Assembly (NCBI GenBank): GCA_001657385.1
Contig: LYSZ01000004.1
Coordinates: 186,001-250,000, forward strand
From: Parvularcula sp. BBD 1991-13
GTDB taxonomy: Bacteria > Pseudomonadota > Alphaproteobacteria > Caulobacterales > Parvularculaceae
Direction: 5' to 3'
DNA: 64,000 bases
This document shows positions 1-64,000 of this stretch, in pieces (position 1 is the stretch's first letter; every line of letters begins with the position of its first letter). Below the pieces are notes generated by a model, which saw nothing but the letters and a program-made list of their open reading frames with translations, ran no database searches and had not been told where the DNA came from. The translations under genes were made by a program, and so were the position numbers.

Positions 1-1693
1 CGAACTTGACGACCTCGTTGCGGAAATCCTTCGGGTTGGCGATGCCCGCCGGCTTTTCGATTTTCGACAGTTCCGCGTCGAGGGTCGCGCGGTCAAGGAG
101 CTGGCCGGTGTCCGGGTCCTTGAAGTCCTGATCCTCGATCCAGGCGTCGGCGTAGGCGATGTAGCGGTCGAAGAGGTTCTGTCCGTACTCGCCATAGCTT
201 TCCAGATAGGCTTTCTGGATCTCCTTGCCGATAAAGTCCGCATAGCGCTGGGACAGCTCCGACTTGATGAAGTCGAGATATTTCTTCTCGACCTCGTCCG
301 GATACTGTTCGCGCTTGATGGCGTTTTCCAGCACATACATCATGTGCACCGGATCGGCGGCGACTTCGTCGGTGTCGAAGTTGAAGGTTTCCGAAAGCAC
401 CTTGTAGGCGAAGCGGGTGGAGATGCCGTCCATGCCCTCGTCGATGCCGGCGGCGTCGCGATATTCCTGATGGGACTTCGCTTTCGGGTCGGTGTCCTTC
501 AGCTTGTCCCCGTCATAGACCCGCAGTTTGGAAAAGAGGTTCGAATTTTCGTGCTCGCGCAGGCGCGTCAGCACCGAGAACCGCGCCAGCAGCCCAAGGG
601 TTTCCGGCGCGCACGCCGCCTCGGAGAGTTCGGAATGGGCCAGCAGCTTCTCGTAGATCTGGCGCTCCTCCGTGACTCTCAGGCAATAGGGCACCTTGAT
701 TACGTTGATCCGGTCAAGGAAGGCTTCGTTGTTCTTGTTGTTGCGGAATTGCTGCCATTCGCTTTCGTTGGAGTGGGCGAGGATGACGCCCTGGAACGGG
801 ATCGGCCCCAGCGCCTCAGTGCCGACATAGTTGCCTTCCTGCGTGGCGGTGAGGAGCGGGTGGAGCACCTTGATCGGCGCCTTGAACATCTCGACGAATT
901 CAAGCAGCCCCTGGTTGGCGCGGCAAAGGCCTCCGGAATAGGAATAGGCGTCGGTGTCGTCCTGGCTGAAATGTTCCAGCTTGCGGATGTCCACCTTGCC
1001 GACAAGGGCGGAAATGTCCTGGTTGTTCTCGTCGCCCGGCTCGGTTTTCGAGACGGCGATCTGGCGCAGCTTGGACGGGAACATGCGCACCACTTCGAAT
1101 TTTGAAATGTCGCCGTTGAATTCGTCCAGGCGCTTGACGGCCCATGGGCTCATCAGGCCGGTAAGGCGGCGTTTCTCGATATTGTATTTATCGAGAAGAA
1201 GATCTTTCAGCTGCGGCGACTGGAACAGGCCGAGCGGGCTCTCGAACACCGGCGATATCTCGTCGCCGGCCTTCAGCACGTAGATGGGGTGTTCCTCCAT
1301 CAGGTCTTTCAGGCGTTCGGCGAGCGACGACTTCCCGCCGCCGACCGGGCCGAGCAGGTAGATGATCTGGCGTTTTTCCTCCAGCCCCTGGGCCGCGTGA
1401 CGGAAGAAGGAAACGATCCGCTCGATCGTGTCCTCCATGCCGAAGAAGCCGTCAAACGCCTTGTACCGACGAATGGTGCGGTTGAAGAAAATGCGCGCGA
1501 GGCGCGGGTCCTTCGACGTGTCGATCATTTCCGGCTCGCCGATCGCGGCGATCATGCGCTCGGCGGGGGAGGCGTAAAGCATGGCGTCGTCGCGCGCGGC
1601 GAGCAGATAATCGCGCAGGCTCATCGCCTCCTGCTTTACGCGGGTGTAGTTTTCCGAGAATACGTCAAACACGTCGAGATTTTGCTCAGTCAT
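1..1693 (-). CDS. prkA: PrkA family serine protein kinase (3' end cut by window edge)
   Basis: Homologue of PrkA, a cytoplasmic AAA-type serine kinase of stress and stationary-phase adaptation, usually followed by yeaH and spoVR, which would lie off the left edge. About 564 codons are visible from an ATG at 1693; the family is about 640-650 residues, so roughly 80 C-terminal residues are missing. The N-terminus reads MTEQNLDVFDVFSENYT. The Walker A motif GPVGGGKS lies near residues 117-124 (about 1325-1345), followed by conserved stretches such as LMSPWAVKRLDEFNGD, KVLHPLLTATQEGNY and ILAHSNESEW. The family assignment is firm. The start is the only ATG near the conserved N-terminus but its ribosome site is weak. 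The leader contains a strong hairpin-T-run (1772-1804). Confidence 0.95.
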   Translation of the reverse strand, partial: MTEQNLDVFDVFSENYTRVKQEAMSLRDYLLAARDDAMLYASPAERMIAAIGEPEMIDTSKDPRLARIFFNRTIRRYKAFDGFFGMEDTIERIVSFFRHAAQGLEEKRQIIYLLGPVGGGKSSLAERLKDLMEEHPIYVLKAGDEISPVFESPLGLFQSPQLKDLLLDKYNIEKRRLTGLMSPWAVKRLDEFNGDISKFEVVRMFPSKLRQIAVSKTEPGDENNQDISALVGKVDIRKLEHFSQDDTDAYSYSGGLCRANQGLLEFVEMFKAPIKVLHPLLTATQEGNYVGTEALGPIPFQGVILAHSNESEWQQFRNNKNNEAFLDRINVIKVPYCLRVTEERQIYEKLLAHSELSEAACAPETLGLLARFSVLTRLREHENSNLFSKLRVYDGDKLKDTDPKAKSHQEYRDAAGIDEGMDGISTRFAYKVLSETFNFDTDEVAADPVHMMYVLENAIKREQYPDEVEKKYLDFIKSELSQRYADFIGKEIQKAYLESYGEYGQNLFDRYIAYADAWIEDQDFKDPDTGQLLDRATLDAELSKIEKPAGIANPKDFRNEVVKF

Positions 1694-1771
1694 TGTCCGT
1701 CACGCTCACTTGGTTATGTCCTGCGGCCGCTTCGCCTGGCGCAAAGGGGCCGATGCGCCGCCGCCGGAGAC

Positions 1772-1804
1772 AAAAAAAGCGCCGGTCCGAATCGACCCGG
1801 CGCT
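1772..1804 (-). terminator. Intrinsic terminator in the prkA leader
   Basis: On the minus strand an 8-bp GC stem (AGCGCCGG / CCGGCGCT, 11-nt loop) is followed directly by seven T. It reads toward prkA and ends 78 bp before the prkA start. No recognised gene lies just upstream on that strand, so it either ends a short untranslated RNA or attenuates prkA. Confidence 0.75.
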
Positions 1805-1930
1805 CGCCGCCCTTGCTGGTTGCCCCTTACGAATACGCTCTGTGGTCATTCGGACGATTTTGTCGGCGGTCTTGCCGCTTGCGCTGGCGCCGCCGTCGCG
1901 AGAACCCGGATCGTGAAACGCCGGCCCATG

Positions 1931-1961
1931 TCCCGATAACTGCATATATTTCATATCGGGA
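1931..1961. other. Perfect 8-bp inverted repeat upstream of the prkA leader terminator
   Basis: TCCCGATA (1931-1938) and TATCGGGA (1954-1961) form an 8-bp stem around an AT-rich 15-nt loop. It lies about 130 bp upstream of the minus-strand terminator. It could be an operator, the 5' hairpin of a short RNA, or part of the prkA promoter. Nothing in the sequence decides among these. Confidence 0.45.
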
Positions 1962-2299
1962 TCAGCGCAGGATGAAACAAGACCGGCGCATTCGCGCCCG
2001 GATCGCTTCTGCGTGAAGAGGGTTCTATCGCTCGTCGCTATGCCCATCGTTGTGCCTGTTCGCTGCGCCTGTTCGCTGCGCCCTTCGCCATGCTCGTGCC
2101 CGCACCCCGGATTATCGCCCGCCTTCGCCCATCTTGGCCTGTCGCTTGGCTTGGCCTGTCGCTTGCCTCGGCTTGTCGCCTGTACGTCTCCGTCTTGTTC
2201 TTTTTCGCCCTGCTTCTTTCACTTCCTCGCCACGTCGCGCCGTTTCTCCCGGTCTCGTTGAAAACCAGTTCCGCCCCACACGGCCTTTGCGTCCGCCGC

Positions 2300-2331
2300 A
2301 ACGCCTAACGCCTTTAACGCCTAACGCCTTT
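2300..2331. repeat. Perfect 16-bp tandem duplication
   Basis: AACGCCTAACGCCTTT occurs twice without a gap (2300-2315 and 2316-2331). Each unit itself contains AACGCCT twice. It is intergenic. It is one of several short duplications at gene edges in this window. Confidence 0.85.
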
Positions 2332-2849
2332 ATTGTCCGGTCCCAATGCCCTCATTGTCCGGCATCGCGCGAGATGACGTCACGGAACCGATGCGGCCAA
2401 ACTCCCGCCGCCAGCGGCCTGAAAGCGGCGCCCGCTTTCTCTGCATCGCCGCCCCCTCGGTAATGATAGTTAACATGGGGGACCCTAATAATTCGTTTCG
2501 ACGCAAGAGCGGCTGAGCAAGAGCCGGCCGGTGTTGTTACAAGGAAACAATACAACATAAAGCTGTTGCTGCGAACGGCGAATTCATCCGACCCCGCCCC
2601 AATTCCCGCCACAATTAACGTAACGCTCTGACGCAGCAATGCAAAACGCGCTGTAAAAAAATGCGCGACGCAGCGTCGCAAAAGCGCGCTTGGAGCTTTC
2701 TGCCAGCGCTTTGGAATTGTTGATGATTCTTTTGCAGTAATAGCGCGCGTTAGCGCTATGCCGGGGTGAGTGCCAGGATGTGTTGCAAGACCTCGGCGCG
2801 CCCGCATGCGAGGCGCGACGCACGCGGCCGTCCGTCGCCGCGTTCGTCC

Positions 2850-4451
2850 TTACGTCCGGGCGAGCGCGTCGTCGATCAGTTTCGCCGTTTGCCGCGCGCC
2901 GAAAATGCGCGTGAAGGCGCCCATGCGCGGCCCCTCGCTCTGGCCGAACACGACCTCGTAAAGCCCTTTGAACCAGTCGCGGATGTTTTCGTAGTCCTGC
3001 GCCTTGCCGGCGTCGAAAACCGCGGTCTGGTAATCGTCCTCGCTCTTGCCCTCGCCGAGTTCCTTCAGCCGCGCGGACAGCGTCTCCAGCGCGTTGCGCT
3101 CACGCGCGTCGGGCGCGCGATATTGTTTCTTCGGTTTGATAAAATCGTCGAAGTACCGACCGGCATAAGCGAGCATCGCGTCGGCGGCGGCGAGCGAGGC
3201 GTCGCTGGCGTCGGGGCGGTACGCCTTGATGAAACCGCGTAGAACGTCCGGATCCGCCGCGCCCGATGCATTGACGAGGTTGAGCAGCAGCGCGAAGCTT
3301 ACCGGCGGCGCGTCGGCCGGCGGCTTGCCCTCGTGCACGTGCCATACCGGATTGTCGAGCGCCTTTTCCCCCTCCTGGTCGCGGTACTTTTCCACGAAGG
3401 TCCAGTACTCGTCCACAGCCTTGGGGATAACGTCGAAGTAAAGCTTCTTGGCTTTTTTCGGCGCCTGGAACACGTAAAGAGCGAGGCTCTCCGGCGAGGC
3501 GTAGGTCAGCCATTCCTCGATGGAAATGCCGTTGCCTTTTGACTTCGAAATCTTCTTGCCGTGCTCGTCGAGGAAAAGCTGGTAGTTGAAGCCTTCCGGC
3601 GGTTCGCCGCCGAGCGCTCGGACGATCCGTGACGAGAGCTTTGTCGATTCCGTCAGGTCCTCGCCGGCCATCTCGTAATCCACGCCGAGGGCGAACCAGC
3701 GCCCGGCCCAGTCCGCTTTCCATTGCAGCTTCACCGCGCCGCCCGTCACGGACGTTTTCACCTTGTCGCCGTTCTCGTCTTCATAGACGACGGTTCCCGC
3801 CTTCGCGTCGCGCTCCAGCATCGGCACGTAGAGGACGCGGCCCGTGGTCGGCGAAATCGGCAGGAACGGGGAATATGTCGCCTTGCGCTCGTCGCCGATG
3901 GTCGGCAGGATGATGTCCATCACATCGTCGTACTTTTCCAGCATGCGGACCAGCATGGCGTCGAACTTGCCCGAGGCGTATTCCTCCGTTGACGAACGGA
4001 ACTCGTAGTCGAATCCGAACTGGTCGAGAAACGCGCGCAGCCGCGCATTGTTGTGATGGGCGAAGCTTTCATGGTCGCCGAACGGGTCCGGAACCTTCGT
4101 CAGCGGCATCTGCAGGTGGCGTTCCAGGAGATCCTTGTTGGGGACGTTGTCCGGAACCTTTCTCAGCCCGTCCATGTCGTCGGAGAAGGAGATCAGCTTG
4201 GTTTCCTCGCCCGTCAGCAGCTCATAGGCGCGGCGGACCATGGTGGTCCGCGCCACCTCCTGAAAGGTGCCGATATGCGGCAGGCCGGACGGGCCGTAGC
4301 CGGTCTCGAACAGGACCGGTCCGCCGCCGTCCTTGCCCGCCTTGCGAAGGCGCTCCATGCGCTTGATGAGCCGGCGCGCTTCCTGGAAAGGCCAGGATTT
4401 TGCGTTGTCGGCCGCTTCGGGGCTGAAGGTTTTCAGTTGGACGTCGCCCAT
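2850..4451 (-). CDS. lysK: Lysyl-tRNA synthetase, class I
   Basis: Charges tRNA-Lys with lysine in the cytoplasm. The 533-residue protein has the class I signatures: PSGLPHIGT near residues 54-62 (HIGH motif) and KISKSKG near residue 300 (KMSKS motif). It is therefore the archaeal-type class I LysRS found in most alphaproteobacteria, unrelated to class II LysS. Length is normal. Start ATG at 4451 is followed by MGDVQLKTFSPEA. It is transcribed alone, divergent from the TerB-like gene at 4676; a GC-rich imperfect inverted repeat lies between them near 4497-4530. Confidence 0.97.
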   Translation of the reverse strand: MGDVQLKTFSPEAADNAKSWPFQEARRLIKRMERLRKAGKDGGGPVLFETGYGPSGLPHIGTFQEVARTTMVRRAYELLTGEETKLISFSDDMDGLRKVPDNVPNKDLLERHLQMPLTKVPDPFGDHESFAHHNNARLRAFLDQFGFDYEFRSSTEEYASGKFDAMLVRMLEKYDDVMDIILPTIGDERKATYSPFLPISPTTGRVLYVPMLERDAKAGTVVYEDENGDKVKTSVTGGAVKLQWKADWAGRWFALGVDYEMAGEDLTESTKLSSRIVRALGGEPPEGFNYQLFLDEHGKKISKSKGNGISIEEWLTYASPESLALYVFQAPKKAKKLYFDVIPKAVDEYWTFVEKYRDQEGEKALDNPVWHVHEGKPPADAPPVSFALLLNLVNASGAADPDVLRGFIKAYRPDASDASLAAADAMLAYAGRYFDDFIKPKKQYRAPDARERNALETLSARLKELGEGKSEDDYQTAVFDAGKAQDYENIRDWFKGLYEVVFGQSEGPRMGAFTRIFGARQTAKLIDDALART

Positions 4452-4675
4452 GTTCGTTCATCCGTTGCATCGAGGGACCGCCGGTTTAGGGCTTTGGGCG
4501 CCCCCGGGCAACTCCCGGGCGCCCGGCGCCGGCCTTTCGGTGCGCCCGTCCGACGTTTCGCCGCGCCCGCGCGCGCGACCGGTTGCGGGCGGCGCCGCGC
4601 GCGGCTAGCTTCCGCCCGTCCCGGCATGCGCCCCCGCCCCGAAACGCGACGGGGGCAACCCAAAGGAGTAGCTTC

Positions 4676-5113
4676 ATGGCTGAAGGCGTCGCCCAGCTCA
4701 CCCCGCAGGAAGCGGTCATCTATCTCATGGTCATGGCGTCGGCCTCGGACGGGGCCATCCGCGACGAGGAATTGCGGGCCATCGGCCGGGTCGTGCGCTC
4801 CTTTCCGCTCTTCTCCGAGGCTGACGAGCAGGGCCTCGTTGCGACCTCCGAAGCGTGCGGCAAGCTGATGTCCTCGGAAGGCGGCCTGCACAAGGTGCTC
4901 GAAGCGGCGGCGGCGGCCCTGCCGGATTTCCTCGCGGAAACCGCCTACGCCGCGGTGGTCGACGTGGTCACCGCCGACGAGACGTTGGAGATGACCGAGA
5001 TCCGCGTCATGGAGCTGATCCGCAACGCCCTTTCCATCCCCGACGACGGCGCCCAGGCGATCGAACACGCGGCCCGCGCCCGGCACATGACCATGGACGG
5101 ACCGGGCGCATAA
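4676..5113 (+). CDS. TerB-like (tellurite-resistance family) small acidic protein
   Basis: A 145-residue, all-helical acidic cytoplasmic protein of the TerB/DjlA-type fold. Visible features are the DGAIRDEELRAIG helix (residues about 24-36), typical of the metal-binding DGxxxxEE face of TerB, and a second acidic helix TADETLEMTEIR near residue 105. Its cellular role is unknown; isolated alphaproteobacterial TerB proteins are seldom tied to tellurite. The ATG at 4676 is chosen because AAGGAG lies at 4662-4667; a longer frame starting at 4583 has no ribosome site and a low-complexity N-terminus. Confidence 0.8.
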   Translation: MAEGVAQLTPQEAVIYLMVMASASDGAIRDEELRAIGRVVRSFPLFSEADEQGLVATSEACGKLMSSEGGLHKVLEAAAAALPDFLAETAYAAVVDVVTADETLEMTEIRVMELIRNALSIPDDGAQAIEHAARARHMTMDGPGA

Positions 5114-5198
5114 CAGACGCGGACCTGCGCCCGCGCATGCCTGATGGCCAGATGACTGATCCCGTGACCGATCCCGTGACCGTTTCCAGAACCATTCC

Positions 5199-5579
5199 AT
5201 GACCGACGTTCGGCCAGCGCCGCCGGATTGCGTCTACCGCCTCGCCACGCTTTCCGAATGGCGCGCGGCGCGGGAAACCGGCCTTGTTCCCCTGCGCGAG
5301 ATCGACGCGCGCGACGGGTACGTTCATCTGTCCACGGCGGCGCAACTCGTCGAGACGGCCAATCTTCACTTCGCCGATGCGGCCGACCTGCTGGCGCTGG
5401 AGATCCCGCTCGAGGCTGTCGCCGCCGACGTGAAATTCGAACTCGCGCCGAAACGCGGGGAGGCGTTCCCCCATCTCTACGCCCGCCTGCGCCGCGACCA
5501 TGTGCGCCGGGTGCTGACGATGAACCGGGCGCCGAACGGGTTCGCTGTCGGTGACGCCCTTGCGGGGGAAAGCCCGTGA
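5199..5579 (+). CDS. DUF952 family protein
   Basis: A 126-residue cytoplasmic protein of the DUF952 family, biochemical function unknown. The family pattern is clear: [13 protein letters not shown] at the N-terminus, [16 protein letters not shown] in the middle and FPHLYARL near residue 93. Its stop overlaps the pyrD start (GTGA at 5576-5579), implying translational coupling. The DUF952-pyrD pair recurs in alphaproteobacteria. Just upstream, GATCCCGTGACC is tandemly duplicated near 5158-5182. Confidence 0.88.
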
Positions 5580-6634
5580 GAACGCCGTTTTTCCTGGCCG
5601 ATCTCGGCGCGAAGGCCATGGCCGCCCTGGGGCCGGAAGAGGCGCACCGCCTCACCGTCCGCCTACTGAAAAAAGGATGGGGGCCGCGGACGGACCTCGC
5701 GACGCCGCGCCTCGCGGTCGAGTTCGCCGGGCTTTCCTTTCCGAACTGTCTCGGCCTTGCCGCCGGATTCGACAAGAACGCGGAGGCGCCGGACGCGATG
5801 CTCGATCTCGGTTTCGGTTTCGTCGAGGTCGGCGCCGTCACGCCGCGCCCGCAGCCCGGCAACGAACGCCCGCGGGTGTTCCGCCTGCGCGCCGACGCCG
5901 GCGTCATTAATCGCTACGGGTTCAACAATGACGGGCTCGACGCCGTCGCCGCGCGGCTTGCCGCCAGGCAAAGGCGCGGCGTCGTCGGCGTTAATCTCGG
6001 CGCCAACAAGGACAGCGAGGACCGCATCGGGGATTACGCGGCCGGGGTGAAGGCTTTGGCGGGGCTGGTTGATTTCTATACGGTCAATATCTCCTCGCCC
6101 AACACGGCGGGGCTGCGCGCGCTGCAGGGAAAGACCGCCCTTGTCGAGCTGATGACGCGGGTGCTCGCCGCCCGCGACGCGACCCCGCAGCGCGCGCCGG
6201 TGTTCCTGAAAATCGCGCCCGACCTCGCCGATGCGGACAAGGCGGACATCGCCGCCGTCGCCGCGGAGCTGTCGCTGGACGCTTTGATCGTTTCCAACAC
6301 CACCGTGGAGCGGCCCTCCTCCCTGCGCAGCGCCGGCGCGCGGGAAAAGGGCGGGCTTTCCGGGCGGCCGCTGTTCGCGCCGTCGACAAAACTGCTCGGC
6401 GAGTTCCATCGCGCGCTCGGCGACGCGACGCCCCTCATCGGCGTCGGCGGCGTGTTTTCCGCGCGGGACGCTTATGAAAAGATTCTTTCCGGCGCGCGGC
6501 TCGTTCAGCTTTACACCGCGCTCGTCTATGAGGGGCCGGGGCTTGCGCGGCGCATCCTTGAGGACCTGCCGGGCTTTCTTGATGCGGACGGTTTCCGGAC
6601 CGTCTCCGAGGCGGTGGGCGCGGCGATCCGCTAA
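5576..6634 (+). CDS. pyrD: Dihydroorotate dehydrogenase (quinone), class 2
   Basis: Membrane-associated FMN enzyme that oxidises dihydroorotate to orotate with quinone as acceptor, the fourth step of UMP synthesis. The 352-residue length and N-terminal amphipathic extension indicate class 2. Visible signatures are [10 protein letters not shown] near residue 60, [10 protein letters not shown] near residue 105, NISSPNT (catalytic serine region) near residue 172, and LIGVGGV in the FMN phosphate loop. The start is GTG at 5576, overlapping the DUF952 stop. Its stop codon overlaps that of the convergent MATE gene (6631-6634). Confidence 0.97.
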
Positions 6635-7998
6635 GCCGTGAACGCGCTCTTGATGCGCGGGAGAAAAAAGCCGAGCGTGCCGGCGCGCAGGAGGAAATAG
6701 AGCGAAAACGCCGCCCACAATCCGTGATTGCCGAACGCATCCGCAAGCAGCAGCGAGGCGGGCAGGAAGACGACGGCGGACAGGATCATGGAATCGCGCA
6801 TTTCCCGCGCCCGCGTTGCGCCGATGAAAATCCCGTCGAGCTGGAACCCGACGACGACGATCAGCGGACTGACCGCCACCCAGGGCAGGTAGGCGCCCGC
6901 GGTTTCCGCGATGCCGGGGTCGGCGATAAGAAGGCCGATCAGGGCGTCGCCCGCGAGCCCGTAAAGCGCGACGAAGAACATCGACGCGGCCAGGGCGAGG
7001 ATGAAGCTGCGCCGCACGGCGAGCAGATAGCGCCGCCGTCCGGTCGCCCGGTCGCGCGCGCCCAGCGCCTGCCCCACCAGGGTTTCCGCCGCGATGGCCG
7101 TCCCGTCGAGGGCGAGCCCGGTAAACAGGAAAAGCTGCAACAGCGTCTGATTGGCGGCCAGCGTTTCGTCGCCGAAAGCGCCGCCGCGCTGGACGAACCA
7201 GGAAAAGCAGAAGGCGAGAATGAGGGTGCGGACGAAAATGTCGCGGTTGACCGACACCGTCCGGCGGATCGCCTGCGGTTCCAGGAGCGCCTCGCGCCGC
7301 CAGTGGGCCGCGATCCCGCCGGAGCGGTGCAGGAGCCTGCCGACAAAGCCGAGCGCGACCATGAATCCCGCGATCTCCGCGATCAGGGAGCCGGCGGCGA
7401 CGCCCGCGGCGCCCCAGCCGAGGCCAAGGACGAACCACACATTCAGCCCGATATTGAGCCCGGTCACGATCAGGCTCGTCGCCATCAGGTAGTCCGTGCG
7501 CTCGCGCGCCGTCAGCCAGCCGAAGGCGGCGTAGGAGGCGAGGGCGAACGGCGCGCCCCAGATGCGGATATGGAAATACGCAAGTCCCGAGGTCAGCGTG
7601 GCGTCGCTGACATCCGAGCCCGCCGCCAGCAGGTGAAAGGCAAGCGCGCCGATGGGCGCCTGGAGAACGATCAGCGCCAGGCCGACGCCGCCGCCGATGG
7701 CCGCCCCCCGCGCCAGCGCCGCGCGCGCTTCGACCTCGTCGCCGGCGCCGAACGCCTGCGCGGCGAGGCCGGCGACGCCCATGCGGATAAAGCCGAATGT
7801 CCAGTAGGCGAGGGAGAAAATCACCGAGCCGAGGCCGACGGCGGCGATGTCCAGCGGCCTGTCCGACTGGCCAAGCGCCCAGACGTCGACCGCGCCGAGC
7901 AAGGGCGTCACCGACGCCGCGACGGAGGCGGGCCAGGCGAGCCGCAGAATGCGGCGATAGGTGACGGCGCCGGGGCCGGCGTCGCGGATTTCCGACAT
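6631..7998 (-). CDS. MATE family efflux transporter (DinF-like)
   Basis: Inner-membrane multidrug/toxin exporter of the MATE family, normally driven by H+ or Na+. The 455-residue protein shows about 12 hydrophobic segments in two halves and typical MATE stretches such as [19 protein letters not shown] in the first helix and [17 protein letters not shown] mid-protein. The ATG at 7998 (MSEIRDAG) is preferred; the frame extends to a TTG at 8061 but the extra 21 residues are low-complexity. Substrate cannot be inferred. It converges on pyrD with overlapping stop codons. Confidence 0.92.
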
Positions 7999-8117
7999 GG
8001 AGGACACGGGCGCTCCAGAACAAGGACCTTGCCGCAAGGGTCTGGGCCCGCGCGGCGTCAATGTCCAGAGGCGCGCGCCGGCGCGTCAGTTCCGGCGCCG
8101 TTCGCATGAACGGCGTT

Positions 8118-8306
8118 TCAGGGAGGCGGTTCGCCCGCCGCGCCATCGTCAGCGCTGCGCCGCTTGCGCGACCTGTCGGATCGGCAGCGCTCGGAGCAAT
8201 ACCGCACCTCGTCCCACATGCGCGCCCATTTCTTTCGCCAGGCGAAGGGACGGTTGCATGCCGGACAGATTTTTGTCGGCAGGTCGGCCTTGGCGACGCG
8301 CTTCAT
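8118..8306 (-). CDS. DUF2256 family zinc-ribbon protein
   Basis: A 62-residue basic protein with the DUF2256 signature: KICPACNRPFAWRKKW followed by VRYCSERCR. The two cysteine pairs (CPAC and CSERC) suggest a small zinc ribbon. Function is unknown; the family is often found near photolyase/cryptochrome genes. Its ATG overlaps the stop of the upstream DUF393 gene by 4 bp (8303-8306), so the two are probably translationally coupled. Confidence 0.9.
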   Translation of the reverse strand: MKRVAKADLPTKICPACNRPFAWRKKWARMWDEVRYCSERCRSDRSRKRRSADDGAAGEPPP

Positions 8307-8710
8307 GATTTCTCCGCCGCCAGTCGCTGAAGCCCGGGGCGAAAACGCAAAAAACCGTCATAAGCTTTGTTCAGCAGCCAGCGGATCGGTTGAACGCGCG
8401 CAACAGCGCCGACAATGCGGAAGGCTGGCAGCGCCGACCATAGCCGGGCGAAGGCGTCGCCGCCGGAATGGAGCGTTCCATCCGCGTCCATGACGTGAAA
8501 CCTCGCCATCGCGTCGCAGCGCGAAAGGCTCGGGACGGCGCGAAGAACGCCCGCCGGCGTCGCCGCGTCCTCGGCGCTGACATCCACCCAGTCGATGTCG
8601 TCCGCGCCCCGGCGGCGGCGGTAAAACCCGATTTCCTGAATGCAGAGCGGACAGGAGCCGTCGAAGAAGACGGTTAACGATGCACTGTTTTGCGGCGTGG
8701 TATTATTCAT
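8303..8710 (-). CDS. DUF393 / DCC family thiol-disulfide oxidoreductase-like protein
   Basis: A 135-residue protein of the DCC (DUF393) family, a predicted thioredoxin-like redox protein. The signature DGSCPLC occurs near residues 18-24, with the CxxC pair in the thioredoxin active-site position, followed by GFYRRRRGADDIDWVDVSA. The C-terminal motif GGDAFARLW and the hydrophobic tail are typical. The ATG at 8710 is used because the frame upstream offers only TTG. It is the first gene of a two-gene unit with DUF2256. Substrate unknown. Confidence 0.88.
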   Translation of the reverse strand: MNNTTPQNSASLTVFFDGSCPLCIQEIGFYRRRRGADDIDWVDVSAEDAATPAGVLRAVPSLSRCDAMARFHVMDADGTLHSGGDAFARLWSALPAFRIVGAVARVQPIRWLLNKAYDGFLRFRPGLQRLAAEKS

Positions 8711-8852
8711 AACCAAAAATACGCGCGGACGCCGTGCGCGGACCGGCGCCGCAGGATGCGGACGCGGGGCGTTTCGCCGCAGCTCCCAGCGCGCCCGGCC
8801 CTGATCCTCCTCGCGGCGGCAGGCGTAATGGGATCAACACAGGAGAGTGCGT

Positions 8853-9539
8853 ATGTCCGCCGACCGCAACGTCGATATTCCGAGTGCAGATACGATAAGC
8901 GCCGACAGAATGAGCGTAATTGCTCCTACGGCGAAAACCGTCGACGCCGGCATCGCGGCGTCGCAAATTCTGAACGCCGCCGCCTCGGAGGATGACGACG
9001 CGGCGGCGGCTCTTGTCGACGCCTCTATCCTGATCGTCGACGACGATGACGATCTGCGCGCGAGCCTTGGCCGAGCCATGGCTCGGCGCGGCTTCGATCC
9101 CGTTCTCGCTTCCAGCGTCAGGGACGCGGTCGACGCGGCGCGGGCGACGCCGCCGGCTTTCGCTGTGGTCGACCTGCGCCTTGGCGACGGCAGCGGGCTC
9201 GACGTTGTCGATGCGATCCACGCCGTCCGCCCGGACGCGCGCGTCGTTATCCTAAGCGGCTACGGCAACATTCCGACAGCCGTGGCCGCGGTGAAGGCCG
9301 GCGCCATCGATTACCTGCCGAAACCTGCGGATGCGGACGATCTGGAGAAGGCGCTGACCGCGCCGGACGGCGCCCATGCGGAACCGCCTGAAAACGCGAT
9401 GTCCGCCGACGAAGTGCGGCTTGCGCATATTGAAAAGGTCTATCATGACCATGGCCACAACATTTCCGAAACCGCCCGTCGTCTCGGCATGCACCGCCGC
9501 ACGCTGCAACGCATCCTGACGAAACGCGGCCTTAAATAG
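8853..9539 (+). CDS. regA: RegA/ActR/PrrA-family response regulator (orphan)
   Basis: Cytoplasmic response regulator of the redox-sensing RegBA/PrrBA/ActSR family. The 228-residue protein has a receiver domain from about residue 58 (SILIVDDDDDLRASL; phospho-acceptor in AVVDLRLGDGSG; KPADADDLEKAL at its end) and a C-terminal Fis-type helix-turn-helix (HNISETARRLGMHRRTLQRIL). The ATG at 8853 has AGGAG seven bases upstream; the GTG at 8847 is too close. The N-terminus carries about 50 extra, probably disordered residues compared with typical RegA. No RegB kinase or SenC gene is adjacent. Confidence 0.92.
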   Translation: MSADRNVDIPSADTISADRMSVIAPTAKTVDAGIAASQILNAAASEDDDAAAALVDASILIVDDDDDLRASLGRAMARRGFDPVLASSVRDAVDAARATPPAFAVVDLRLGDGSGLDVVDAIHAVRPDARVVILSGYGNIPTAVAAVKAGAIDYLPKPADADDLEKALTAPDGAHAEPPENAMSADEVRLAHIEKVYHDHGHNISETARRLGMHRRTLQRILTKRGLK

Positions 9540-9562
9540 GTCGAACTCTCAAAAGGGGGGAC

Positions 9563-10654
9563 ATGCGAAACGGTTCGACAGCCGGCGGCGCGCCGCGCAT
9601 CGCCATTATCGGCGCCGGCCTTGCCGGCCTCGCCTGCGCCCGGCGGCTGAAAGCGGCGGGCGCGGACCCGGTCGTCTTCGAAAAGAGCCGCGGCGTCGGC
9701 GGGCGGGTCGCCACGCGCCGCACGCGGGACGGCTGGCGCTTCGATCACGGCGCGCAATTCATCACGGCCCGAAGCGACCCGTTCCGGACGGCGCTGGAAC
9801 GAGGCGAAGCCGGAGGAACGCTCAAGGCGTGGCGGCCGGCCGCGGCGGCGGGGGACCTTTCCGGCGAAGGTTCCCTGGCCGAGGCGCGAGCCGATGGGGG
9901 CGGCACCGGCGAGACCCGTTATGTCGGCGCGCCGGCCATGAATTCCTTTATCAAGCCGTATGCTGACGGCCTCGATCTTCGCCTCGAGCGGCGCGCCGTA
10001 TCGGTCCGCCGCGACGGGGGGCGCTGGCTGCTGGAGACCGCGCCCGAGCCTTATTCCAGCGAAGGCGCGGCGGAAGAAGGGGGCGCGCAAGGCGCGGTCG
10101 AGCCCTACGATGTTGTTATCTGCGCCGCTCCGGCGCCGCAGGCCGCGGCGCTGGCGCGGGACGCCGCGCCGGACCTCTCCCGGGCGCTCGCATCGGTGCG
10201 TATGAGCCCGTGCTGGGCGGTCATGATCGGCTTTGGAACCCGGTACGAGCCTGGCTTCGATGCCTGGCGCTCGGGCGAGGGCGGGCTTTCTTGGATATGC
10301 CGCAACGCCTCAAAGCCGGGGCGCGATCAGCATCGGGATGGCTGGGTCGTGCACGCCTCGCCCGACTGGAGCCTGCGCTTTCTCGAAGCGGATGCCGACG
10401 CGGTGCTGAACGACATGATCGCGATGTTCAGGACGGCGTTGCCGGGACCCCTGCCGGACATCGACTATGCGCGCGCTCATCGTTGGCGCTATGCACTGAC
10501 GACGGCGCCGCTCGGCGCGCCTTACGCCGAGGACGCGTCGGGGCGTTTCTTCGCCATCGGCGACTGGTGCCTCGGCGCCCGGGTCGAGTTCGCTTTCCAG
10601 AGCGGCGACGGGCTCGGCGCGGCGCTGGCCGCGCGGCTTCAGGAGATGCGATAA
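9563..10654 (+). CDS. Renalase-like NAD(P)/FAD-dependent oxidoreductase
   Basis: A 363-residue FAD-dependent oxidoreductase of the amine-oxidase/renalase family. The N-terminal Rossmann motif is IAIIGAGLAGLACARRL, followed by FEKSRGVGGRVATRR, which binds the adenosine and pyrophosphate of FAD. RFDHGAQFITAR and the C-terminal FAIGDWCLGARVEFAFQSG (FAD-contacting GD) are also typical. Bacterial renalases oxidise misformed NAD(P)H isomers; whether this protein does is unknown. It follows regA by 23 bp and may be co-transcribed. Confidence 0.88.
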   Translation: MRNGSTAGGAPRIAIIGAGLAGLACARRLKAAGADPVVFEKSRGVGGRVATRRTRDGWRFDHGAQFITARSDPFRTALERGEAGGTLKAWRPAAAAGDLSGEGSLAEARADGGGTGETRYVGAPAMNSFIKPYADGLDLRLERRAVSVRRDGGRWLLETAPEPYSSEGAAEEGGAQGAVEPYDVVICAAPAPQAAALARDAAPDLSRALASVRMSPCWAVMIGFGTRYEPGFDAWRSGEGGLSWICRNASKPGRDQHRDGWVVHASPDWSLRFLEADADAVLNDMIAMFRTALPGPLPDIDYARAHRWRYALTTAPLGAPYAEDASGRFFAIGDWCLGARVEFAFQSGDGLGAALAARLQEMR

Positions 10655-10689
10655 GCAAGGGGGCCGGGCAGAATAGTCGGCGTGGAAAT

Positions 10690-10728
10690 AAAAACGGCTC
10701 CGCCAAAGGGGGAGAGTGGCGGAGCCGT
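10690..10728 (-). terminator. Intrinsic terminator of the 25-codon mini-gene
   Basis: A perfect 12-bp stem (ACGGCTCCGCCA 10694-10705 with TGGCGGAGCCGT 10717-10728, 11-nt loop) is followed on the minus strand by TTTTATTT. On the plus strand no T-run follows, so it serves minus-strand transcription, ending the transcript that carries the small ORF at 10763-10840. Confidence 0.88.
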
Positions 10729-10762
10729 TGGTTGCGTTCCTCTTCAGTACGATGGGGAAGGG

Positions 10763-10840
10763 CTAGAGGAACGCAGCAATCGCATGGAGGTGTGCGGTGA
10801 TAACCATGGCGACGGCGGCCAATGCGGCGAGCCGAAGCAT
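10763..10840 (-). CDS. Predicted 25-residue hydrophobic small protein
   Basis: Too short for normal gene finders but supported by its setting. ATG at 10840 is preceded by AAAGGAGAA with a 9-nt spacer, an excellent ribosome site. The peptide begins MLRLAALAAVAMVI, ends HLHAIAAFL and stops at TAG (10763-10765). It is almost wholly hydrophobic, with one arginine and two histidines, so it probably inserts in the inner membrane as a single helix. Upstream are a -10 TTTATA (10910-10915), a weak -35 TGTTTA (10933-10938, 17-bp spacer) and an ATAG-N7-CTAT box; downstream is a strong terminator. The predicted transcript is about 215 nt. Function unknown; it could also act as a regulatory RNA. Confidence 0.6.
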   Translation of the reverse strand: MLRLAALAAVAMVITAHLHAIAAFL

Positions 10841-10909
10841 GATATGGTTCTCCTTTGTCGTTTTCTCGGTCTGATGTTTCTCGGTGTTTTTCGTCTTGCC
10901 GTTACACCG

Positions 10910-10938
10910 TATAAATGGTCCGTCAGCGGCGATAAACA
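10910..10938 (-). promoter_or_regulatory. Predicted promoter of the mini-gene
   Basis: Minus strand: -35 TGTTTA (10933-10938), 17-bp spacer, -10 TTTATA (10910-10915). The poor -35 suits an activator-dependent promoter, and a LysR-type box sits 12 bp upstream of it. Expected transcript start is near 10903, giving a leader of about 60 nt. Confidence 0.5.
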
Positions 10939-10950
10939 ATCGATTAAAAA

Positions 10951-10975
10951 CTATTTTTTGATAGTCTTAATCTAT
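10951..10975. promoter_or_regulatory. LysR/OxyR-type operator upstream of the mini-gene
   Basis: CTAT (10951-10954), 6 nt, ATAG (10961-10964), 7 nt, CTAT (10972-10975). The ATAG-N7-CTAT part is a T-N11-A LysR box with the tetranucleotides of OxyR sites. The core GATAGtcTTaATCTAT matches 13 of 16 positions of the box in front of the adjacent LysR gene (11951-11967, read on the other strand). Confidence 0.55.
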
Positions 10976-10994
10976 GGTCGTTGATTCGCGCCGG

Positions 10995-11945
10995 TTATCG
11001 GGCGGTTTCGATAATCAGGTCCTTGAACTTGCGGTTGGCGACGTCGCGAATAATGTCGGCGATCTGACGATAGGTTTCCGCCCGTCCCGCGCTCTTGCGC
11101 CAGATCAGGCCGATCGGCCGCGTCACCGAACGTCCCTTCAGGCGCTTGACCACCACTTCGCTGTGGGCGCGGATTTCCGAATGCACGTACAGCGCGGGCA
11201 GGAACGCCGCGCCCATGCCCATTCCGACCATTTGACGCAGGGCGTCGAGGCTTGTCCCCTCGTAGTCGCGGATCAGCCGCGCGCCGAAGTCCTGACACAG
11301 AATATTGATCTGGTCATGCAGGTGGTATTGCGGGCTGAGCGACAGGACGTCGAGATTTTTCAGCGAATTGACCGTCAGCGCCTCGTCATTGGCGAGCGGG
11401 TGGTCGACGGCGAGCGCCAGGTAAAGCGGCTCGCGGAACAGCGGCGCGGTGATGTGATCCGCGCTCGCCGCGGGCAGTTGCGACAGGATGAGATCGTGCA
11501 GCCCCTTGCTCAACTCGTGTTCAAGGTCGCGCGGCGCGCTCTCGCGCACGTAAAGGTTCAGCTCCTTGTGCTTGCGATGGAGCGCCGCGACCACGTGCGG
11601 CAGAAGATATGGGCCCAGCGTCGGCTTGGAGCCGAGGCGGATGGTGCCGACGAGGCCGTGCTGGGCGCCGGCGGTGAAGTCGATAATGCCCTGCGCTTCG
11701 TCTGCAATCCGCCGCGCGCGGGCGGCGACTTCCCGGCCGAGCGGCGTCAGTGCGACGCCGGAACGGCTGCGCTCGATAAGCTGGACGCCCAGCACTGACT
11801 CCAGATTCTGAATCTGCACGCTGAGGGACGGCTGGGTCACGCCGCACATTTCGGCGGCGCGCCGAAAGTGGGCCGTTTCCTCGACCGCCAGCAGGCATTG
11901 AAGTTGTTTCATCGTCATCGCCGGCTGTGCCAAAATGCGCTCCAT
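10995..11945 (-). CDS. OxyR-like LysR-family regulator lacking the peroxidatic cysteine
   Basis: A 316-residue LysR transcription factor of the OxyR subfamily. The N-terminal helix-turn-helix spans about residues 14-70 (QLQCLLAVEETAHFRRAAE, TQPSLSVQIQNLE). In the sensor domain, the position of E. coli OxyR Cys199 is His208 (PQYHLHDQ instead of DGHCLRDQ), whereas the Cys208 equivalent is kept (Cys217 in ILCQDF). It therefore probably does not sense peroxide by the Cys199 mechanism, unlike the second OxyR at 30756-31655. ATG 11945 is the furthest start; MTMKQLQ inside is an alternative. Perfect ATAG-N7-CTAT boxes lie just upstream and just downstream of the gene. Confidence 0.88.
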   Translation of the reverse strand: MERILAQPAMTMKQLQCLLAVEETAHFRRAAEMCGVTQPSLSVQIQNLESVLGVQLIERSRSGVALTPLGREVAARARRIADEAQGIIDFTAGAQHGLVGTIRLGSKPTLGPYLLPHVVAALHRKHKELNLYVRESAPRDLEHELSKGLHDLILSQLPAASADHITAPLFREPLYLALAVDHPLANDEALTVNSLKNLDVLSLSPQYHLHDQINILCQDFGARLIRDYEGTSLDALRQMVGMGMGAAFLPALYVHSEIRAHSEVVVKRLKGRSVTRPIGLIWRKSAGRAETYRQIADIIRDVANRKFKDLIIETAR

Positions 11946-11951
11946 TGCTCA

Positions 11952-11966
11952 ATAGATAAACTCTAT
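11952..11966. promoter_or_regulatory. LysR/OxyR-type operator in front of the OxyR-like gene
   Basis: ATAG (11952-11955), seven bases, CTAT (11963-11966), an interrupted palindrome fitting T-N11-A. It begins 7 bp upstream of the ATG at 11945, as expected for autorepression. It is very similar to the box at 10961-10975. Confidence 0.55.
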
Positions 11967-12158
11967 CGAAGTATCACTTTGCGATCAGTTTTCAAGAGCT
12001 TTTCCGCGCCCATTTCTACAATGCCGCGAAAAACCGGCAATCGCACAGCCCGCGCACAGTCTGGCGCATGGCCCTCACACAGCCTGGCGCATGGCCCGAC
12101 AGAAAGCCCCGCGCCCGGCGCCCCACAGTAACCGCTGACGCAAAAGAGTACCCGACCC

Positions 12159-13403
12159 ATGGCCGCCATCGTTTCGAAAATTCAGGATTTTCTGCGCCTG
12201 GAATCCGCCGGCGGCATCATCCTCATGATCGCCGCGCTGTTGGCGCTGTTCGCCAACAACACCTTTCTGAGCCCGGTCTACGGCGCGCTGTTGTCCACCC
12301 CCGTGGTCGTGCAGGTCGGCGCGCTCGAGATCGCCAAGCCGCTGCTCCTGTGGATCAATGACGGTCTGATGGCGGTGTTCTTCTTTCTCGTCGGTCTGGA
12401 GATCAAACGGGAAGTGCTGCAAGGCGAGCTGTCGAGCTTCGACAAGGCGGCCCTGCCGATCTTCGCCGCCATCGGCGGCATGGCGGCCCCGGCGCTGGTC
12501 TATGCGTCGTTCAACTGGGGCGACGCGGAGACCCTCCGCGGCTGGGCGATCCCGGCGGCGACCGACATCGCCTTCGCGCTCGGCATCCTCGCATTGCTCG
12601 GCGCGCGCGCGCCCGTCAGTCTGAAGATTTTTCTTCTCGCCGTGGCGATCATCGACGATCTCGGCGCCATCGTCATCATCGCGATGTTTTACACCGCCGA
12701 CCTTTCTCTGGCCGCGCTCGGCCTTGCCGGCGCCGGCTTCGCCGGTCTGCTCGCGCTGAACCGCCTCGGCGTGAAACGGGTGACGCCCTATGTCCTGATC
12801 GGCGCGTTCATGTGGGTGTGCGTCCTGAAGTCCGGGGTGCATGCGACGCTGGCGGGCGTGCTGACGGCGCTGGTCATTCCGATCCAAGGCCACACGCCCG
12901 CGGCGCAATCGCCGCTGCACAGGGTCGAACACGACCTGCATCCCTGGGTGGCGTTCATGGTGCTGCCGATCTTCGCCTTCGCCAACGCCGGGGTTTCGTT
13001 CGAGGGGCTGTCCTTCGGCGCGCTGCTGGCGCCGGCGCCGATCGGCATCGCGCTCGGGCTTTATCTCGGCAAGCCGCTGGGGGTCGTCGGCCTGACCTTC
13101 CTGGCGGTGAAGGCGGGCGTTGCGAAACTGCCGCCCGCGATGGGCTGGCCGCAGCTCGCCGGCGTCGCCTGCCTCACCGGCGTCGGTTTCACCATGAGCC
13201 TTTTCATCGGCGGGCTTGCATTTGACAGCGCAGAGAGGCTCAACGACGTGCGCCTCGGCGTTCTGATGGGCTCGGTCCTGTCCGGCGTTACCGGCTACTT
13301 GCTTCTCAGTCGCCTGCCGTTGCCCGAGGCGCCCGCCAGAGCCGCCGCAGCGAGCAAGTCCGCCGCAGCGAGCGAGTCCGCCGCCGACGCCAAGGCGATA
13401 TGA
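12159..13403 (+). CDS. nhaA: Na+/H+ antiporter NhaA
   Basis: Inner-membrane sodium/proton antiporter for pH and salt homeostasis. The 414-residue protein has about 12 membrane segments. Diagnostic motifs are MAVFFFLVGLEIKREV near residue 70, IPAATDIAFALGIL near residue 130 (unwound helix IV) and AVAIIDDLGAIVIIA near residue 165, containing the paired aspartates that bind the ion. The last 25 residues are alanine/serine-rich (repeated AAASKSAAASE-like units) and atypical. Upstream, a 19-bp unit containing CTGGCGCATGGCC is duplicated near 12055-12095. Confidence 0.96.
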   Translation: MAAIVSKIQDFLRLESAGGIILMIAALLALFANNTFLSPVYGALLSTPVVVQVGALEIAKPLLLWINDGLMAVFFFLVGLEIKREVLQGELSSFDKAALPIFAAIGGMAAPALVYASFNWGDAETLRGWAIPAATDIAFALGILALLGARAPVSLKIFLLAVAIIDDLGAIVIIAMFYTADLSLAALGLAGAGFAGLLALNRLGVKRVTPYVLIGAFMWVCVLKSGVHATLAGVLTALVIPIQGHTPAAQSPLHRVEHDLHPWVAFMVLPIFAFANAGVSFEGLSFGALLAPAPIGIALGLYLGKPLGVVGLTFLAVKAGVAKLPPAMGWPQLAGVACLTGVGFTMSLFIGGLAFDSAERLNDVRLGVLMGSVLSGVTGYLLLSRLPLPEAPARAAAASKSAAASESAADAKAI

Positions 13404-13415
13404 TTTCCAGACGGA

Positions 13416-13901
13416 TCAATCGGTGAAAGCGAGAACGGCGCCGCCGTTTCCGTCCGGCCGCACTTCCCGGTAGAAACACGAACGCCGCGCGGTGTGACAG
13501 GCCGGCCCCGCCTGTTCGACCACCAGCTCCACCGCGTCCTGGTCGCAGTCGACGCGCAGGGCGACGACCTGTTGCGTGTGGCCGGACGTTTCGCCCTTGC
13601 GCCATAAGGACCCGCGCGAGCGCGACCAGTACCACGCTTCGCCGGTCTCGATGGTGCGTTTCAGCGCGTCGGCGTTCATGTAGGCGAGCATCAGCAGCCG
13701 TCCGTCGCCGGCGTCGGTCGCGACGGCGGGGATCAGCCCGTCGGCGTTGAACCTCGGCGCGAACGCCGCGGTCTCCTCGATCGGATCGCCAAGGGCGCCG
13801 GCGTCGGCGAAAATCGTCTCGCCCGTTCCGGTCCGCGTCTTGTTCTCTGTTTCGTTCCCGGTCTTGTTTACGGTCCTGTTCCCGGTCTTTTCTTCGGTCA
13901 T
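13416..13901 (-). CDS. hisI: Phosphoribosyl-AMP cyclohydrolase
   Basis: Opens the adenine ring of phosphoribosyl-AMP in histidine biosynthesis; a zinc enzyme of the cytoplasm. Recognised by [17 protein letters not shown] and [12 protein letters not shown], which carry the metal-binding cysteines, and by [11 protein letters not shown] with [21 protein letters not shown]. The ATG at 13901 gives 161 residues. The N-terminus has an extra stretch of about 25 residues built of TGN-xT-xNKT units encoded by a degenerate tandem DNA repeat (about 13805-13890), unusual for HisI. It stands alone, divergent from cysS. Confidence 0.93.
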
Positions 13902-14021
13902 GCCCTGCGATCCTGCCAGCGCGCCGGTGCGGCGCAACGAAGCCGCGTCGTCGCGGCCATCCCATGTTGCACATTGCCGAGCTTGTCGCTAGCACGGACG
14001 GGTTGAAAGGAACGCCCGCGC

Positions 14022-15476
14022 ATGAGCCTGAAGCTCTACGATTCCATGGCGCGCGAAAAGCGCGACTTCGCCCCCGCCGACCCGAAGCGGGTGACGCTTT
14101 ATGTGTGCGGTCCGACGGTCTACAATTACGCCCATATCGGCAACGCCCGCGCCGCGGTGGCGTTCGATCTCCTGAACCGCGTCCTGCGCCGGCGTTACGG
14201 CGCGGATTGCGTGGTCTACGCCCGCAACATCACCGACATCGACGACAAGATCATCAAGGCCGCGCGCGAGACCGGCGAGCCGATCGCCCGGATCACCGAG
14301 ACATACGCCGACGCCTACCGCGAGGACATGGCGGCGCTGGGCGTTCTGAGGCCCGATATCGAACCGACCGCGACAGGCCACATCGCCGACATGATCGCGA
14401 TGATCGACCGCCTGCTGGGCGAGGGTGCGGCCTACGCCGCCGAGGGGCACGTCCTTTTCTCCATCGACGCATACGAAGCCTACGGACAGCTTTCCGGCGC
14501 CGACCGGGACGAGATGCTGGCCGGGGCGCGGGTCGAGGTCGCGCCCTATAAGAAGAATCCGGCGGATTTTGTTTTGTGGAAGCCGAGCAAGGCCGACGAG
14601 CCCGGCTGGGAGACGCCCGCGCGCTGGGGGCTTGAGGGGCCGGGCCGGCCCGGCTGGCACCTTGAGTGCTCGGCGATGATCGCCCGTCAGTTGGGCGAGA
14701 CCATCGACATCCATGGCGGCGGCCAGGATCTGCGTTTTCCGCACCATGAAAACGAGATCGCCCAGAGCGCCTGCGCCCATGGCGGCGCCCCGCTGGCGCG
14801 CTACTGGATGCATAACGGGTTCCTCCGCATGGGAAGCGACAAGATGTCGAAGTCGCTCGGCAACATCGTGCTCGCCCATGATTTGCTGAAGCGATGGCCG
14901 GGGGAGGCGGTCCGCTGGGCGCTTCTGTCGGCCCATTATCGACAGCCGCTGGAATGGACCGACGATCTGCTGACGCAGTCGCGGCGCCAGCTCGACCGGT
15001 TCTACCGCCTGTTGCAGGAGCTTCCCGAAGACCCGTCCTCGCCCGATCCAGAGCCGCCGCAGAGCATCGTCCTCGCGCTGGAGGACGATCTCAACACGCC
15101 CGAAGCCTTCGCGGGCCTGCACGCGTTGCGCGACATCGCGGCCCAGACGGACGGCGCGGCGCGGACCAACGCCATCCTGCGCCTACGCGCGGCGGGCCGG
15201 CTGATGGGCTTTTTCAATGTCGTTCCCGTCGACTGGTTCCATGGCGCGACGGGGGGCGCGACGAGGGGCGCGACGGGGCGCGCAGCGGGAAGCGCTGCGA
15301 AAGGCGACGCGCCTGACGGTCCGTCTGCTGAGGAGATCGAGGCGCTTCTCGCCGAGCGGGCCGAGGCGCGCAAGGCGAAAAACTTCGCCCGCGCCGATGA
15401 AATCCGCGACAGCCTCGCCGCCCGGGGCGTGGTGATCGAGGACGGCCCCGACGGCGCCGCGTGGCGGCGGTCCTGA
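14022..15476 (+). CDS. cysS: Cysteinyl-tRNA synthetase
   Basis: Class I aminoacyl-tRNA synthetase charging tRNA-Cys. The 484-residue protein shows [16 protein letters not shown] (HIGH motif and first zinc cysteine), [29 protein letters not shown] (zinc ligands) and KMSKSLGN near residue 275. The start ATG at 14022 has AAAGGA upstream. A glycine/alanine/threonine-rich insert of about 25 residues near residue 410 is encoded by tandem copies of a GGCGCGAC-type unit (15243-15295) and looks like a recent expansion in the linker before the C-terminal helical domain. Confidence 0.97.
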
Positions 15477-15482
15477 TCCGCC

Positions 15483-16472
15483 ATGCGGCTGGTTGAGGCG
15501 GAGTTCCCCGAGCGCTTTCGCGAACAAGTGGTCAAGTACGCCGAACTGGCCGAGCCTATCCACTGGCGCATCGATGACGCCGGCGACGGCAAGGCGTGCG
15601 TATTGCGCGCGCTGTTCGCCCGCGGCGAGGCGCAGGAATTGATCGATGCGCTTCAGGGCCTGTTCGAGGAAGGGGCGAAGTGGCGCATTATCATCATTCC
15701 AGTGGAGGCGACGGCGCCGAAGGTCGCGCCCGCCGAGCCGGACAGGGACGAAGAGCGGCGAAAGGCGCGCCGGAAAACCATCGCCCTGCGCGAGGAGATC
15801 TATCACGGCGTTTCCGGCGGCGCGGCGATCACGGCCGATTTCGTGCTGCTGACGCTGCTTTCCACCATCGTCGCGGCGGTTGGTCTGTCTGCGAACAATG
15901 TCGCCGTCGTCATCGGGGCCATGGTGATCGCGCCGCTGCTCGGCCCGGTGCTGGCCTTTTCCTTCGCCGCCGCCCTGGGGGATCTGCCGCTTCTTCTGCG
16001 CGCTGCGCGCACCGCGCTCGCCGGTCTCGCCCTCGGCGCCGGCCTTGCGTTCCTGATCGGCCTGTTGCTGCCGGTCGATTTCGCCAGCGACGAACTGGCC
16101 GCGCGCACCGTGCTGGGGCTCGACGCGGTGGCGCTGGCGCTTGCGTCCGGCGGCGCGGCGGCGCTTTCCATCGCCGCGGGGCTGCCGGCCGCGCTGGTCG
16201 GCGTGATGGTCGCGGTCGCGCTCCTGCCGCCCTCCGCCGCGGCGGGCATGTATCTTGGCGGCGGCGATCCGGAAAACGCCGTCCGCGCCGCGCTCCTGCT
16301 CGCGGTCAATGTCGTCTGCGTCAATCTCGCCGCCCTGGCGGTGTTCGCGTATAAGGGCGTTCGCCCGCGCACCTGGCTTGAGCGGGTGTCGGCCAAGCGC
16401 GCCGCCAAGGTGAACGCGGCGACGCTGGCTTTCCTGCTCGCGGTGCTGACCGGCGCGATCATCCTGTTATAG
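15483..16472 (+). CDS. DUF389 / TIGR00341 family membrane protein
   Basis: A 329-residue inner-membrane protein of unknown function. The N-terminal 100 residues are soluble and ferredoxin-like, followed by about six to eight membrane segments. The family signature is visible as NNVAVVIGAMVIAPLLGPVLAFSFA near residues 138-162 and VALLPPSAAAGMYLGGGD near residue 240. It starts 6 bp after cysS and may share its transcript, although no functional link is apparent. Confidence 0.85.
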   Translation: MRLVEAEFPERFREQVVKYAELAEPIHWRIDDAGDGKACVLRALFARGEAQELIDALQGLFEEGAKWRIIIIPVEATAPKVAPAEPDRDEERRKARRKTIALREEIYHGVSGGAAITADFVLLTLLSTIVAAVGLSANNVAVVIGAMVIAPLLGPVLAFSFAAALGDLPLLLRAARTALAGLALGAGLAFLIGLLLPVDFASDELAARTVLGLDAVALALASGGAAALSIAAGLPAALVGVMVAVALLPPSAAAGMYLGGGDPENAVRAALLLAVNVVCVNLAALAVFAYKGVRPRTWLERVSAKRAAKVNAATLAFLLAVLTGAIILL

Positions 16473-16518
16473 CCGCGCCGCATTTGATTTGACGGCGATG
16501 AGGCGCCACATATCCCCC

Positions 16519-16953
16519 ATGATCAGCGATGTTTATTCCGACGGCATTCTGGATGCGGCGGCGGCCATTCCCCCGGCGCGGCGTCTCGACGCGCCGCAGG
16601 CGAGCGCGAAGAAAGTCAGCCGCGTGTGCGGGTCCGAGGTTGAGGTGGACCTGTCCATCGACGCCGACGGCGCCGTCGCCGAGTTCGGCATGAACGCCCG
16701 CGCCTGCGCCCTGGGGCAGGCGGCGGCCTCCATCGTCGCGCGCAACATTATCGGGGCGCGCGCCGACGCGCTTTACAGGCTGCGCGACGAGATGCGCGCC
16801 ATGCTGAAGGAAAACGCGCCGCCCCCTTCCGGCGCGCGCTGGGCGGCGCTGGCGGCGCTAGAGCCTATTCGCGATTACCCTCAGCGTCACGCCTCCACGC
16901 TGCTGGTGTTCGAGGCGGTGGCCGATTGCCTCGATCAGATCGCGGCGCGGTGA
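16519..16953 (+). CDS. Iron-sulfur cluster assembly scaffold (NifU/IscU-like)
   Basis: A 144-residue IscU-fold protein, a probable scaffold or carrier for Fe-S clusters. Conserved features are RVCGSEVEVDLSID (first cysteine), ARACALGQAAASIVAR (second cysteine) and LEPIRDYPQRHASTLLVFEAV. This alphaproteobacterial subfamily lacks the third cysteine position of classical IscU, so cluster assembly is not certain. Two longer starts exist (ATG 16498, TTG 16489); 16519 fits the usual family N-terminus MISDVY. Confidence 0.82.
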   Translation: MISDVYSDGILDAAAAIPPARRLDAPQASAKKVSRVCGSEVEVDLSIDADGAVAEFGMNARACALGQAAASIVARNIIGARADALYRLRDEMRAMLKENAPPPSGARWAALAALEPIRDYPQRHASTLLVFEAVADCLDQIAAR

Positions 16954-17231
16954 AGGCGCCGGCCTCCGCATTTGTCCGGGCGATGAAATCTCCCCGATAA
17001 CGCAGATGTAACCGCGCTCGCACTTGATAAACCGCGGCGCATTTTTACTTAATTGTCCAGCGAAGGCGGCCGCGTTCTCTCCCCCTGCCGGCCCCTGCGC
17101 AGCGCCCGCGTCGGATCTCCCCCTAAGGCGCGGGCGCCCTTACGGGCCGTTGCGATCCCTTTTTCGATAACGCTTTTTCTTACGGCGCTTTCCCATGCGA
17201 CGTTTTGAATCGCGAACCGCGCGGGCGCGGC

Positions 17232-18167
17232 TCACGCGGCGGCTTCCTGCGCGTCGGACGCGTTCGACGTCAACGCCGCTTCGTCCTTCAGCCATTGCTT
17301 GAATGCATTGACCGCCGGCGATGACGACTTCGACGGCGGGTGGACGATGTAATACGCAAAATCCGTAGGCGTTGTTAAATCGAATGGAATGACCAGCCGC
17401 GCCGCTTCGAGGTCGGCCAGCGCCAGCGCCGCCTTGGCCAGCGCCACGCCCTTGCCCGCCACCGCCGCCTCGATGACGAGGCTCGACTGGTTGAACTTCA
17501 GGCCCCGCTCGCCCTCCTTGTGGCTGACGCCGGCGGCTTTCAGCCACATCGGCCAGGTCGGGCAGTTGGGATCGTTGTCGGCGCTGGAATCATGCAGGAG
17601 CGTGTGGTGGACCAGGTCCGCCGGCGCCTTGAGCGGATGCTCTCCCGTCATCAGCGACGGGCTGCATACCGGGACGATCTTTTCAGCCATAAGGTGACAC
17701 ACTTCCAGGTCCGGATATTGCCCGGCGCCGTACCGGATCGCGAGATCGACATCGTCGACCGCGAAATCCACCACGTCCATGTCGGCGGACACCCAGACGT
17801 CGATTTCCGGATGCGCCGCCTGGAACCGGTCGAGACGCGGCACCAGCCATTTGGAGGCGAGGGACGGCGCCACCGAAACGGTAAGGCGGCTGGTGTCGGC
17901 CTTCGCCGCGAGGATTTTCCCCGCCTCCGCCAGCCTGTCGAACCCCTCGCGCAGGATCGGCAGGCTCGCCTGCGCCTCGTCCGTCAGCAGGAGCGCGCGC
18001 TTCTGCCGCCGGAACACCGGCGTCTGCAGGAAATCCTCAAGGGCCTTGATCTGCTGGCTGACGGCCCCGGGCGTCACGTGAAGCTCTTCCGCTGCTTTAG
18101 TGAAGCTTAAATGCCTGGCGGCGGCTTCAAAAACACGGAGCGCGTTCAGAGGCGGCAAACGCTTCAT
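17232..18167 (-). CDS. GcvA-like LysR-family transcriptional regulator
   Basis: A 311-residue LysR regulator closely resembling the GcvA group. The N-terminus MKRLPPLNALRVFEAAAR and the helix-turn-helix FTKAAEELHVTPGAVSQQIK are characteristic. The C-terminal half is a periplasmic-binding-protein-like effector domain (SVAPSLASKWLVPRL, VDLAIRYGAG). The last 15 residues are alanine-rich. It is divergent from the cysG operon. Two direct repeats containing CTAAT, the core of E. coli GcvA sites, lie between them, consistent with autoregulation and control of the operon. Its ligand is not predictable. Confidence 0.9.
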   Translation of the reverse strand: MKRLPPLNALRVFEAAARHLSFTKAAEELHVTPGAVSQQIKALEDFLQTPVFRRQKRALLLTDEAQASLPILREGFDRLAEAGKILAAKADTSRLTVSVAPSLASKWLVPRLDRFQAAHPEIDVWVSADMDVVDFAVDDVDLAIRYGAGQYPDLEVCHLMAEKIVPVCSPSLMTGEHPLKAPADLVHHTLLHDSSADNDPNCPTWPMWLKAAGVSHKEGERGLKFNQSSLVIEAAVAGKGVALAKAALALADLEAARLVIPFDLTTPTDFAYYIVHPPSKSSSPAVNAFKQWLKDEAALTSNASDAQEAAA

Positions 18168-18218
18168 TTTCTGTGGCTCTCCCTTTCTGGCCGCAGAGCG
18201 GAGTCGATAAGTTGTTCT

Positions 18219-18291
18219 CAGAAAAACTAATATGATAACGGCTTTATGGATATCACAAGCTCGCGATCATTCAAACAGAAAAACTAATTTG
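18219..18291. promoter_or_regulatory. Paired direct repeats with CTAAT cores, likely LysR/GcvA operators
   Basis: CAGAAAAACTAATATG (18219-18234) and CAGAAAAACTAATTTG (18276-18291) differ at one base and are 57 bp apart. They sit between the GcvA-like gene and cysG. Each contains CTAAT, the core of known GcvA binding sites. Confidence 0.55.
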
Positions 18292-18443
18292 TTGGCGGCT
18301 GCGCGGATGAACGCCCGGTTCTATAGCGAACCTATTAAACGGCTTAAAAATTATGGTTTGAGGGCGGTAATGCCGCCGACTAGCTTTTCACTGACATCGA
18401 ACGCCGGATGTCAGCTGCGTTTCATAATGTAGAAAATCTATCA

Positions 18444-19847
18444 ATGAAAAAATATCCGCTATTCATCGACCTGGACAACCGCCGCACGCCGATCATCGGC
18501 GGCGGCGTAGCGGCCTTGCGCAAGGCGCGGCTGGTCGCCGCCGCCGGCGCGCGCCCGGTGTTCATCTGGCCTGACATCGACCCCGAGATCGAGCGCGAAT
18601 TCGGCGACGCGGCGGAATACATCGATTGCCGTCCGGCGGCGGCCGACCTTGCCGGCGCGCGCATCGTCTTCGTCGCGGTGGAAGACGGGGACGACCCCGC
18701 CCGCTGGGCCGAACTGGCGAAGACGGCCGGCGCCCTCGTCAACGTGGTGGACAGGCCGGCCCTGTGCGATTTCACCACCCCGTCCATCATCGACCGCGGC
18801 GCCCTCGTGATCGCCATTTCCACCGACGGCGCCGGGCCGGTTTTCGGCCGCGATTTGCGGGCGCGGATCGAGGCGATGCTGCCCGCGCGGATCGGCGCGC
18901 TGCTCGATTTCGCCGCCGGCTACCGCGATGCGGTCAAGGCCAAGATCGGCGAAGGCGGCCGGCGCGCCTTCTGGGAGCGGTTCTTCAAGGGGCCGGTCGC
19001 GGCGAAGGCGCTGGCGGGCGACGAGGCCGGCGCGCGCGAAGCCATGATCGAGACGCTCAACAGGCCGCAGGATGCGCCCGGGCCGGGCGTCGTGCATATT
19101 GTCGGCGCCGGCCCCGGCGATCCGGACCTTTTGACCCTGAAGGCTTTCCGCCTCATTCAGCAGGCGGACGTTATTCTCTATGACCGCCTCGTCAGCAACG
19201 AGATCCTGAATCTCGCGCGCCGCGACGCCGACCGGGTTTATGTCGGCAAGGCGAAAGCCGACCACGCCGTTCCGCAGGAAGACATCGAGGCGCGCATGAT
19301 CGCCTTCGCCCGCGAGGGCAAGATGGTGGTGCGCCTCAAGGGCGGCGATCCGTTCGTGTTCGGTCGCGGCGGCGAGGAACTGGAGGCCGTGCGCGCCGCC
19401 GGTATCGCCGCCGCCGTGACCCCCGGCGTCACCGCCGCGACCGGGTGCGCCGCCGCCGCCGGCATGGCGCTCACCCATCGCGACGCCGCCCAGTCGGTGA
19501 CCTTCGTCACCGGGCACGCCAAGGGCGACGCCGAACCCGACCTTGACTGGGGCGCGCTGGCGGCGCTGAAAAACACCCTTGTCGTCTATATGGGCGTGGG
19601 CAAGGCCGCGGCCATCGCCGGCAACCTTATCCGCTGCGGGCGTTCGGCATCGACGCCGGTCGCGGTGATCGAAAACGGGACGCGTCCGGAACAGATCATC
19701 GTCAAGGGCGCGCTTGGCGAACTGCCGGCGCTGATCGGCCGCGCCGGCGTCAAAGGTCCCGCGCTCCTTGTCATCGGCGAGGTCGCGGCCATGGCGGACG
19801 GCGACACGCTCTCGCAACTCCTGGAAAAAGAAAGGCTCGTCGCATGA
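18444..19847 (+). CDS. cysG: Siroheme synthase (multifunctional CysG)
   Basis: Makes siroheme for sulfite reductase from uroporphyrinogen III: methylation, dehydrogenation and Fe chelation in one protein. The N-terminal dehydrogenase/chelatase domain (about residues 1-150) has the NAD motif RTPIIGGGVAALRKARL and IAISTDGAGPVFGRDLR. The C-terminal SUMT methyltransferase domain (about 215-460) has VHIVGAGPGDPDLLTLKA, VRLKGGDPFVFGRGGEE and VTPGVTAATG. The length of 467 is normal. ATG 18444 is used; a longer frame from 18408 adds 12 residues without homology. It heads the sulfate operon and overlaps the next gene by 4 bp. Confidence 0.95.
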   Translation: MKKYPLFIDLDNRRTPIIGGGVAALRKARLVAAAGARPVFIWPDIDPEIEREFGDAAEYIDCRPAAADLAGARIVFVAVEDGDDPARWAELAKTAGALVNVVDRPALCDFTTPSIIDRGALVIAISTDGAGPVFGRDLRARIEAMLPARIGALLDFAAGYRDAVKAKIGEGGRRAFWERFFKGPVAAKALAGDEAGAREAMIETLNRPQDAPGPGVVHIVGAGPGDPDLLTLKAFRLIQQADVILYDRLVSNEILNLARRDADRVYVGKAKADHAVPQEDIEARMIAFAREGKMVVRLKGGDPFVFGRGGEELEAVRAAGIAAAVTPGVTAATGCAAAAGMALTHRDAAQSVTFVTGHAKGDAEPDLDWGALAALKNTLVVYMGVGKAAAIAGNLIRCGRSASTPVAVIENGTRPEQIIVKGALGELPALIGRAGVKGPALLVIGEVAAMADGDTLSQLLEKERLVA

Positions 19848-20125
19848 AGGCGATTACGGCAAACCGGCTCGAAGACGGCGCGGTCGTCTATCTTGACGAT
19901 AACGGTCGGTGGACGGCGCGGATCGGGCGCGCCGCGCGCTTCGACGGCGAGGCGGGCGAAGCGGCCCTGGCCGATGCGAAACTGCGCATGACGGAGATCG
20001 CCGACATCTATCTCATCGATATCGGCGAGGACGGCGCGCCGGCGGGCCGCGCGACCCTGCGCGAGACCATCCGCACCGCCGGGCCGACCGTGCGCCGCGA
20101 TCTCGGCTACCAGGCGGAGGCGTGA
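19844..20125 (+). CDS. DUF2849 family protein
   Basis: A 93-residue soluble protein of the DUF2849 family, which recurs between cysG and sulfite reductase genes in alphaproteobacteria. It contains the typical ANRLEDGAVVYLDDNGRW start and YLIDIGEDG near residue 60. No catalytic motif is visible. It overlaps cysG by 4 bp and the GST gene by 1 bp (TGATG), so it is translationally coupled. A helper role in siroheme or sulfite reductase function is an inference from context alone. Confidence 0.88.
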   Translation: MKAITANRLEDGAVVYLDDNGRWTARIGRAARFDGEAGEAALADAKLRMTEIADIYLIDIGEDGAPAGRATLRETIRTAGPTVRRDLGYQAEA

Positions 20126-20751
20126 TGACCGGCGCGTTCGTCATCTACGGCGACAGCCGCAGCGGCAACTGCCTCAAGGTGCGCTGGACGGCGGACCTTG
20201 TCGGGCTCGACTACGACTGGGTCGAGACCGACATCATGCAGGGCCAGTCCCGCACCGAGGCGTTTTTGAAGCTTAACCCGAGCGGTCAGACCCCGACGAT
20301 GGTCCTGCCGGACGGGCGCCCCCTGGCCCAGTCCAATGCGATCATTCTTTACATCGCCGAACTGACGCGCAGCGCGCTCATCCCGCAGGACGCTTACGCC
20401 CGCGCAAAGATGAACGAGTGGCTGTTCTGGGAGCAATACTCCCACGAGCCCTACATCGCCGTGCGGCGCTTTCTCAAACTGCTCGCCGGCAAAGGCGACG
20501 ACGAAATCGACGCCAGGCTGTTGACCCGCGGGCGCGCCGCGCTCGAGCGCATGGAGCGCGCCGTCGGCGAGAGCCCCTATCTGGCCGGCGACGCGCTCAG
20601 CCTCGCCGACATCGCCCTCGTCGCCTACACCCGCGTCGCCCATGAAGGCGGGTTCGACCTTTCCGGTTTTCCCAATGTCCGCGCCTGGGTGGCGCGGGTC
20701 GAAGGCGATCTTTCCCTGAAACCGGCCGCGCAACCGGCGGAGGCTTTGTAA
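20125..20751 (+). CDS. Glutathione S-transferase family protein
   Basis: A 208-residue GST-fold protein. The N-terminal thioredoxin-like domain starts FVIYGDSRSGNCLKVRW with serines near residue 11-13 in the catalytic position, has NPSGQTPTMVLPDG (cis-proline loop) and QSNAIILYIAE (glutathione-binding SNAI motif). The helical C-terminal domain contains AGDALSLADIALVAYTRVA (N-capping box). It overlaps its neighbours on both sides by one base, so it belongs to the sulfate operon, an unusual place for a GST. Substrate unknown. Confidence 0.88.
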   Translation: MTGAFVIYGDSRSGNCLKVRWTADLVGLDYDWVETDIMQGQSRTEAFLKLNPSGQTPTMVLPDGRPLAQSNAIILYIAELTRSALIPQDAYARAKMNEWLFWEQYSHEPYIAVRRFLKLLAGKGDDEIDARLLTRGRAALERMERAVGESPYLAGDALSLADIALVAYTRVAHEGGFDLSGFPNVRAWVARVEGDLSLKPAAQPAEAL

Positions 20752-22406
20752 TGTACCGCTACGACGAATTCGACGCGACCATGGTCAAGGAGCGTACGGA
20801 GCAATTTCGCGGGCAGGTGGCGCGCCGCCTCGCCGGGGAAATCTCCGAGGACGAGTTCAAGCCCCTGCGGCTGATGAACGGGCTCTATCTCCAGCTTCAC
20901 GCCTATATGCTGCGGGTCGCCATTCCCTACGGAACCCTGTCCTCGCGCCAGATGCGCCGGCTCGCCCATGTGGCGCGGACCTACGACAAGGGATATGCGC
21001 ATTTCACCACGCGCCAGAACGTTCAGTTCAACTGGCCGGCGCTGGTCGACGTGCCGCAGATCCTGTCGGATCTGGCCGAGGCGCAGATGCACGCCATCCA
21101 GACCTCCGGCAACTGCATTCGCAACGTCACCTCCGACCAGTATGCGGGCGCGGCGGCCGACGAGGCGGAGGATCCGCGCCCCTACGCCGAGATGATCCGT
21201 CAGTGGTCGACTTTTCATCCGGAGTTTTCGTTCCTGCCGCGCAAGTTCAAGATCGCCGTCACGGCGGCGGAAAACGACCGCGCCGCGGTGAAGGTGCACG
21301 ATATCGGCCTTCAGCTTCGCAAGAACGACGCCGGCGAGACTGGCTTCAGGGTGATCGTGGGCGGCGGGCTCGGCCGCACGCCCTATGTCGGGCATGCGAT
21401 CCGGGAGTTTCTGCCCAGGGAGAGCCTCCTTTCGTATCTTGAGGCGATCCTGCGCGTCTATAATCTGCAGGGGCGGCGCGACAATCTTTACAAGGCGCGC
21501 ATCAAGATCCTGGTGAACGCCGTCGGCGCCGATGCGTTCCGCGACATGGTGGAGGCCGAATGGGCCGCCATGACGAAGAACGGCGTCGATCTGCCAGCGG
21601 AGGAAATGGAGCGCATCCGCGCTTACTTCGCGCCGCCGGCGTTCGAGACGCTGCCGGCGGAAAGCGCCGCGCTGGAAGGCGCGCGCGGGCGCGAGCCTGA
21701 ATTCGACCGTTGGCTGCGTGTGAACACGCACGCGCACAAGACGCCCGGTTACGCCATCGTCAATGTCTCGCTGAAACCGATCGGCGGCATTCCGGGCGAT
21801 GCGAGCGACGTTCAGATGGACGCGGTCGCCGACCTCGCGGAGCAATATTCGCTGGACGAGATCCGCGTCACCCATGAACAGAACCTTGTCCTGCCGCATG
21901 TGCGGCAAGACGATCTTTATACGGTCTGGCGCGCGCTCGGGGAGCGCGATCTCGCCACCGCCAATCTCGGCATGGTCAGCGACATCATCGCCTGTCCGGG
22001 GCTCGATTACTGCAATCTGGCCAACGCCCGCTCGATCCCCGTCGCTCAGCGCATTTCCGAACGGTTCGCCGATCTCGGCCGGCAGGAGGATCTCGGCGAG
22101 CTGAAGATCAAGATTTCCGGCTGCATCAACGCCTGCGGCCACCACCATGTCGGACATATCGGCATTCTCGGCGTCGATAAGAAAGGCGAGGAGTTCTATC
22201 AGATCACCCTCGGCGGCTCCGGCGCGGAAGACGCCGCCATCGGCGAGATTGTCGGGCGCGGCCTGTCCTCGACTGAGGTGGTGGACGCGGTCGAACGGCT
22301 TGTCGGCTTTTATCGCGACGTCCGTCAGGACCATGAACGTTTTCTCGACACCTATCGCCGTCTCGGCGCGGAACCATTCAAGGAGGCGCTTTATGCCGCT
22401 GCTTAA
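20751..22406 (+). CDS. cysI: Nitrite/sulfite reductase hemoprotein (assimilatory sulfite reductase)
   Basis: Siroheme and [4Fe-4S] enzyme reducing sulfite to sulfide by six electrons. The 551-residue protein has two nitrite/sulfite reductase half-domains. Substrate-binding basic residues are seen in HFTTRQNVQFNW and SGNCIRNVTSD near residues 80-120. The cluster ligands are in ACPGLDYCNLA and SGCINACGHHHVGHIG (CxxxxxC and CxxxC) near residues 420-465. Gene order (siroheme synthase, DUF2849, DUF934, cysH) argues for sulfite rather than nitrite. Confidence 0.93.
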   Translation: MYRYDEFDATMVKERTEQFRGQVARRLAGEISEDEFKPLRLMNGLYLQLHAYMLRVAIPYGTLSSRQMRRLAHVARTYDKGYAHFTTRQNVQFNWPALVDVPQILSDLAEAQMHAIQTSGNCIRNVTSDQYAGAAADEAEDPRPYAEMIRQWSTFHPEFSFLPRKFKIAVTAAENDRAAVKVHDIGLQLRKNDAGETGFRVIVGGGLGRTPYVGHAIREFLPRESLLSYLEAILRVYNLQGRRDNLYKARIKILVNAVGADAFRDMVEAEWAAMTKNGVDLPAEEMERIRAYFAPPAFETLPAESAALEGARGREPEFDRWLRVNTHAHKTPGYAIVNVSLKPIGGIPGDASDVQMDAVADLAEQYSLDEIRVTHEQNLVLPHVRQDDLYTVWRALGERDLATANLGMVSDIIACPGLDYCNLANARSIPVAQRISERFADLGRQEDLGELKIKISGCINACGHHHVGHIGILGVDKKGEEFYQITLGGSGAEDAAIGEIVGRGLSSTEVVDAVERLVGFYRDVRQDHERFLDTYRRLGAEPFKEALYAAA

Positions 22407-22869
22407 ACTGTCCGAAGGCCGTCTGTCCCCGGCGCTTGAGGAGGCGCTTGTCGAAGTCTCGCTGGAGGCGTGGACCGCCGATCCCGACGCTCATGCCGAG
22501 GCGACGGCGCTGGCGATCTCGAACGATGCGCGCCTGGACGCCCTGGCCGGGCGCGACGCCGCCGCGCTCAATCGGTTCGACGTCGTGATTCTCGACTTTC
22601 CGACTTTCAAGGACGGGCGCGCCTACAGCCAGGCGCGGCTCTTGCGCGAGCGCTTCGGCTATGCCGGCGAATTGCGCGCGCGGGGCCATGTCCTGCGCGA
22701 CCAGATCCTGTTCATGGCGCGCTGCGGGTTCGACGCTTTTGATTTCCACGGAAACGATATCGGCGGCCTGGAGGAAGCGTTGCGCGAGTTCAGTTTCGTT
22801 TACCAGGCCGCGGCGGACGCGGCCGAACCGGTCTGGCGGCGGCGGTTGAAAATCGCCGCGGCGGCCTAG
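22393..22869 (+). CDS. DUF934 family protein
   Basis: A 158-residue protein of the DUF934 family, which is almost always next to cysI/cysH in proteobacteria. The conserved block is IILDFPTFKDGRAYSQARLL then GELRARGHVLRDQILFMARCGFDAF, near residues 65-115. Function is unestablished; a role in electron delivery to, or maturation of, sulfite reductase is often suggested. It overlaps the cysI end by 14 bp. Confidence 0.9.
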   Translation: MPLLKLSEGRLSPALEEALVEVSLEAWTADPDAHAEATALAISNDARLDALAGRDAAALNRFDVVILDFPTFKDGRAYSQARLLRERFGYAGELRARGHVLRDQILFMARCGFDAFDFHGNDIGGLEEALREFSFVYQAAADAAEPVWRRRLKIAAAA

Positions 22870-22881
22870 GGATAACCGCTC

Positions 22882-23613
22882 ATGAAAACCAGCGCCGCCA
22901 TCCTGCCCGCCGAACCCGCCGCGACCGTCTCCCGCGAGGAGCGCGCGCGTCGCCTCGCCATGCGGTATTCCGCGTCCGACGCGCGGGACATTCTCGCCCA
23001 CGCGATCGGGCAGGAATTCGCGGGCGGCATTGCGCTTGTCTCTTCGTTCGGCGCGGAATCGGCCGTGCTGCTGCACATGGTCGCCGAAATCGACCGCACC
23101 CTGCCGGTCCTGTTTCTGGAGACCGGCAAGCATTTCGCCCAGACCCTCAGCTACAAGAAAAAACTTGTCCAGCGCCTCGGCTTGTCCGACGTTCGCGAAC
23201 TGCGCCCCGACGGCGACGCGCTCGCGGCGCAGGACGGCCAGGGCGACCTGTGGAAGCGCGACGCGGACGCCTGCTGTACGCTGCGCAAGGTGCGGCCGCT
23301 GGACGGCGCCCTGAAAGCGTTCGACGCCTGGATTACGGGGCGCAAGCAGTTTCACGGCGGCGGGCGCGCGGCCCTGCCGGCGTTTGAGGCGAACGCGACC
23401 CATATCAAGGTCAATCCGCTTATCCGTTGGGGTAAGGACGATGTGGAAGCGTACATGCTGGCGCACGACCTGCCGCGTCATCCGCTGACGGGCCAGGGCT
23501 ATCCCTCCATCGGCTGCTGGCCGTGCACGCATCCGGTGGCGGCGGGCGACGACGTGCGCGCCGGGCGCTGGCGCGGCGCGGCCAAGACCGAATGCGGCAT
23601 TCACGGGCGGTAG
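22882..23613 (+). CDS. cysH: Phospho/adenylyl-sulfate reductase, Fe-S type
   Basis: Reduces adenylyl sulfate (or PAPS) to sulfite using thioredoxin. The 243-residue protein has SSFGAESAVLLHM (nucleotide loop), FLETGKHFAQT, the C-terminal catalytic cysteine in ECGIH (Cys238), and both the Cys131-Cys132 pair (ACCTLRK) and Cys212/Cys215 (GCWPC). These four cysteines bind a [4Fe-4S] cluster and mark the APS-reductase type, unlike the cluster-free E. coli PAPS reductase. It is the last gene of the operon, 12 bp after DUF934. Confidence 0.93.
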   Translation: MKTSAAILPAEPAATVSREERARRLAMRYSASDARDILAHAIGQEFAGGIALVSSFGAESAVLLHMVAEIDRTLPVLFLETGKHFAQTLSYKKKLVQRLGLSDVRELRPDGDALAAQDGQGDLWKRDADACCTLRKVRPLDGALKAFDAWITGRKQFHGGGRAALPAFEANATHIKVNPLIRWGKDDVEAYMLAHDLPRHPLTGQGYPSIGCWPCTHPVAAGDDVRAGRWRGAAKTECGIHGR

Positions 23614-23730
23614 CGGCCAGTCGTCCGTAGGCGGCGGGTCTCGCAGCCGCGGGCGAAGCCCCGCCAGAAATCCTTAACAAAATCCGCAAAAGGGACGCCG
23701 CCAGGTTGGTTCGGCCGCGGCTTATGCTGT

Positions 23731-23841
23731 CTATAGCGTGTCGCAGCAAAAGCGGATCACTGCTTTCGCCGTTCGCGACACGCTCCATTTATCAATACAG
23801 CTGGCAATACAGCGCCAATTGTGAATCGCGCCGAACGCAAT
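23731..23841 (+). repeat. Dispersed intergenic repeat, copy 1
   Basis: About 110 bp between the convergent cysH and hydrolase genes. It begins with CTATAGCGTGTCGC and contains GTTCGCGACACGCTCC, so its ends form a 10-bp palindrome (AGCGTGTCGC / GCGACACGCT). It closes with ATTGTGAATCGC. A second copy in reverse orientation lies at 56421-56520. Confidence 0.65.
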
Positions 23842-23846
23842 CGGCT

Positions 23847-24701
23847 TTAGTCGATCCGGCCTAAAAACGCCTCGATCGCGGCCCATGCCGCCGGTTCGGT
23901 CAGCATCGGCGCGTGACCGACGCGCGCGACCTCGGCATAGTCGAAATACGGATGAACGGCGCGCATCCTGTCGACGATCGGCGGCGTCAGGAGATCGCTG
24001 ATTTCGCCGCGTATCAGCAGGGTGGGCTTTGTTTTCAGGCTTTCGAACGCCGGCCAGAGGTCCGGCGCGGGGCCGTTTTCGATCAGCGCGCGGGCGATGC
24101 CGGGGTCGTAATCGAGGGTCCATTCGCCGCTTTCCAGCCGCCTGAAGGTGCGTCTGGCGAAGGCCCGCCAGAAGGCGTCGTCCGCGTCCGGAAAAGCGAC
24201 CTCGTTGATCGCCCGGATACGCGCCGCCGCTTCGTCCAGGCTCGCCGCCGCCGCCGCGTCGCCGCCTACATATCCGGCGATGCGTGCGATCCCCTCGGGC
24301 TCCAGTTCGGGGCCGACGTCGTTGATGATCGCGGCGCGGACCAGCGCCGGCGCCCTCTCATTCGTCAGCATGGTGATGATGCCGCCCAGCGAGGTGCCGA
24401 TGAACACCGCTTGGGCGACGCCGAGCTGCCGCAGGGCCGCGATGACGTCGTCGCTGTAAACGGTGGGGAAATAGTTGGCGTAATCGGAATCATAGTCCGA
24501 ATCGGCGCGCCCGCGCAGCGACACGACGATGACGTCGCGCCCGGCGGCGGCGATTTTCGGCGCCAGATCCTCGAAGTCGCGAGCGTTGCGCGTCAGGCCG
24601 GGAATGCACAAGGCGGGCGTGCGCCCGCCCCCCTTGTAAAGGTGCGCGCGCATGGTCAACGAACCGGGCAGGGCGATGGCGATGTCCTGGCGAGACGTCA
24701 T
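23847..24701 (-). CDS. Alpha/beta-fold hydrolase
   Basis: A 284-residue alpha/beta hydrolase. The nucleophile elbow is FIGTSLGGI (serine near residue 106), with the oxyanion loop at CIPGLTRNARDFEDL, an acidic residue in RGEISDLLTP and the catalytic histidine in VARVGHAPML. Specificity cannot be read. ATG 24701 is preferred, with GAAAGG upstream; the frame extends to 24809 but the extra N-terminus is low-complexity. It converges on the cys operon, with a dispersed repeat between. Confidence 0.88.
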   Translation of the reverse strand: MTSRQDIAIALPGSLTMRAHLYKGGGRTPALCIPGLTRNARDFEDLAPKIAAAGRDVIVVSLRGRADSDYDSDYANYFPTVYSDDVIAALRQLGVAQAVFIGTSLGGIITMLTNERAPALVRAAIINDVGPELEPEGIARIAGYVGGDAAAAASLDEAAARIRAINEVAFPDADDAFWRAFARRTFRRLESGEWTLDYDPGIARALIENGPAPDLWPAFESLKTKPTLLIRGEISDLLTPPIVDRMRAVHPYFDYAEVARVGHAPMLTEPAAWAAIEAFLGRID

Positions 24702-24810
24702 CAAGGCGCCTTTCAAGCGGCCGAGCCCGTCCGGACAAGGCGGCGGGCGCGGGAGAGCGTTTTCAGCACGATTTGTAAGCTTACACACCAAGGCGGCCGC
24801 CGCCGTCAAT

Positions 24811-24844
24811 GTAATCTGAGCGGCGATGTAATCTGAGCGGCGAT
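24811..24844. repeat. Perfect 17-bp tandem duplication
   Basis: GTAATCTGAGCGGCGAT occurs twice in direct succession (24811-24827, 24828-24844). A partial third unit (GCGGCGAT) follows near 24850. It is intergenic, upstream of the alpha/beta hydrolase start. Confidence 0.85.
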
Positions 24845-25027
24845 CTTTGCGGCGATCTTCATGATGATCGTGGGGCGCCGGCGCGCCATGGCGGCCGAGC
24901 GTCGGAAAAGTCAGGGGCGCGCTGACGATCGAGGGCGCGCGCGGGCCCGAAGTCAGCCGTCCATGGAGAAGTCAACCGTTCATGGGCAGGGGCGCAGAGA
25001 AAATATCGTTTGCATACAAGGGGTTGG

Positions 25028-25082
25028 TTAACCCTTTGTTAAGTTCGCCTAATGCCCTGTTAAGCAAAGATGTGATGATAAT
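25028..25082 (+). promoter_or_regulatory. Tandem CtrA-like boxes and -10 element of the TonB receptor promoter
   Basis: TTAA-N7-TTAA at 25028-25042 and CTAA-N7-TTAA at 25049-25063, matching the CtrA consensus. A -10-like GATAAT (25077-25082) lies about 23 bp downstream of the second box centre, so that box would cover the -35 region as in CtrA-activated promoters. Confidence 0.5.
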
Positions 25083-25163
25083 ACCACACTTGGGGCGGAG
25101 AGTGCGCCGCAGCTACTCTTGCGTGTTGACGATGTTGCAAGAGCGGAAATAGCTTTTTGACAG

Positions 25164-25240
25164 TGTCGATCTGCCAATCGACAGCATAACGCCCTTTCTC
25201 GGTGGGGCGTCCGCGGGGCCGATCTTCAAGTCAAGATCGG
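25164..25240 (+). other. Two hairpins in the 5' leader of the TonB receptor
   Basis: TGTCGAT/ATCGACA (25164-25183, 6-nt loop) and CCGATCTT/AAGATCGG (25219-25240, 6-nt loop). Both are perfect stems inside the predicted long leader; no known riboswitch class is recognised. They may stabilise the message or take part in post-transcriptional control. Confidence 0.5.
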
Positions 25241-25275
25241 TCCAGCTCTTTTGTAACTCGGAGGGATAACAAATA

Positions 25276-28200
25276 ATGGCAAACAATCGTCTCTGTGGGC
25301 GTTTACTGCGCACCACGATGCTTTGCGGCGTCGCCGCCGCGGCGGCGGCGCCCGCGCTGGCCCAGGACGCCGTTGACGACATCGACGATACGATCATCGT
25401 CACCGGCTCGCGCCTGACCGACGCCAACATCGAAGCGACCAGCCCGATCACGACCATCGAAGCTGAGTTGTTCGATGTTCGCGGTACGGTCGACACCATC
25501 GATCTCGTCAACACGCTGCCGCAGGTTTATGCGGACCAGACGACCGCCTTCGCCAACGGCGCGAACGGCACGTCGACCCTGGACCTTCGCGCGCTGGGCG
25601 CGGTCCGGACTCTCGTCCTGGCCAACGGCAAGCGTTTGCCGCCGGGCGCGCCGACGCAAGGGGGCTATCCGTCGGACGTCAACCTGATCCCCGCGCCGCT
25701 GGTCGAGCGCGTTGAAATCGTGACGGGCGGCGCTTCGGCCGTTTACGGTTCGGACGCCGTCGCCGGCGTTGCGAACTTCATCCTCAAGCGCGACTTCGAG
25801 GGCGTTGAAATCGACGGCCTGTTCGGCTTCAACCAGTCCAACAACAACACCGATTTCGCTCAGGACGCGCTTCTGGCGATCGGCGAGGACCCGGTCGACG
25901 GCAGCGCCACGGACAACGCGACCTACGACATTTCCGGCGTCTTCGGCTCCAACCTGGCTGATGGCCGCGGCAACGTCACCGCGTATTTCCGCTACGCGCG
26001 CAACAATGGCCTCAACCAGGGCGATCGCGACTTCGCGCGCTGCGCGCTCGGCGAGTTCGGCGAAGAAACCCCGTTCTGCCTCGGCTCGAACCAGGGTCCG
26101 TTCCCGACCAGCTTTGTCGTCAGCCGCGAAACCGTTGACGGCACCGCCACGGGCGACCCGGTCCAGCTGGTCGACGCCAGCGGTGCGCCGATTTTCGATT
26201 CTGAGGGTGAGCCGGTGTTTTCCCGCGACTTTTCGCTGTCGCCGGACGGCTTCACGGTCGGCCTGAACAACCCGTTCAACTTCAACCCCGATAACCCGAT
26301 CCGCCGTTCGGTCGAGCGTTTCAACGCCGGGTTCAGCGGGCATTACGACATCACTGACAATGTCGAGGCGTATGCCGATTTCGGCTTCACCAGCTCCAAC
26401 TCGCCGCAGGTCATCGCGCCGTCGGCCGCTTTCGGCTCGACCATCAACCGCGTGAACTGCGACAACCCGCTGCTTTCGGACGAGTTGATCGCCCGGATCT
26501 GCGGCACCTTCGACGGCACGAGCTGGTCTCGAGACCCAGACGGCGACGGTTTCGGCCAGGCCAACATCCGCCGCCGCTTCGTCGAGGGCGGTCCGCGGAC
26601 CGACGACCGCACGCTTACCAACTATCGCGTGGTCGGCGGTTTCAAAGGCACCGCGGCCGAGCACTGGGAGTGGGACGTCTTCGGCCAGTTCGGCCGCACC
26701 GACCTGAGCCGTTTGCAGACGAACCAGGTCACGCTGACGAACCTGGAACGTGCGCTTGACATCGTCGATGACGGGTCGGGCAACATTGTCTGCCGTTCGA
26801 CGACGGTCGCTGACACGGATCCGAATTTCGATCCGAACTGCGTTCCTTTCACCACGGCTTTCGATCCGAATGCCGAGGTCGACGCTGAAGCGCTGCGCGA
26901 CTATGTCGACACGCCGACGCTCACCACCGGTTTCACGCAGCAATCCGTGTTCGGCGCCACCACCCAGGCGGACCTCGGCAATTACGGCATCGTTTCGCCC
27001 TTCGCTCAGGACGGCATCAACCTGCTGGTCGGCGCGGAATATCGCCGGGAGCAATTGTTCCGTCAGGCTGACGGCACCAACCAGGCCGGCGACCTCGTCG
27101 GTTCGGGCGGCGCGGTGACGCCGACCAACGGGTCCACGGAGCTTTACGAATTCTTCCTTGAAACGGCGATCCCGGTCATTCAGAACGCTCCGCTCATTGA
27201 CGAGTTCGGCATCTCCGGCGCGTTCCGTCGTTCGGAATACTCCTCCACCGACCTGCGCAACGGCATCGAAGGCGGCAATTTCGGCACGAACACCTTTGCG
27301 GCCGGCATCACCTACTCGCCGGTTCCGGATATCCGCATCCGGGCGCAGTTCCAGCGGGCCATCCGCGCGCCGAACGTGGACGAGCTGTTCCAGCCGCGCA
27401 ACACCGGCCTTTCCAGCCTCTCGGATCCTTGCTCCGGCGCCGATCCTTCAGCGACGGCTGCGGCTTGCGCCAACACCGGCCTCGATCCGTCGCTGTTCGG
27501 ATTTGTTCCGGAAGATTCCGGTCAGCTGAACACGCGCACCGGCGGCAACCCGGACCTGACGCCTGAAATCGCCGACACCTATACGGTTGGCGTCATTGTT
27601 CAGCCGCGTCAGATCGAGAACCTGACCGTGTCCGTCGATTACTACAACATCGACATCACGGACGCGATCGATACGATCCCGCCGGACTTCACCATCAACA
27701 CCTGTCTCGCGACGGGCAGCCCGGAATTCTGTTCGCTGATCCAACGCGGACCGGACGGAACGCTGACCTTCTTCCCGCGCGAGCTGTCGTTCATCGACGA
27801 GTCCGACCAGAATATCGGCGGCTTCGCCACGTCGGGCATCGATATCTCCGTTCAGTACGCCTACGACCTCGGTTCGCTCGGCGACCTCGCCTTCGGCTAT
27901 AACTCCACTTACCAGCTGAAGAACGAGCAGACGCCGGTGCCGGGCCAGGGAACGTTCGACTGCGTCGGTTTCTATGACGCCGGTTGTGAGGACCCTGACT
28001 TCCAGTACCGCCACAACATGACGGTCGGCTACAACACGCCGTGGGATGTCCGGTTCAACCTTCTGTGGCGTTACATCGGCGCGGTTGACCGCATCGACTC
28101 GATCGACGGCGCGACCGGAGAGATCACCACCTTCGGCGATATCGGCCTCGGCAACCTGACCTCTGCGACGCTTGAAGCGCAGAACTATGTCGACATTGCC

Positions 28201-28386
28201 GCGTTCTGGACGGCGACCGAAAATGTTGAGCTGCGCTTCGGCGTCAACAATGTCTTCGACAACGATCCGCCGATCCTGCCGCAGTTCGGCCCGTCGCCGA
28301 CCGCGAACACGGAAGGCAACACCGTCGCCGGCGTTTATGACGCGGCTGGCCGCTTCATCTTTGTCGGCGCCAACATCCGCTTCTAA
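25276..28386 (+). CDS. TonB-dependent outer-membrane receptor
   Basis: A 1036-residue outer-membrane importer. A signal peptide (residues about 1-29, cleavage after ALA-Q in APALAQDAV) is followed by a TonB-box-like stretch (DDTIIVTGSR near residue 37), a plug domain (about 45-165; LVERVEIVTGGASAVYGSDAVAGVANFI) and a 22-strand barrel ending in aromatic Phe. Several cysteine pairs occur in predicted extracellular loops. The plug and barrel style resembles the Caulobacter/Sphingomonas group of large receptors. The substrate cannot be inferred. GGAGGG precedes the ATG. It has a private promoter region with CtrA-like boxes and its own terminator. Confidence 0.94.
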   Translation: MANNRLCGRLLRTTMLCGVAAAAAAPALAQDAVDDIDDTIIVTGSRLTDANIEATSPITTIEAELFDVRGTVDTIDLVNTLPQVYADQTTAFANGANGTSTLDLRALGAVRTLVLANGKRLPPGAPTQGGYPSDVNLIPAPLVERVEIVTGGASAVYGSDAVAGVANFILKRDFEGVEIDGLFGFNQSNNNTDFAQDALLAIGEDPVDGSATDNATYDISGVFGSNLADGRGNVTAYFRYARNNGLNQGDRDFARCALGEFGEETPFCLGSNQGPFPTSFVVSRETVDGTATGDPVQLVDASGAPIFDSEGEPVFSRDFSLSPDGFTVGLNNPFNFNPDNPIRRSVERFNAGFSGHYDITDNVEAYADFGFTSSNSPQVIAPSAAFGSTINRVNCDNPLLSDELIARICGTFDGTSWSRDPDGDGFGQANIRRRFVEGGPRTDDRTLTNYRVVGGFKGTAAEHWEWDVFGQFGRTDLSRLQTNQVTLTNLERALDIVDDGSGNIVCRSTTVADTDPNFDPNCVPFTTAFDPNAEVDAEALRDYVDTPTLTTGFTQQSVFGATTQADLGNYGIVSPFAQDGINLLVGAEYRREQLFRQADGTNQAGDLVGSGGAVTPTNGSTELYEFFLETAIPVIQNAPLIDEFGISGAFRRSEYSSTDLRNGIEGGNFGTNTFAAGITYSPVPDIRIRAQFQRAIRAPNVDELFQPRNTGLSSLSDPCSGADPSATAAACANTGLDPSLFGFVPEDSGQLNTRTGGNPDLTPEIADTYTVGVIVQPRQIENLTVSVDYYNIDITDAIDTIPPDFTINTCLATGSPEFCSLIQRGPDGTLTFFPRELSFIDESDQNIGGFATSGIDISVQYAYDLGSLGDLAFGYNSTYQLKNEQTPVPGQGTFDCVGFYDAGCEDPDFQYRHNMTVGYNTPWDVRFNLLWRYIGAVDRIDSIDGATGEITTFGDIGLGNLTSATLEAQNYVDIAAFWTATENVELRFGVNNVFDNDPPILPQFGPSPTANTEGNTVAGVYDAAGRFIFVGANIRF

Positions 28387-28429
28387 GCAGAGGCGCCCCC
28401 AACCCCGGTTGGGATAACAAGACCCAGGA

Positions 28430-28458
28430 ACGCCCCGCCATACCGGCGGGGCGTTTTT
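28430..28458 (+). terminator. Intrinsic terminator of the TonB receptor gene
   Basis: Perfect 10-bp stem ACGCCCCGCC / GGCGGGGCGT with a 5-nt loop, followed by TTTTT. It lies 44 bp after the stop codon. A smaller hairpin (CCCAAC/GTTGGG) precedes it. Confidence 0.92.
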
Positions 28459-28644
28459 GTTTGCGCGGGCTCTTGGCGTGACGCCTTTGCGCGGTAAGCT
28501 GTTCGTGGTTGCGTCACGCCATGACATGGCGGCGTGGCCTTGGGGCGCAAAAAAGGGTAAGAGCGAGGGGGCCCGCGCCGGTGATCGGCGAAGACCGTTT
28601 CTTGAAAAAATTACCTGAATGCGGGCGCCGCGCCTGCCCGCCCG

Positions 28645-29331
28645 TTATTTGAGCCGTTCGACGAGGAACGGACGTTTTACGCCGCTGACCGAGAGTCTGT
28701 ATCCGCTGACGGCGCCGCGCTTGACTTCCGCCGTGTAATCGCGACTGCCGAACAGCCGGGCCGGGTTGTCGTCGGATGATTTCTGGCACCAGATCTGGCC
28801 GTTCTCCAGGAAGAAAATGTATTTCTTGTTTCGCGTGACCGCGAAATCAACGACCTTGGCCGTTTGCGTTTCAGCCTCTTTTTCATCGCCGTCGTCGTCC
28901 GAGCCCGAACCGCGGTTTCTGGCGATGACCTGTTCCGCGCCAAGTCCCGTCGGCTGCGCTTCGGCGGTGTTCGGCGTCGCGTCGTCTTTCCCGGCGCCGT
29001 CATCCGCCGCCGCGACCTGCGCGGCGGGCGGCGGATCGGTCTCTCCTTCGTCGGGGAGGTCTTCGCCACCGTCATTCCGGGCGACGGCAGTGTCGGGCGC
29101 GCTTTCGGAGGCTTTTTCGGCGCGGGCGCCTTCATCCCCCGTGAGCTTGCGGATGGCTGTTTCGAGACAGGCGATGCGTTCGCTCTGGCCGGTGGCGTTG
29201 TCGCGGCATTGCGCGATCGGATCGGCGGTCGGGCCGGCGATCTGAGCGCTTGCGGGCGAGGCGGCGACGACGGCGCTCGCGCTTATCATGCTGATGAAAG
29301 CGGCGCGGCCGCCGATGGGCGATAGCGTCAC
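28645..29331 (-). CDS. Secreted/periplasmic protein of unknown function
   Basis: A 228-residue protein that I do not recognise. GTG at 29331 is chosen because GGGAGGG lies 5 bp upstream. The signal peptide ends PASA-Q near residue 30. Next come a short conserved-looking part with two cysteines (QCRDNATGQSERIACLE), a long acidic, alanine/glutamate-rich linker (residues about 55-160) and a C-terminal block of about 60 residues (YIFFLENGQIWCQK, GYRLSVSGVKRPFLVERLK) that probably folds into a small beta domain. It lies upstream of ahpD only in opposite order of reading and seems independent. Confidence 0.7.
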   Translation of the reverse strand: MTLSPIGGRAAFISMISASAVVAASPASAQIAGPTADPIAQCRDNATGQSERIACLETAIRKLTGDEGARAEKASESAPDTAVARNDGGEDLPDEGETDPPPAAQVAAADDGAGKDDATPNTAEAQPTGLGAEQVIARNRGSGSDDDGDEKEAETQTAKVVDFAVTRNKKYIFFLENGQIWCQKSSDDNPARLFGSRDYTAEVKRGAVSGYRLSVSGVKRPFLVERLK

Positions 29332-29440
29332 GAAAACCCTCCCTGTGCAAACCGGAAAGGTCACAATAGGCCGGGGCGGGCGTCCGCGCCAGTGGTCGAT
29401 GCGCCGCCCGGCCCTCAAAATGGCCCGCGTCTCGCCAGGT

Positions 29441-29971
29441 TCAGGCGGCGGCGGCTTCCGCGGTCAGGATCGCCGCGGCGGCGTTGACCACGGACGCGAT
29501 GCGCAGGGCGGCCTGCACCTGCTCCTGGGTGAGACCGGCTTTGCGCACGACCTTTTCATGGGAGTCGAGGCACATGCCGCAGCCATTGACCGCGGAGACG
29601 GCAAGCGACCAGAGTTCGAAATCGACCTTGTCGACGCCGGGCTTGCCGATCACGTTCATGCGCAGCTTGGCCGGCATTTTTGCGTATTCGTTCGTCTCCA
29701 TCAGGTGCGTCGCGCGGTAATAGACGTTGTTCATCGCCATGATCGCCGCGGCGGCCTTGGCGCCGGCAACGGCGTCGTCGCTCAAGACGGGCGCGACCTC
29801 GGCTTCGATCGCCTTGATCACGTCGCTATTGCCCGTCGCATGCGCCGAGGCGAGAAACGCGCCCCATTTCTGCTGGTCCGAGAGAACGCTTTCGCTCGAC
29901 AGCATGCCGAGATTGAGGCGAATGTCCTTGGCGTAATCCGGGATCCGGTCCCGTAAACTGTCGATGCTCAT
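29441..29971 (-). CDS. ahpD: Alkyl hydroperoxide reductase AhpD-type (carboxymuconolactone decarboxylase fold)
   Basis: A 176-residue all-helical AhpD protein. The active-site motif is [11 protein letters not shown] near residues 129-139: a CxxC pair with the histidine four residues on, as in mycobacterial AhpD, where it has weak peroxidase activity and reduces AhpC. It starts downstream of ahpC on the same strand with 86 bp between them, so AhpC-AhpD likely form a peroxidase-reductant pair under the divergent oxyR. Confidence 0.93.
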
Positions 29972-30056
29972 GATGGCTCCTTTGTCGTGTTAAAGCCGGC
30001 GGACCGCGCCGCGTCTGGCGGTCGCGCCGGCATGGATCGGTTTGGCGTCGCGCCGC

Positions 30057-30602
30057 TTAAAGCGTGTCGCCGCCGACCGGGCGGTTGCACGGACAAAGCT
30101 CGTCCGTTTGCAGACCGTCGAGCACGCGAAGCGTGTCCTGCGGGTTGCGGCCGACATTCAGGTTGTTCACGTAGACGTGCTGAATGACGTTGTGCGGATC
30201 GACCACGAAGGTCGCGCGCAGGGCGACGCCCTCCGCCGAGCGGATGCCAAGACCGTCGATCAGCGATCCCGTGGTGTCGGCGAATTGCCAGGCCGGGTGC
30301 TTGTCGAGATCGGGATGGTCGCGCCGCCATGCGAGTTTGCAGAACTCGTTGTCCGAGCTGCCGCCCATGACGACCGCGTCGCGGTCCTCAAATTCCTTCG
30401 CGAGCCGGCCGAACTCGGCGATTTCCGTCGGGCAGACGAAGGTGAAGTCTTTCGGGTAGAAGTAGATGATTTTCCATTTTCCGGAAAAGCTGTCCTGGGT
30501 GATGTCTTCGAAAGCCGAAACGCCGTCTTCTTCGTGGGCGTTAAAGCCTGGTTTTACGCCAACAACCGTGAAATCCGGCAATTTGTCTCCGACGCCTAGC
30601 AT
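30057..30602 (-). CDS. ahpC: AhpC-type peroxiredoxin
   Basis: Typical 2-Cys peroxiredoxin reducing H2O2, organic peroxides and peroxynitrite. The 181-residue protein has the peroxidatic cysteine in DFTFVCPTEIAEF (Cys57) and resolving cysteines in ELCPCNRPVGG (Cys170/Cys172). ATG 30602 has AGGAG upstream and fits the family N-terminus. It is divergent from oxyR across 153 bp, the classical arrangement for OxyR-controlled ahpC. Confidence 0.95.
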   Translation of the reverse strand: MLGVGDKLPDFTVVGVKPGFNAHEEDGVSAFEDITQDSFSGKWKIIYFYPKDFTFVCPTEIAEFGRLAKEFEDRDAVVMGGSSDNEFCKLAWRRDHPDLDKHPAWQFADTTGSLIDGLGIRSAEGVALRATFVVDPHNVIQHVYVNNLNVGRNPQDTLRVLDGLQTDELCPCNRPVGGDTL

Positions 30603-30755
30603 GGGAGGTCTCCTCATCATTCATGAATTACGGAAAAAGATATGGCTGTCCTAACCATGCGCCTTCAATAGACCAGTTGGAAATTTAAGCAAATTGATTA
30701 TGTTTCTAACTCGCATCGATTATTCCGATGTGCGTCGGCGTTTTGAGAGTGAATC

Positions 30756-31655
30756 ATGTCCATACCCGCCCTGCCTACCCTGCGTCAGCTTCAGTTCTTC
30801 ATGGCGCTGATCCGGCGCCAGTCCTTTTCCAAAGCCGCGGACGACTGTTTCGTTTCGCAATCCACTCTTTCCTCGGCGATCAAGGAAATGGAATTGCTGC
30901 TGGGGCGTCAGCTTGTCGACCGTTCCACCCGCTCCTTCGCCCTTACCCCGGCGGGGGAGGAGGTGGCCGCCCGCGCCTCGGAAATCCTGGCCGCCACGGA
31001 GGACCTGGTGCGCGCGGCGAGCGGGCGCCGGCCGCTGGAAGGCGCGTTCCACCTCGGGGTGATTCCGACGGTTGCGCCGTTCCTGCTGCCGCGGGCGACC
31101 CAGGACCTCAACAAGTCGCATCCGACGCTGGAGCTTTACCTGCGCGAAGACCTGACGGCGGCGCTGGCCGAGCGGCTGTCCGCGGGGCTGATCGACGCGG
31201 CGCTCATGGCGTTTCCCTATGAAATCGCCGGCGCCGACAGCATCGAGATCGCGGACGATCCGTTCTGGTTCGCCTGCGCCCCGGATCACGAGTTCGCCGG
31301 GCGCGATGCGCTTGACACCGACGACCTCGCGGGGTGTGAGCTGTTGCTGCTGGAGGACGGTCATTGCCTTCGCGAGCATGCGATTGACGCCTGCCAGCTC
31401 GCCAACCGGAGCGCATCGTCGTCCTTCGGCGGGACCAGCCTGTTCACCCTGGCGCAGATGGCGCGAACCGGGCTCGGCGCGACCCTGCTGCCGGAAATGG
31501 CGGTGCGCGACGGCCTCGCCAAGGCCGCCGGCCTCGTCGCCATTCCGTTCCGCGATCCCAAGCCGTCGCGCAAGATCGGCGTCGCCTGGCGGCGCGGCTC
31601 GGGCCGCCGCGACGAAGCCGAGGCGGTCGCCAAGGTCTTCGCCGCCCAGTTCTGA
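30756..31655 (+). CDS. oxyR: Hydrogen-peroxide-sensing regulator OxyR
   Basis: A 299-residue LysR regulator with the complete OxyR redox switch: Cys204 in LLEDGHCLREHA and Cys213 in DACQLA, equivalent to E. coli Cys199 and Cys208 and nine residues apart. The N-terminal helix-turn-helix is FSKAADDCFVSQSTLSSAIKEME. Oxidation forms the intramolecular disulfide and activates peroxide-defence genes. It is divergent from ahpC-ahpD, its probable targets. In contrast, the paralogue at 10995-11945 has lost the first cysteine. Confidence 0.95.
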   Translation: MSIPALPTLRQLQFFMALIRRQSFSKAADDCFVSQSTLSSAIKEMELLLGRQLVDRSTRSFALTPAGEEVAARASEILAATEDLVRAASGRRPLEGAFHLGVIPTVAPFLLPRATQDLNKSHPTLELYLREDLTAALAERLSAGLIDAALMAFPYEIAGADSIEIADDPFWFACAPDHEFAGRDALDTDDLAGCELLLLEDGHCLREHAIDACQLANRSASSSFGGTSLFTLAQMARTGLGATLLPEMAVRDGLAKAAGLVAIPFRDPKPSRKIGVAWRRGSGRRDEAEAVAKVFAAQF

Positions 31656-31665
31656 TCCCGCCGGC

Positions 31666-32826
31666 TCACGCCGGACCCGCGCCGTCCTTTTCGCGCGCGT
31701 GCGTTTCGGGAGCGTCGAGCGGCGGGTGCTTCATCTCGGCGATTTTCCCGTCCGACGACAGCATGATCGCGATCGGCCGCGTGGAGCGGAACTGAGTCAG
31801 CACGATCATCAGCGTCACGGTCATCGGCACGCTGAGCAAAAGGCCGGCGAATCCCCACATGGACCCCCATACGCCGAGGGTGAACAGGATCACCAGCGGG
31901 CTGAGGTTAAGCGTCCGCCCGACGATGCGCGGCTCGATGACGTTGCTCATCACCTGTTCCGCGGTCAACAGGCTCGCCAGCGTGATCGCCGCCATGCGCA
32001 CGCCGCCGCCTTCCGGCTGCACCAGCGCCAGGAGCACCGGCAGCGTAATCGCCGAGGCGGCGCCGAAAATCGGGATATAGTTCAGGATAAAGATCAGCAG
32101 CGCCCAGAAGCCCGCGAACTGGACCCCGATAATCGACATGATGACGTAGCTCGCCGTCGCCGTAACCAGGTTCGACATGGTTTTGACGGTGATGTACTGG
32201 CGCACCATGACGCCGATATCGGCGATGGTTTCGTTGATGATGCTGCGCTGGCGCTCGTCGGCGCCGAGCAGGCTGATTTTCTTGAACAGCCGGCCCCGCT
32301 CGATCAGCAGAAAGACCAGGTAAAGAAAAACCGTGATGAACGTAAGGAAATTCGACGTCAGCCCGCGCAGGCTGCCCGCGGCCTGGGCCAGGAACGGACG
32401 GATGATGTCGACCGCCGCCTGCTGGATCTGGTCGAAGCCGCCGACCAGTTCCGCCGGAACGAAGCCCACGCCGCGCAGATAGGAGAGCCCGTCTTCAAGC
32501 AGGTCGCGCAGCCGACGTTCGTAATTGGGCCAGTCGCTGAGGAGGGTTTCCACATTCGCCCGGATGATTTCCACAAAGATCACCGCGCCGGCCCCGATCA
32601 GGATGAACGCAATCATGTAGCCGACCCAGTCCGGCATGTACCGCCCGATGAGCGGCGTGCGGCGGACGTTTTCCTTCAGCGTGAAAATCAGGAAGCCGAG
32701 AAAGCCTGCGACCACGAGCGGGATCAGCACGCCCCGGCCGACATAGGCCACAAAGCCGATAAGAACCGCGATTGCGAGCCCGTAAAAGGTTCGGGCGATG
32801 CCGGCGCGCCGGATGTCGTCGGGCAT
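31666..32826 (-). CDS. AI-2E family transporter (permease)
   Basis: A 386-residue inner-membrane protein of the AI-2E (TqsA/YdiK) family, which exports autoinducer-2 or, in other members, acts in Na+/H+ exchange. About eight membrane segments are visible with a large loop after the third. Typical C-terminal stretches are FILNYIPIFGAASAI, IEPRIVGRTLNLSPLVIL and LLSVPMTV. ATG 32826 has AGGAGA eight bases upstream; the much longer frame to 33852 is antisense to pabB and spurious. It converges with oxyR and is divergent from pabB. Confidence 0.9.
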   Translation of the reverse strand: MPDDIRRAGIARTFYGLAIAVLIGFVAYVGRGVLIPLVVAGFLGFLIFTLKENVRRTPLIGRYMPDWVGYMIAFILIGAGAVIFVEIIRANVETLLSDWPNYERRLRDLLEDGLSYLRGVGFVPAELVGGFDQIQQAAVDIIRPFLAQAAGSLRGLTSNFLTFITVFLYLVFLLIERGRLFKKISLLGADERQRSIINETIADIGVMVRQYITVKTMSNLVTATASYVIMSIIGVQFAGFWALLIFILNYIPIFGAASAITLPVLLALVQPEGGGVRMAAITLASLLTAEQVMSNVIEPRIVGRTLNLSPLVILFTLGVWGSMWGFAGLLLSVPMTVTLMIVLTQFRSTRPIAIMLSSDGKIAEMKHPPLDAPETHAREKDGAGPA

Positions 32827-32955
32827 GGTCGTCTCCTGCAGCCTCGCGTTTCCATTAGGACGATTTGACCGGCGCCGCCAGCCGCCAACGCTGTGCGGCC
32901 CGCGCCGCCGGTGCTGGCGCTTTCCTTTGCGCCGGCGAGCGAGTAGCAAGGGGCT

Positions 32956-34359
32956 ATGACGGCTGGCGGCGATGTGATTGTCCAGGAACTGGCGTGGCGC
33001 GCGCCCGAAACGGCGTTTGCGCCTTTCGCCGGGCGCGCCCACGCGCACCTGTTGCATTCCGGCCCCGCCGCCCGCGACGGCGCGTGGTCCATCATCGTCG
33101 CGTCCCCGTCCGAGATCGTCAGCGCCGCCGATCCCGCCTTCGCCGCCGATCCGCTTGCCGCCCTGCGCGCGCGGATCGCGCCCCCGGCGTCGGACATGTC
33201 GGAGGCGGACTTGGCGGCGTTTCCTTTCGTTTCCGGCCTGATCGGCTTTGCCGGCTACGAGGCGGCGCGGTTCGTCGAGCCGTCCCTGCGTCTGCCCGCC
33301 TCGCCGCTTGCGTTGCCCGATCTGGCGTTCGGGCGGTACGAGGCGGCGGCGGCGTTCTCGCGGCGGCGCCGCCGGGCGTGGATCGTCGGCCGCGACGCGC
33401 GGGCCTGCGCGCGGTTGCGCGACGCGCTGGAGGCGGGCCATGCGGGCGTCGATGCCGGGCGGTGCGCGGCGCCCTCCGCGTTCGGCGCCGCCGCGTCGAA
33501 TATCGCGCCGGACGCCTACCGCGCGGCGGTCGCCGGGGTCATCGAGGATATTCTTGACGGGGAGTATTACCAGGCCAACCTTTCTCACCGGCTGTCGGCT
33601 CGTGCGCAACGGGCGTTTTCGAGCTACGATCTGTTTCGCGTCATGGCGCGCGACAGCGACGCGGATTTTGCGGCCCTGCTGCAGTATCCCGAGGGCGACA
33701 TCCTCTCCAATTCGCCGGAGCGTTTCTTTCGCATCGACCTGACGCCGGCGGGGGAGCAGCGCATCGTCGCCGAGCCGGTCAAGGGAACGCGGCCGCGCGG
33801 GCGGACGCCGGCGGAAGACGCGCGCCTCGCAGAAGATCTGTTCTCGGATCAAAAAGATCGTGCAGAGAACGTCATGATCGCCGACCTGATGCGCAACGAT
33901 CTGTCCCGCATCTGCCGGGACCGGTCGATATGCGAGGAGGCGATTTGCGAGCTGCGGTCATACGCGAACGTGCATCATCTCGTCTCTCGGATCAGCGGCG
34001 TTCTGCGGCCGGGCGCGAATGCGGTCGACGCATTCGCCGCGCTGTTTCCCTGCGGATCGATCACCGGCGCCCCCAAGCTTGCGGCGATGGAGGCGATCGC
34101 GCGGATCGAGGGCGTCGGTCGCGGCCCTTACTGCGGTGCAGTGGGGTATATCGACGATCGCGGCAATGCGGATTTCGCCGTCGCCATCCGCACCGCCGTT
34201 ACGACGCCCGACAGGCGCTGTCTGGTCGCGCCCGTCGGCGGCGGCGTGACGCTGCAATCAAGTCCGTGTAGCGAGTATAAGGAAACCATCGACAAGGCCA
34301 GGGACACCCTTGGCGCGCTGGGCGTCGCCTTGCCCGACGCGATGGAGGCTGTTTCGTGA
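32956..34359 (+). CDS. pabB: Aminodeoxychorismate synthase component I
   Basis: Converts chorismate with ammonia into 4-amino-4-deoxychorismate. The 467-residue protein has the chorismate-binding fold. The PVKGTRPRG motif near residue 275 carries the lysine diagnostic of PabB (TrpE has alanine there). Other signatures are FSDQKDRAENVMIADLMRNDL, FPCGSITGAPK and GPYCGAVGYID. It is first in a pabB-pabA-pabC-adenylating enzyme operon in which successive genes overlap by 4 bp. Confidence 0.94.
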   Translation: MTAGGDVIVQELAWRAPETAFAPFAGRAHAHLLHSGPAARDGAWSIIVASPSEIVSAADPAFAADPLAALRARIAPPASDMSEADLAAFPFVSGLIGFAGYEAARFVEPSLRLPASPLALPDLAFGRYEAAAAFSRRRRRAWIVGRDARACARLRDALEAGHAGVDAGRCAAPSAFGAAASNIAPDAYRAAVAGVIEDILDGEYYQANLSHRLSARAQRAFSSYDLFRVMARDSDADFAALLQYPEGDILSNSPERFFRIDLTPAGEQRIVAEPVKGTRPRGRTPAEDARLAEDLFSDQKDRAENVMIADLMRNDLSRICRDRSICEEAICELRSYANVHHLVSRISGVLRPGANAVDAFAALFPCGSITGAPKLAAMEAIARIEGVGRGPYCGAVGYIDDRGNADFAVAIRTAVTTPDRRCLVAPVGGGVTLQSSPCSEYKETIDKARDTLGALGVALPDAMEAVS

Positions 34360-34937
34360 TCCTCGTGATCGACAATTACGATTCCTTTGTGCACAATCTC
34401 GCCCGCTATGTGCGCCTGGCCGGAGCCGAAACGCACATTATACGGAACGACGCCGTCACCGTGGGCGACGCGCTGGCGCTGGCTCCGTCGGGGGTCGTGA
34501 TCTCGCCGGGGCCGAAAGGCCCTGGGGAGGCGGGCGTTTCCATGGACATCATCCGGGCGCTGCCGGGCGACACGCCGCTTCTCGGCGTGTGTCTCGGCCA
34601 CCAGTGCCTTGTCCGGGCGTTCGGCGGCGCGGTTGAGCGCGCGCGGCGGCCGCTGCATGGGCTGTCGAGCGTGTTGCGTCATGACGGGAGCGGATTGTTC
34701 GCAGGCGTTGCATCGCCGACCGAGATCGGGCGCTATCACTCGCTGATCGCGACGCCGGCGCCGGACGGCGAGATCGCGCCGGTTGCGTGGAGCGAGGAGG
34801 GCGAGGTGATGGCGGTCGCGCATCGCGCAAGGCCGTGGTTCGGCGTTCAGTTCCACCCGGAATCGCTGTTGACGACGGAGGGCCTGAAAATGATCGGCAA
34901 TTTTATCGCCTGCTGTAAAGACCGGCGCGGCGCATGA
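34356..34937 (+). CDS. pabA: Aminodeoxychorismate synthase component II (glutamine amidotransferase)
   Basis: Supplies ammonia from glutamine to PabB. The 193-residue class I amidotransferase has ISPGPKGPGEAG, the nucleophile in GVCLGHQCLVRAFGG (Cys about residue 79) and the His-Glu pair in FHPESLLTTEG. Starts with GTG in GTGA overlapping the pabB stop. TrpG-type paralogues look similar, but the PabB partner fixes the assignment here. Confidence 0.93.
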   Translation: MILVIDNYDSFVHNLARYVRLAGAETHIIRNDAVTVGDALALAPSGVVISPGPKGPGEAGVSMDIIRALPGDTPLLGVCLGHQCLVRAFGGAVERARRPLHGLSSVLRHDGSGLFAGVASPTEIGRYHSLIATPAPDGEIAPVAWSEEGEVMAVAHRARPWFGVQFHPESLLTTEGLKMIGNFIACCKDRRGA

Positions 34938-35797
34938 CCTTCTGGTTGAACGGCGCGTTTCGGGAAGAGACCCGCGCGATCGACGTGGCTGATCGCGGTT
35001 TCCTGCTGGGCGACGGGGTTTTCGAGACCATATTGCTTGTCGACGGGGTTCCCGCATTCTGGGACGCGCATCGCGCGCGGCTCGACGACGCGCTGGAAGC
35101 GCTGCGTTTCCCGGTGCGGTCGGATGCGTTTGCGCTGACTGCGGCGCGCGAGCTTGCGGCGCGCGCCCGTGCGGACGCCGGCGCAGGCGTCCTGCGCCTG
35201 ACGGTCGCCCGCGGGCCCGCGGGGCGCGGCCTTGCTCCGCCCGTTCCGGCCGAGGCCGCGCCGACGCTGTTGATGACGGCGCAGGCGATGGCGCCGTATC
35301 CTGACGAACCGGCGGCGCTGGTGGTGAGCAAAGTGCGCAGGAGTTCGGCGAGCCTGTCGTCGCGCTTCAAGACGGCGACATATCTCGACAACCTCATGGC
35401 GCGGGGCGATGCGGCCGCCGCCGGCGCGGACGACGCGCTCATGCTCAACGAGCGCGGGCGCGTCGTCTGCGCTTCGGCGGCGAATGTTTTTGTGCTGAAG
35501 GATGACGCGACGCTTGCGACCCCGCCTGTTGGGGAAGGGGCGCTGCCGGGGACCGTGCGCGCGCTCCTGTTGGCGCGGGGGGCCGAAGCCGGCTTCGCCG
35601 TGCGCGAGGCGGCGCTCGCCCCCGCCGAACTGTCCGGGCGGGCCTTGATTCTGACCAACAGCCTGATGGGCGTGCGGCCGGCCGTCATCGGCGGCGTCGC
35701 TGCGCCGACCCGCGCGGACGCGCTCCTGTCGCGCCTGCAAATGTGGTATAGGGCGGTCCTCACCGAGGATGTCGAACAGCGCGCGAGGCAGCTTTGA
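34934..35797 (+). CDS. pabC: Aminodeoxychorismate lyase-like class IV PLP enzyme
   Basis: Should release pyruvate from aminodeoxychorismate to give 4-aminobenzoate. The 287-residue fold-type IV protein has DRGFLLGDGVFETILL near residue 20 and the PLP lysine in RFKTATYLDN near residue 150. The glutamate that contacts PLP N1 in this family (TEGSSSN or TECCAAN) reads VVCASAAN here, i.e. Cys replaces Glu. Other class IV enzymes are possible from sequence alone, but overlap with pabA supports the call. It overlaps the next gene by 4 bp. Confidence 0.85.
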   Translation: MTFWLNGAFREETRAIDVADRGFLLGDGVFETILLVDGVPAFWDAHRARLDDALEALRFPVRSDAFALTAARELAARARADAGAGVLRLTVARGPAGRGLAPPVPAEAAPTLLMTAQAMAPYPDEPAALVVSKVRRSSASLSSRFKTATYLDNLMARGDAAAAGADDALMLNERGRVVCASAANVFVLKDDATLATPPVGEGALPGTVRALLLARGAEAGFAVREAALAPAELSGRALILTNSLMGVRPAVIGGVAAPTRADALLSRLQMWYRAVLTEDVEQRARQL

Positions 35798-37023
35798 AGT
35801 CGTTCCAGATCACCGAGACGCAAATCGCGGGAATCATCGGCGCCGCCGCGGCGGACGAGCTTTCCCGGCGGTTCAACCGCCATTTCGATTTTCTGACCAT
35901 CGCCGCCTGGGCCTCGCCCGAAACGCCTCTCGGCGCCGGCGGACTGGACCTGAACGGGGAGGAGCGCGAAGCCTGCATTCGCCGCATCGCCGATTTTTTC
36001 GGCATGGACGATGCGCCCCTCGCCGATCCGTCTGCGGAGCGTATCGCCGACTGGGCCGCTGCGACCGCCCAGGCCGTGTCGACCCGGCTGGAGCGGTTTT
36101 CCTTCAAATCCGCGGCGCGCGACGCTCGCGACGGGTCGTGCGTCCACGCCGCCGAGGACATTTTCCAGGATGCGGCGGCGGCGGCGAACCTCCTCTATGG
36201 CCGGCGCCGGCTCCTGTCGTTCGTCGCGCCGCACAGCCTTCTTGGATTCGAGCTTTCGGTGCTGACGCCGAATCTGTTGCGGATCGATGCGGTCGACGCG
36301 CGGGGCATGACGCCGGAAGCGCTCTCGCAAACGCTTAAATTCGGCGACGTTCTCGTCGCCACGCCGTCCCTGTGGCGCTACATGATGCGCGAAACCCTGA
36401 CGGCGCCGGACAATGTGATGGCGGTCTCGTTCGGCGAGCCGATGACGCCCGACCTTGCTGTGGAAATGCGCAAGAGCGGTTTCGGCGTCATGCGCGAGCT
36501 GTACGGATCAACGGAAACCGGCCTTGTCGGCTGGCGCGACGCCCCGGCGGACCCCTTCCTTCTGTGCGATCACTGGCGGCGCAGCGAAGACGCCCTGATG
36601 CGCGAGGGCGCGGACGGGCGGGCCCGGGCGATCACCGCCATGGACGTGATCGAGTGGATCGACGAGCGCCGGTTCCGCCTGTTGGGCCGCAAGGACGGCG
36701 CGGTGCAGATCGGCGCGGTGAATGTCTTCCCCGACGAGGTGGCGCGCGCCCTGCGCGGCCATGACATGATCGCCGCCTGCGAGGTGGTCGACGGGCGGCG
36801 CGGCGACGGCGTGAACCGTCTCATCGCCAATATCGTTCTTGAAAAAGGCGCGGCGCCGAACGAAAGAACGGCGCGCGACATCGACGCCTGGTGCCGACGC
36901 AATCTGCGCCAGCAGGAACGCCCGAGGATCTATAATTTCGTTGACGCCCTCGATGCGCGACCGCCCGCGCCGCCGGTTGCTTCGACCCCGGCGGGCACGG
37001 GCAAAGAACCGCACACGAATTAA
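35794..37023 (+). CDS. Short adenylate-forming (ANL) enzyme, 4-coumarate-CoA ligase-like, degenerate P-loop
   Basis: A 409-residue member of the acyl/aryl-CoA ligase superfamily with an unusually short N-terminus. It resembles the short 4-coumarate-CoA ligases linked to photoactive yellow protein: an N-terminal helix pattern LDLNGEEREACIRRIADFF (residues 51-69), FVAPHSLLGFELSVL (143-157), the A5 motif YGSTETG (237-243) and GRKDGAVQIGAVNVFPDE (298-315). The phosphate loop expected as TSGSTGxPK near residues 104-118 reads FKSAARDARDGSCVH and lacks its Gly/Thr/Lys. A lysine in PAGTGKEP near the C-terminus may be the A10 lysine. Last gene of the pab operon (4-bp overlap with pabC). Substrate unknown; 4-aminobenzoate or a relative is a guess from context. 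Confidence 0.72.
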   Translation: MKSFQITETQIAGIIGAAAADELSRRFNRHFDFLTIAAWASPETPLGAGGLDLNGEEREACIRRIADFFGMDDAPLADPSAERIADWAAATAQAVSTRLERFSFKSAARDARDGSCVHAAEDIFQDAAAAANLLYGRRRLLSFVAPHSLLGFELSVLTPNLLRIDAVDARGMTPEALSQTLKFGDVLVATPSLWRYMMRETLTAPDNVMAVSFGEPMTPDLAVEMRKSGFGVMRELYGSTETGLVGWRDAPADPFLLCDHWRRSEDALMREGADGRARAITAMDVIEWIDERRFRLLGRKDGAVQIGAVNVFPDEVARALRGHDMIAACEVVDGRRGDGVNRLIANIVLEKGAAPNERTARDIDAWCRRNLRQQERPRIYNFVDALDARPPAPPVASTPAGTGKEPHTN

Positions 37024-37036
37024 CCGTCCCGGTTAA
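37020..37036. other. Palindrome spanning both stop codons of a convergent gene pair
   Basis: TTAACCG-TCC-CGGTTAA. The stop codon of the adenylating enzyme (37021-37023) and that of the opposite pilus protein (37033-37035) are both inside the arms. It may act as a compact bidirectional stop signal, but no T-run is present. Confidence 0.6.
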
Positions 37037-37482
37037 CTGTCCCCGCCGGCTGCGGCGGCGGCCTGGCCGAATTTCGACTGGACCTGCGCCGTTACGCCGT
37101 TGAACACCACCGGATCGTCGCCGACGGTGACCGTGGCCTCGCAATTGTCCGTGCAGTTATAGGTCGTGCGCGCCACGCCGCGGTGAACCACCAGCATGTC
37201 CGCGCTCGCCGTGCGCACGCGCACGATCAGATTTTTGATGGTCTCGCCGTTTTCGTCGAAAAAGAAGATGTTTGTCAGGCCCGGCCCCTTGCCGAACAGG
37301 AGGAGGGTTGAATCGTCTTCCACGCGGATATCCGCGATCGACGGATTGCCCACGACGATTTTCTGCGCGGCGGTTTCCAATTTGTAAGGACGCACCTGGT
37401 CCATCGTCACCCAGATCTGCTCGGCGGCGGCGCCGGCGCTAGATATCGCAAAAAGCGCCGCGGCGATGACAATGCTGCGCAT
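37033..37482 (-). CDS. Stand-alone pilus secretin N-terminal domain protein
   Basis: A 149-residue periplasmic protein. The signal peptide ends near residue 20 (AGAAAEQIW). Residues about 22-95 match the pilus-formation N-terminal domain of CpaC/RcpA secretins (VRPYKLETAAQKIVVGNPSIADI, LTNIFFFDENGETI), parallel to residues about 50-125 of CpaC at 39942. The C-terminal part has a CxxxC pair (YNCTDNCEATV) and no secretin channel domain. It is probably an accessory to the nearby Flp pilus, but it faces away from cpaA and has its own promoter. Confidence 0.85.
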   Translation of the reverse strand: MRSIVIAAALFAISSAGAAAEQIWVTMDQVRPYKLETAAQKIVVGNPSIADIRVEDDSTLLLFGKGPGLTNIFFFDENGETIKNLIVRVRTASADMLVVHRGVARTTYNCTDNCEATVTVGDDPVVFNGVTAQVQSKFGQAAAAAGGDS

Positions 37483-37673
37483 GGCCTGTTCCTCTCGTTA
37501 AACGTCAGCGAGCCTAAGCCCGAGGTGTCAACGAACGTTTAAGGCCGTTCTCCGCATTGACGGGACCGGCCCCGGACGGAAGCGGCGGATTGCGCCTACC
37601 TGCTTTACCGAGCTTTAAATCGCCGTTGCTAGCACCGTAGGCATGCCGGCTTGCGCGCCGGCGGAGAGCCCCC

Positions 37674-38426
37674 ATGCCCGCAACCATGTCCGCAACGCCG
37701 GTTATCGCCAACGCAGACGAGGACGTGTCCGACGACGCGCCGGGGGACGTCCTTGAGGCGGCGCCCCTGTTCGAGGGCCTGCCTCGCAAGGTGGTCGAGA
37801 ACCTGCGGGAAAACAGCGAACGGCGCCGTTACAGCGCCGGCCACACCGTTTTTTCCATGGGCCAGTATGACGGCGACGAATTCCTGATCGTCCTGTCGGG
37901 CGCGTTGCAATTGAATATCGTCGACGCGGAGAACGGCGAAATGGTGATCGAGCGCTTCGGGCCCGGCGCGGTGTTCGGCCTTGAAGCCGCGTTCAGCGAC
38001 GAGATCGACGCGATCTGTCCGCGCGTGGCGGTGACCGCCGCCGACGAGGCGCAGGTGCTCGCCATTGAAATGGAACCCTTCCGCAAGCTCGCCGCCGCGC
38101 GTCCGTCATTGATGCGCAACATCGCCCGTTGCCTCGCCCGCGACGCGGCGGCGCTGCGGTTCAACCGCCAGGCGCCGCAGACGCCGCCCGAACAACGGGT
38201 CTTCGCGGCGCTGATGGAGTTTGTCGAGCGCGCGCCCGCGAGCGGCGAATGGCGTATCGAGAAAATGCCCAAGCATCGCGAACTGGCCGAGCGCGCCGGC
38301 GTCGAGGAGGCGGAAGCGGCAAGCGCCGTCGCCGCCCTGATCCAGGACGGTGTGGCGCGGCGCGACTATCCGGCGCTTGTCGTTAATGACATCCGCCGGC
38401 TGAACACGCTTGCCGGACTTGGTTAA
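37674..38426 (+). CDS. Crp/Fnr-family transcriptional regulator
   Basis: A 250-residue regulator. The cyclic-nucleotide-binding-like beta barrel covers about residues 30-150 (YSAGHTVFSMGQYDGDEFLIVLSGALQLNI, RFGPGAVFGLEAAF). The C-terminal winged helix is at about 175-245 (KHRELAERAGVEEAEAASAVAALIQDGVARRD). The cAMP-contacting RxS motif and Fnr cysteines are absent, so the effector is unknown. GGAG lies 9 bp before the ATG. Its position 165 bp upstream of cpaA suggests pilus control, but this is inference. Confidence 0.85.
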   Translation: MPATMSATPVIANADEDVSDDAPGDVLEAAPLFEGLPRKVVENLRENSERRRYSAGHTVFSMGQYDGDEFLIVLSGALQLNIVDAENGEMVIERFGPGAVFGLEAAFSDEIDAICPRVAVTAADEAQVLAIEMEPFRKLAAARPSLMRNIARCLARDAAALRFNRQAPQTPPEQRVFAALMEFVERAPASGEWRIEKMPKHRELAERAGVEEAEAASAVAALIQDGVARRDYPALVVNDIRRLNTLAGLG

Positions 38427-38546
38427 CGCGCGGTTCGCACAAACATTTCGTACGGACGCGCCGTCCGGATGCCGGGGGCGGCGCGCAAAGCCGAGGGGGC
38501 GCGCCTGGGAACGGCGCGCGCGATCGGTGCGGTTTTTCGCTTTTGC

Positions 38547-38579
38547 CTAACTCGCCATTAACAGGCCGGGCCGTAGACT
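38547..38579 (+). promoter_or_regulatory. CtrA-like box and -10 element upstream of cpaA
   Basis: CTAA (38547-38550)-N7-TTAAC (38558-38562) fits the CtrA consensus TTAA-N7-TTAAC with one mismatch. TAGACT (38574-38579) lies about 22 bp after the box centre and can serve as -10, giving a start near 38586. Confidence 0.5.
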
Positions 38580-38609
38580 TGCGCGAGTAGTATGATCGGA
38601 GTTGGTTCC

Positions 38610-39116
38610 GTGCTTGCGTATCTGTCCCTATCCGTCCTTCCCGCCGCGTTACTCATCGCGGCGGCCAACGATCTTTATGAGTTCAAGATCCCGAACTGGA
38701 TCGCGATCACCATGATCTGCGCCTATCCGGTGGCGGGCGTCGCGGTCAGCGCGCCGCCGCAAATCATCCTTGAAGGGTTCATCATCGGCGCGGCGGCGCT
38801 GACGCTCGGATTCGCGCTGTTCGCCGGACGCATCGTCGGCGGCGGGGACGCCAAGCTGCTCGCCGCGACCGCGCCGTGGCTGGGCGCCAGCGGGGTCGGG
38901 CCGTTTCTTCTCTATACGGCCTTTGCCGGGCTCGCGTTAACCGTCGCGATGATCATGTTCCGCAAAACGCCGATCCTGCCGATCTACGCCCATGCGCCCT
39001 GGATCATCCGCCTGCATGAACGCAAGGGCGACCTGCCTTACGGCGTCGCAATCGCGGCGGGCGGACTTGTTAGCTTTTCCCAAACGCCTTTCTTCCAATT
39101 GGCCTTTGGCGGTTAA
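38610..39116 (+). CDS. cpaA: Prepilin peptidase CpaA (type IV, A24 family)
   Basis: Inner-membrane aspartic peptidase that cleaves the Flp prepilin leader. It has about five membrane helices. Catalytic aspartates are in ANDLYEFKIPNW near residue 20 and GRIVGGGDAKLLAA near residue 80 (GGGD motif). The GTG at 38610 is chosen because GGAG lies 8 bp upstream and the predicted transcript begins near 38586; an ATG at 38592 without ribosome site would add six residues. No Flp pilin gene lies next to it. Confidence 0.9.
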   Translation: MLAYLSLSVLPAALLIAAANDLYEFKIPNWIAITMICAYPVAGVAVSAPPQIILEGFIIGAAALTLGFALFAGRIVGGGDAKLLAATAPWLGASGVGPFLLYTAFAGLALTVAMIMFRKTPILPIYAHAPWIIRLHERKGDLPYGVAIAAGGLVSFSQTPFFQLAFGG

Positions 39117-39208
39117 CAAGACCGGTTAACGCACTTTTGAGGACTTTGCGCGAGCATCGCTCCAAAGACCATCCGCACGCGGCGGCGTATACGCGAAAGT
39201 AGGCTCTC

Positions 39209-39955
39209 ATGAATATAAACCGCATCGCTATCCTGGGGCTGGCGCTGGTGGCCGGCGGCGCAGCATTTTTCCTGATGATGAGCGGTCAGGAGCCGACCCA
39301 GGAACCGGTCAGGATTATCGAGCCCGTCAAGGAAGAAACGGTGCGCGTGCTCGTGGCCGGCCGGAACATGACGCGGGGAGACCGTTTGTCTCCTGAGGAT
39401 ACGACCTGGGTCGCGTGGCCGAAAAAGAACGTTCAGCAGGGGTTTATCACCAACGACAATCCGGAAGCGCGCGAAGAGCTGTCGAACGCCGTCGCCCGCT
39501 CGATGATGGTCGCGGGCGAACCGCTGGTCGAGGCCAAGATCGTCCGCGCCGGCTCTTCGGGGCTGATGGCCGCGCTCCTGTCGCCCGGCATGCGCGCGGT
39601 GACGGTTCGCGTTAACGCGGAATCCGCGTCCGGAGGATTTATCCTGCCCGGCGACCGGGTCGACATCCATTACGCCGAGCGCGACGACAACGACAAGGTG
39701 AGGCTGACGCCGGTCAATGAAGATATCCGCGTCCTGGCGATCGACACGGCTTATGTCGAGGACCCCGAAGTGGCGCATATCGAAGGCAGCAACGTCACGC
39801 TTGAGATGACGCCGCAGGACGCGGAGTACATCATCGCCGCGCGCAACTCCCGAGGCTCGATTCAGCTCACCCTGCGGAGCATTTTCGAGCCGGAAACCCA
39901 GATATCGCAAACGCGCCGCAGAGAAATTCAGGTGATCCGCTATGGGCGCTCGTAA
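39209..39955 (+). CDS. cpaB: Flp pilus assembly protein CpaB (RcpC)
   Basis: A 248-residue periplasmic protein with an N-terminal membrane anchor (residues about 5-25) and a SAF domain (about 45-110: VRVLVAGRNMTRGDRLSPEDTTW, GEPLVEAKIV), then the RcpC-type domain (MRAVTVRVNAESASGGFILPGDRVDI). It is thought to gate or stabilise the secretin. It overlaps cpaC by 14 bp and opens the cpaBCDEF-tadBC run. Confidence 0.94.
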   Translation: MNINRIAILGLALVAGGAAFFLMMSGQEPTQEPVRIIEPVKEETVRVLVAGRNMTRGDRLSPEDTTWVAWPKKNVQQGFITNDNPEAREELSNAVARSMMVAGEPLVEAKIVRAGSSGLMAALLSPGMRAVTVRVNAESASGGFILPGDRVDIHYAERDDNDKVRLTPVNEDIRVLAIDTAYVEDPEVAHIEGSNVTLEMTPQDAEYIIAARNSRGSIQLTLRSIFEPETQISQTRRREIQVIRYGRS

Positions 39956-41420
39956 GATGAAGGCCATCCCGATCAAGTCCGGCGCCGCGGGCGCGTTCGC
40001 CGCCGCGTTCTGCGCGCTGCTCGCGCTCGCCGTGACGGCGTCGCCCGCCGCCGCGCAGCGCGGCGCCTATCCGGTCACGATTGACGGCGGCGGCGAGACG
40101 GCCGTTTCAAAAAGCCTCGTGCTGCCGCTCAACAAGGCGGCGATCGTCGAACTGCCCCAGGCGGCGGCGGATGTGCTCGTCTCGCAACCGACCGTCGTCG
40201 ACGCCGTCGTGCGCTCGCCGCGCCGGGTGTACCTCCTGGGACTGACCATCGGACAGACCAACGCCTTCTTTTTCGATTCCCGCGGCCGGCAGATTCTCAA
40301 CCTCGAGATCCAGGTGGAGCGGGATGTTGACGCCCTCACGGGCGTGTTGCGCCGGGTGATGCCGGACAGCCGCATCGAGGTGGAGGCGATTAACGACAAT
40401 CTGATTCTTCGCGGCGACGTCCAGACCGCCAGCGAAGCGGAAAACGCGCGGCTTCTGGCGGCCCGCTTCGTCGATGGCGACGACGAAAAGGTCATCAATA
40501 TGCTGAGCATTCGCGATCGCGCGCAGGTGATGCTGAAGGTGCGCATCGTTGAAATGCAGCGCCAGCTCCTGAAACAGCTTGGCGTCCAGACGAACGGAAC
40601 GGTCCGTCTTTCCAATGCGTCGTTCAATTTCGCCGCCGCCAATGCGATCAGCAACGCCGGCGGCCTCGCCGTGGATGGAAGCCGGACCGGTTCCGGCAAC
40701 CTTGAGGATATCGACGCCAGCCTCCAGGCGTTTGAATCGACCGGTCTCGTGCGCGTTCTCGCCGAGCCGAACCTGACCGCGCTTTCCGGCGAATCGGCGC
40801 GCTTCCTGGCGGGCGGCGAATTCCCCGTGCCCGTGGGACAGGACGACGGCGTGATCACCATCGAATTCAAGGAATTCGGCGTCGGTCTCGGCTTCACGCC
40901 GCTGGTCCTGGGCAAGGGCCGCATCAACCTGAAGGTCGCGACCGAGGTCAGCGAGATCACCACGGAAAACTCGTTCTTCATCCCTGGCGAGACGACGTTC
41001 GACGCCGATGGCAATCCGGTGACGACGGCGGGGCTTTCCATCCCCGGCCTTTCGGTTCGCCGCGCGAACACGGTGGTCGAATTGCCTTCCGGCGGCAGCC
41101 TGATGATGGCGGGCCTGTTGCAGGAAGACCTGCGCGCCAATATCGACGGCGTGCCCGGCATGAAGGACGTGCCGGTGCTCGGCCAGCTTTTCCGTAGCCG
41201 GAGCTACAACAATAATGAAACCGAACTGGTCGTTCTGGTGACGCCCTATCTGGTCGATCCGTCCCATGCGAACCAGTTGACGGACCCGTCGGAAGGGTTC
41301 GTGCCGGCAAGCGACGCGCAGTCGGTTCTGCTGGGCAAGATGATTTCAACCTACGGCCTCGCCGGGGCGGGCGTTCAGGAAGCCTCGTTGCAGGGGCCGC
41401 TGGGCTTTATTCTCGATTAG
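39942..41420 (+). CDS. cpaC: Flp pilus outer-membrane secretin CpaC (RcpA)
   Basis: A 492-residue secretin forming the outer-membrane pilus channel. The signal peptide is cleaved near residue 38 (PAAAQRG). The pilus-formation N-domain follows (VLPLNKAAIVELP, YLLGLTIGQTNAFFFDSRG, about 55-125), then a BON-like domain (RIEVEAINDNLILRGDV) and the secretin domain (about 240-440; VLAEPNLTALSGESARFLAGGEFPVP, VPVLGQLFRS). ATG 39942 is kept because AGGTGA precedes it. Confidence 0.95.
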   Translation: MGARKMKAIPIKSGAAGAFAAAFCALLALAVTASPAAAQRGAYPVTIDGGGETAVSKSLVLPLNKAAIVELPQAAADVLVSQPTVVDAVVRSPRRVYLLGLTIGQTNAFFFDSRGRQILNLEIQVERDVDALTGVLRRVMPDSRIEVEAINDNLILRGDVQTASEAENARLLAARFVDGDDEKVINMLSIRDRAQVMLKVRIVEMQRQLLKQLGVQTNGTVRLSNASFNFAAANAISNAGGLAVDGSRTGSGNLEDIDASLQAFESTGLVRVLAEPNLTALSGESARFLAGGEFPVPVGQDDGVITIEFKEFGVGLGFTPLVLGKGRINLKVATEVSEITTENSFFIPGETTFDADGNPVTTAGLSIPGLSVRRANTVVELPSGGSLMMAGLLQEDLRANIDGVPGMKDVPVLGQLFRSRSYNNNETELVVLVTPYLVDPSHANQLTDPSEGFVPASDAQSVLLGKMISTYGLAGAGVQEASLQGPLGFILD

Positions 41421-41433
41421 GAAGGCGAACGCG

Positions 41434-42111
41434 ATGACGAACCACATGAAACAGGCCTCGATCGCTCTTTGCGCCCTCGCGCTCGCCGCATGTACCGGCG
41501 GCCCCTTCAACGGCCCTGAACACGCCGAGACGGTTGCGACGATGCACCCGATTTCGGTCGACAGCCAGGTCGTCACCCTGACGATCGACGCCGATCCGTC
41601 CACGACGGACCTTTCCGATACGGACCGCGCCCGGCTTCGCGCCTTCGTCGCGTCCTACATGAACAACGGGCACGGGCCGCTGACGATCACTGCGCCGTCA
41701 GGCGGGGCGGGCGACTTTGACGGTCAGGAGGCCGCCTCGGACATCCGCAAGGCGCTGCATGACGCCGGTGCGCCGTGGTCGTCCCTGACCGGCGCCACCT
41801 ACCGCACCGGCGCGCAGACCGGCCAGCTGGTGATGTCGTTTACCCGGTATGTGGCCACGCCGAGCGAGTGCGGCGTGTGGAAAGGTCTCAAGGAGCGCGA
41901 TTACCGGAACCTGCGCACGCCGAATTTCGGCTGCGCCACCATGAACAACATCGCGGCGATGGTCGGCGACCCGCGCGACCTTGTGGCGCCGGCCGCGGAA
42001 GACGAACGCGATGCGGCGCTCGCGGCGCGCGGCGTGCGGCTCTACCGCGAGGGGGAGGTCACCGCCTCGCAGGTTGACGGCAACATCCAGCCCAACGCCG
42101 CAGGACAATAA
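41434..42111 (+). CDS. cpaD: Pilus assembly lipoprotein CpaD
   Basis: A 225-residue predicted outer-membrane lipoprotein of the CpaD family. The signal peptide ends with a lipobox ALAACTG (cysteine near residue 20). Conserved CpaD features are the HPISVDSQVVTLTID stretch, a central domain and GVWKGLKERDYRNLRTPNFGCATMNNIAAMV, which contains the conserved cysteine pair. It probably supports secretin assembly. Gap to cpaC is 13 bp. Confidence 0.93.
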   Translation: MTNHMKQASIALCALALAACTGGPFNGPEHAETVATMHPISVDSQVVTLTIDADPSTTDLSDTDRARLRAFVASYMNNGHGPLTITAPSGGAGDFDGQEAASDIRKALHDAGAPWSSLTGATYRTGAQTGQLVMSFTRYVATPSECGVWKGLKERDYRNLRTPNFGCATMNNIAAMVGDPRDLVAPAAEDERDAALAARGVRLYREGEVTASQVDGNIQPNAAGQ

Positions 42112-42149
42112 TAAAGGATGCGCATAAGGGGAGGCGCAGGGAGTACACC

Positions 42150-44024
42150 ATGAATGACGCTGTGAAATCCGCTTACCATAGCGATGAAGACGAGGAAGGC
42201 GTCGCCGACGGCGCCGCCAGTCTCGGCCCGGACGGCGGCCCGGCGTCAACGCGCGCGCATGACCAGGTCGCTTATGACGACGAGACCTGGCTCGACGAGG
42301 AGATTTCCGACGAAGAACTCGCCGCGCTGGGCGAGGAAGACTTCGACGACGCCGGTTTTGGCGAAGAAGATTTCAGCGCCGAAGATTTCGCCGAAGACGA
42401 TTTCGCCGAAGAAGATTTCAGCGCCGGGGACTTTGAGGGGGAGGCCCTCGGCGACGATCCCTTGCTGAACGAGGCCGGCGCCCTCGATAATTATTCCAGA
42501 GACGGATTTTCCGAAGACGATTTCGCCGAGGGTGATTTTACTGCGGGCGACTTTTCGGAAGAAGAGATGTTCGAGGACGATATCGACGCGTCTTTTGACG
42601 GCCTGGAAGAAGCGGACGTCGATCCCCATACCGGTCCCGAAGACGGCGGCGCCCATGACGAGACGATGGCGGCCGGCGCGCGCCACGCCCTGCAACAGGT
42701 TGCGCCGGCGCGGGCCGTCGCCCGCGGCGAAGCGGCCGAGCCGCAGGCGCAAGGCGCCGGCGCGCTGGTCGCGGCGGACGACGTCTATGGCGGCGAGATC
42801 ACCGACCTTGGAGAAGGCGAGGTCGATCACCGCCCGGTGCCGCGGATTTCGATTCATGCTTTTTGCGAAACGCCGGCGACGACGGAACTCCTGGAAAAGG
42901 CTGCCGTCGACCGCCGCCTGGCGAAAACCCACCTGACGATCCACATGGGCGGCGTCGCCAAGGCCATCGACCAGTTTCAGACCGCGGCGACGCCGAACCT
43001 GATCATCCTCGAAACCCTCGCCAGCGGGGCGGAGATTTTCACGCAGCTTTCGGAATTGGCCGAGGTGTGCGACCCCTCGACCAAGGTCATCATTGTCGGA
43101 CAGGTCAACGATATCATTCTGTACCGGGAGCTTATCCGGCAGGGCGTCAGCGAATACATCGTGCGGCCGCGCTCGCCGCTGCAACTCATCAAGACGATCG
43201 CCGATCTTTACGTCGACCCGGCTGCGCCGCCGATCGGCAAGACCATCGCCTTTGTCGGCGCACGCGGCGGCGTCGGTTCGTCCACCGTCGCGCACAATGT
43301 CGCGTGGTGCACGGCCGAGGAGTTCAAAAGCTCGACGATCATTCTCGACCTTGACCTGCCGTTCGGCACGGCGAGCCTCGATTTCGATCAGGAAGCCTCG
43401 GCGGGCCTGTTCGAGGCGCTGTCCTCGCCCGAACGGCTTGACGACGTGCTTCTCGACCGGCTCCTGCAAAAGCATACGGATTATCTGAGCCTGTTCACCG
43501 CGCCGAGCATGCTCGATCGCGATTACGATCTCGACGAGCAGGCGTTCGAAACCGTGGTCGACGTGGTCCGCAGCGCCGCGCCGACCGTCGTCGTCGACGT
43601 TCCCCATATCTGGACCAACTGGTCCAAGCGCATCCTGATGAGCGCGGACGAAATCGTCATCACCGCGACCCCCGATCTTGCGTCCTTCCGCAACACCAAG
43701 AACCTGATCGACAGCCTCAACGGCGCGCGCCCGAACGATTCGTCGCCGACTCTCGTCATCAACCAGTTCGACTCGAAGATGTCGGCGGTGCAGCCCGACC
43801 AGTTCGCCGAGCATGTCGGCATCGAGCCGGCGCAGGTTCTTGCATGGGAGCCGCAGCTTTTCGCGGCGGCGGCCACCAACGCCGCGCCCCTGCTTGAAGT
43901 CGGCCCGAAAACGAAGACCGCCATCGCGCTTCAGGAACTCGCCGCCGATCTGATCGGCCGGACCGAAGCCGGCATTGCGAAACCGAAGTTCAGCCTCGCC
44001 GGGTTGTTCAAGAAAAGAAAGTAG
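42150..44024 (+). CDS. cpaE: Pilus assembly ATPase-like localisation protein CpaE/TadZ with acidic pentapeptide-like N-terminus
   Basis: A 624-residue CpaE. Residues about 235-355 form a receiver-like (degenerate) domain, and about 365-600 a ParA/MinD-type ATPase with GARGGVGSSTVAHNVAW (deviant Walker A) and ILDLDLPFGTASLDF. CpaE/TadZ places the pilus machine at the pole. Exceptional are residues 1-230, a highly acidic extension in which Phe occurs at every fifth position: residues 65-95 and 120-135 (units like AEEDF, SAGDF). This is the register of pentapeptide repeats and is encoded by degenerate 15-bp DNA repeats (42330-42560). Usual CpaE proteins lack this block. Confidence 0.92.
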   Translation: MNDAVKSAYHSDEDEEGVADGAASLGPDGGPASTRAHDQVAYDDETWLDEEISDEELAALGEEDFDDAGFGEEDFSAEDFAEDDFAEEDFSAGDFEGEALGDDPLLNEAGALDNYSRDGFSEDDFAEGDFTAGDFSEEEMFEDDIDASFDGLEEADVDPHTGPEDGGAHDETMAAGARHALQQVAPARAVARGEAAEPQAQGAGALVAADDVYGGEITDLGEGEVDHRPVPRISIHAFCETPATTELLEKAAVDRRLAKTHLTIHMGGVAKAIDQFQTAATPNLIILETLASGAEIFTQLSELAEVCDPSTKVIIVGQVNDIILYRELIRQGVSEYIVRPRSPLQLIKTIADLYVDPAAPPIGKTIAFVGARGGVGSSTVAHNVAWCTAEEFKSSTIILDLDLPFGTASLDFDQEASAGLFEALSSPERLDDVLLDRLLQKHTDYLSLFTAPSMLDRDYDLDEQAFETVVDVVRSAAPTVVVDVPHIWTNWSKRILMSADEIVITATPDLASFRNTKNLIDSLNGARPNDSSPTLVINQFDSKMSAVQPDQFAEHVGIEPAQVLAWEPQLFAAAATNAAPLLEVGPKTKTAIALQELAADLIGRTEAGIAKPKFSLAGLFKKRK

Positions 44025-44033
44025 GGTTGACCG

Positions 44034-45497
44034 ATGTTCGGACGCAGAACGGCTCCTGCGCAACCGCCCGCCGCCCCGGCGTCGAAGCCGGCAAAGCCCG
44101 CCGCGCCGAAACCCGCGCCGGCGCAGGCGAAGAAGCGGCCCGCCGACGCGCCGGCTGCGCCGCCGCGCGTCGCCGCGCCGGCCCCGAAACCGTCGGAACA
44201 GCCGGTCGAAATCGGCGGGCGCAGCGACGAGTATTTTCAGACCAAGACGACGATTTTCAACGCGCTGATCGATACGATCGACCTGTCGCAACTGGCGCAA
44301 CTGGATACGGAATCGGCGGCGGAGGAAATCCGCGACATCGTCAACGAGATCATCTCGATCAAGAACGTCCAGATGTCGATCGCCGAGCAGGAAGCGCTGT
44401 TGCAGGACATCTGCAACGACGTTCTGGGATACGGCCCGCTGGAGCCGTTGCTCGCCCGCGACGACATCGCCGATATCATGGTCAACGGATCGAGCCGGGT
44501 CTTCATCGAGGTCGGCGGTAAAATTCAGCTTACGAATGTCCGCTTCCGCGACAACGCCCAGTTGATGAACATCTGCCAGCGGATCGTAAGCCAGGTCGGC
44601 CGTCGCGTCGACGAAGCCAGTCCGATCTGCGACGCGCGCCTGCCCGACGGCTCGCGGGTCAACGTGATTGCGCCGCCGCTGTCGATCGACGGCGCCGCCC
44701 TCACCATTCGTAAGTTCAAGAAAGACAAGCTGCGCATTCAGGATCTCGTCAATTTCGGCTCCATCTCGCCGGAAGGCGCGAAGGTGCTGGAGATCATCGG
44801 CCATTGCCGCATCAACACGCTGATTTCCGGCGGTACGGGTTCGGGTAAGACGACCCTTCTGAACTGCATGACCGGCTTTATCGAGCATGACGAGCGCATC
44901 ATCACCTGCGAGGACGCGGCGGAACTTCAATTGCAACAGCCTCACGTGGTGCGCCTTGAAACCCGTCCGCCGAACCTCGAAGGGCAGGGCGAAGTCACCA
45001 TGCGCGACCTGGTCAAGAACTGTCTGCGGATGCGTCCTGAACGGATCATCGTCGGCGAGGTTCGCGGACCGGAAGCGTTCGACCTGCTTCAGGCGATGAA
45101 CACCGGCCATGACGGCTCCATGGGCACCCTGCACGCCAACAGCCCGCGCGAAGCCTTGCAACGGGTCGAATCCATGATCACCATGGGCGGCTACAACCTG
45201 CCGTCGAAAACGATCCGTGAGATGATTGTCGGTTCGATCGACGTGGTGATCCAGGCGGCGCGCCTGCGCGACGGTTCGCGCCGGATCACCCATATTACGG
45301 AGGTTCTCGGCACCGAGGGCGACACCATCATCACGCAGGATCTGTTCGTCTACGATATCACGGGCGAGGACGATAATGGCGGCATTATCGGCGGCCACAA
45401 ATCCACCGGCATCGCCCGGCCGGCGTTCTGGGACAGGGCGAAGTATTACGGCAAGGAAGCCGAACTCGCCGGCGCCCTCGACGCCGCCGCGGAGTGA
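44034..45497 (+). CDS. cpaF: Flp pilus assembly ATPase CpaF (TadA)
   Basis: Hexameric secretion-type ATPase powering pilus assembly at the inner membrane. The 487-residue protein has an alanine/proline/lysine-rich N-terminus (to about 60), the family N-domain, Walker [15 protein letters not shown] near residue 270, [21 protein letters not shown] (Asp box), the Walker B region [29 protein letters not shown] and the His box [12 protein letters not shown]. Starts 9 bp after cpaE. Confidence 0.96.
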
Positions 45498-45502
45498 CGC
45501 CG

Positions 45503-46498
45503 ATGAGCCAGAATCTCATTATCATCGCGGGACTGGGGCTTTTCTGCTTCGCGGCGCTGGCTTTCGTGCTGCTGGCGCCGACCGAGCAGGACAAGGCCAA
45601 GAAACGTCTTGGCTCGCTGAAAGCGGCCGGTTCGGGCGGGCGTCGGGGCGTCAGCGCCGCCAACACCGAGGCGCAGAACAAGGAGCGGCGCAAAAAACTC
45701 GCCGAGTCCCTTGCGCATATCGAGGACAAGACCAAGAACCTGAAAAAGAAAAAGCGTCTGTCGATGGAGCAGATGCTGGAGCAGGCCGGACTTTCCGTTA
45801 AGAAAGAGCATTTTTACCTCGCCTCCCTGGTGCTGGCGCTCATCTTCGGCCTGGTCGGCCTGTTGTCCGGGCAACAGCTCTGGGTCACCGGCCTTCTCTT
45901 GGTGATCGGCGGGCTGGGCTTTCCGCGCTGGGTCGTCAATTTTCTCCGCAAGAAACGGCAGAAAAAGTTCGTTGACGAATTTTCCAACGCCATCGACGTG
46001 ATCGTGCGCGGGGTGAAATCGGGCCTGCCGGTGAACGAGTGCCTGAAGATCATCGCGCGCGAGGCGCCGCGCCCTGTATGCGACGAATTCCATATCCTGA
46101 CCGAGGGGCTGCGCGTCGGCCTGTCGCTAGAGCAGGCGCTGGAGCGCATGCATGAGCGCATGCCGGTGCAGGAAGTCAATTTTTTCGGCATCGTCTTGCT
46201 GATCCAGCAGCAGACCGGCGGCAACCTCGCCGAGGCGCTGGGCAATCTCGGCAACGTCCTGCGGGGACGCAAGCTGATGGAAGGCAAGATCAAGGCGCTT
46301 TCCGCCGAGGCGAAGGCGTCGGCGTACATTATCGGTTCCCTGCCGTTTCTCGTCATGGGCGCGGTTCAGCTCGCCTCGCCGGATTATCTGACCCCGTTGT
46401 TTACGACCTCGACCGGGAATTTCGTGTTGATCGGCGCGGGCATGTGGATGTGCACCGGCATCTTCGTGATGAACAAGATGATGCAGATCAAGGTCTAG
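45503..46498 (+). CDS. tadB: Flp pilus inner-membrane platform protein TadB
   Basis: A 331-residue T2SS-F (GspF) domain protein, one of the two membrane platform subunits. An N-terminal helix is followed by a basic cytoplasmic linker (about 28-100), two helices, the GspF domain (about 150-290; VIVRGVKSGLPVNECLKIIA, RMPVQEVNFFGIVLLIQQQTGGNLAEAL) and a final helix. ATG 45503 is preferred over GTG 45494 because GGAG lies at 45491-45494. Confidence 0.94.
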   Translation: MSQNLIIIAGLGLFCFAALAFVLLAPTEQDKAKKRLGSLKAAGSGGRRGVSAANTEAQNKERRKKLAESLAHIEDKTKNLKKKKRLSMEQMLEQAGLSVKKEHFYLASLVLALIFGLVGLLSGQQLWVTGLLLVIGGLGFPRWVVNFLRKKRQKKFVDEFSNAIDVIVRGVKSGLPVNECLKIIAREAPRPVCDEFHILTEGLRVGLSLEQALERMHERMPVQEVNFFGIVLLIQQQTGGNLAEALGNLGNVLRGRKLMEGKIKALSAEAKASAYIIGSLPFLVMGAVQLASPDYLTPLFTTSTGNFVLIGAGMWMCTGIFVMNKMMQIKV

Positions 46499-46507
46499 GG
46501 GGCGGGC

Positions 46508-47482
46508 ATGGAAGCGATTATCGATGCGGTGACGGACCGGAGTTTCCAGATCGCGGTGCTTGTTTCCCTCGCCGCAGTCGGAACGGTTTTTACCGTACTC
46601 GAACCGTTTCTGGTCAAGGACAAGCTGAAAGAGCGCCTGAAGTCCGTCGGCAATTACCGCGACAGCCTGCGCCAGCAGCAGCGCGAGATGCTGGCGAAGA
46701 AGAGCAATCCGCGCCTGCGCCAGACATCGCCGCAGGGGGCCCTGAAAGAGGTCGTTGAAAACCTCAAGCTGCTGGAAGTCTTCGACGCGGAATCGGCGCG
46801 CAAGAAACTGATGATGGCCGGCCATCGGGGGCAGGGGCCGGTGTTCGTGTTCATGGCGGCGCGCCTGGGGCTTCCCTTCGTGATGGCGGCGGTCGTCGGC
46901 GTTTACGTCTACCTGCTCGACGGATTTCAACTCGACAGTCTTGGCCGGCTTCTGGCCACGGTGGGCAGTTTTCTTTCTGGCACCTATCTGCCGAACATCT
47001 ACATTTCCAACGCCGTCACGAAACGTCAGCATGCGATCCAGATGGCGTGGCCGGACGCGCTCGACCTGTTGCTGATCTGCGTTGAATCCGGCATGTCGAT
47101 CGAGGCGGCGTTCCAGAAGGTCGGTGAGGAAGTCGGTCCCAATTGTCCGGAACTCGCCGAGGAGCTTGGCCTGACGACGGCGGAGCTTTCCTATCTTCAG
47201 GAACGCAAGATGGCCTATGTGAACCTCGCCTCGCGTACCGGCCTCGACAGTGTGAAGGCGGTCGTCACGGCGCTGATCCAGTCGGAAAAATACGGCACGC
47301 CCCTCGGCCAGAGCCTGCGCGTCATGGCGGACGAAAGCCGGGATCTGCGCATGCAGGAAGCGGAGAAAAAGGCCGCCGCCCTGCCGCCGAAACTCACTGT
47401 GCCGATGATCGGTTTCTTCCTGCCGGTCCTGTTCGCGGTGATCCTGTCGCCTGCGATCATGGGCATTATGGCGATGGAGTAA
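46508..47482 (+). CDS. tadC: Flp pilus inner-membrane platform protein TadC
   Basis: A 324-residue paralogue of TadB with the same T2SS-F domain (about 150-290): CVESGMSIEAAFQKVGEEVG and SRTGLDSVKAVVTALIQSEKYGTPLGQSLRVMA. Membrane helices occur at both ends. It ends the pilus operon as seen here; tadD, tadE/F/G are not in the window. Its stop lies in an inverted repeat shared with the convergent lytic transglycosylase gene (47476-47528). Confidence 0.94.
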   Translation: MEAIIDAVTDRSFQIAVLVSLAAVGTVFTVLEPFLVKDKLKERLKSVGNYRDSLRQQQREMLAKKSNPRLRQTSPQGALKEVVENLKLLEVFDAESARKKLMMAGHRGQGPVFVFMAARLGLPFVMAAVVGVYVYLLDGFQLDSLGRLLATVGSFLSGTYLPNIYISNAVTKRQHAIQMAWPDALDLLLICVESGMSIEAAFQKVGEEVGPNCPELAEELGLTTAELSYLQERKMAYVNLASRTGLDSVKAVVTALIQSEKYGTPLGQSLRVMADESRDLRMQEAEKKAAALPPKLTVPMIGFFLPVLFAVILSPAIMGIMAME

Positions 47483-47528
47483 ATTTGAGGGGGAGCGCGA
47501 CCTGTCTGCGCCGCCGCGGATTTACTCC
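47476..47528. other. Inverted repeat spanning the stops of tadC and the transglycosylase gene
   Basis: GGAGTAAAT (47476-47484) and ATTTACTCC (47520-47528) are perfect 9-bp arms around 35 nt; each arm contains the stop codon of one of the convergent genes. It could form a bidirectional terminator-like hairpin. Confidence 0.5.
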
Positions 47529-49372
47529 GCTTCAAGATCCGTAATCTGATCGAGCGCTTCGTAAAGCGGCAGCTCGCCGGCGGCGACGCGCTCGCGCGAG
47601 GGCGCCGCCTGGCCGAGGCGCGCGCGGTAGATCCAGAAATTTGTCAGCACCTTCTCGACGAAATTGCGGCTTTCGCGGTTCGGAATGCTTTCGATGAACA
47701 ACAAAGGATCGTCGATGGCGACGTCGCGTTTCCAGCGGCGCAGATTCCCCGGTCCGCCGTTATAGGCGGCGGCGAGATGGAAAAGATCGCCTTGCGCGGC
47801 GCCATTGACGAGATAGGTCACGTAGCGCTGGCCGAGCGACATGTTGAGCGAGGGATCGTAAAGACGGTCCCGTCCGCTGCTGTAGCGCAGCGACCGGTCC
47901 TTGGCGATATAGCTGGCGGTGCGCGGCATGAGCTGCATCAGGCCGCGGGCGCCGACGCGGCTGGTCGCCTCGACCTTGAACTTCGATTCCTGGCGCATCA
48001 GCGCGTAGAGCAGCGCCCGGTCGACCTTGAAGCCGTCCTGCGGCCTGTAGCCGGGCACCGGGAACAGCCCTGCTTCCAGATGGCGCCCCTCGCCGGCCAG
48101 GGCGATGTCGATTTGCGCCGCGGGCAGATCAAGCGCCGCCGCCACGCCGAGAAGGGTTCCGTCCATCTCCCGCGGGATTGCGCCGTTCGCCCAGCGCATC
48201 TCCACATCGGCGTCGTCGCGGCGGCCCGCCTGCCATAGGGCGACGGCGCGCGCAACGCGCGGCGCGCTCGCCGCCAGGGCGTCGAACGCTTCGCGCGTGA
48301 CGTCCGGCGCGCGCCAGTTGTAGTCGTAGTCGCGTCCCAGCTGGGCGAGGGCGAGCTGGCCGTAGAACGTGAACGGAAAGCCGGCGGCGATTTCGAGATT
48401 GGGCGTGACGTCCGCGCCCTTGCCCCCCGCAAGCGCGGTGCGCGCCGCCCAGAAGGCGCCGGCGGCGCGCAAATCATCATCCTGATAAGGAGTCGCGGCC
48501 ATGGCGGTGAAATAGGCGTGCGCGGCGTCCAGGTCGTCGCGGCGGAAGGCGATCAGCCCCGCGATCCAATAGGCGAGCACCGCGCTGTCGCCGTTGCGGT
48601 CGGCGGAGGCTTCGGCCAGTTCCCGCGCGCGATCGACATATCCCTGGTAGTAAAGGCTCGCCGCGATCCATGACCGCATGCGGTCATATTGTCGTTCGGT
48701 AATGGTCCGCCGCGCGAGATGCCTGTCGATTTCCTTCAGCGCGGCGATGGCGCGCTCGCGGCCCGCGAGATAGCGCACCCGTCCCTCGATCTGGCGCAGC
48801 CGCGGGCGGCTCTTTTGTTCGTAATCGGCGATGAGATCCGGGTGCAGATTGTCGTCCTTCGGCGCGCTCGGCCACTGGCGGGGAATCGGCCGTTGCGGCG
48901 AGGATTCCCCGCGCGGGCGCCGCCTCAGGGCGAGGCGATAGATTTTATCCGCTTCCGGATGGTCGGCGTAATAGGCCATCCAGCGTTTCAATTCGCCGTA
49001 TTTCGAGCGATAGGCCGTCGGATGCATGTAGCGCTGATAGAGGACGTAGCCGAGGAGGACGTCGTTTTCGAGCCGGTCGATTTTCGCGTCCGCCGCGCCC
49101 CATTGTCCGTCTTCCTGGAGCGCGAAGATTTCGCGGTAAAGCGCGGCGTCTTCGTCGCTGAGGATGCGCATCGGCGCGTCGCGGCGGCTTTCCTCGGCTT
49201 GGCCGCTTGCGGCGTCTTCCCGTCCGGCCGCGGTTGCCGCCTGCGCTTCTATCCGCGCCCCTGTCTGGGCTTCTATCTTCTGCGGGGCTTCCTGCGTCAA
49301 CGCCGGCGCGGCCCCGGCGACGCTCGCCGTCATCGTCAACGCAACAATTCCAAATACGCGGACAAACCCCAT
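47522..49372 (-). CDS. Soluble lytic murein transglycosylase
   Basis: A 616-residue periplasmic Slt-type enzyme cleaving peptidoglycan glycan strands. The signal peptide ends near residue 22 (VAGAAPA). A long alpha-helical superhelix covers about 70-450. The SLT domain near the C-terminus has ALMRQESKFKVEATSRVGARGLMQLMP (catalytic glutamate in the ES pair) and HLAAAYNGGPGNL. ATG 49372 is preferred, with AGGGA six bases upstream; another ATG at 49420 lacks a ribosome site. A CtrA-like box lies upstream (49497-49512). Confidence 0.93.
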   Translation of the reverse strand: MGFVRVFGIVALTMTASVAGAAPALTQEAPQKIEAQTGARIEAQAATAAGREDAASGQAEESRRDAPMRILSDEDAALYREIFALQEDGQWGAADAKIDRLENDVLLGYVLYQRYMHPTAYRSKYGELKRWMAYYADHPEADKIYRLALRRRPRGESSPQRPIPRQWPSAPKDDNLHPDLIADYEQKSRPRLRQIEGRVRYLAGRERAIAALKEIDRHLARRTITERQYDRMRSWIAASLYYQGYVDRARELAEASADRNGDSAVLAYWIAGLIAFRRDDLDAAHAYFTAMAATPYQDDDLRAAGAFWAARTALAGGKGADVTPNLEIAAGFPFTFYGQLALAQLGRDYDYNWRAPDVTREAFDALAASAPRVARAVALWQAGRRDDADVEMRWANGAIPREMDGTLLGVAAALDLPAAQIDIALAGEGRHLEAGLFPVPGYRPQDGFKVDRALLYALMRQESKFKVEATSRVGARGLMQLMPRTASYIAKDRSLRYSSGRDRLYDPSLNMSLGQRYVTYLVNGAAQGDLFHLAAAYNGGPGNLRRWKRDVAIDDPLLFIESIPNRESRNFVEKVLTNFWIYRARLGQAAPSRERVAAGELPLYEALDQITDLEAE

Positions 49373-49479
49373 TACAAATCCCTGTCGCCAGCGTGTTAAC
49401 CATGCCAGCCTGTTAACCATGATCGCGGCGCGGCTTTCCAGTCTATGTCAGCCGGTCCGCGCGCCGTCAAATTTCTTTA

Positions 49480-49512
49480 ATGTTACGTAAGGATGTTTAA
49501 TCTTCCCTTAAC
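49480..49512 (-). promoter_or_regulatory. CtrA-like box and -10 element upstream of the lytic transglycosylase
   Basis: TTAA (49497-49500)-N7-TTAAC (49508-49512), a perfect CtrA consensus read on the plus strand. On the minus strand TAACAT (49480-49485) lies about 22 bp downstream of the box centre and could be the -10. The box overlaps the stop codon of the uracil-DNA glycosylase gene. Confidence 0.5.
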
Positions 49513-50384
49513 TTGGCCTGCAGATTGAGGAGGTCGCTCCAGGCGAGGCGCTTCTGCGCCGGCTGCCGCAACAGGAAAGCCGGGTGAAAGACCGGCAGGG
49601 CGGGAACGCGCGCGCCGCCCGGTGTTTCGATCTCCCGCCATACGCCGCGCGCGCGCATGATGCCGGTCACGCCCAGCAGGGCCTGCATCGGCGCGCCGCC
49701 GGCGAGCATCACGGCCCTGGGTGCGGTAAGTTCGATCAGCCGGTCGACGAACGGACGGCATATGGCGGTTTCGGCCTGGGTCGGCGTGCGGTTGCCCGGC
49801 GGGCGCCAGTAAATCACGTTCGAGATCAGGACGTCGCGCTCGCGCGATCGGTCGATGGCGGCGAGCATCCGGTCGAGGAGCTGGCCGGCGCGCCCGACGA
49901 AAGGCTTGCCGATGCGGTCCTCGTCGCGGCCGGGCGCCTCGCCGATCACCAGGAGATCGGCGCCGGGAACGCCGTCGGCGAACACCGTATTGCGCGCGCC
50001 GGCCTTGAGCGGGCAGCCCTCGAACGCCGCCACCGCCTTTTCCAGGGCGTCGAAACTGTCGCAGGCGGCGGCGAGGCGCGCCGCCTCGGCGGCGGCTTCG
50101 TCCACGCTCGGCGCAGCGGGCGCCGCGGTGAAGAGGCCGGTCTGGGGGCGGCCCGGGGGCGCCCCTCCCGGGCGGGGGGCCGCGCCCTCCCGCGAGGGCG
50201 CTGCGGCGGACCGGTTCGCGCCGGCGGGGCCAGATGCGTCTCGCGGTCCGTTCCGGGCGGGCGCCGGCGCCCATGAGTAAAAATCCGCGGGGACGTGGTC
50301 GACGGCTTCGTCGACGCCCATCTCCCTGTACCATCGCAGCAATGCGACGACGTTTTGCTCATGATCCGGTTCGCTCACCGGCAT
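49497..50384 (-). CDS. Uracil-DNA glycosylase, family-4-like
   Basis: A 295-residue DNA repair enzyme that excises uracil. The glycosylase domain starts at about residue 120: VIGEAPGRDEDRIGKPFVGRAGQLLD (family 4 motif GEAPGxxED), RPPGNRTPTQAE and HPAFLL (catalytic His region). Of the four Fe-S cysteines of classical family 4, only two remain (GCPL and ICRPF); the partner of the first is Phe and the third is Trp (YWRPPGNR). Alphaproteobacterial homologues commonly share this loss, so a cluster is unlikely. Residues about 40-95 are a proline/alanine-rich linker. Confidence 0.88.
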   Translation of the reverse strand: MPVSEPDHEQNVVALLRWYREMGVDEAVDHVPADFYSWAPAPARNGPRDASGPAGANRSAAAPSREGAAPRPGGAPPGRPQTGLFTAAPAAPSVDEAAAEAARLAAACDSFDALEKAVAAFEGCPLKAGARNTVFADGVPGADLLVIGEAPGRDEDRIGKPFVGRAGQLLDRMLAAIDRSRERDVLISNVIYWRPPGNRTPTQAETAICRPFVDRLIELTAPRAVMLAGGAPMQALLGVTGIMRARGVWREIETPGGARVPALPVFHPAFLLRQPAQKRLAWSDLLNLQAKLRED

Positions 50385-50673
50385 GTCCTTATCATCAATC
50401 GACGGCGAAGCTAAGGCCGCCCGCCTTTCCGCTGCCCGCCTTCGATAGCATTGGGGCCGGCGATTTTCCGGCCGCCCGGGCCGCTGCTTTAACCGGCGCC
50501 GTCACGGACTTTTGACCCGTGTTTTCTTTAGCGATTGGCTGTCGCCGCCGGACCCGGCGGCCGTCCGGCGCGAGGCGCGGCGCCAGGCGCCATGGCCTTT
50601 TGCCGCATTTTTTGCCAGAACCGCATGACGGAACATCGCGTACGCTGAACTGGAAAAAAAAAGAGAGAGATCA
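50385..50673. other. Intergenic region between the glycosylase and ETF-QO genes
   Basis: 289 bp between divergent genes. No gene or clear promoter is recognised. It holds a GC-rich hairpin-prone stretch near 50540-50600 and an A-rich run before a purine-rich ribosome site just upstream of 50674. Confidence 0.5.
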
Positions 50674-52356
50674 ATGGCCTTTGAAGCGCCCGAACGGGAA
50701 GCCATGGAAATCGACGTTGTGATCGTTGGCGCCGGCCCGGCGGGGCTGTCCGCGGCGATCCGGCTGAAACAGCTCGCCGCCGAAAAGGGCGAGGATCTGG
50801 CCGTGGTGGTCGTCGAAAAGGGGTCCGAGGTCGGCGCCCATATCCTGTCCGGCGCGGTGCTGGACCCGTCGGGCCTCGACAGGCTGTTCCCGGACTGGCG
50901 CGAGATGGACGGCGCGCCGACGGATACGCCGGTGGTTTCCGAGGACTTCAAGCTGATGGGCGCGGGCGGATCGATTTCGCTGCCGGTCGCCGCCATGCCG
51001 CCGATGGTGAAAAACCACGGCTGTTACATCGTCTCAATGGGCAATGTCTGCCGCTGGCTCGCCGAACAGGCCGAAGGCATGGGCGTGGAGATCTATCCCG
51101 GCATGGCCGCCTCGCAGTTGCTCTATCGCGAGGACGGATCTGTGCGCGGCGTCGTCGTCGGCGAGATGGGCGTCGGCAAGGACGGCGAGCCCAAGGACGG
51201 CTACGAGCCGGGGATGGAGCTGGTCGGCAAATATGTGCTGATCGCCGAGGGCGTGCGCGGATCGCTGTCGAAACAGCTGATCGCCAAATACGGCCTCGAC
51301 GCCAACAGCGACCCGCAGAAATACGGCATCGGCCTGAAGGAGCTGTGGGAGATCGCCCCCGAGAAGAGCCGTCCCGGCCATGTTCAGCACAGCTTCGGCT
51401 GGCCGCTGACGGACGACGTCGGCGGCGGTTCGTTCCTCTACCATTACAGCGACAACACGATCGCGCTCGGCTTCGTGGTGCACCTGAATTACAAGAATCC
51501 GTATCTTTATCCGTATGGAGAGTTTCAGAAGTTCAAGACCCATCCCGAAATCGCCGCGCTTTTGGAAGGCGGCAAGCGCCTTGCCTACGGCTCGCGGGCG
51601 ATTACCGAGGGCGGGTTCCAGGCGATCCCGAAACTGACCTTTCCGGGCGGCGCGCTGATCGGCTGTTCCGCGGGTTTCGTGAACGTGCCGCGCATCAAGG
51701 GCAATCATAACGCGATGCTGACGGGCATGATGGCGGCGGAGGCCGCGTTCGACGCCATCGCTGAAGGCCGCGAAGGCGACGAACTCGACGCCTATGTCGA
51801 GGCTTTCAACGCCTCCGCCGTGCGCGAGGAGCTTCAGCGCGCGCGCAACGTCAAGCCGCTCTGGACCAGGTTCGGCACGCTGCTTGGCGGGATCGCGCTT
51901 TCGGGCCTCGATCTGTGGACCAACACCGTCCTGTCCGGCTTTTCGGTTTTCGGCACGCTGCGTCACGACAAGACCGATGCGGCGGCGACGGAGCCGGCGG
52001 CGCGTCACAGGCCGATCGATTATCCGCGCGCTGACGGGGTCATTACCTTCGACCGGTTGACCAACGTGTCCTTCTCGGCGACCAATCATGAGGAAGACCA
52101 GCCGGCGCATCTTAAGCTTAACGATCCCTCAATCCCGATCGGCGTTAATCTTCCCACCTATGCGGAGCCCGCCCAGCGTTACTGCCCGGCCGGGGTGTAC
52201 GAGGTTTTGACCGATGACGGCGGCGCGAATCCCAAATTCCAGATCAACGCGCAGAACTGCGTGCATTGTAAAACTTGCGACATCAAGGATCCGTCGCAAA
52301 ATATCGTCTGGACGACACCCGAAGGCGGCGGCGGCCCGAATTACCCGAACATGTGA
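50674..52356 (+). CDS. Electron transfer flavoprotein-ubiquinone oxidoreductase
   Basis: Membrane-associated enzyme passing electrons from ETF (fatty-acid and amino-acid oxidation) to ubiquinone. The 560-residue protein begins with the FAD motif VVIVGAGPAGLSAAIRL, has GAHILSGAVLDPSGLD and GCSAGFVNVPRIKGNHNAM, and ends with a [4Fe-4S] domain: YCPAGVYE and NCVHCKTCDIKDPSQNIVW with four cysteines. Full length. ETF subunits are not in the window. Confidence 0.96.
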   Translation: MAFEAPEREAMEIDVVIVGAGPAGLSAAIRLKQLAAEKGEDLAVVVVEKGSEVGAHILSGAVLDPSGLDRLFPDWREMDGAPTDTPVVSEDFKLMGAGGSISLPVAAMPPMVKNHGCYIVSMGNVCRWLAEQAEGMGVEIYPGMAASQLLYREDGSVRGVVVGEMGVGKDGEPKDGYEPGMELVGKYVLIAEGVRGSLSKQLIAKYGLDANSDPQKYGIGLKELWEIAPEKSRPGHVQHSFGWPLTDDVGGGSFLYHYSDNTIALGFVVHLNYKNPYLYPYGEFQKFKTHPEIAALLEGGKRLAYGSRAITEGGFQAIPKLTFPGGALIGCSAGFVNVPRIKGNHNAMLTGMMAAEAAFDAIAEGREGDELDAYVEAFNASAVREELQRARNVKPLWTRFGTLLGGIALSGLDLWTNTVLSGFSVFGTLRHDKTDAAATEPAARHRPIDYPRADGVITFDRLTNVSFSATNHEEDQPAHLKLNDPSIPIGVNLPTYAEPAQRYCPAGVYEVLTDDGGANPKFQINAQNCVHCKTCDIKDPSQNIVWTTPEGGGGPNYPNM

Positions 52357-52446
52357 CGGTCGGCGCGCCGGGGCGGGGTTGCCCGGACGCGCCGCGTTTC
52401 CGGGCGCCGTCCGCGCCCGGCCCCGCCGCTCGGGGCGGCGGCAACA

Positions 52447-54252
52447 ATGAGGATTGGGATCTTGCCGAGAAAACGCGTCTTTTCAGCGTCTTTAACGTCG
52501 GCGCCGCGTCGCCCGGCCATGGCTGCGGCCTGTCTCGCGGCGGCGCTCGCGGCGTCCGCCTGCGTTTCCCCGCCGCGCGAGGAGAGCGTCGTCGGCGATT
52601 ACCTCTCCGGCCGGTTCGCCGCCCGCGTCAACGATATTGACGGCGCCGCCGAGGCTTTCGCCAGCGCGCACCGCGAAGCGCCGGTCTCCGAGGAGTTGTT
52701 GCGCGATGCGTTTTTCTTCCAGCTCGCCGCCGGCCGGGTCGAGGCGGCGGTTTCCCTCGCGCGGGAGCTGATCGCCGAACCCGATCTCGACGACGGGCTT
52801 GCGCGCACCGTTCTCGCCGCCGACGCCGTCAAGCGGGGGGCCTACGCCGAAGCGCGGACCCTGCTGGAAGAAGATATCGACGTCAGCTATCTGAGCGCGG
52901 CGGTCGCGATTGTCGACGCCTGGGCGCTCGCCGGCCTGGAAGGGCCGAACGCCGCGCGGGCCCTGCTCAGCAAGCCGGCGGCGGAGCTGTCGCGCGGCTT
53001 CAACCCGCTGCACGAAGCGCTGCTCGCCGAAAAGGCGGGCGAGGAGGCCGCGGCGCGGGCCGCGTTCCAGGTGTCGGTGCTGGCCCTTGGCGGACCGGTG
53101 GCGCGCACCGCCTATGGCGCTTTTCTGGAGCGTTCGGGGGACGAGATCGCGGCGCGGGAATTCTACGACCTGCTCGCCCGCGATCCCGGTCCCGACCGCA
53201 TCCGCGCGCAACAGGGTGTTGCTCGCCTCGACGCCGGCCGGGCGAGCCAGGCCTTCGCCGGGGTCGCGCCGTCCGAGGGGGCGGCCATTGCCCTTTATTC
53301 CATGGGCGCGGCGGTGCACGACCAGTATGTGCGTCAGCGCGAGGCCGCGTCTCGGGCGGGCTTTCGCGTCGGCCCGGTGAATTACAACCTGCCGCTGGCG
53401 CTCGTGCAGCTTGCGCTCCACCTCGATCCCGAGCTTGACGACGCCCTGCGGTTCACCGGCTGGATCCTCAACAATTACGGCGAGCACGAAAAGGCGCTTG
53501 AGGTGCTGGGCCGGCTGAAGCGGTCTTCGCCCTATTACGAACAGGCGATCATCGACAGGGCGTCCGCGCTGACGGCGCTTGAACGCGACGAGGAGGCGAT
53601 CGCGCTTCTGAGCAAGGCCATGGCGCGAAACCCCGAGGCGCTGGAGGCCGGCGCCGCGCTTGGCAATCTCCTGGCGACGCGCGAGCGTCATGGGGAGGCG
53701 ATCGACGCCCTTAACGCCGTCATCGCCCGCCTGCCGGACGAGCCGGACGAGGACGCCTGGCGCTACTACGTCACCCGCGGGGCGTCCTATCTCGCGCTTG
53801 ACGACTGGCCGCGCGCCGAGGCGGATCTCAAGCGCGCGGTCGACATCGCGCCGGAGGAACCGACCGCGCTCAACTATCTCGGTTATTCTTGGGCCGAGCG
53901 CGGGCTTTATCTCGACGAAGCCTTTGCGCTGATCGAAAAGGCGGTTTCCTTGCGTCCGGCCTCGGGCGCGATCATCGACAGCCTGGGCTGGGCGCATTAT
54001 CAGCTCGGGAACTATGACGACGCCGTCGGCCATCTCGAACACGCGGCTTCCCTGGAGCCGGCCGATCCGACCATTACCGATCACCTTGGCGACGTATACT
54101 GGCGGCTCGGTCGCCGGAGCGAAGCGCGGTTCCAGTGGCGGCGCGTCCTTGAACTCGATCCGGACGAGGCCATGGAGGCGGCGGTCGCCGAAAAGCTAAA
54201 ATCCGGTCTCGCCGACCCGGCGCCTGCGGCGGCAAAAACGCATACGGAATGA
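52447..54252 (+). CDS. TPR-repeat probable lipoprotein
   Basis: A 601-residue tetratricopeptide protein. The N-terminus carries a signal ending LAASACVSPP, resembling a lipobox with the cysteine near residue 38, so it is probably tethered in the periplasm. Tandem TPR units run from about residue 60 to 575; clear ones are HEKALEVLGRLKRSSPYYEQA, YLGYSWAERGLYLDEAFALIEKA and LGWAHYQLGNYDDAVGHLEHA. A shorter start at MAAACLAAAL is possible. It overlaps ispE by 4 bp (ATGA). TPR partners unknown. Confidence 0.88.
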   Translation: MRIGILPRKRVFSASLTSAPRRPAMAAACLAAALAASACVSPPREESVVGDYLSGRFAARVNDIDGAAEAFASAHREAPVSEELLRDAFFFQLAAGRVEAAVSLARELIAEPDLDDGLARTVLAADAVKRGAYAEARTLLEEDIDVSYLSAAVAIVDAWALAGLEGPNAARALLSKPAAELSRGFNPLHEALLAEKAGEEAAARAAFQVSVLALGGPVARTAYGAFLERSGDEIAAREFYDLLARDPGPDRIRAQQGVARLDAGRASQAFAGVAPSEGAAIALYSMGAAVHDQYVRQREAASRAGFRVGPVNYNLPLALVQLALHLDPELDDALRFTGWILNNYGEHEKALEVLGRLKRSSPYYEQAIIDRASALTALERDEEAIALLSKAMARNPEALEAGAALGNLLATRERHGEAIDALNAVIARLPDEPDEDAWRYYVTRGASYLALDDWPRAEADLKRAVDIAPEEPTALNYLGYSWAERGLYLDEAFALIEKAVSLRPASGAIIDSLGWAHYQLGNYDDAVGHLEHAASLEPADPTITDHLGDVYWRLGRRSEARFQWRRVLELDPDEAMEAAVAEKLKSGLADPAPAAAKTHTE

Positions 54253-55139
54253 TTACCGAGACGGCCCCGGCCAAGATCAACCTATACCTCCATGTGGGCC
54301 CGGTGCGCGCCGACGGCCTGCATGAGCTGGCGAGTCTGTTCGTCTTCGCCGAGGACGGCGACCGCGTCAGCGCCGCGCCGGCGGCGGGGCTGAGCCTTGA
54401 GGTGACGGGCCCTTTCGCGGCCGCGCTCGACGCGCTGCCGGCGGCGGACAATCTGGTCATGCGGGCGGCCGCGCGCCTGCGCGAGGCGGGCGGCGTTGCG
54501 GCCGGCGCGGCGTTGACGCTTGAGAAAAACCTGCCGATCGCGGCGGGGATCGGCGGCGGATCGGCGGACGCGGCGGCTGCCCTGCGCGCCCTGGCGCGGC
54601 TGTGGACCCTCGATATCGACGAAGCGGCGCTCGCCCGGCTCGCCTTTGCGCTGGGTGCGGACATTCCGGCCTGTCTTGCCGGGACGCCGGTCAATGTCGG
54701 CGGCGCCGGCGAGCGGATGACGGCCGGTCCCGCGCTGCCGCCGCTCTGGGTCTGTCTCGTCAATCCGGGCGTCGAAACGCCGACGGGGCCGATTTTTCGC
54801 GCGTTCGACGCCGCTCATCCGGCGCCGCCCGAGCCGGTCTTCGCGGCGATCCCGTCATCGCCTCCGCCGTCATCGGCGCCGCGCGCCTACGCCCCCCTCA
54901 AGGAGGCCCTGGCGGGGGCGCGCAACGATCTGCAACCTTTCGCGGTCGAGGGCGCGCCGGTCATCGCCGAGGTGCTGGACCTGCTGGACGCGGCGCAGGG
55001 CGCGTTCTGCGCGCGCATGTCGGGTTCCGGCGCGACCTGTTTCGCCCTGTTCGAGGCGGAGGACGCGGCGCGCCGCGCTGCGCGGGACGCCCGGTCCCGG
55101 GGATGGTGGGCCATGGCTTCGCGCTTGCGGACGGGGTAG
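54249..55139 (+). CDS. ispE: 4-diphosphocytidyl-2-C-methyl-D-erythritol kinase
   Basis: GHMP kinase of the non-mevalonate isoprenoid pathway. The 296-residue protein has PAKINLYLHVGPVRADGLHEL at the N-terminus, the ATP loop LPIAAGIGGGSADAAAALRAL near residue 95 and RMSGSGATCFALF near residue 256. It overlaps the TPR gene by 4 bp. A polyprenyl diphosphate synthase using the pathway products lies 1.4 kb downstream on the other strand. Confidence 0.94.
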   Translation: MITETAPAKINLYLHVGPVRADGLHELASLFVFAEDGDRVSAAPAAGLSLEVTGPFAAALDALPAADNLVMRAAARLREAGGVAAGAALTLEKNLPIAAGIGGGSADAAAALRALARLWTLDIDEAALARLAFALGADIPACLAGTPVNVGGAGERMTAGPALPPLWVCLVNPGVETPTGPIFRAFDAAHPAPPEPVFAAIPSSPPPSSAPRAYAPLKEALAGARNDLQPFAVEGAPVIAEVLDLLDAAQGAFCARMSGSGATCFALFEAEDAARRAARDARSRGWWAMASRLRTG

Positions 55140-55231
55140 AATGGCCGCACGACGCCGCACGGCGCGATTCGTCTTTCTCGTAAGATGAAACTGGCCGATA
55201 AGGCGAAACTGGCCGGCGCGCTGAAACTGGA

Positions 55232-56359
55232 ATGAATTCGATGGCGCATGCGCTTGAAGGCCCGATGATCCTCGCCGTCGCCGCATGGCTCGCCTATCTC
55301 GTCGCCGCGGCGGGAAGCCGTTTCGCCGCCCAGCTTCGCGCCCTGCGCGACCACCCCAATCACCGCTCCAGCCATACCCGCCCGACGCCGAAAACCGGCG
55401 GGATCGCCATTGTCGGCGCCTGGCTGGCGGGCATGTTCGTGCTGGCGGCCTTCACGCCGGCCCGCGACATCGTATCGTATACGGCGCTTTTGTCCGTGTT
55501 GGGCCTCGCCGCCCTGGGGCTCGGCTTCGCGGATGATGTGCTGAGCCCGTCGCCACTGTTCAAGTTTGCGGGTCAGATCGCCCTCGCGGCGTTGTTCGCG
55601 GCGTGGTTCGGGCCGCTCGCCGCGGCGCCGGCGCCGGGGATCGGCTATGTCGATCTGCCCCCCGCGGTCGGTTTCGCGCTGACGGCGGCGTGGATCGTCG
55701 GCTTCATGAACGCTTACAACTTCATGGACGGCGCCAACGGTCTCGCGTCCGGGACCGCCGCCGCCGCGATGTGCGGCTTTTGCGTTATCGCGGCCTTTTC
55801 CGGCGCCTATTTTCCGGCGGCGGCGGCCTTCGTGCTGGCGGCGGCGCTGTTCGGCTTCATGCCCGTGAACATGAGGCGGGGGCGTCTCTTCATGGGCGAC
55901 AATGGCAGCCAGGGGGTCGGGTTCATCGTCGCCGCGCTTGCGGTCATCGCGGCGAACGGGTCCGACGGACGTGCGAGCGCCCTCGTCGCGCCGGTGATCT
56001 TCCTGCCGTTCCTGATGGACGTCGCCGTCACCCTGGCGCACCGGGCGATCCGTAAACAGAACATCCTGTCGGCGCATCGCGAGCATCTCTACCAGCTCAT
56101 GCTGCGGCTCGGCGCGACGCATGTCGAGGTTGCGGTGATCTACATGGGCCTGACGGCGATCTCGACCGCGGCGGCGATCGTCATGCTCGCCTTGCCCGGC
56201 GCCTGGCAGTGGCTGGCGCCGGCGTTGCTCGCGGCGGTCTTCGCCGTTCCGGCCGCGCGCGTCTACCGCCGCGCGGTTCGCGCGGCGCTGTTCTCCGCGC
56301 CCGCCCCTGCGGCCAGTTCCGACAAGGCGGTCGAAGCGCCGCGCCAGGCGGCGGAGTAG
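55232..56359 (+). CDS. MraY/WecA-family glycosyl-phosphate transferase
   Basis: A 375-residue integral membrane transferase (about 10-11 helices) that links a sugar-1-phosphate to undecaprenyl phosphate, starting an O-antigen, capsule or related glycan. Motifs include HPNHRSSHTRPTPKTGG, LGFADDVLSPSP (Mg2+-binding DD), FMNAYNFMDGANGLASG, GRLFMGDNGSQGVGF and HREHLYQLM. MurX-like MraY is less likely because the histidine motif fits the WecA/WbpL group. GAAACTGGC is repeated three times just upstream (55187-55222). Confidence 0.88.
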   Translation: MNSMAHALEGPMILAVAAWLAYLVAAAGSRFAAQLRALRDHPNHRSSHTRPTPKTGGIAIVGAWLAGMFVLAAFTPARDIVSYTALLSVLGLAALGLGFADDVLSPSPLFKFAGQIALAALFAAWFGPLAAAPAPGIGYVDLPPAVGFALTAAWIVGFMNAYNFMDGANGLASGTAAAAMCGFCVIAAFSGAYFPAAAAFVLAAALFGFMPVNMRRGRLFMGDNGSQGVGFIVAALAVIAANGSDGRASALVAPVIFLPFLMDVAVTLAHRAIRKQNILSAHREHLYQLMLRLGATHVEVAVIYMGLTAISTAAAIVMLALPGAWQWLAPALLAAVFAVPAARVYRRAVRAALFSAPAPAASSDKAVEAPRQAAE

Positions 56360-56390
56360 CCTTGCCGAGGCCGCCGGCGCTGAGGCCGAT

Positions 56391-56438
56391 GGCGTTCAAG
56401 GTCAACGGCGTTCAAGGTCAATGGCGTTCAAGGCGATT
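56391..56438. repeat. Triplicated 16-bp tandem repeat
   Basis: Units GGCGTTCAAGGTCAAC, GGCGTTCAAGGTCAAT and GGCGTTCAAGGCGATT follow each other (56391-56406, 56407-56422, 56423-56438). The last unit is also the outer edge of dispersed repeat copy 2, so the array appears to be an expansion of that edge. Confidence 0.8.
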
Positions 56439-56520
56439 CACAATCGGCTCCGGATTCTCAAGCGGAGCGCGGCCGCGAACCGCAAAACCGGCGGTCCGCT
56501 GTTGCCGCAACACGCTCTAG
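56421..56520 (-). repeat. Dispersed intergenic repeat, copy 2
   Basis: Read on the minus strand it begins CTAGAGCGTGTTGCGGCAA, contains GTTCGCGGCCGCGCTCC and ends ATTGTGAATCGCCTTGAACG, matching the start, middle and end of copy 1 at 23731-23841. Like copy 1 it lies between convergent genes; its start includes the stop codon of the polyprenyl synthase gene. Confidence 0.65.
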
Positions 56521-57578
56521 AAAGCGCGCGATACGGAGGATTCGACGAGATCAGCGAGCGCGGCGGAATACTCGTTACGCGGAACTTCGGAAAGGTTGTC
56601 GATCGCCGCCTTCGCGTATCGCCGCGCAAGCGCGATGGTGTCGGCGATGGCGTTGTCGCGCTGCATCAGCTCGCGGGCCCGATCGAAGTCTTCCGCCTCG
56701 ACCCGTCCCTCGGCGATGACGCGCCGCCAGAACGGTTTTTCTTCCGGCGCGGCGCGGTCCACCGCGTAAACAACCGGCAGGGTCATCTTGCCTTCGCGAA
56801 AATCGTCGCCCACGGATTTTCCGAGCGCGCCTTCCGCCCCGGCGTAATCGAGGGCGTCGTCGACCAGTTGATAGGCGACGCCGAGATTGCGCCCGTACTC
56901 GCGCAGCGCCGTCTCCCCGGCGGCGCCGGCGCCGGCGATCAGCGCGCCGGCCTGGGCGGCGGCGGCGAACAGGGCCGCGGTCTTGGCCTCGACGACGGCG
57001 AGGTACATGTCCACCGTCGCCGCGATGTTTTTCTGGGTCGCCAGTTGCAGGACCTCGCCCTCGGCGATGACGCTGGAGGCGCGCGAGAGCACCTGCAACA
57101 CCCGCAGATCCTTCGCCGCGACCATCAGCTCGAAGGCGCGCGAAAAGATGAAATCGCCGACGAGGACGCTTTCCTTGTTGCCCCAGATGATGTTGGCGGT
57201 CTTCGCCCCGCGGCGCAGGATGGAGGCGTCCACCACGTCGTCATGGAGCAGCGTCGCGCCGTGGATCAGCTCCACCGCGGCGGCGAGCGCCACATGATGG
57301 CGTCCGTCGTAGTCGGCGTCCTGTCCGATGAGGCGCGCGGCGGCGAGGGTCAGCATCGGACGGATGCGCTTGCCGCCGGCGTTGATGAGGTGCCCCGCCA
57401 TTTCCGGGATCATGTCGACCGGCGACTGCATGCGGGCCAGGATCTCCGCGTTCACCGCCTCCAGGTCGCGGGCGGTCAGCGCCCGCAACGCCGCGACCGC
57501 GCTCAGGAAATCCGGCGCGCCGTCGGTCTTCGTCGTTTGGCTGCTGGTCGCTGCGACGCCCAAGGAAAAACCTTTCAA
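56517..57578 (-). CDS. ispB: Long-chain polyprenyl (octaprenyl/decaprenyl-type) diphosphate synthase
   Basis: Makes the isoprenoid tail of ubiquinone from FPP and IPP. The 353-residue protein has GGKRIRPMLTLAAA, the first aspartate-rich motif LIHGATLLHDDVVD near residue 110 and the second QLVDDALDY near residue 235, plus GKSVGDDFREGKMTLPVVYA. Small residues before the first motif fit a long-chain product; exact chain length cannot be read, although alphaproteobacteria usually make Q-10. A dispersed repeat touches its stop codon. Confidence 0.92.
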   Translation of the reverse strand: MKGFSLGVAATSSQTTKTDGAPDFLSAVAALRALTARDLEAVNAEILARMQSPVDMIPEMAGHLINAGGKRIRPMLTLAAARLIGQDADYDGRHHVALAAAVELIHGATLLHDDVVDASILRRGAKTANIIWGNKESVLVGDFIFSRAFELMVAAKDLRVLQVLSRASSVIAEGEVLQLATQKNIAATVDMYLAVVEAKTAALFAAAAQAGALIAGAGAAGETALREYGRNLGVAYQLVDDALDYAGAEGALGKSVGDDFREGKMTLPVVYAVDRAAPEEKPFWRRVIAEGRVEAEDFDRARELMQRDNAIADTIALARRYAKAAIDNLSEVPRNEYSAALADLVESSVSRAF

Positions 57579-57773
57579 TAGGTTATCGTCATTACGAGAT
57601 TGGTGTTAGCGGCAATTCGGGTCAAGAAAAAGCCTTACAAGGCGGTCAGCGGCGAATCACCGCTGTAACATCCCCGTCAGACCGCCGTCGCTTGCAGGCG
57701 GACCGTGAGCGGGCGGGCCGCGCGGCCCTCGCGGGGCGTTGAATAATCCGCCCTGGCAGCCTATCTCCGCGCG

Positions 57774-58655
57774 ATGCCTGAGAAAAATACTGTTCTGAAG
57801 ACGATCTGGCGGGCCTTGCCGTTTACCGGCGGGGACGGTCCGGTAGTGACGGTCCTGACTCTTGAGGGCGTTATCGGAAGCGCGGCGCCGGGGCGGCGCG
57901 GGCTCTCCCTTCAGCGATTGGAAAAATCGATCGAAGCGGCGTTTCGGCCCGGCGGTCTCGCGGCGGTGGCGCTGGCGGTGAACTCCCCGGGCGGCTCGCC
58001 GGTGCAGTCGCGGCTCATCTACGACGCGATCCGCCGAAAGGCCGAGGAAAAGGACGTGCCGGTGCTGGCTTTCATCGAGGATGTGGGCGCGTCCGGCGGC
58101 TATATCCTGGCGCTGGCTGGAGACGAGATTTACGCCGACGAAAGCTCGGTGGTGGGCTCCATCGGGGTCGTCTCCGCCGGCTTCGGCCTGCACGAGGCGA
58201 TCGCGAGGATCGGCGTCGAACGGCGGGTCTACACCGCCGGCGAAAACAAGGCGATCCTCGATCCGTTCAAACCCGAAGACGAGCGCGACAAGGCGCGCCT
58301 CCAGAGCATGCTGGACGAGCTTCACGGGCAGTTCATCGCCATGGTCAAGGCGCGGCGCGAAGCCAGGCTCGGCGACGATCCGGAGCTTTTCTCCGGCGCC
58401 TTCTGGACCGGGGCCAGGGCCAAGGAGCTGGGGCTTGTCGACGGAACCGCTCAGCTCGGCGCATTCCTGCGCACGCGCTTCGGAAAACATGTTAAGGTCA
58501 AACGTATCGCGCCCGATGGCGGATCGCTGTTGAAACGGTTATTATCGGGCGGCGAAACCGCTGCGCGTCGACCAGCGCCAACGGCTCTGATCGACGCGGA
58601 AGCGGTGCTGGACGCCGCCGAACGGCGCGCGATGTGGTCCCGATACGGCCTGTGA
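57774..58655 (+). CDS. S49 family (SppA/SohB-like) peptidase
   Basis: A 293-residue serine peptidase of the signal-peptide-peptidase A family with a Ser-Lys dyad. NSPGGSPVQSRLIYDAIRR near residue 65, the catalytic serine in FIEDVGASGGYILALAGDEI near residue 108 and the lysine in YTAGENKAILDPF near residue 160 are visible. The short single-domain form lacks an obvious N-terminal anchor. It probably degrades membrane-associated peptides. Confidence 0.92.
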   Translation: MPEKNTVLKTIWRALPFTGGDGPVVTVLTLEGVIGSAAPGRRGLSLQRLEKSIEAAFRPGGLAAVALAVNSPGGSPVQSRLIYDAIRRKAEEKDVPVLAFIEDVGASGGYILALAGDEIYADESSVVGSIGVVSAGFGLHEAIARIGVERRVYTAGENKAILDPFKPEDERDKARLQSMLDELHGQFIAMVKARREARLGDDPELFSGAFWTGARAKELGLVDGTAQLGAFLRTRFGKHVKVKRIAPDGGSLLKRLLSGGETAARRPAPTALIDAEAVLDAAERRAMWSRYGL

Positions 58656-58742
58656 GGCGTATCCTGTCGGAGCGCGCAAGCCGTGTCGGCGGCTAAATGA
58701 AACCGTCCGATCGCCGCGCCGCCGCACGGCAGGAGAACCGAA

Positions 58743-58976
58743 ATGAGCGCAGTCGCCACCCTCGCCGCAACCGTTGTCGCCGCCGTCGGCGCGGTCGCCG
58801 CCTATCGCTTCGTGGACAGGAAGACCCGCGATTTCCAGGATGCGGTCAACGAAGTGCGTCGCCGGGCCGCGGGCGGATCGCGGGACGATGTGGACCCGCG
58901 CACCATCGATTATGAGCGCGACCCGCTGAGCGGCGTTTACCGCCCCAGGGAAAGCCGCCCTGGAGAAAGCCGCTGA
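58743..58976 (+). CDS. Small membrane-anchored protein of unknown function
   Basis: A 77-residue protein with one N-terminal hydrophobic segment (residues about 3-21, VATLAATVVAAVGAVAAYRF) and a charged, probably cytoplasmic tail containing the conserved-looking DYERDPLSGVYRPR. It lies 87 bp after the S49 peptidase and may share its transcript. AGGAGAACCGAA before the ATG is a good ribosome site. I do not recognise a family. Its last codons come from a short duplication (GGAAAGCCGCC / GAGAAAGCCGC). Confidence 0.75.
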   Translation: MSAVATLAATVVAAVGAVAAYRFVDRKTRDFQDAVNEVRRRAAGGSRDDVDPRTIDYERDPLSGVYRPRESRPGESR

Positions 58977-58979
58977 GGC

Positions 58980-59399
58980 TTATCCGGCGGCGATAAAGCT
59001 TACGATAATGCGGCGGCGCTGCGGCGCCCGCCGATGCTCGAAAAGATAGATCCCCTGCCAGGTTCCCAGCGACAGGCGCCCGTCCGCGAACGGGATCGAC
59101 AGGCTCGACGCGGTCAGCGCCGTCTTGATATGGGCGGGCATGTCGTCCGGGCCTTCCGCGCCGTGGCGGTAGGGACCGCCTTCCGGGGCGGCCCTGTCGA
59201 ACCAGGCGATCAGGTCGCGCTGGACGTCCGGGTCGGCGTTTTCCTGGATCAGGAGCGAGGCGGACGTGTGCTGCACGAACAGGTGCGCCAGGCCCGAGAC
59301 GGGCGCCGCCGCGCCGGTCAGCTCGGCGATCCGCGGCGTGATGTCGACCAGCGCGCGGCCGGGGGTCTCGATGGTTAGCGTGTGCGGCATCGGCGTCAT
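58980..59399 (-). CDS. YjbQ/UPF0047 family protein
   Basis: A 139-residue trimeric-fold protein of the YjbQ family; the E. coli protein has weak thiamine phosphate synthase activity, but the true role is uncertain. The signature HTSASLLIQENADPDVQRDL near residues 44-63 and GTWQGIYLFEHRRAPQRRRI at the C-terminus contain the conserved histidines and glutamates. Two ATGs (59399, 59390) lack clear ribosome sites; the longer is given. Confidence 0.9.
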   Translation of the reverse strand: MTPMPHTLTIETPGRALVDITPRIAELTGAAAPVSGLAHLFVQHTSASLLIQENADPDVQRDLIAWFDRAAPEGGPYRHGAEGPDDMPAHIKTALTASSLSIPFADGRLSLGTWQGIYLFEHRRAPQRRRIIVSFIAAG

Positions 59400-59539
59400 T
59401 CAAAAATTGCGACAGATTTAACCATAGACCCGTCCGGCGCGTCTTGCGAAACAGGCGTCGCCGCCGCTACAGATGCTCGTCTGCCAGCGCGCCGCGCACC
59501 GCGCCCTGGACGATCGCATCATGGTAAAAGGCTGGCCTT

Positions 59540-60028
59540 TTGGCGGACATCGCTTTCATTGACCTCGAAGCCTCCGGCCTGGGCGCGGATTCCTGGCCGA
59601 TCGAAGTGGGGTGGTGTTTTCCGGACGGGCGCCCGCAGGCGCATTTGATCCGCACCGCGCCTAACTGGCGCGAAAGCGCCTGGGACCCCAAGGCCGAAGC
59701 GCTGCACGGCGTCTCCCGTGACGACCTTAAAAATCTCGGCGCGCCGCCGCAACAGGTTTGCAGCGCGCTCAATGTTGCGCTCAGTGGGGTGAAAGTCTAT
59801 TCCGACGCGCCGGACTGGGACGGGTTCTGGCTCTATCGTCTGTTTCAGGCGGCGAAGATGCGTCAGGCGTTCGAGCTTTGGGACTTCCGCGATCTCTTCG
59901 CGCGCCTTTCCCCGCACGCCATGCGCGAGGCCGCGTTGAAAGCCGCCGTGATCGCGCCTCACCGCCACCGCGCAAGCGACGACGTCCTGCACATGCAAAC
60001 GCTGTTCGCGCTCTCCCGGTCCATGTGA
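59540..60028 (+). CDS. DEDDh-type 3'-5' exonuclease
   Basis: A 162-residue DnaQ/RNase T-fold exonuclease. ExoI is FIDLEASGLG (Asp8, Glu10), ExoII lies around SDAPDWDGFWL and ExoIII is HRHRASDDVLHM, giving the His-x4-Asp of the DEDDh subgroup. It carries no polymerase-associated domain, so RNA or short-DNA trimming is as likely as proofreading. The frame begins with TTG at 59540; no in-frame ATG is available before the first catalytic motif. Confidence 0.85.
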   Translation: MADIAFIDLEASGLGADSWPIEVGWCFPDGRPQAHLIRTAPNWRESAWDPKAEALHGVSRDDLKNLGAPPQQVCSALNVALSGVKVYSDAPDWDGFWLYRLFQAAKMRQAFELWDFRDLFARLSPHAMREAALKAAVIAPHRHRASDDVLHMQTLFALSRSM

Positions 60029-60144
60029 AACCGCCGCTTCCAGGGCGAGCGCAGGTGAGCGCGCCGCCCCGCGACGCGAAACGCGCCTGCGCGCCACTGC
60101 GCCTGGCAATTGCGTTGCGCGCGGCCCCGCGATAAGCGCCTGTC

Positions 60145-61035
60145 ATGACGATGCACGGACACAATCAACCGGAAATGGCGTCCGCGGAGCGTTTTTCCGT
60201 CGAGATCGGGGAGGGCCGCCTCGCCGGATGGCGCTGGCCGGCCCCTGAAAAGCCGCCCTTGCTGTTCTGTCACGCCACGGGCTTTTGCGCTTCTGCGTAC
60301 AAACGGATGCTGGGCGCGCTGTCGCCGCGTTTCGACGTCGTCGCCCTGGACATGCGCGGGCACGGACGCACGGCGCTGCCGGCGGCGCCGCGGTCCTTGC
60401 GCTCATGGGCGGTTTACGCCCGCGACGTCGAGGCGTTTCTCGACGGACAGGCGCGCGATGGATGGACACTTGCCGGGCACTCCATGGGCGGCGTGGTGAG
60501 CAGCCTCGCCGCGCGCGGGCGGCGCGACGTCGCCGCGTTGCGGCTGATCGAGCCCGTGGCGATGCCCTCGCTCCTCGTCCTTGCCGCGCGAACGCCCTTA
60601 TGGCGGCTCCTGGGGCCGCGCATGCCGCTCGCCGCCGGGGCGCGGCGGCGTCGCGCCGACTGGCCGTCGCGGGCGGACGCAGCGGCGGCTTACGCGCAGA
60701 AGCCGCTGTTTCGCGATTGGGCGCCCGGCGTTCTCGCGGACTATCTCGAAGACGGTCTTGTCGACACGCCGGCGGGCGCGCGCCTCGCCTGCGATCCCGC
60801 CTGGGAGGCTGCGACCTACGCCGCGCAGGCGCATGATTTCTGGGGGGCGGTCCGCGCCGCGGGGCCGGCTGTCTCGGTGCTCGCCGCCGACGCCCCGTCG
60901 AGCACGGTCTGGCGCTTCGCGCGCGCCCGCCTGCGCCGTCTCGGCGCGTCGGTGAAGGACGCTTCCGGGCTCGGCCATCTCGCCCCGATGCAGGACCCGG
61001 CCCGCTGCGCGGCGTTCCTCGCCGCAGAGGGATGA
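60145..61035 (+). CDS. Alpha/beta-fold hydrolase
   Basis: A 296-residue alpha/beta hydrolase. CHATGFCASAYKRM (oxyanion region), ALDMRGHGRTALP, nucleophile elbow LAGHSMGGVVSS (serine near residue 113) and the catalytic histidine in SGLGHLAPMQDP are visible. Substrate unknown. It follows the exonuclease gene by about 115 bp on the same strand. Confidence 0.88.
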   Translation: MTMHGHNQPEMASAERFSVEIGEGRLAGWRWPAPEKPPLLFCHATGFCASAYKRMLGALSPRFDVVALDMRGHGRTALPAAPRSLRSWAVYARDVEAFLDGQARDGWTLAGHSMGGVVSSLAARGRRDVAALRLIEPVAMPSLLVLAARTPLWRLLGPRMPLAAGARRRRADWPSRADAAAAYAQKPLFRDWAPGVLADYLEDGLVDTPAGARLACDPAWEAATYAAQAHDFWGAVRAAGPAVSVLAADAPSSTVWRFARARLRRLGASVKDASGLGHLAPMQDPARCAAFLAAEG

Positions 61036-61244
61036 CGCCGGCGCCGGCATTATGTGTTGGACTGCCTGCGTCTTTTTGCTAATCGTGCCGGAAATCCGCG
61101 AGGACGCGGCGGATATTGCTGTTGACGGACCGCCGATCAGGCGCCTGCGGCCGCCGCGGCGATAGTCAAGAAGACGATAGTCAGGAAGGCGGCGGCCGGC
61201 GACGCGGCGGTCAACAGGCGCAGGAACGAACAGAAAGGCTGACA

Positions 61245-62036
61245 ATGAGCGAAACCCAGGCGGGCCCGCAGGTGACGGGCAAGATGTTCCTTTTCGAACG
61301 TCCGGAGCTTTTAACCAAGGAACAGCATGGCGGCCTCGGCCTCGTGGCGCCGGAGAAACGCTACGGTTTCTGCGCCGACGCGCGCGCGATCCCGCTGACG
61401 GTCGGCGAAGTGCCCTCGGCGATGAAGGATTATCCGATCATTTTCATGTCCCAGGAACAGCCGGTCATGCTCGCCGTGACGGGCCTTATCGACGATGTGA
61501 ACCTGTTCGTGGACGAGAACGGCGACTGGGAAGAAAACCGCTACGTGCCGGCCTATGTGCGCCGGCATCCGTTCGGCCTTGCCTCCGAAACCGGCGGCGA
61601 GCGCATGGCCGTCGTCCTCGACAGGGGATTTGACGGCGTCGCCGACGGCGGCGAGCAGGCGCTGTTCGAAAACGGCGAGCCGACCCAGGTGACCCAGACC
61701 GCGGTCGAGTTCTGCAAGAAGTATGAGCAGGACCGCCAGGTGACTGAAGAGTTCGCCAAGCGTCTGCTGGATTTCGATTTGCTCCGCCCGCAGACGGGCC
61801 AGTACACCCCGACGGGCGCGAGCGAGCCGCGCAGCTTCGCCCAGTATGTCGGCATCGACGAAGAGCGCTTTAACGCGCTGAGCGACGAGCAGATCATCGA
61901 AATGCGCAAAAATGGCATGCTGCCGATCGTCCATGCGCTCCTGATGTCCCTTGGCAACTGGCGCCTGATCCTCCAGCGCCGCGCCCGGCGTTTCAATCTG
62001 ACCGAGGATCAGATCCTCAATCAGGTGATGAACTGA
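61245..62036 (+). CDS. SapC family protein
   Basis: A 263-residue cytoplasmic-looking protein of the SapC family, named after an S-layer-associated gene of Campylobacter but of unknown function in alphaproteobacteria. Conserved features are YGFCADARAIPLTVGE, PIIFMSQEQPVMLAVTGL, NRYVPAYVRRHPFGL and ALLMSLGNWRLILQRR. No signal peptide. ATG 61245 is used; the frame continues to 61116 but that part contains a GATAGTCA(A/G)GAAG duplication and looks non-coding. Confidence 0.9.
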   Translation: MSETQAGPQVTGKMFLFERPELLTKEQHGGLGLVAPEKRYGFCADARAIPLTVGEVPSAMKDYPIIFMSQEQPVMLAVTGLIDDVNLFVDENGDWEENRYVPAYVRRHPFGLASETGGERMAVVLDRGFDGVADGGEQALFENGEPTQVTQTAVEFCKKYEQDRQVTEEFAKRLLDFDLLRPQTGQYTPTGASEPRSFAQYVGIDEERFNALSDEQIIEMRKNGMLPIVHALLMSLGNWRLILQRRARRFNLTEDQILNQVMN

Positions 62037-62175
62037 GGCGCGCGCCGCGCTGAAACAACTTGACGGCCGCGCCCCCGTCAAAGCGGGCGGCGGCGCGTTC
62101 ACAATCGGACGAGGGCGCGCGCCCGGCGGGCGAAGGGGATTGGCGCGCGCGCGCGCCTCGGCTACATCTCCGGCG

Positions 62176-64000
62176 ATGAACAGCCCGGCAACGAGAAGCT
62201 CCATTTCCAGTCGAGCGGCGGCGCCCGCCGCCGCTTTTCTCGTCGCCGTTTTTATCGCCGCCGCCTTCATCGCCGCCGCCCTGACCTCGCCGCTGTCGGC
62301 GCAGGACGCATCCGCGCCGCAGGCGTGGCCGCCGGCGGGGGATGCGGCGCGGGCTGAAACCGACTACACGGCCACGACGCTTGTTCCGGAAACGGACGGC
62401 GTCGCGGCGGGACAGACATTCTGGGTCGCCCTTCGCCAAGAGGTTGCGGCAGGCTGGCATGTCTTCTGGGAAAATCCTGGCGATGCGGGTCTGCCGCTCG
62501 ATCTCCAGTGGACGCTGCCCGAAGGGTTTTCCGCCGACCCGCCAATTCATCCTGTCCCTGAGTATTTTTCCTATGGGCCCCTGGCCAATTTCGCCCATGA
62601 AGGCGCGCCGGTCTTCCTGATACGGATGACAGCGCCGGAAACCCTTCCCCGGGACGCCGTTGCGCCCGGCGGCGCGTTGTCCTTCGCCGTCAGGGCGTCA
62701 TGGCAGGTCTGCGAAGATATCTGCGTGCCGGAGGCCGCGGCGCTGTCTTTTTCCCTGCCGGCGGCCGATGTCGCGCGCCCCGATCCGCGGCGCGCGGCGC
62801 TGTTTGCGGCGGCCCGCCGCGCCCTGCCGGCGCCGTTCGAGGGGGAGGCGGTTTTCGCCGCGACGAAAAAAGGCTATCGCCTGACGCTCGAGGACGACGC
62901 CGGGACGCTCCCTGGCGCGCTCTCCGGGGCGAACCGCGGCGACGCCTATTTCTTTCCGGCCGTCAGCGGTCTGATCACTCCCGCCGCGCCGCAGAAAGTC
63001 CGCTACCGCAACGGCGTCCTTACCGTCGAGATGGCGCGCGGCTATTTCGAAGGCCATGACGGCGACACGGTCAGGGGCGTTCTCGGTTTTGTCGATGAGG
63101 GCGGCGCCCGCGCCGGCCTTGACATTGCGGCCTCCTACGCGCCGCGCTCCGCGAGTCTCGCCGGGACAGGAAGCGGGAGCGGGACAGGCGCAGGGGCGTC
63201 GCCCGCCGACGGACCGGGCGCGGGCGCGTCGCTGCCTCTTCTGTTTGCGTTCGCGTTCCTCGGCGGCGCGCTTCTTAACGTCATGCCGTGCGTCTTTCCG
63301 ATCATTTTCGTCAAGGCGGCCGCGCTGATGCAGGCGGCGGGCGAGGCCGGCGCCGGCGAAAGAGCGCTGGTCCGCGTTCACGGCCTTCTCTACACGGGCG
63401 GCGTCCTCGCCGCGTTCGTGTTCATCGGCGCCGTCCTGTTGAGCCTGCGCGCCGGGGGCGAACAGCTCGGCTGGGGGTTTCACCTCCAGTCGCCGCCGGT
63501 GGTCGCGCTTTCCGCCTATGTCCTGTTCCTGGTCGGCCTCAATCTCGCGGGGGTGTTCCACGCGGGCGAAAGTCTCGCCGGCGCCGGCGGCGGGCTCGCC
63601 GCGAAGGGCGGGCGCAGCGGCGCGTTCTTTACCGGCCTCCTGGCGGTGGTGGTTGCCGCGCCGTGCCTCGGGCCGCTGCTGACGGCGCCCCTGGGCGCGG
63701 TGCTCCTGCAACCGCCGGCGATCGGTCTTTCCATTCTCGCCGCCATGGCGCTGGGCCTCGCCGCGCCGTACCTCGCGCTCAGCTTCGCGCCCGGGCTCGG
63801 CCGCGTCCTGCCCAGGCCGGGGCCTTGGATGGGGGTCATGAAACAGGCGCTGGCGTTTCCGGTTTTCGCCGGCGCGGCCTATTTCCTGTGGGTCTTCGCG
63901 CAGCAGACCGGCGGGGCGGGGCTTGCGGCCGCCCTTGCCGGCGCGGTCTTTCTCGCCTTTGCGGCGTGGCTGTTCGAACTCAGCAAGACCAGCGGCGGCG
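62176..64000 (+). CDS. DsbD/ScsB-like thiol:disulfide interchange protein (3' end cut by window edge)
   Basis: Inner-membrane electron conduit carrying thiol reducing power to the periplasm. About 608 codons are visible. The signal peptide ends near residue 37 (SPLSAQD). The N-terminal domain has a periplasmic cysteine pair in WQVCEDICVPE (about 62701-62733). After a glycine/serine-rich linker, the membrane domain begins at about residue 350 with NVMPCVFPIIFVKA (first transmembrane cysteine) and AAPCLGPLLTAP (second). A C-terminal thioredoxin-like domain would follow beyond the edge. ATG 62176 is the only start before the signal. Confidence 0.9.
   Translation, partial: MNSPATRSSISSRAAAPAAAFLVAVFIAAAFIAAALTSPLSAQDASAPQAWPPAGDAARAETDYTATTLVPETDGVAAGQTFWVALRQEVAAGWHVFWENPGDAGLPLDLQWTLPEGFSADPPIHPVPEYFSYGPLANFAHEGAPVFLIRMTAPETLPRDAVAPGGALSFAVRASWQVCEDICVPEAAALSFSLPAADVARPDPRRAALFAAARRALPAPFEGEAVFAATKKGYRLTLEDDAGTLPGALSGANRGDAYFFPAVSGLITPAAPQKVRYRNGVLTVEMARGYFEGHDGDTVRGVLGFVDEGGARAGLDIAASYAPRSASLAGTGSGSGTGAGASPADGPGAGASLPLLFAFAFLGGALLNVMPCVFPIIFVKAAALMQAAGEAGAGERALVRVHGLLYTGGVLAAFVFIGAVLLSLRAGGEQLGWGFHLQSPPVVALSAYVLFLVGLNLAGVFHAGESLAGAGGGLAAKGGRSGAFFTGLLAVVVAAPCLGPLLTAPLGAVLLQPPAIGLSILAAMALGLAAPYLALSFAPGLGRVLPRPGPWMGVMKQALAFPVFAGAAYFLWVFAQQTGGAGLAAALAGAVFLAFAAWLFELSKTSGG

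Follow-up and report, generated by a model that had tools for sequence, protein, structure and literature searches.

In Parvularcula sp. BBD 1991-13, an open reading frame (ORF) of only 25 codons lies downstream of a gene for an OxyR-type LysR regulator, raising the question whether so short a frame is a gene at all and, if so, whether its product takes part in peroxide defence, as implied by a first-pass annotation that framed the unit after oxyS, or in some other task. The features of the locus, which belongs to a window of 64,000 nucleotides (the whole stretch of DNA analysed), are collected in Table 1. Judged from its sequence, the mini-gene looks like a genuine micropeptide gene, until now unannotated; indeed, the elements from which the first-pass annotation had assembled it, namely a minus-strand frame (10840-10763) with a strong ribosome-binding site at a spacer of 9 nt (from GGAG to ATG), a hydrophobic product and a terminator with a 12-bp stem and a T-run, are all found in place. 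The terminator folds, its stem arms (10694-10705 and 10717-10728) enclosing a loop of 11 nt, and is absent from the output of a terminator scan in which loops of 3-8 nt were allowed.

Table 1. Features of the mini-gene locus, with positions in the window
Feature	Position	Strand	Basis and remarks
Intrinsic terminator	10690..10728	-	12-bp stem and T-run; sequence and folding
Stem near the stop codon	10733..10775	-	ORF end (10775-10765) pairs with 3' UTR (10743-10733), 11 bp
25-codon ORF, one hydrophobic span	10763..10840	-	translation MLRLAALAAVAMVITAHLHAIAAFL, then stop
Shine-Dalgarno sequence AAAGGAGAA	10848..10856	-	sequence; purine-rich site in 18 copies (by eye)
Putative -10 element TTTATA	10910..10915	-	by eye; weakly conserved
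Putative -35 element TTGTTT	10934..10939	-	by eye; TTGTT keeps a constant spacing from the box in relatives
OxyR-type LysR box ATAGATTAAGACTAT	10961..10975	-	perfect ATAG-N7-CTAT; position and conservation
OxyR-type LysR regulator, C199 replaced by His	10995..11918	-	alignment to E. coli OxyR
Second perfect box	11952..11966	.	between regulator and nhaA, upstream of the regulator
nhaA, Na+/H+ antiporter	12159..13403	+	divergent from the regulator

With the whole unit as query, a DNA-level search of 60 genomes matched two, the window's own and a single relative (1 of 59), the latter at the 3' UTR and terminator only. Because the unit is too divergent for such a search, the regulator was taken as an anchor, and homologues of the peptide were sought by reading the flanks of its orthologues. 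A profile of 11 peptides (A1), searched in 62 genomes of the family with membership set at E <= 1e-4, detected the peptide in 16 of them, above chance, all belonging to two genera, here called g1 (11 of 28 genomes) and g7 (5 of 6); a second profile of 17 peptides (A2, cut-off E <= 0.001), applied to order and class sets that were drawn from larger groups, returned the identical 16 among 398 genomes of the order and a single one, the window's own, among 385 genomes of the class. The carriers include Marinicaulis sp., Aquisalinus flavus, A. luteolus and Parvularcula sp.; Marinicaulis (now Hyphococcus) and Aquisalinus are placed by the NCBI taxonomy in the Parvularculaceae. At 13 other loci of the family that hold the regulator, a small hydrophobic ORF with a ribosome-binding site was found in two, L187 and L184, and none in the remaining 11: the former is a diverged copy of the peptide in genome G093, located by position and ribosome-binding site, while the latter, not counted as a member, lies on the opposite strand and does not resemble the family. 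With G014, which holds two copies, the total comes to 18 copies from 17 genomes.

The frame is kept in relatives that carry the box and the terminator, so that the conservation check proposed by the first-pass annotation, once run, was passed by the ORF. All 18 copies count 25 codons; pN is lower than pS in 149 of the 153 pairs of copies (which are not independent), the differences at codon positions 1:2:3 over all pairs amount to 1926:1278:2397, and the mean BLOSUM62 score is 1.78 in the coding frame versus at most 0.90 in each of the five other frames. Two pairs illustrate the trend: G033 and G085 differ by 4 synonymous and no amino-acid changes, G064 and G087 by 7 synonymous and 2 other changes. 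The start codon is ATG in 15 of the 18 copies, TTG (G011), GTG (G093) and ATA (G008) occurring once each; the ATA might reflect a fault in the assembly, the loss of the start or the use of a rare start codon. As judged from these substitution patterns, the 25-residue frame is under purifying selection. That it should be instead a leader or a decayed fragment, whose product has no function, would agree with its very small size and with the ATA of G008, and is nevertheless highly improbable, given the selection acting on a frame kept in every copy, the terminator downstream and the fact that the next large ORF beyond this terminator is on the other strand of the window.

The 17 distinct peptides are markedly hydrophobic (mean hydropathy 1.46-2.17); positions 16 and 20 are occupied by G, A or S in all of them, and R3 and Y17 are each present in 14. 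These properties would suit a single helix whose N terminus is kept inside by R3 and which may pack against a partner through the small-xxx-small face formed by positions 16 and 20. No credible match to the peptide was found in Pfam, NCBIfam, PHROGs or the PDB, in agreement with the earlier statement that no described family accounts for it: five peptides searched in both Pfam and NCBIfam gave none at E <= 10 (weak matches being removed by the filters of HMMER), 17 peptides gave against Pfam at E <= 1 one match of one member to DUF4462 (0.32) and nothing else, the PDB gave none at E <= 1, and one member matches one PHROG at 0.16. Among the literature matches listed, nothing concerns the peptide or an OxyR-type regulator of nhaA. 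Apparently, the peptide represents a new and undescribed family within the small membrane proteins, whose well-characterised bacterial representatives are described as acting mainly through association with larger membrane proteins, with KdpF, AcrZ, MgtS and MntS tuning transporters (PMC11539335). The window peptide resembles these four in being short and hydrophobic, membrane partners being documented there for the known cases (PMC11539335); unlike this comparison set, however, it matches no Pfam, NCBIfam or PDB small-protein entry.

The transcript, rather than the peptide, might be the active product. The unit shares with E. coli oxyS its position beside an OxyR-type gene and its shortness; oxyS, however, is an annotated regulatory RNA lying divergently upstream of oxyR, whereas the unit of the window codes for a peptide and lies downstream of its neighbour in the same direction. 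A dual-function or mainly regulatory RNA of the oxyS kind, in which the ORF would be secondary, is in our opinion unlikely. It draws on the prediction of a short, box-controlled transcript with a strong terminator and on the pairing between the end of the ORF and the 3' UTR, which occurs near or over the stop codon in the window and in some relatives, reaches 12 bp in G004 and G008 against 11 in the window, and shows one compensatory change, from C-G to T-A, between the window and G004/G008. In 6 of the 18 copies (G000, which is the window's own, G004, G008, G010, G022 and G023) pairing of this strength is reached by no more than 11 of 500 shuffled UTRs; G013 is borderline (41 of 500), and in the other 11 copies the pairing is not above chance, at least 132 of 500 shuffles being as strong. 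Moreover, it is the frame and its amino acids that are conserved, with an excess of synonymous changes; the window contains no Rfam match at gathering score, and the DNA-level similarity of 3' UTR and terminator is confined to the one relative mentioned above. The RNA may have a second function in one part of the family, but the pairing is not family-wide.

Control of the unit by the adjacent regulator is suggested by the box. The first-pass annotation had let it extend from 10951 to 10975; the perfect ATAG-N7-CTAT is indeed there, within narrower limits (10961-10975), and begins 19 nt past the stop codon of the LysR gene. The weak promoter that had been placed at 10910-10938 also fits by eye, its TTGTTT and TTTATA being 18 nt apart and TTGTT recurring in relatives; a promoter consensus scan gave no match at 10910-10939, in keeping with its weakness. 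Perfect boxes number 2 in the window versus 0.06 expected, while over the whole genome the pattern is not enriched (11 sites versus 15 for a reversed control); for this reason a box is counted here only where position and conservation back it, and no regulon is called from boxes alone. A survey of the 160-nt upstream regions of all 18 copies for the form AT[AC]G-N7-C[GT]AT found it in 15 of them (shuffles: mean 0.18, maximum 2), the exceptions being G086, one of the two G014 copies (G014a) and G093. In the 11 copies with both elements, box and TTGTT are separated, start to start, by 37 nt, except in the window, where the figure is 36 nt; G011, G033 and G004 have one extra TTGTT each, at another distance. 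If TTGTT is taken as the -35 element, the centre of the box falls about 65 bp before the start of transcription, which is the usual recruitment site of LysR activators. The conservation of the box and its fixed distance to a -35-like element support a box-controlled, monocistronic unit, along the lines originally proposed.

The regulator itself, whose frame is open from 11945 and which, judging by the alignment, probably starts at 11918, shares 35% identity with E. coli OxyR, with His at the position of the peroxidatic C199 and the resolving C208 kept, and its score against the NCBIfam OxyR model, 190.1 bits, is below the cut-off of 329. A Cys at the C199 position was found in none of 80 related loci (the best 80 of 89 confirmed; L006, L013, L020 and L021, which came from other searches and were apparently read in the wrong orientation, were left out). 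On this alignment the regulator is no peroxide sensor of the known kind. The canonical OxyR of the window is encoded elsewhere, at 30756-31655 (+), with both cysteines and 38% identity to the E. coli protein; it is divergent from genes which by eye are ahpC- and ahpD-like, at 30057-30620 (-) and 29441-29971 (-). The peroxide framing of the first-pass annotation, according to which the mini-gene would be a peroxide-induced member of an OxyR regulon, consequently loses most of its appeal: the OxyR-type box and the 35% identity speak for it, and the canonical OxyR might cross-bind, but with a His-bearing neighbour, the 80 best loci devoid of the cysteine, a true OxyR encoded some distance away and a neighbourhood pointing to Na+/H+ antiport, it is quite improbable.

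A regulator of similar construction has been described in Magnetospirillum gryphiswaldense MSR-1, where OxyR-Like (MGMSRv-2-2107), devoid of the reactive Cys201, footprints GATA-N9-TATC at its own promoter and at that of pdh (PMC5308003, main text), the same palindrome as the ATAG-N7-CTAT of the window. Both proteins are OxyR homologues in which the reactive cysteine is absent (PMC5308003), and OxyR homology, loss of the Cys and a perfect ATAG-N7-CTAT just upstream of the gene are all seen in the sequence of the window regulator. The two differ in their company: the reported targets of the MSR-1 protein are itself and the pdh operon, and the word "antiporter" is absent from the main text of the paper (PMC5308003). 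Among the literature matches listed, OxyR-Like regulators are described in that one paper and are not linked to antiporters.

Such a link emerges from the genes around the regulator, surveyed up to 3 kb on either side in the same 80 loci (the best 80 of 89 confirmed; some end at contig ends), with Pfam-checked references and with counts that stand without a background rate for other LysR genes. NhaA is found near the regulator in 15 of these 80 loci and a Mrp-type antiporter subunit in 25 further ones (a Proton_antipo_M protein with MbhD/MbhE parts, the E <= 1e-10 match not separating related subunits), so that NhaA or Mrp-type genes lie within 3 kb in 40 of the best 80; at least one among NhaA, Mrp-type, Na/Ca exchanger, Na+-bicarbonate transporter, SulP and MscS is present in 49, and a universal stress protein in 17. 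It was also observed that in 6 of the 80 best loci (L080, L082, L088, L090, L091 and L108) an ATP synthase a subunit matches near the regulator, confirmed by Pfam for L090:1103-1870; the box form occurs shortly past the regulator in five of these six, L088 being the exception. An oxidative-stress label would be misleading for the C199-less group, because half of the best 80 loci adjoin NhaA or Mrp-type genes.

E. coli NhaR is a LysR-type regulator. Its gene too stands beside nhaA, as in the window; it lies, however, downstream of nhaA in the same direction, whereas the window regulator is divergent from nhaA, and a pairwise BLASTP of the two regulators gave no significant similarity (best E-value 5.0). 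As regards the Na+-dependent activation of nhaA that characterises NhaR, what the window regulator and its relatives show is linkage to antiporter genes.

Within g1 and g7 (34 genomes; peptide at E <= 1e-4, regulator at E <= 1e-70), all 16 genomes that have the regulator carry the peptide, and none of the 18 that lack it does (Fisher p 4.5e-10, relatedness ignored). NhaA at E <= 1e-140, a cut-off picked post hoc, occurs in 13 of the 16 peptide-bearing genomes, at 234-1884 nt from the peptide gene in each of the 13, versus 1 of the 18 others; when the cut-off is relaxed to E <= 1e-40, the difference shrinks to 13 of 16 versus 4 of 18. The presence of the peptide thus tracks the regulator better than NhaA in these genera; in other genera, 13 genomes have the regulator (E <= 1e-70) and only G093 has a peptide, the diverged one. 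G020 holds a close NhaA with neither regulator nor peptide, and in G004, a fragmented genome whose contig ends beside the regulator, NhaA was not seen. NhaA cannot be the sole partner of the peptide, since two genomes that keep the peptide, G033 and G085, lack any NhaA match at E <= 1e-40; this reading was rejected.

In G064, G086 and G087 the peptide gene itself is divergent from nhaA, 234-244 nt away; between the two genes G064 has one perfect box and G087 has two, whereas G086 shows nothing but near-boxes. One copy of G014, parted from the regulator on another contig, still points away from the nhaA side, with three boxes and a small gene in between; the peptide gene is followed by a gene for a Na+-dependent bicarbonate transporter. 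The other G014 copy is the one without a box. A type I toxin, that is, a peptide depolarising the membrane and normally silenced by an antisense RNA, would fit in size and hydrophobicity and would agree with the two copies in G014, and yet is very unlikely for a gene that has an activator-box promoter, is linked to the regulator and to nhaA, and is matched by the profile just once in 15 of the 16 genomes; a plasmid search made with one of the peptides also gave no match. A small conserved gene of another kind was noticed between the regulator or peptide gene and nhaA (for instance L033:2450-2881 (-) and L196:4250-4693 (-)); its product, of 143-164 aa in three cases, has an MFDS/MFDA motif and gave no Pfam match for the two tested. 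Among the 11 peptide-bearing g1 genomes this gene was labelled in 8; it was not seen in the window.

Taken with the family data, the reading that we consider fairly probable is that of a micropeptide made under a C199-less OxyR-type activator and packing on a membrane partner during Na+, pH or energy stress. The regulator (10995-11918) would bind the box at 10961-10975 and, once bound, activate transcription of an RNA of about 210 nt; the peptide would insert as one helix with its N terminus inside, its small-xxx-small face (positions 16 and 20) would pack against the membrane partner, and it would tune ion or proton traffic while the antiporter-linked regulon is on. A role in ion balance is more probable for the peptide than one in peroxide defence, because the regulator is devoid of the peroxide-sensing cysteine and a sodium/proton antiporter is usually nearby. 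The most economical function, we infer, is the tuning of an ion transporter or of some other membrane protein that belongs to the regulon; the most likely partner would be the linked NhaA, or a further member of this putative regulon such as DUF533. The narrower proposal of a dedicated single-helix accessory of Na+/H+ antiport, acting on NhaA (or on another transporter where NhaA is missing) and made on demand by an OxyR-type activator that would have lost peroxide sensing and been re-tasked to ion or proton-motive-force stress, is doubtful.

DUF533 enters because of its distribution and position. Its genes (E < 1e-50) occur in 11 genomes of the family, ten of which have the profile peptide while the eleventh is G093; in G014, G064, G086 and G087 the DUF533 gene comes after the regulator, and in the window's own genome a perfect box (G000:C23:83473-83487; loci L149 and L152) precedes a DUF533 gene by 181 nt, which suggests a small regulon of the regulator 10995-11918. 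Of 12 DUF533 loci, 6 have the form AT[AC]G-N7-C[GT]AT in the 500 nt before the start, which was called mechanically; the window's genome is among them, as is L153, whose start is unsure. The other six are without it, although inspection by eye shows a near match in three of these (L160-L162). The case for DUF533 as a target of this regulator, built on such boxes, is thus a partial one.

These observations add to the small membrane proteins a micropeptide family that is well supported and whose phylogenetic profile is both narrow and readable, and tie it to widespread OxyR relatives without the cysteine that underlies OxyR chemistry. If the peptide does tune an antiporter, it would offer a handle on the control of transporters after their synthesis in marine bacteria.

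Two minor observations concern other genes. At 8847-9539 (+) the window encodes a redox response regulator of the ActR/PrrA/RegA type, scoring 250.3 against an NCBIfam cut-off of 250. Furthermore, ten weak A1 matches (E 0.0087-0.1) were not counted as members of the family: those of L133-L135 sit in open frames of 118-343 aa, and those of L114, L131, L132 and L137-L140 belong to a different, longer small peptide with a common GY(F/L/V)SA stretch. This second conserved peptide, of 44 aa in L114 (G000:C24:66168-69227, positions 1441-1575), has a stop codon overlapping the next ATG (TAATG or TGATG); in L114 it is followed by a DUF2975 gene and is itself without a Pfam match. The GY(F/L/V)SA stretch of the L114-type and of the 25-residue peptides is possibly a common membrane-docking motif.
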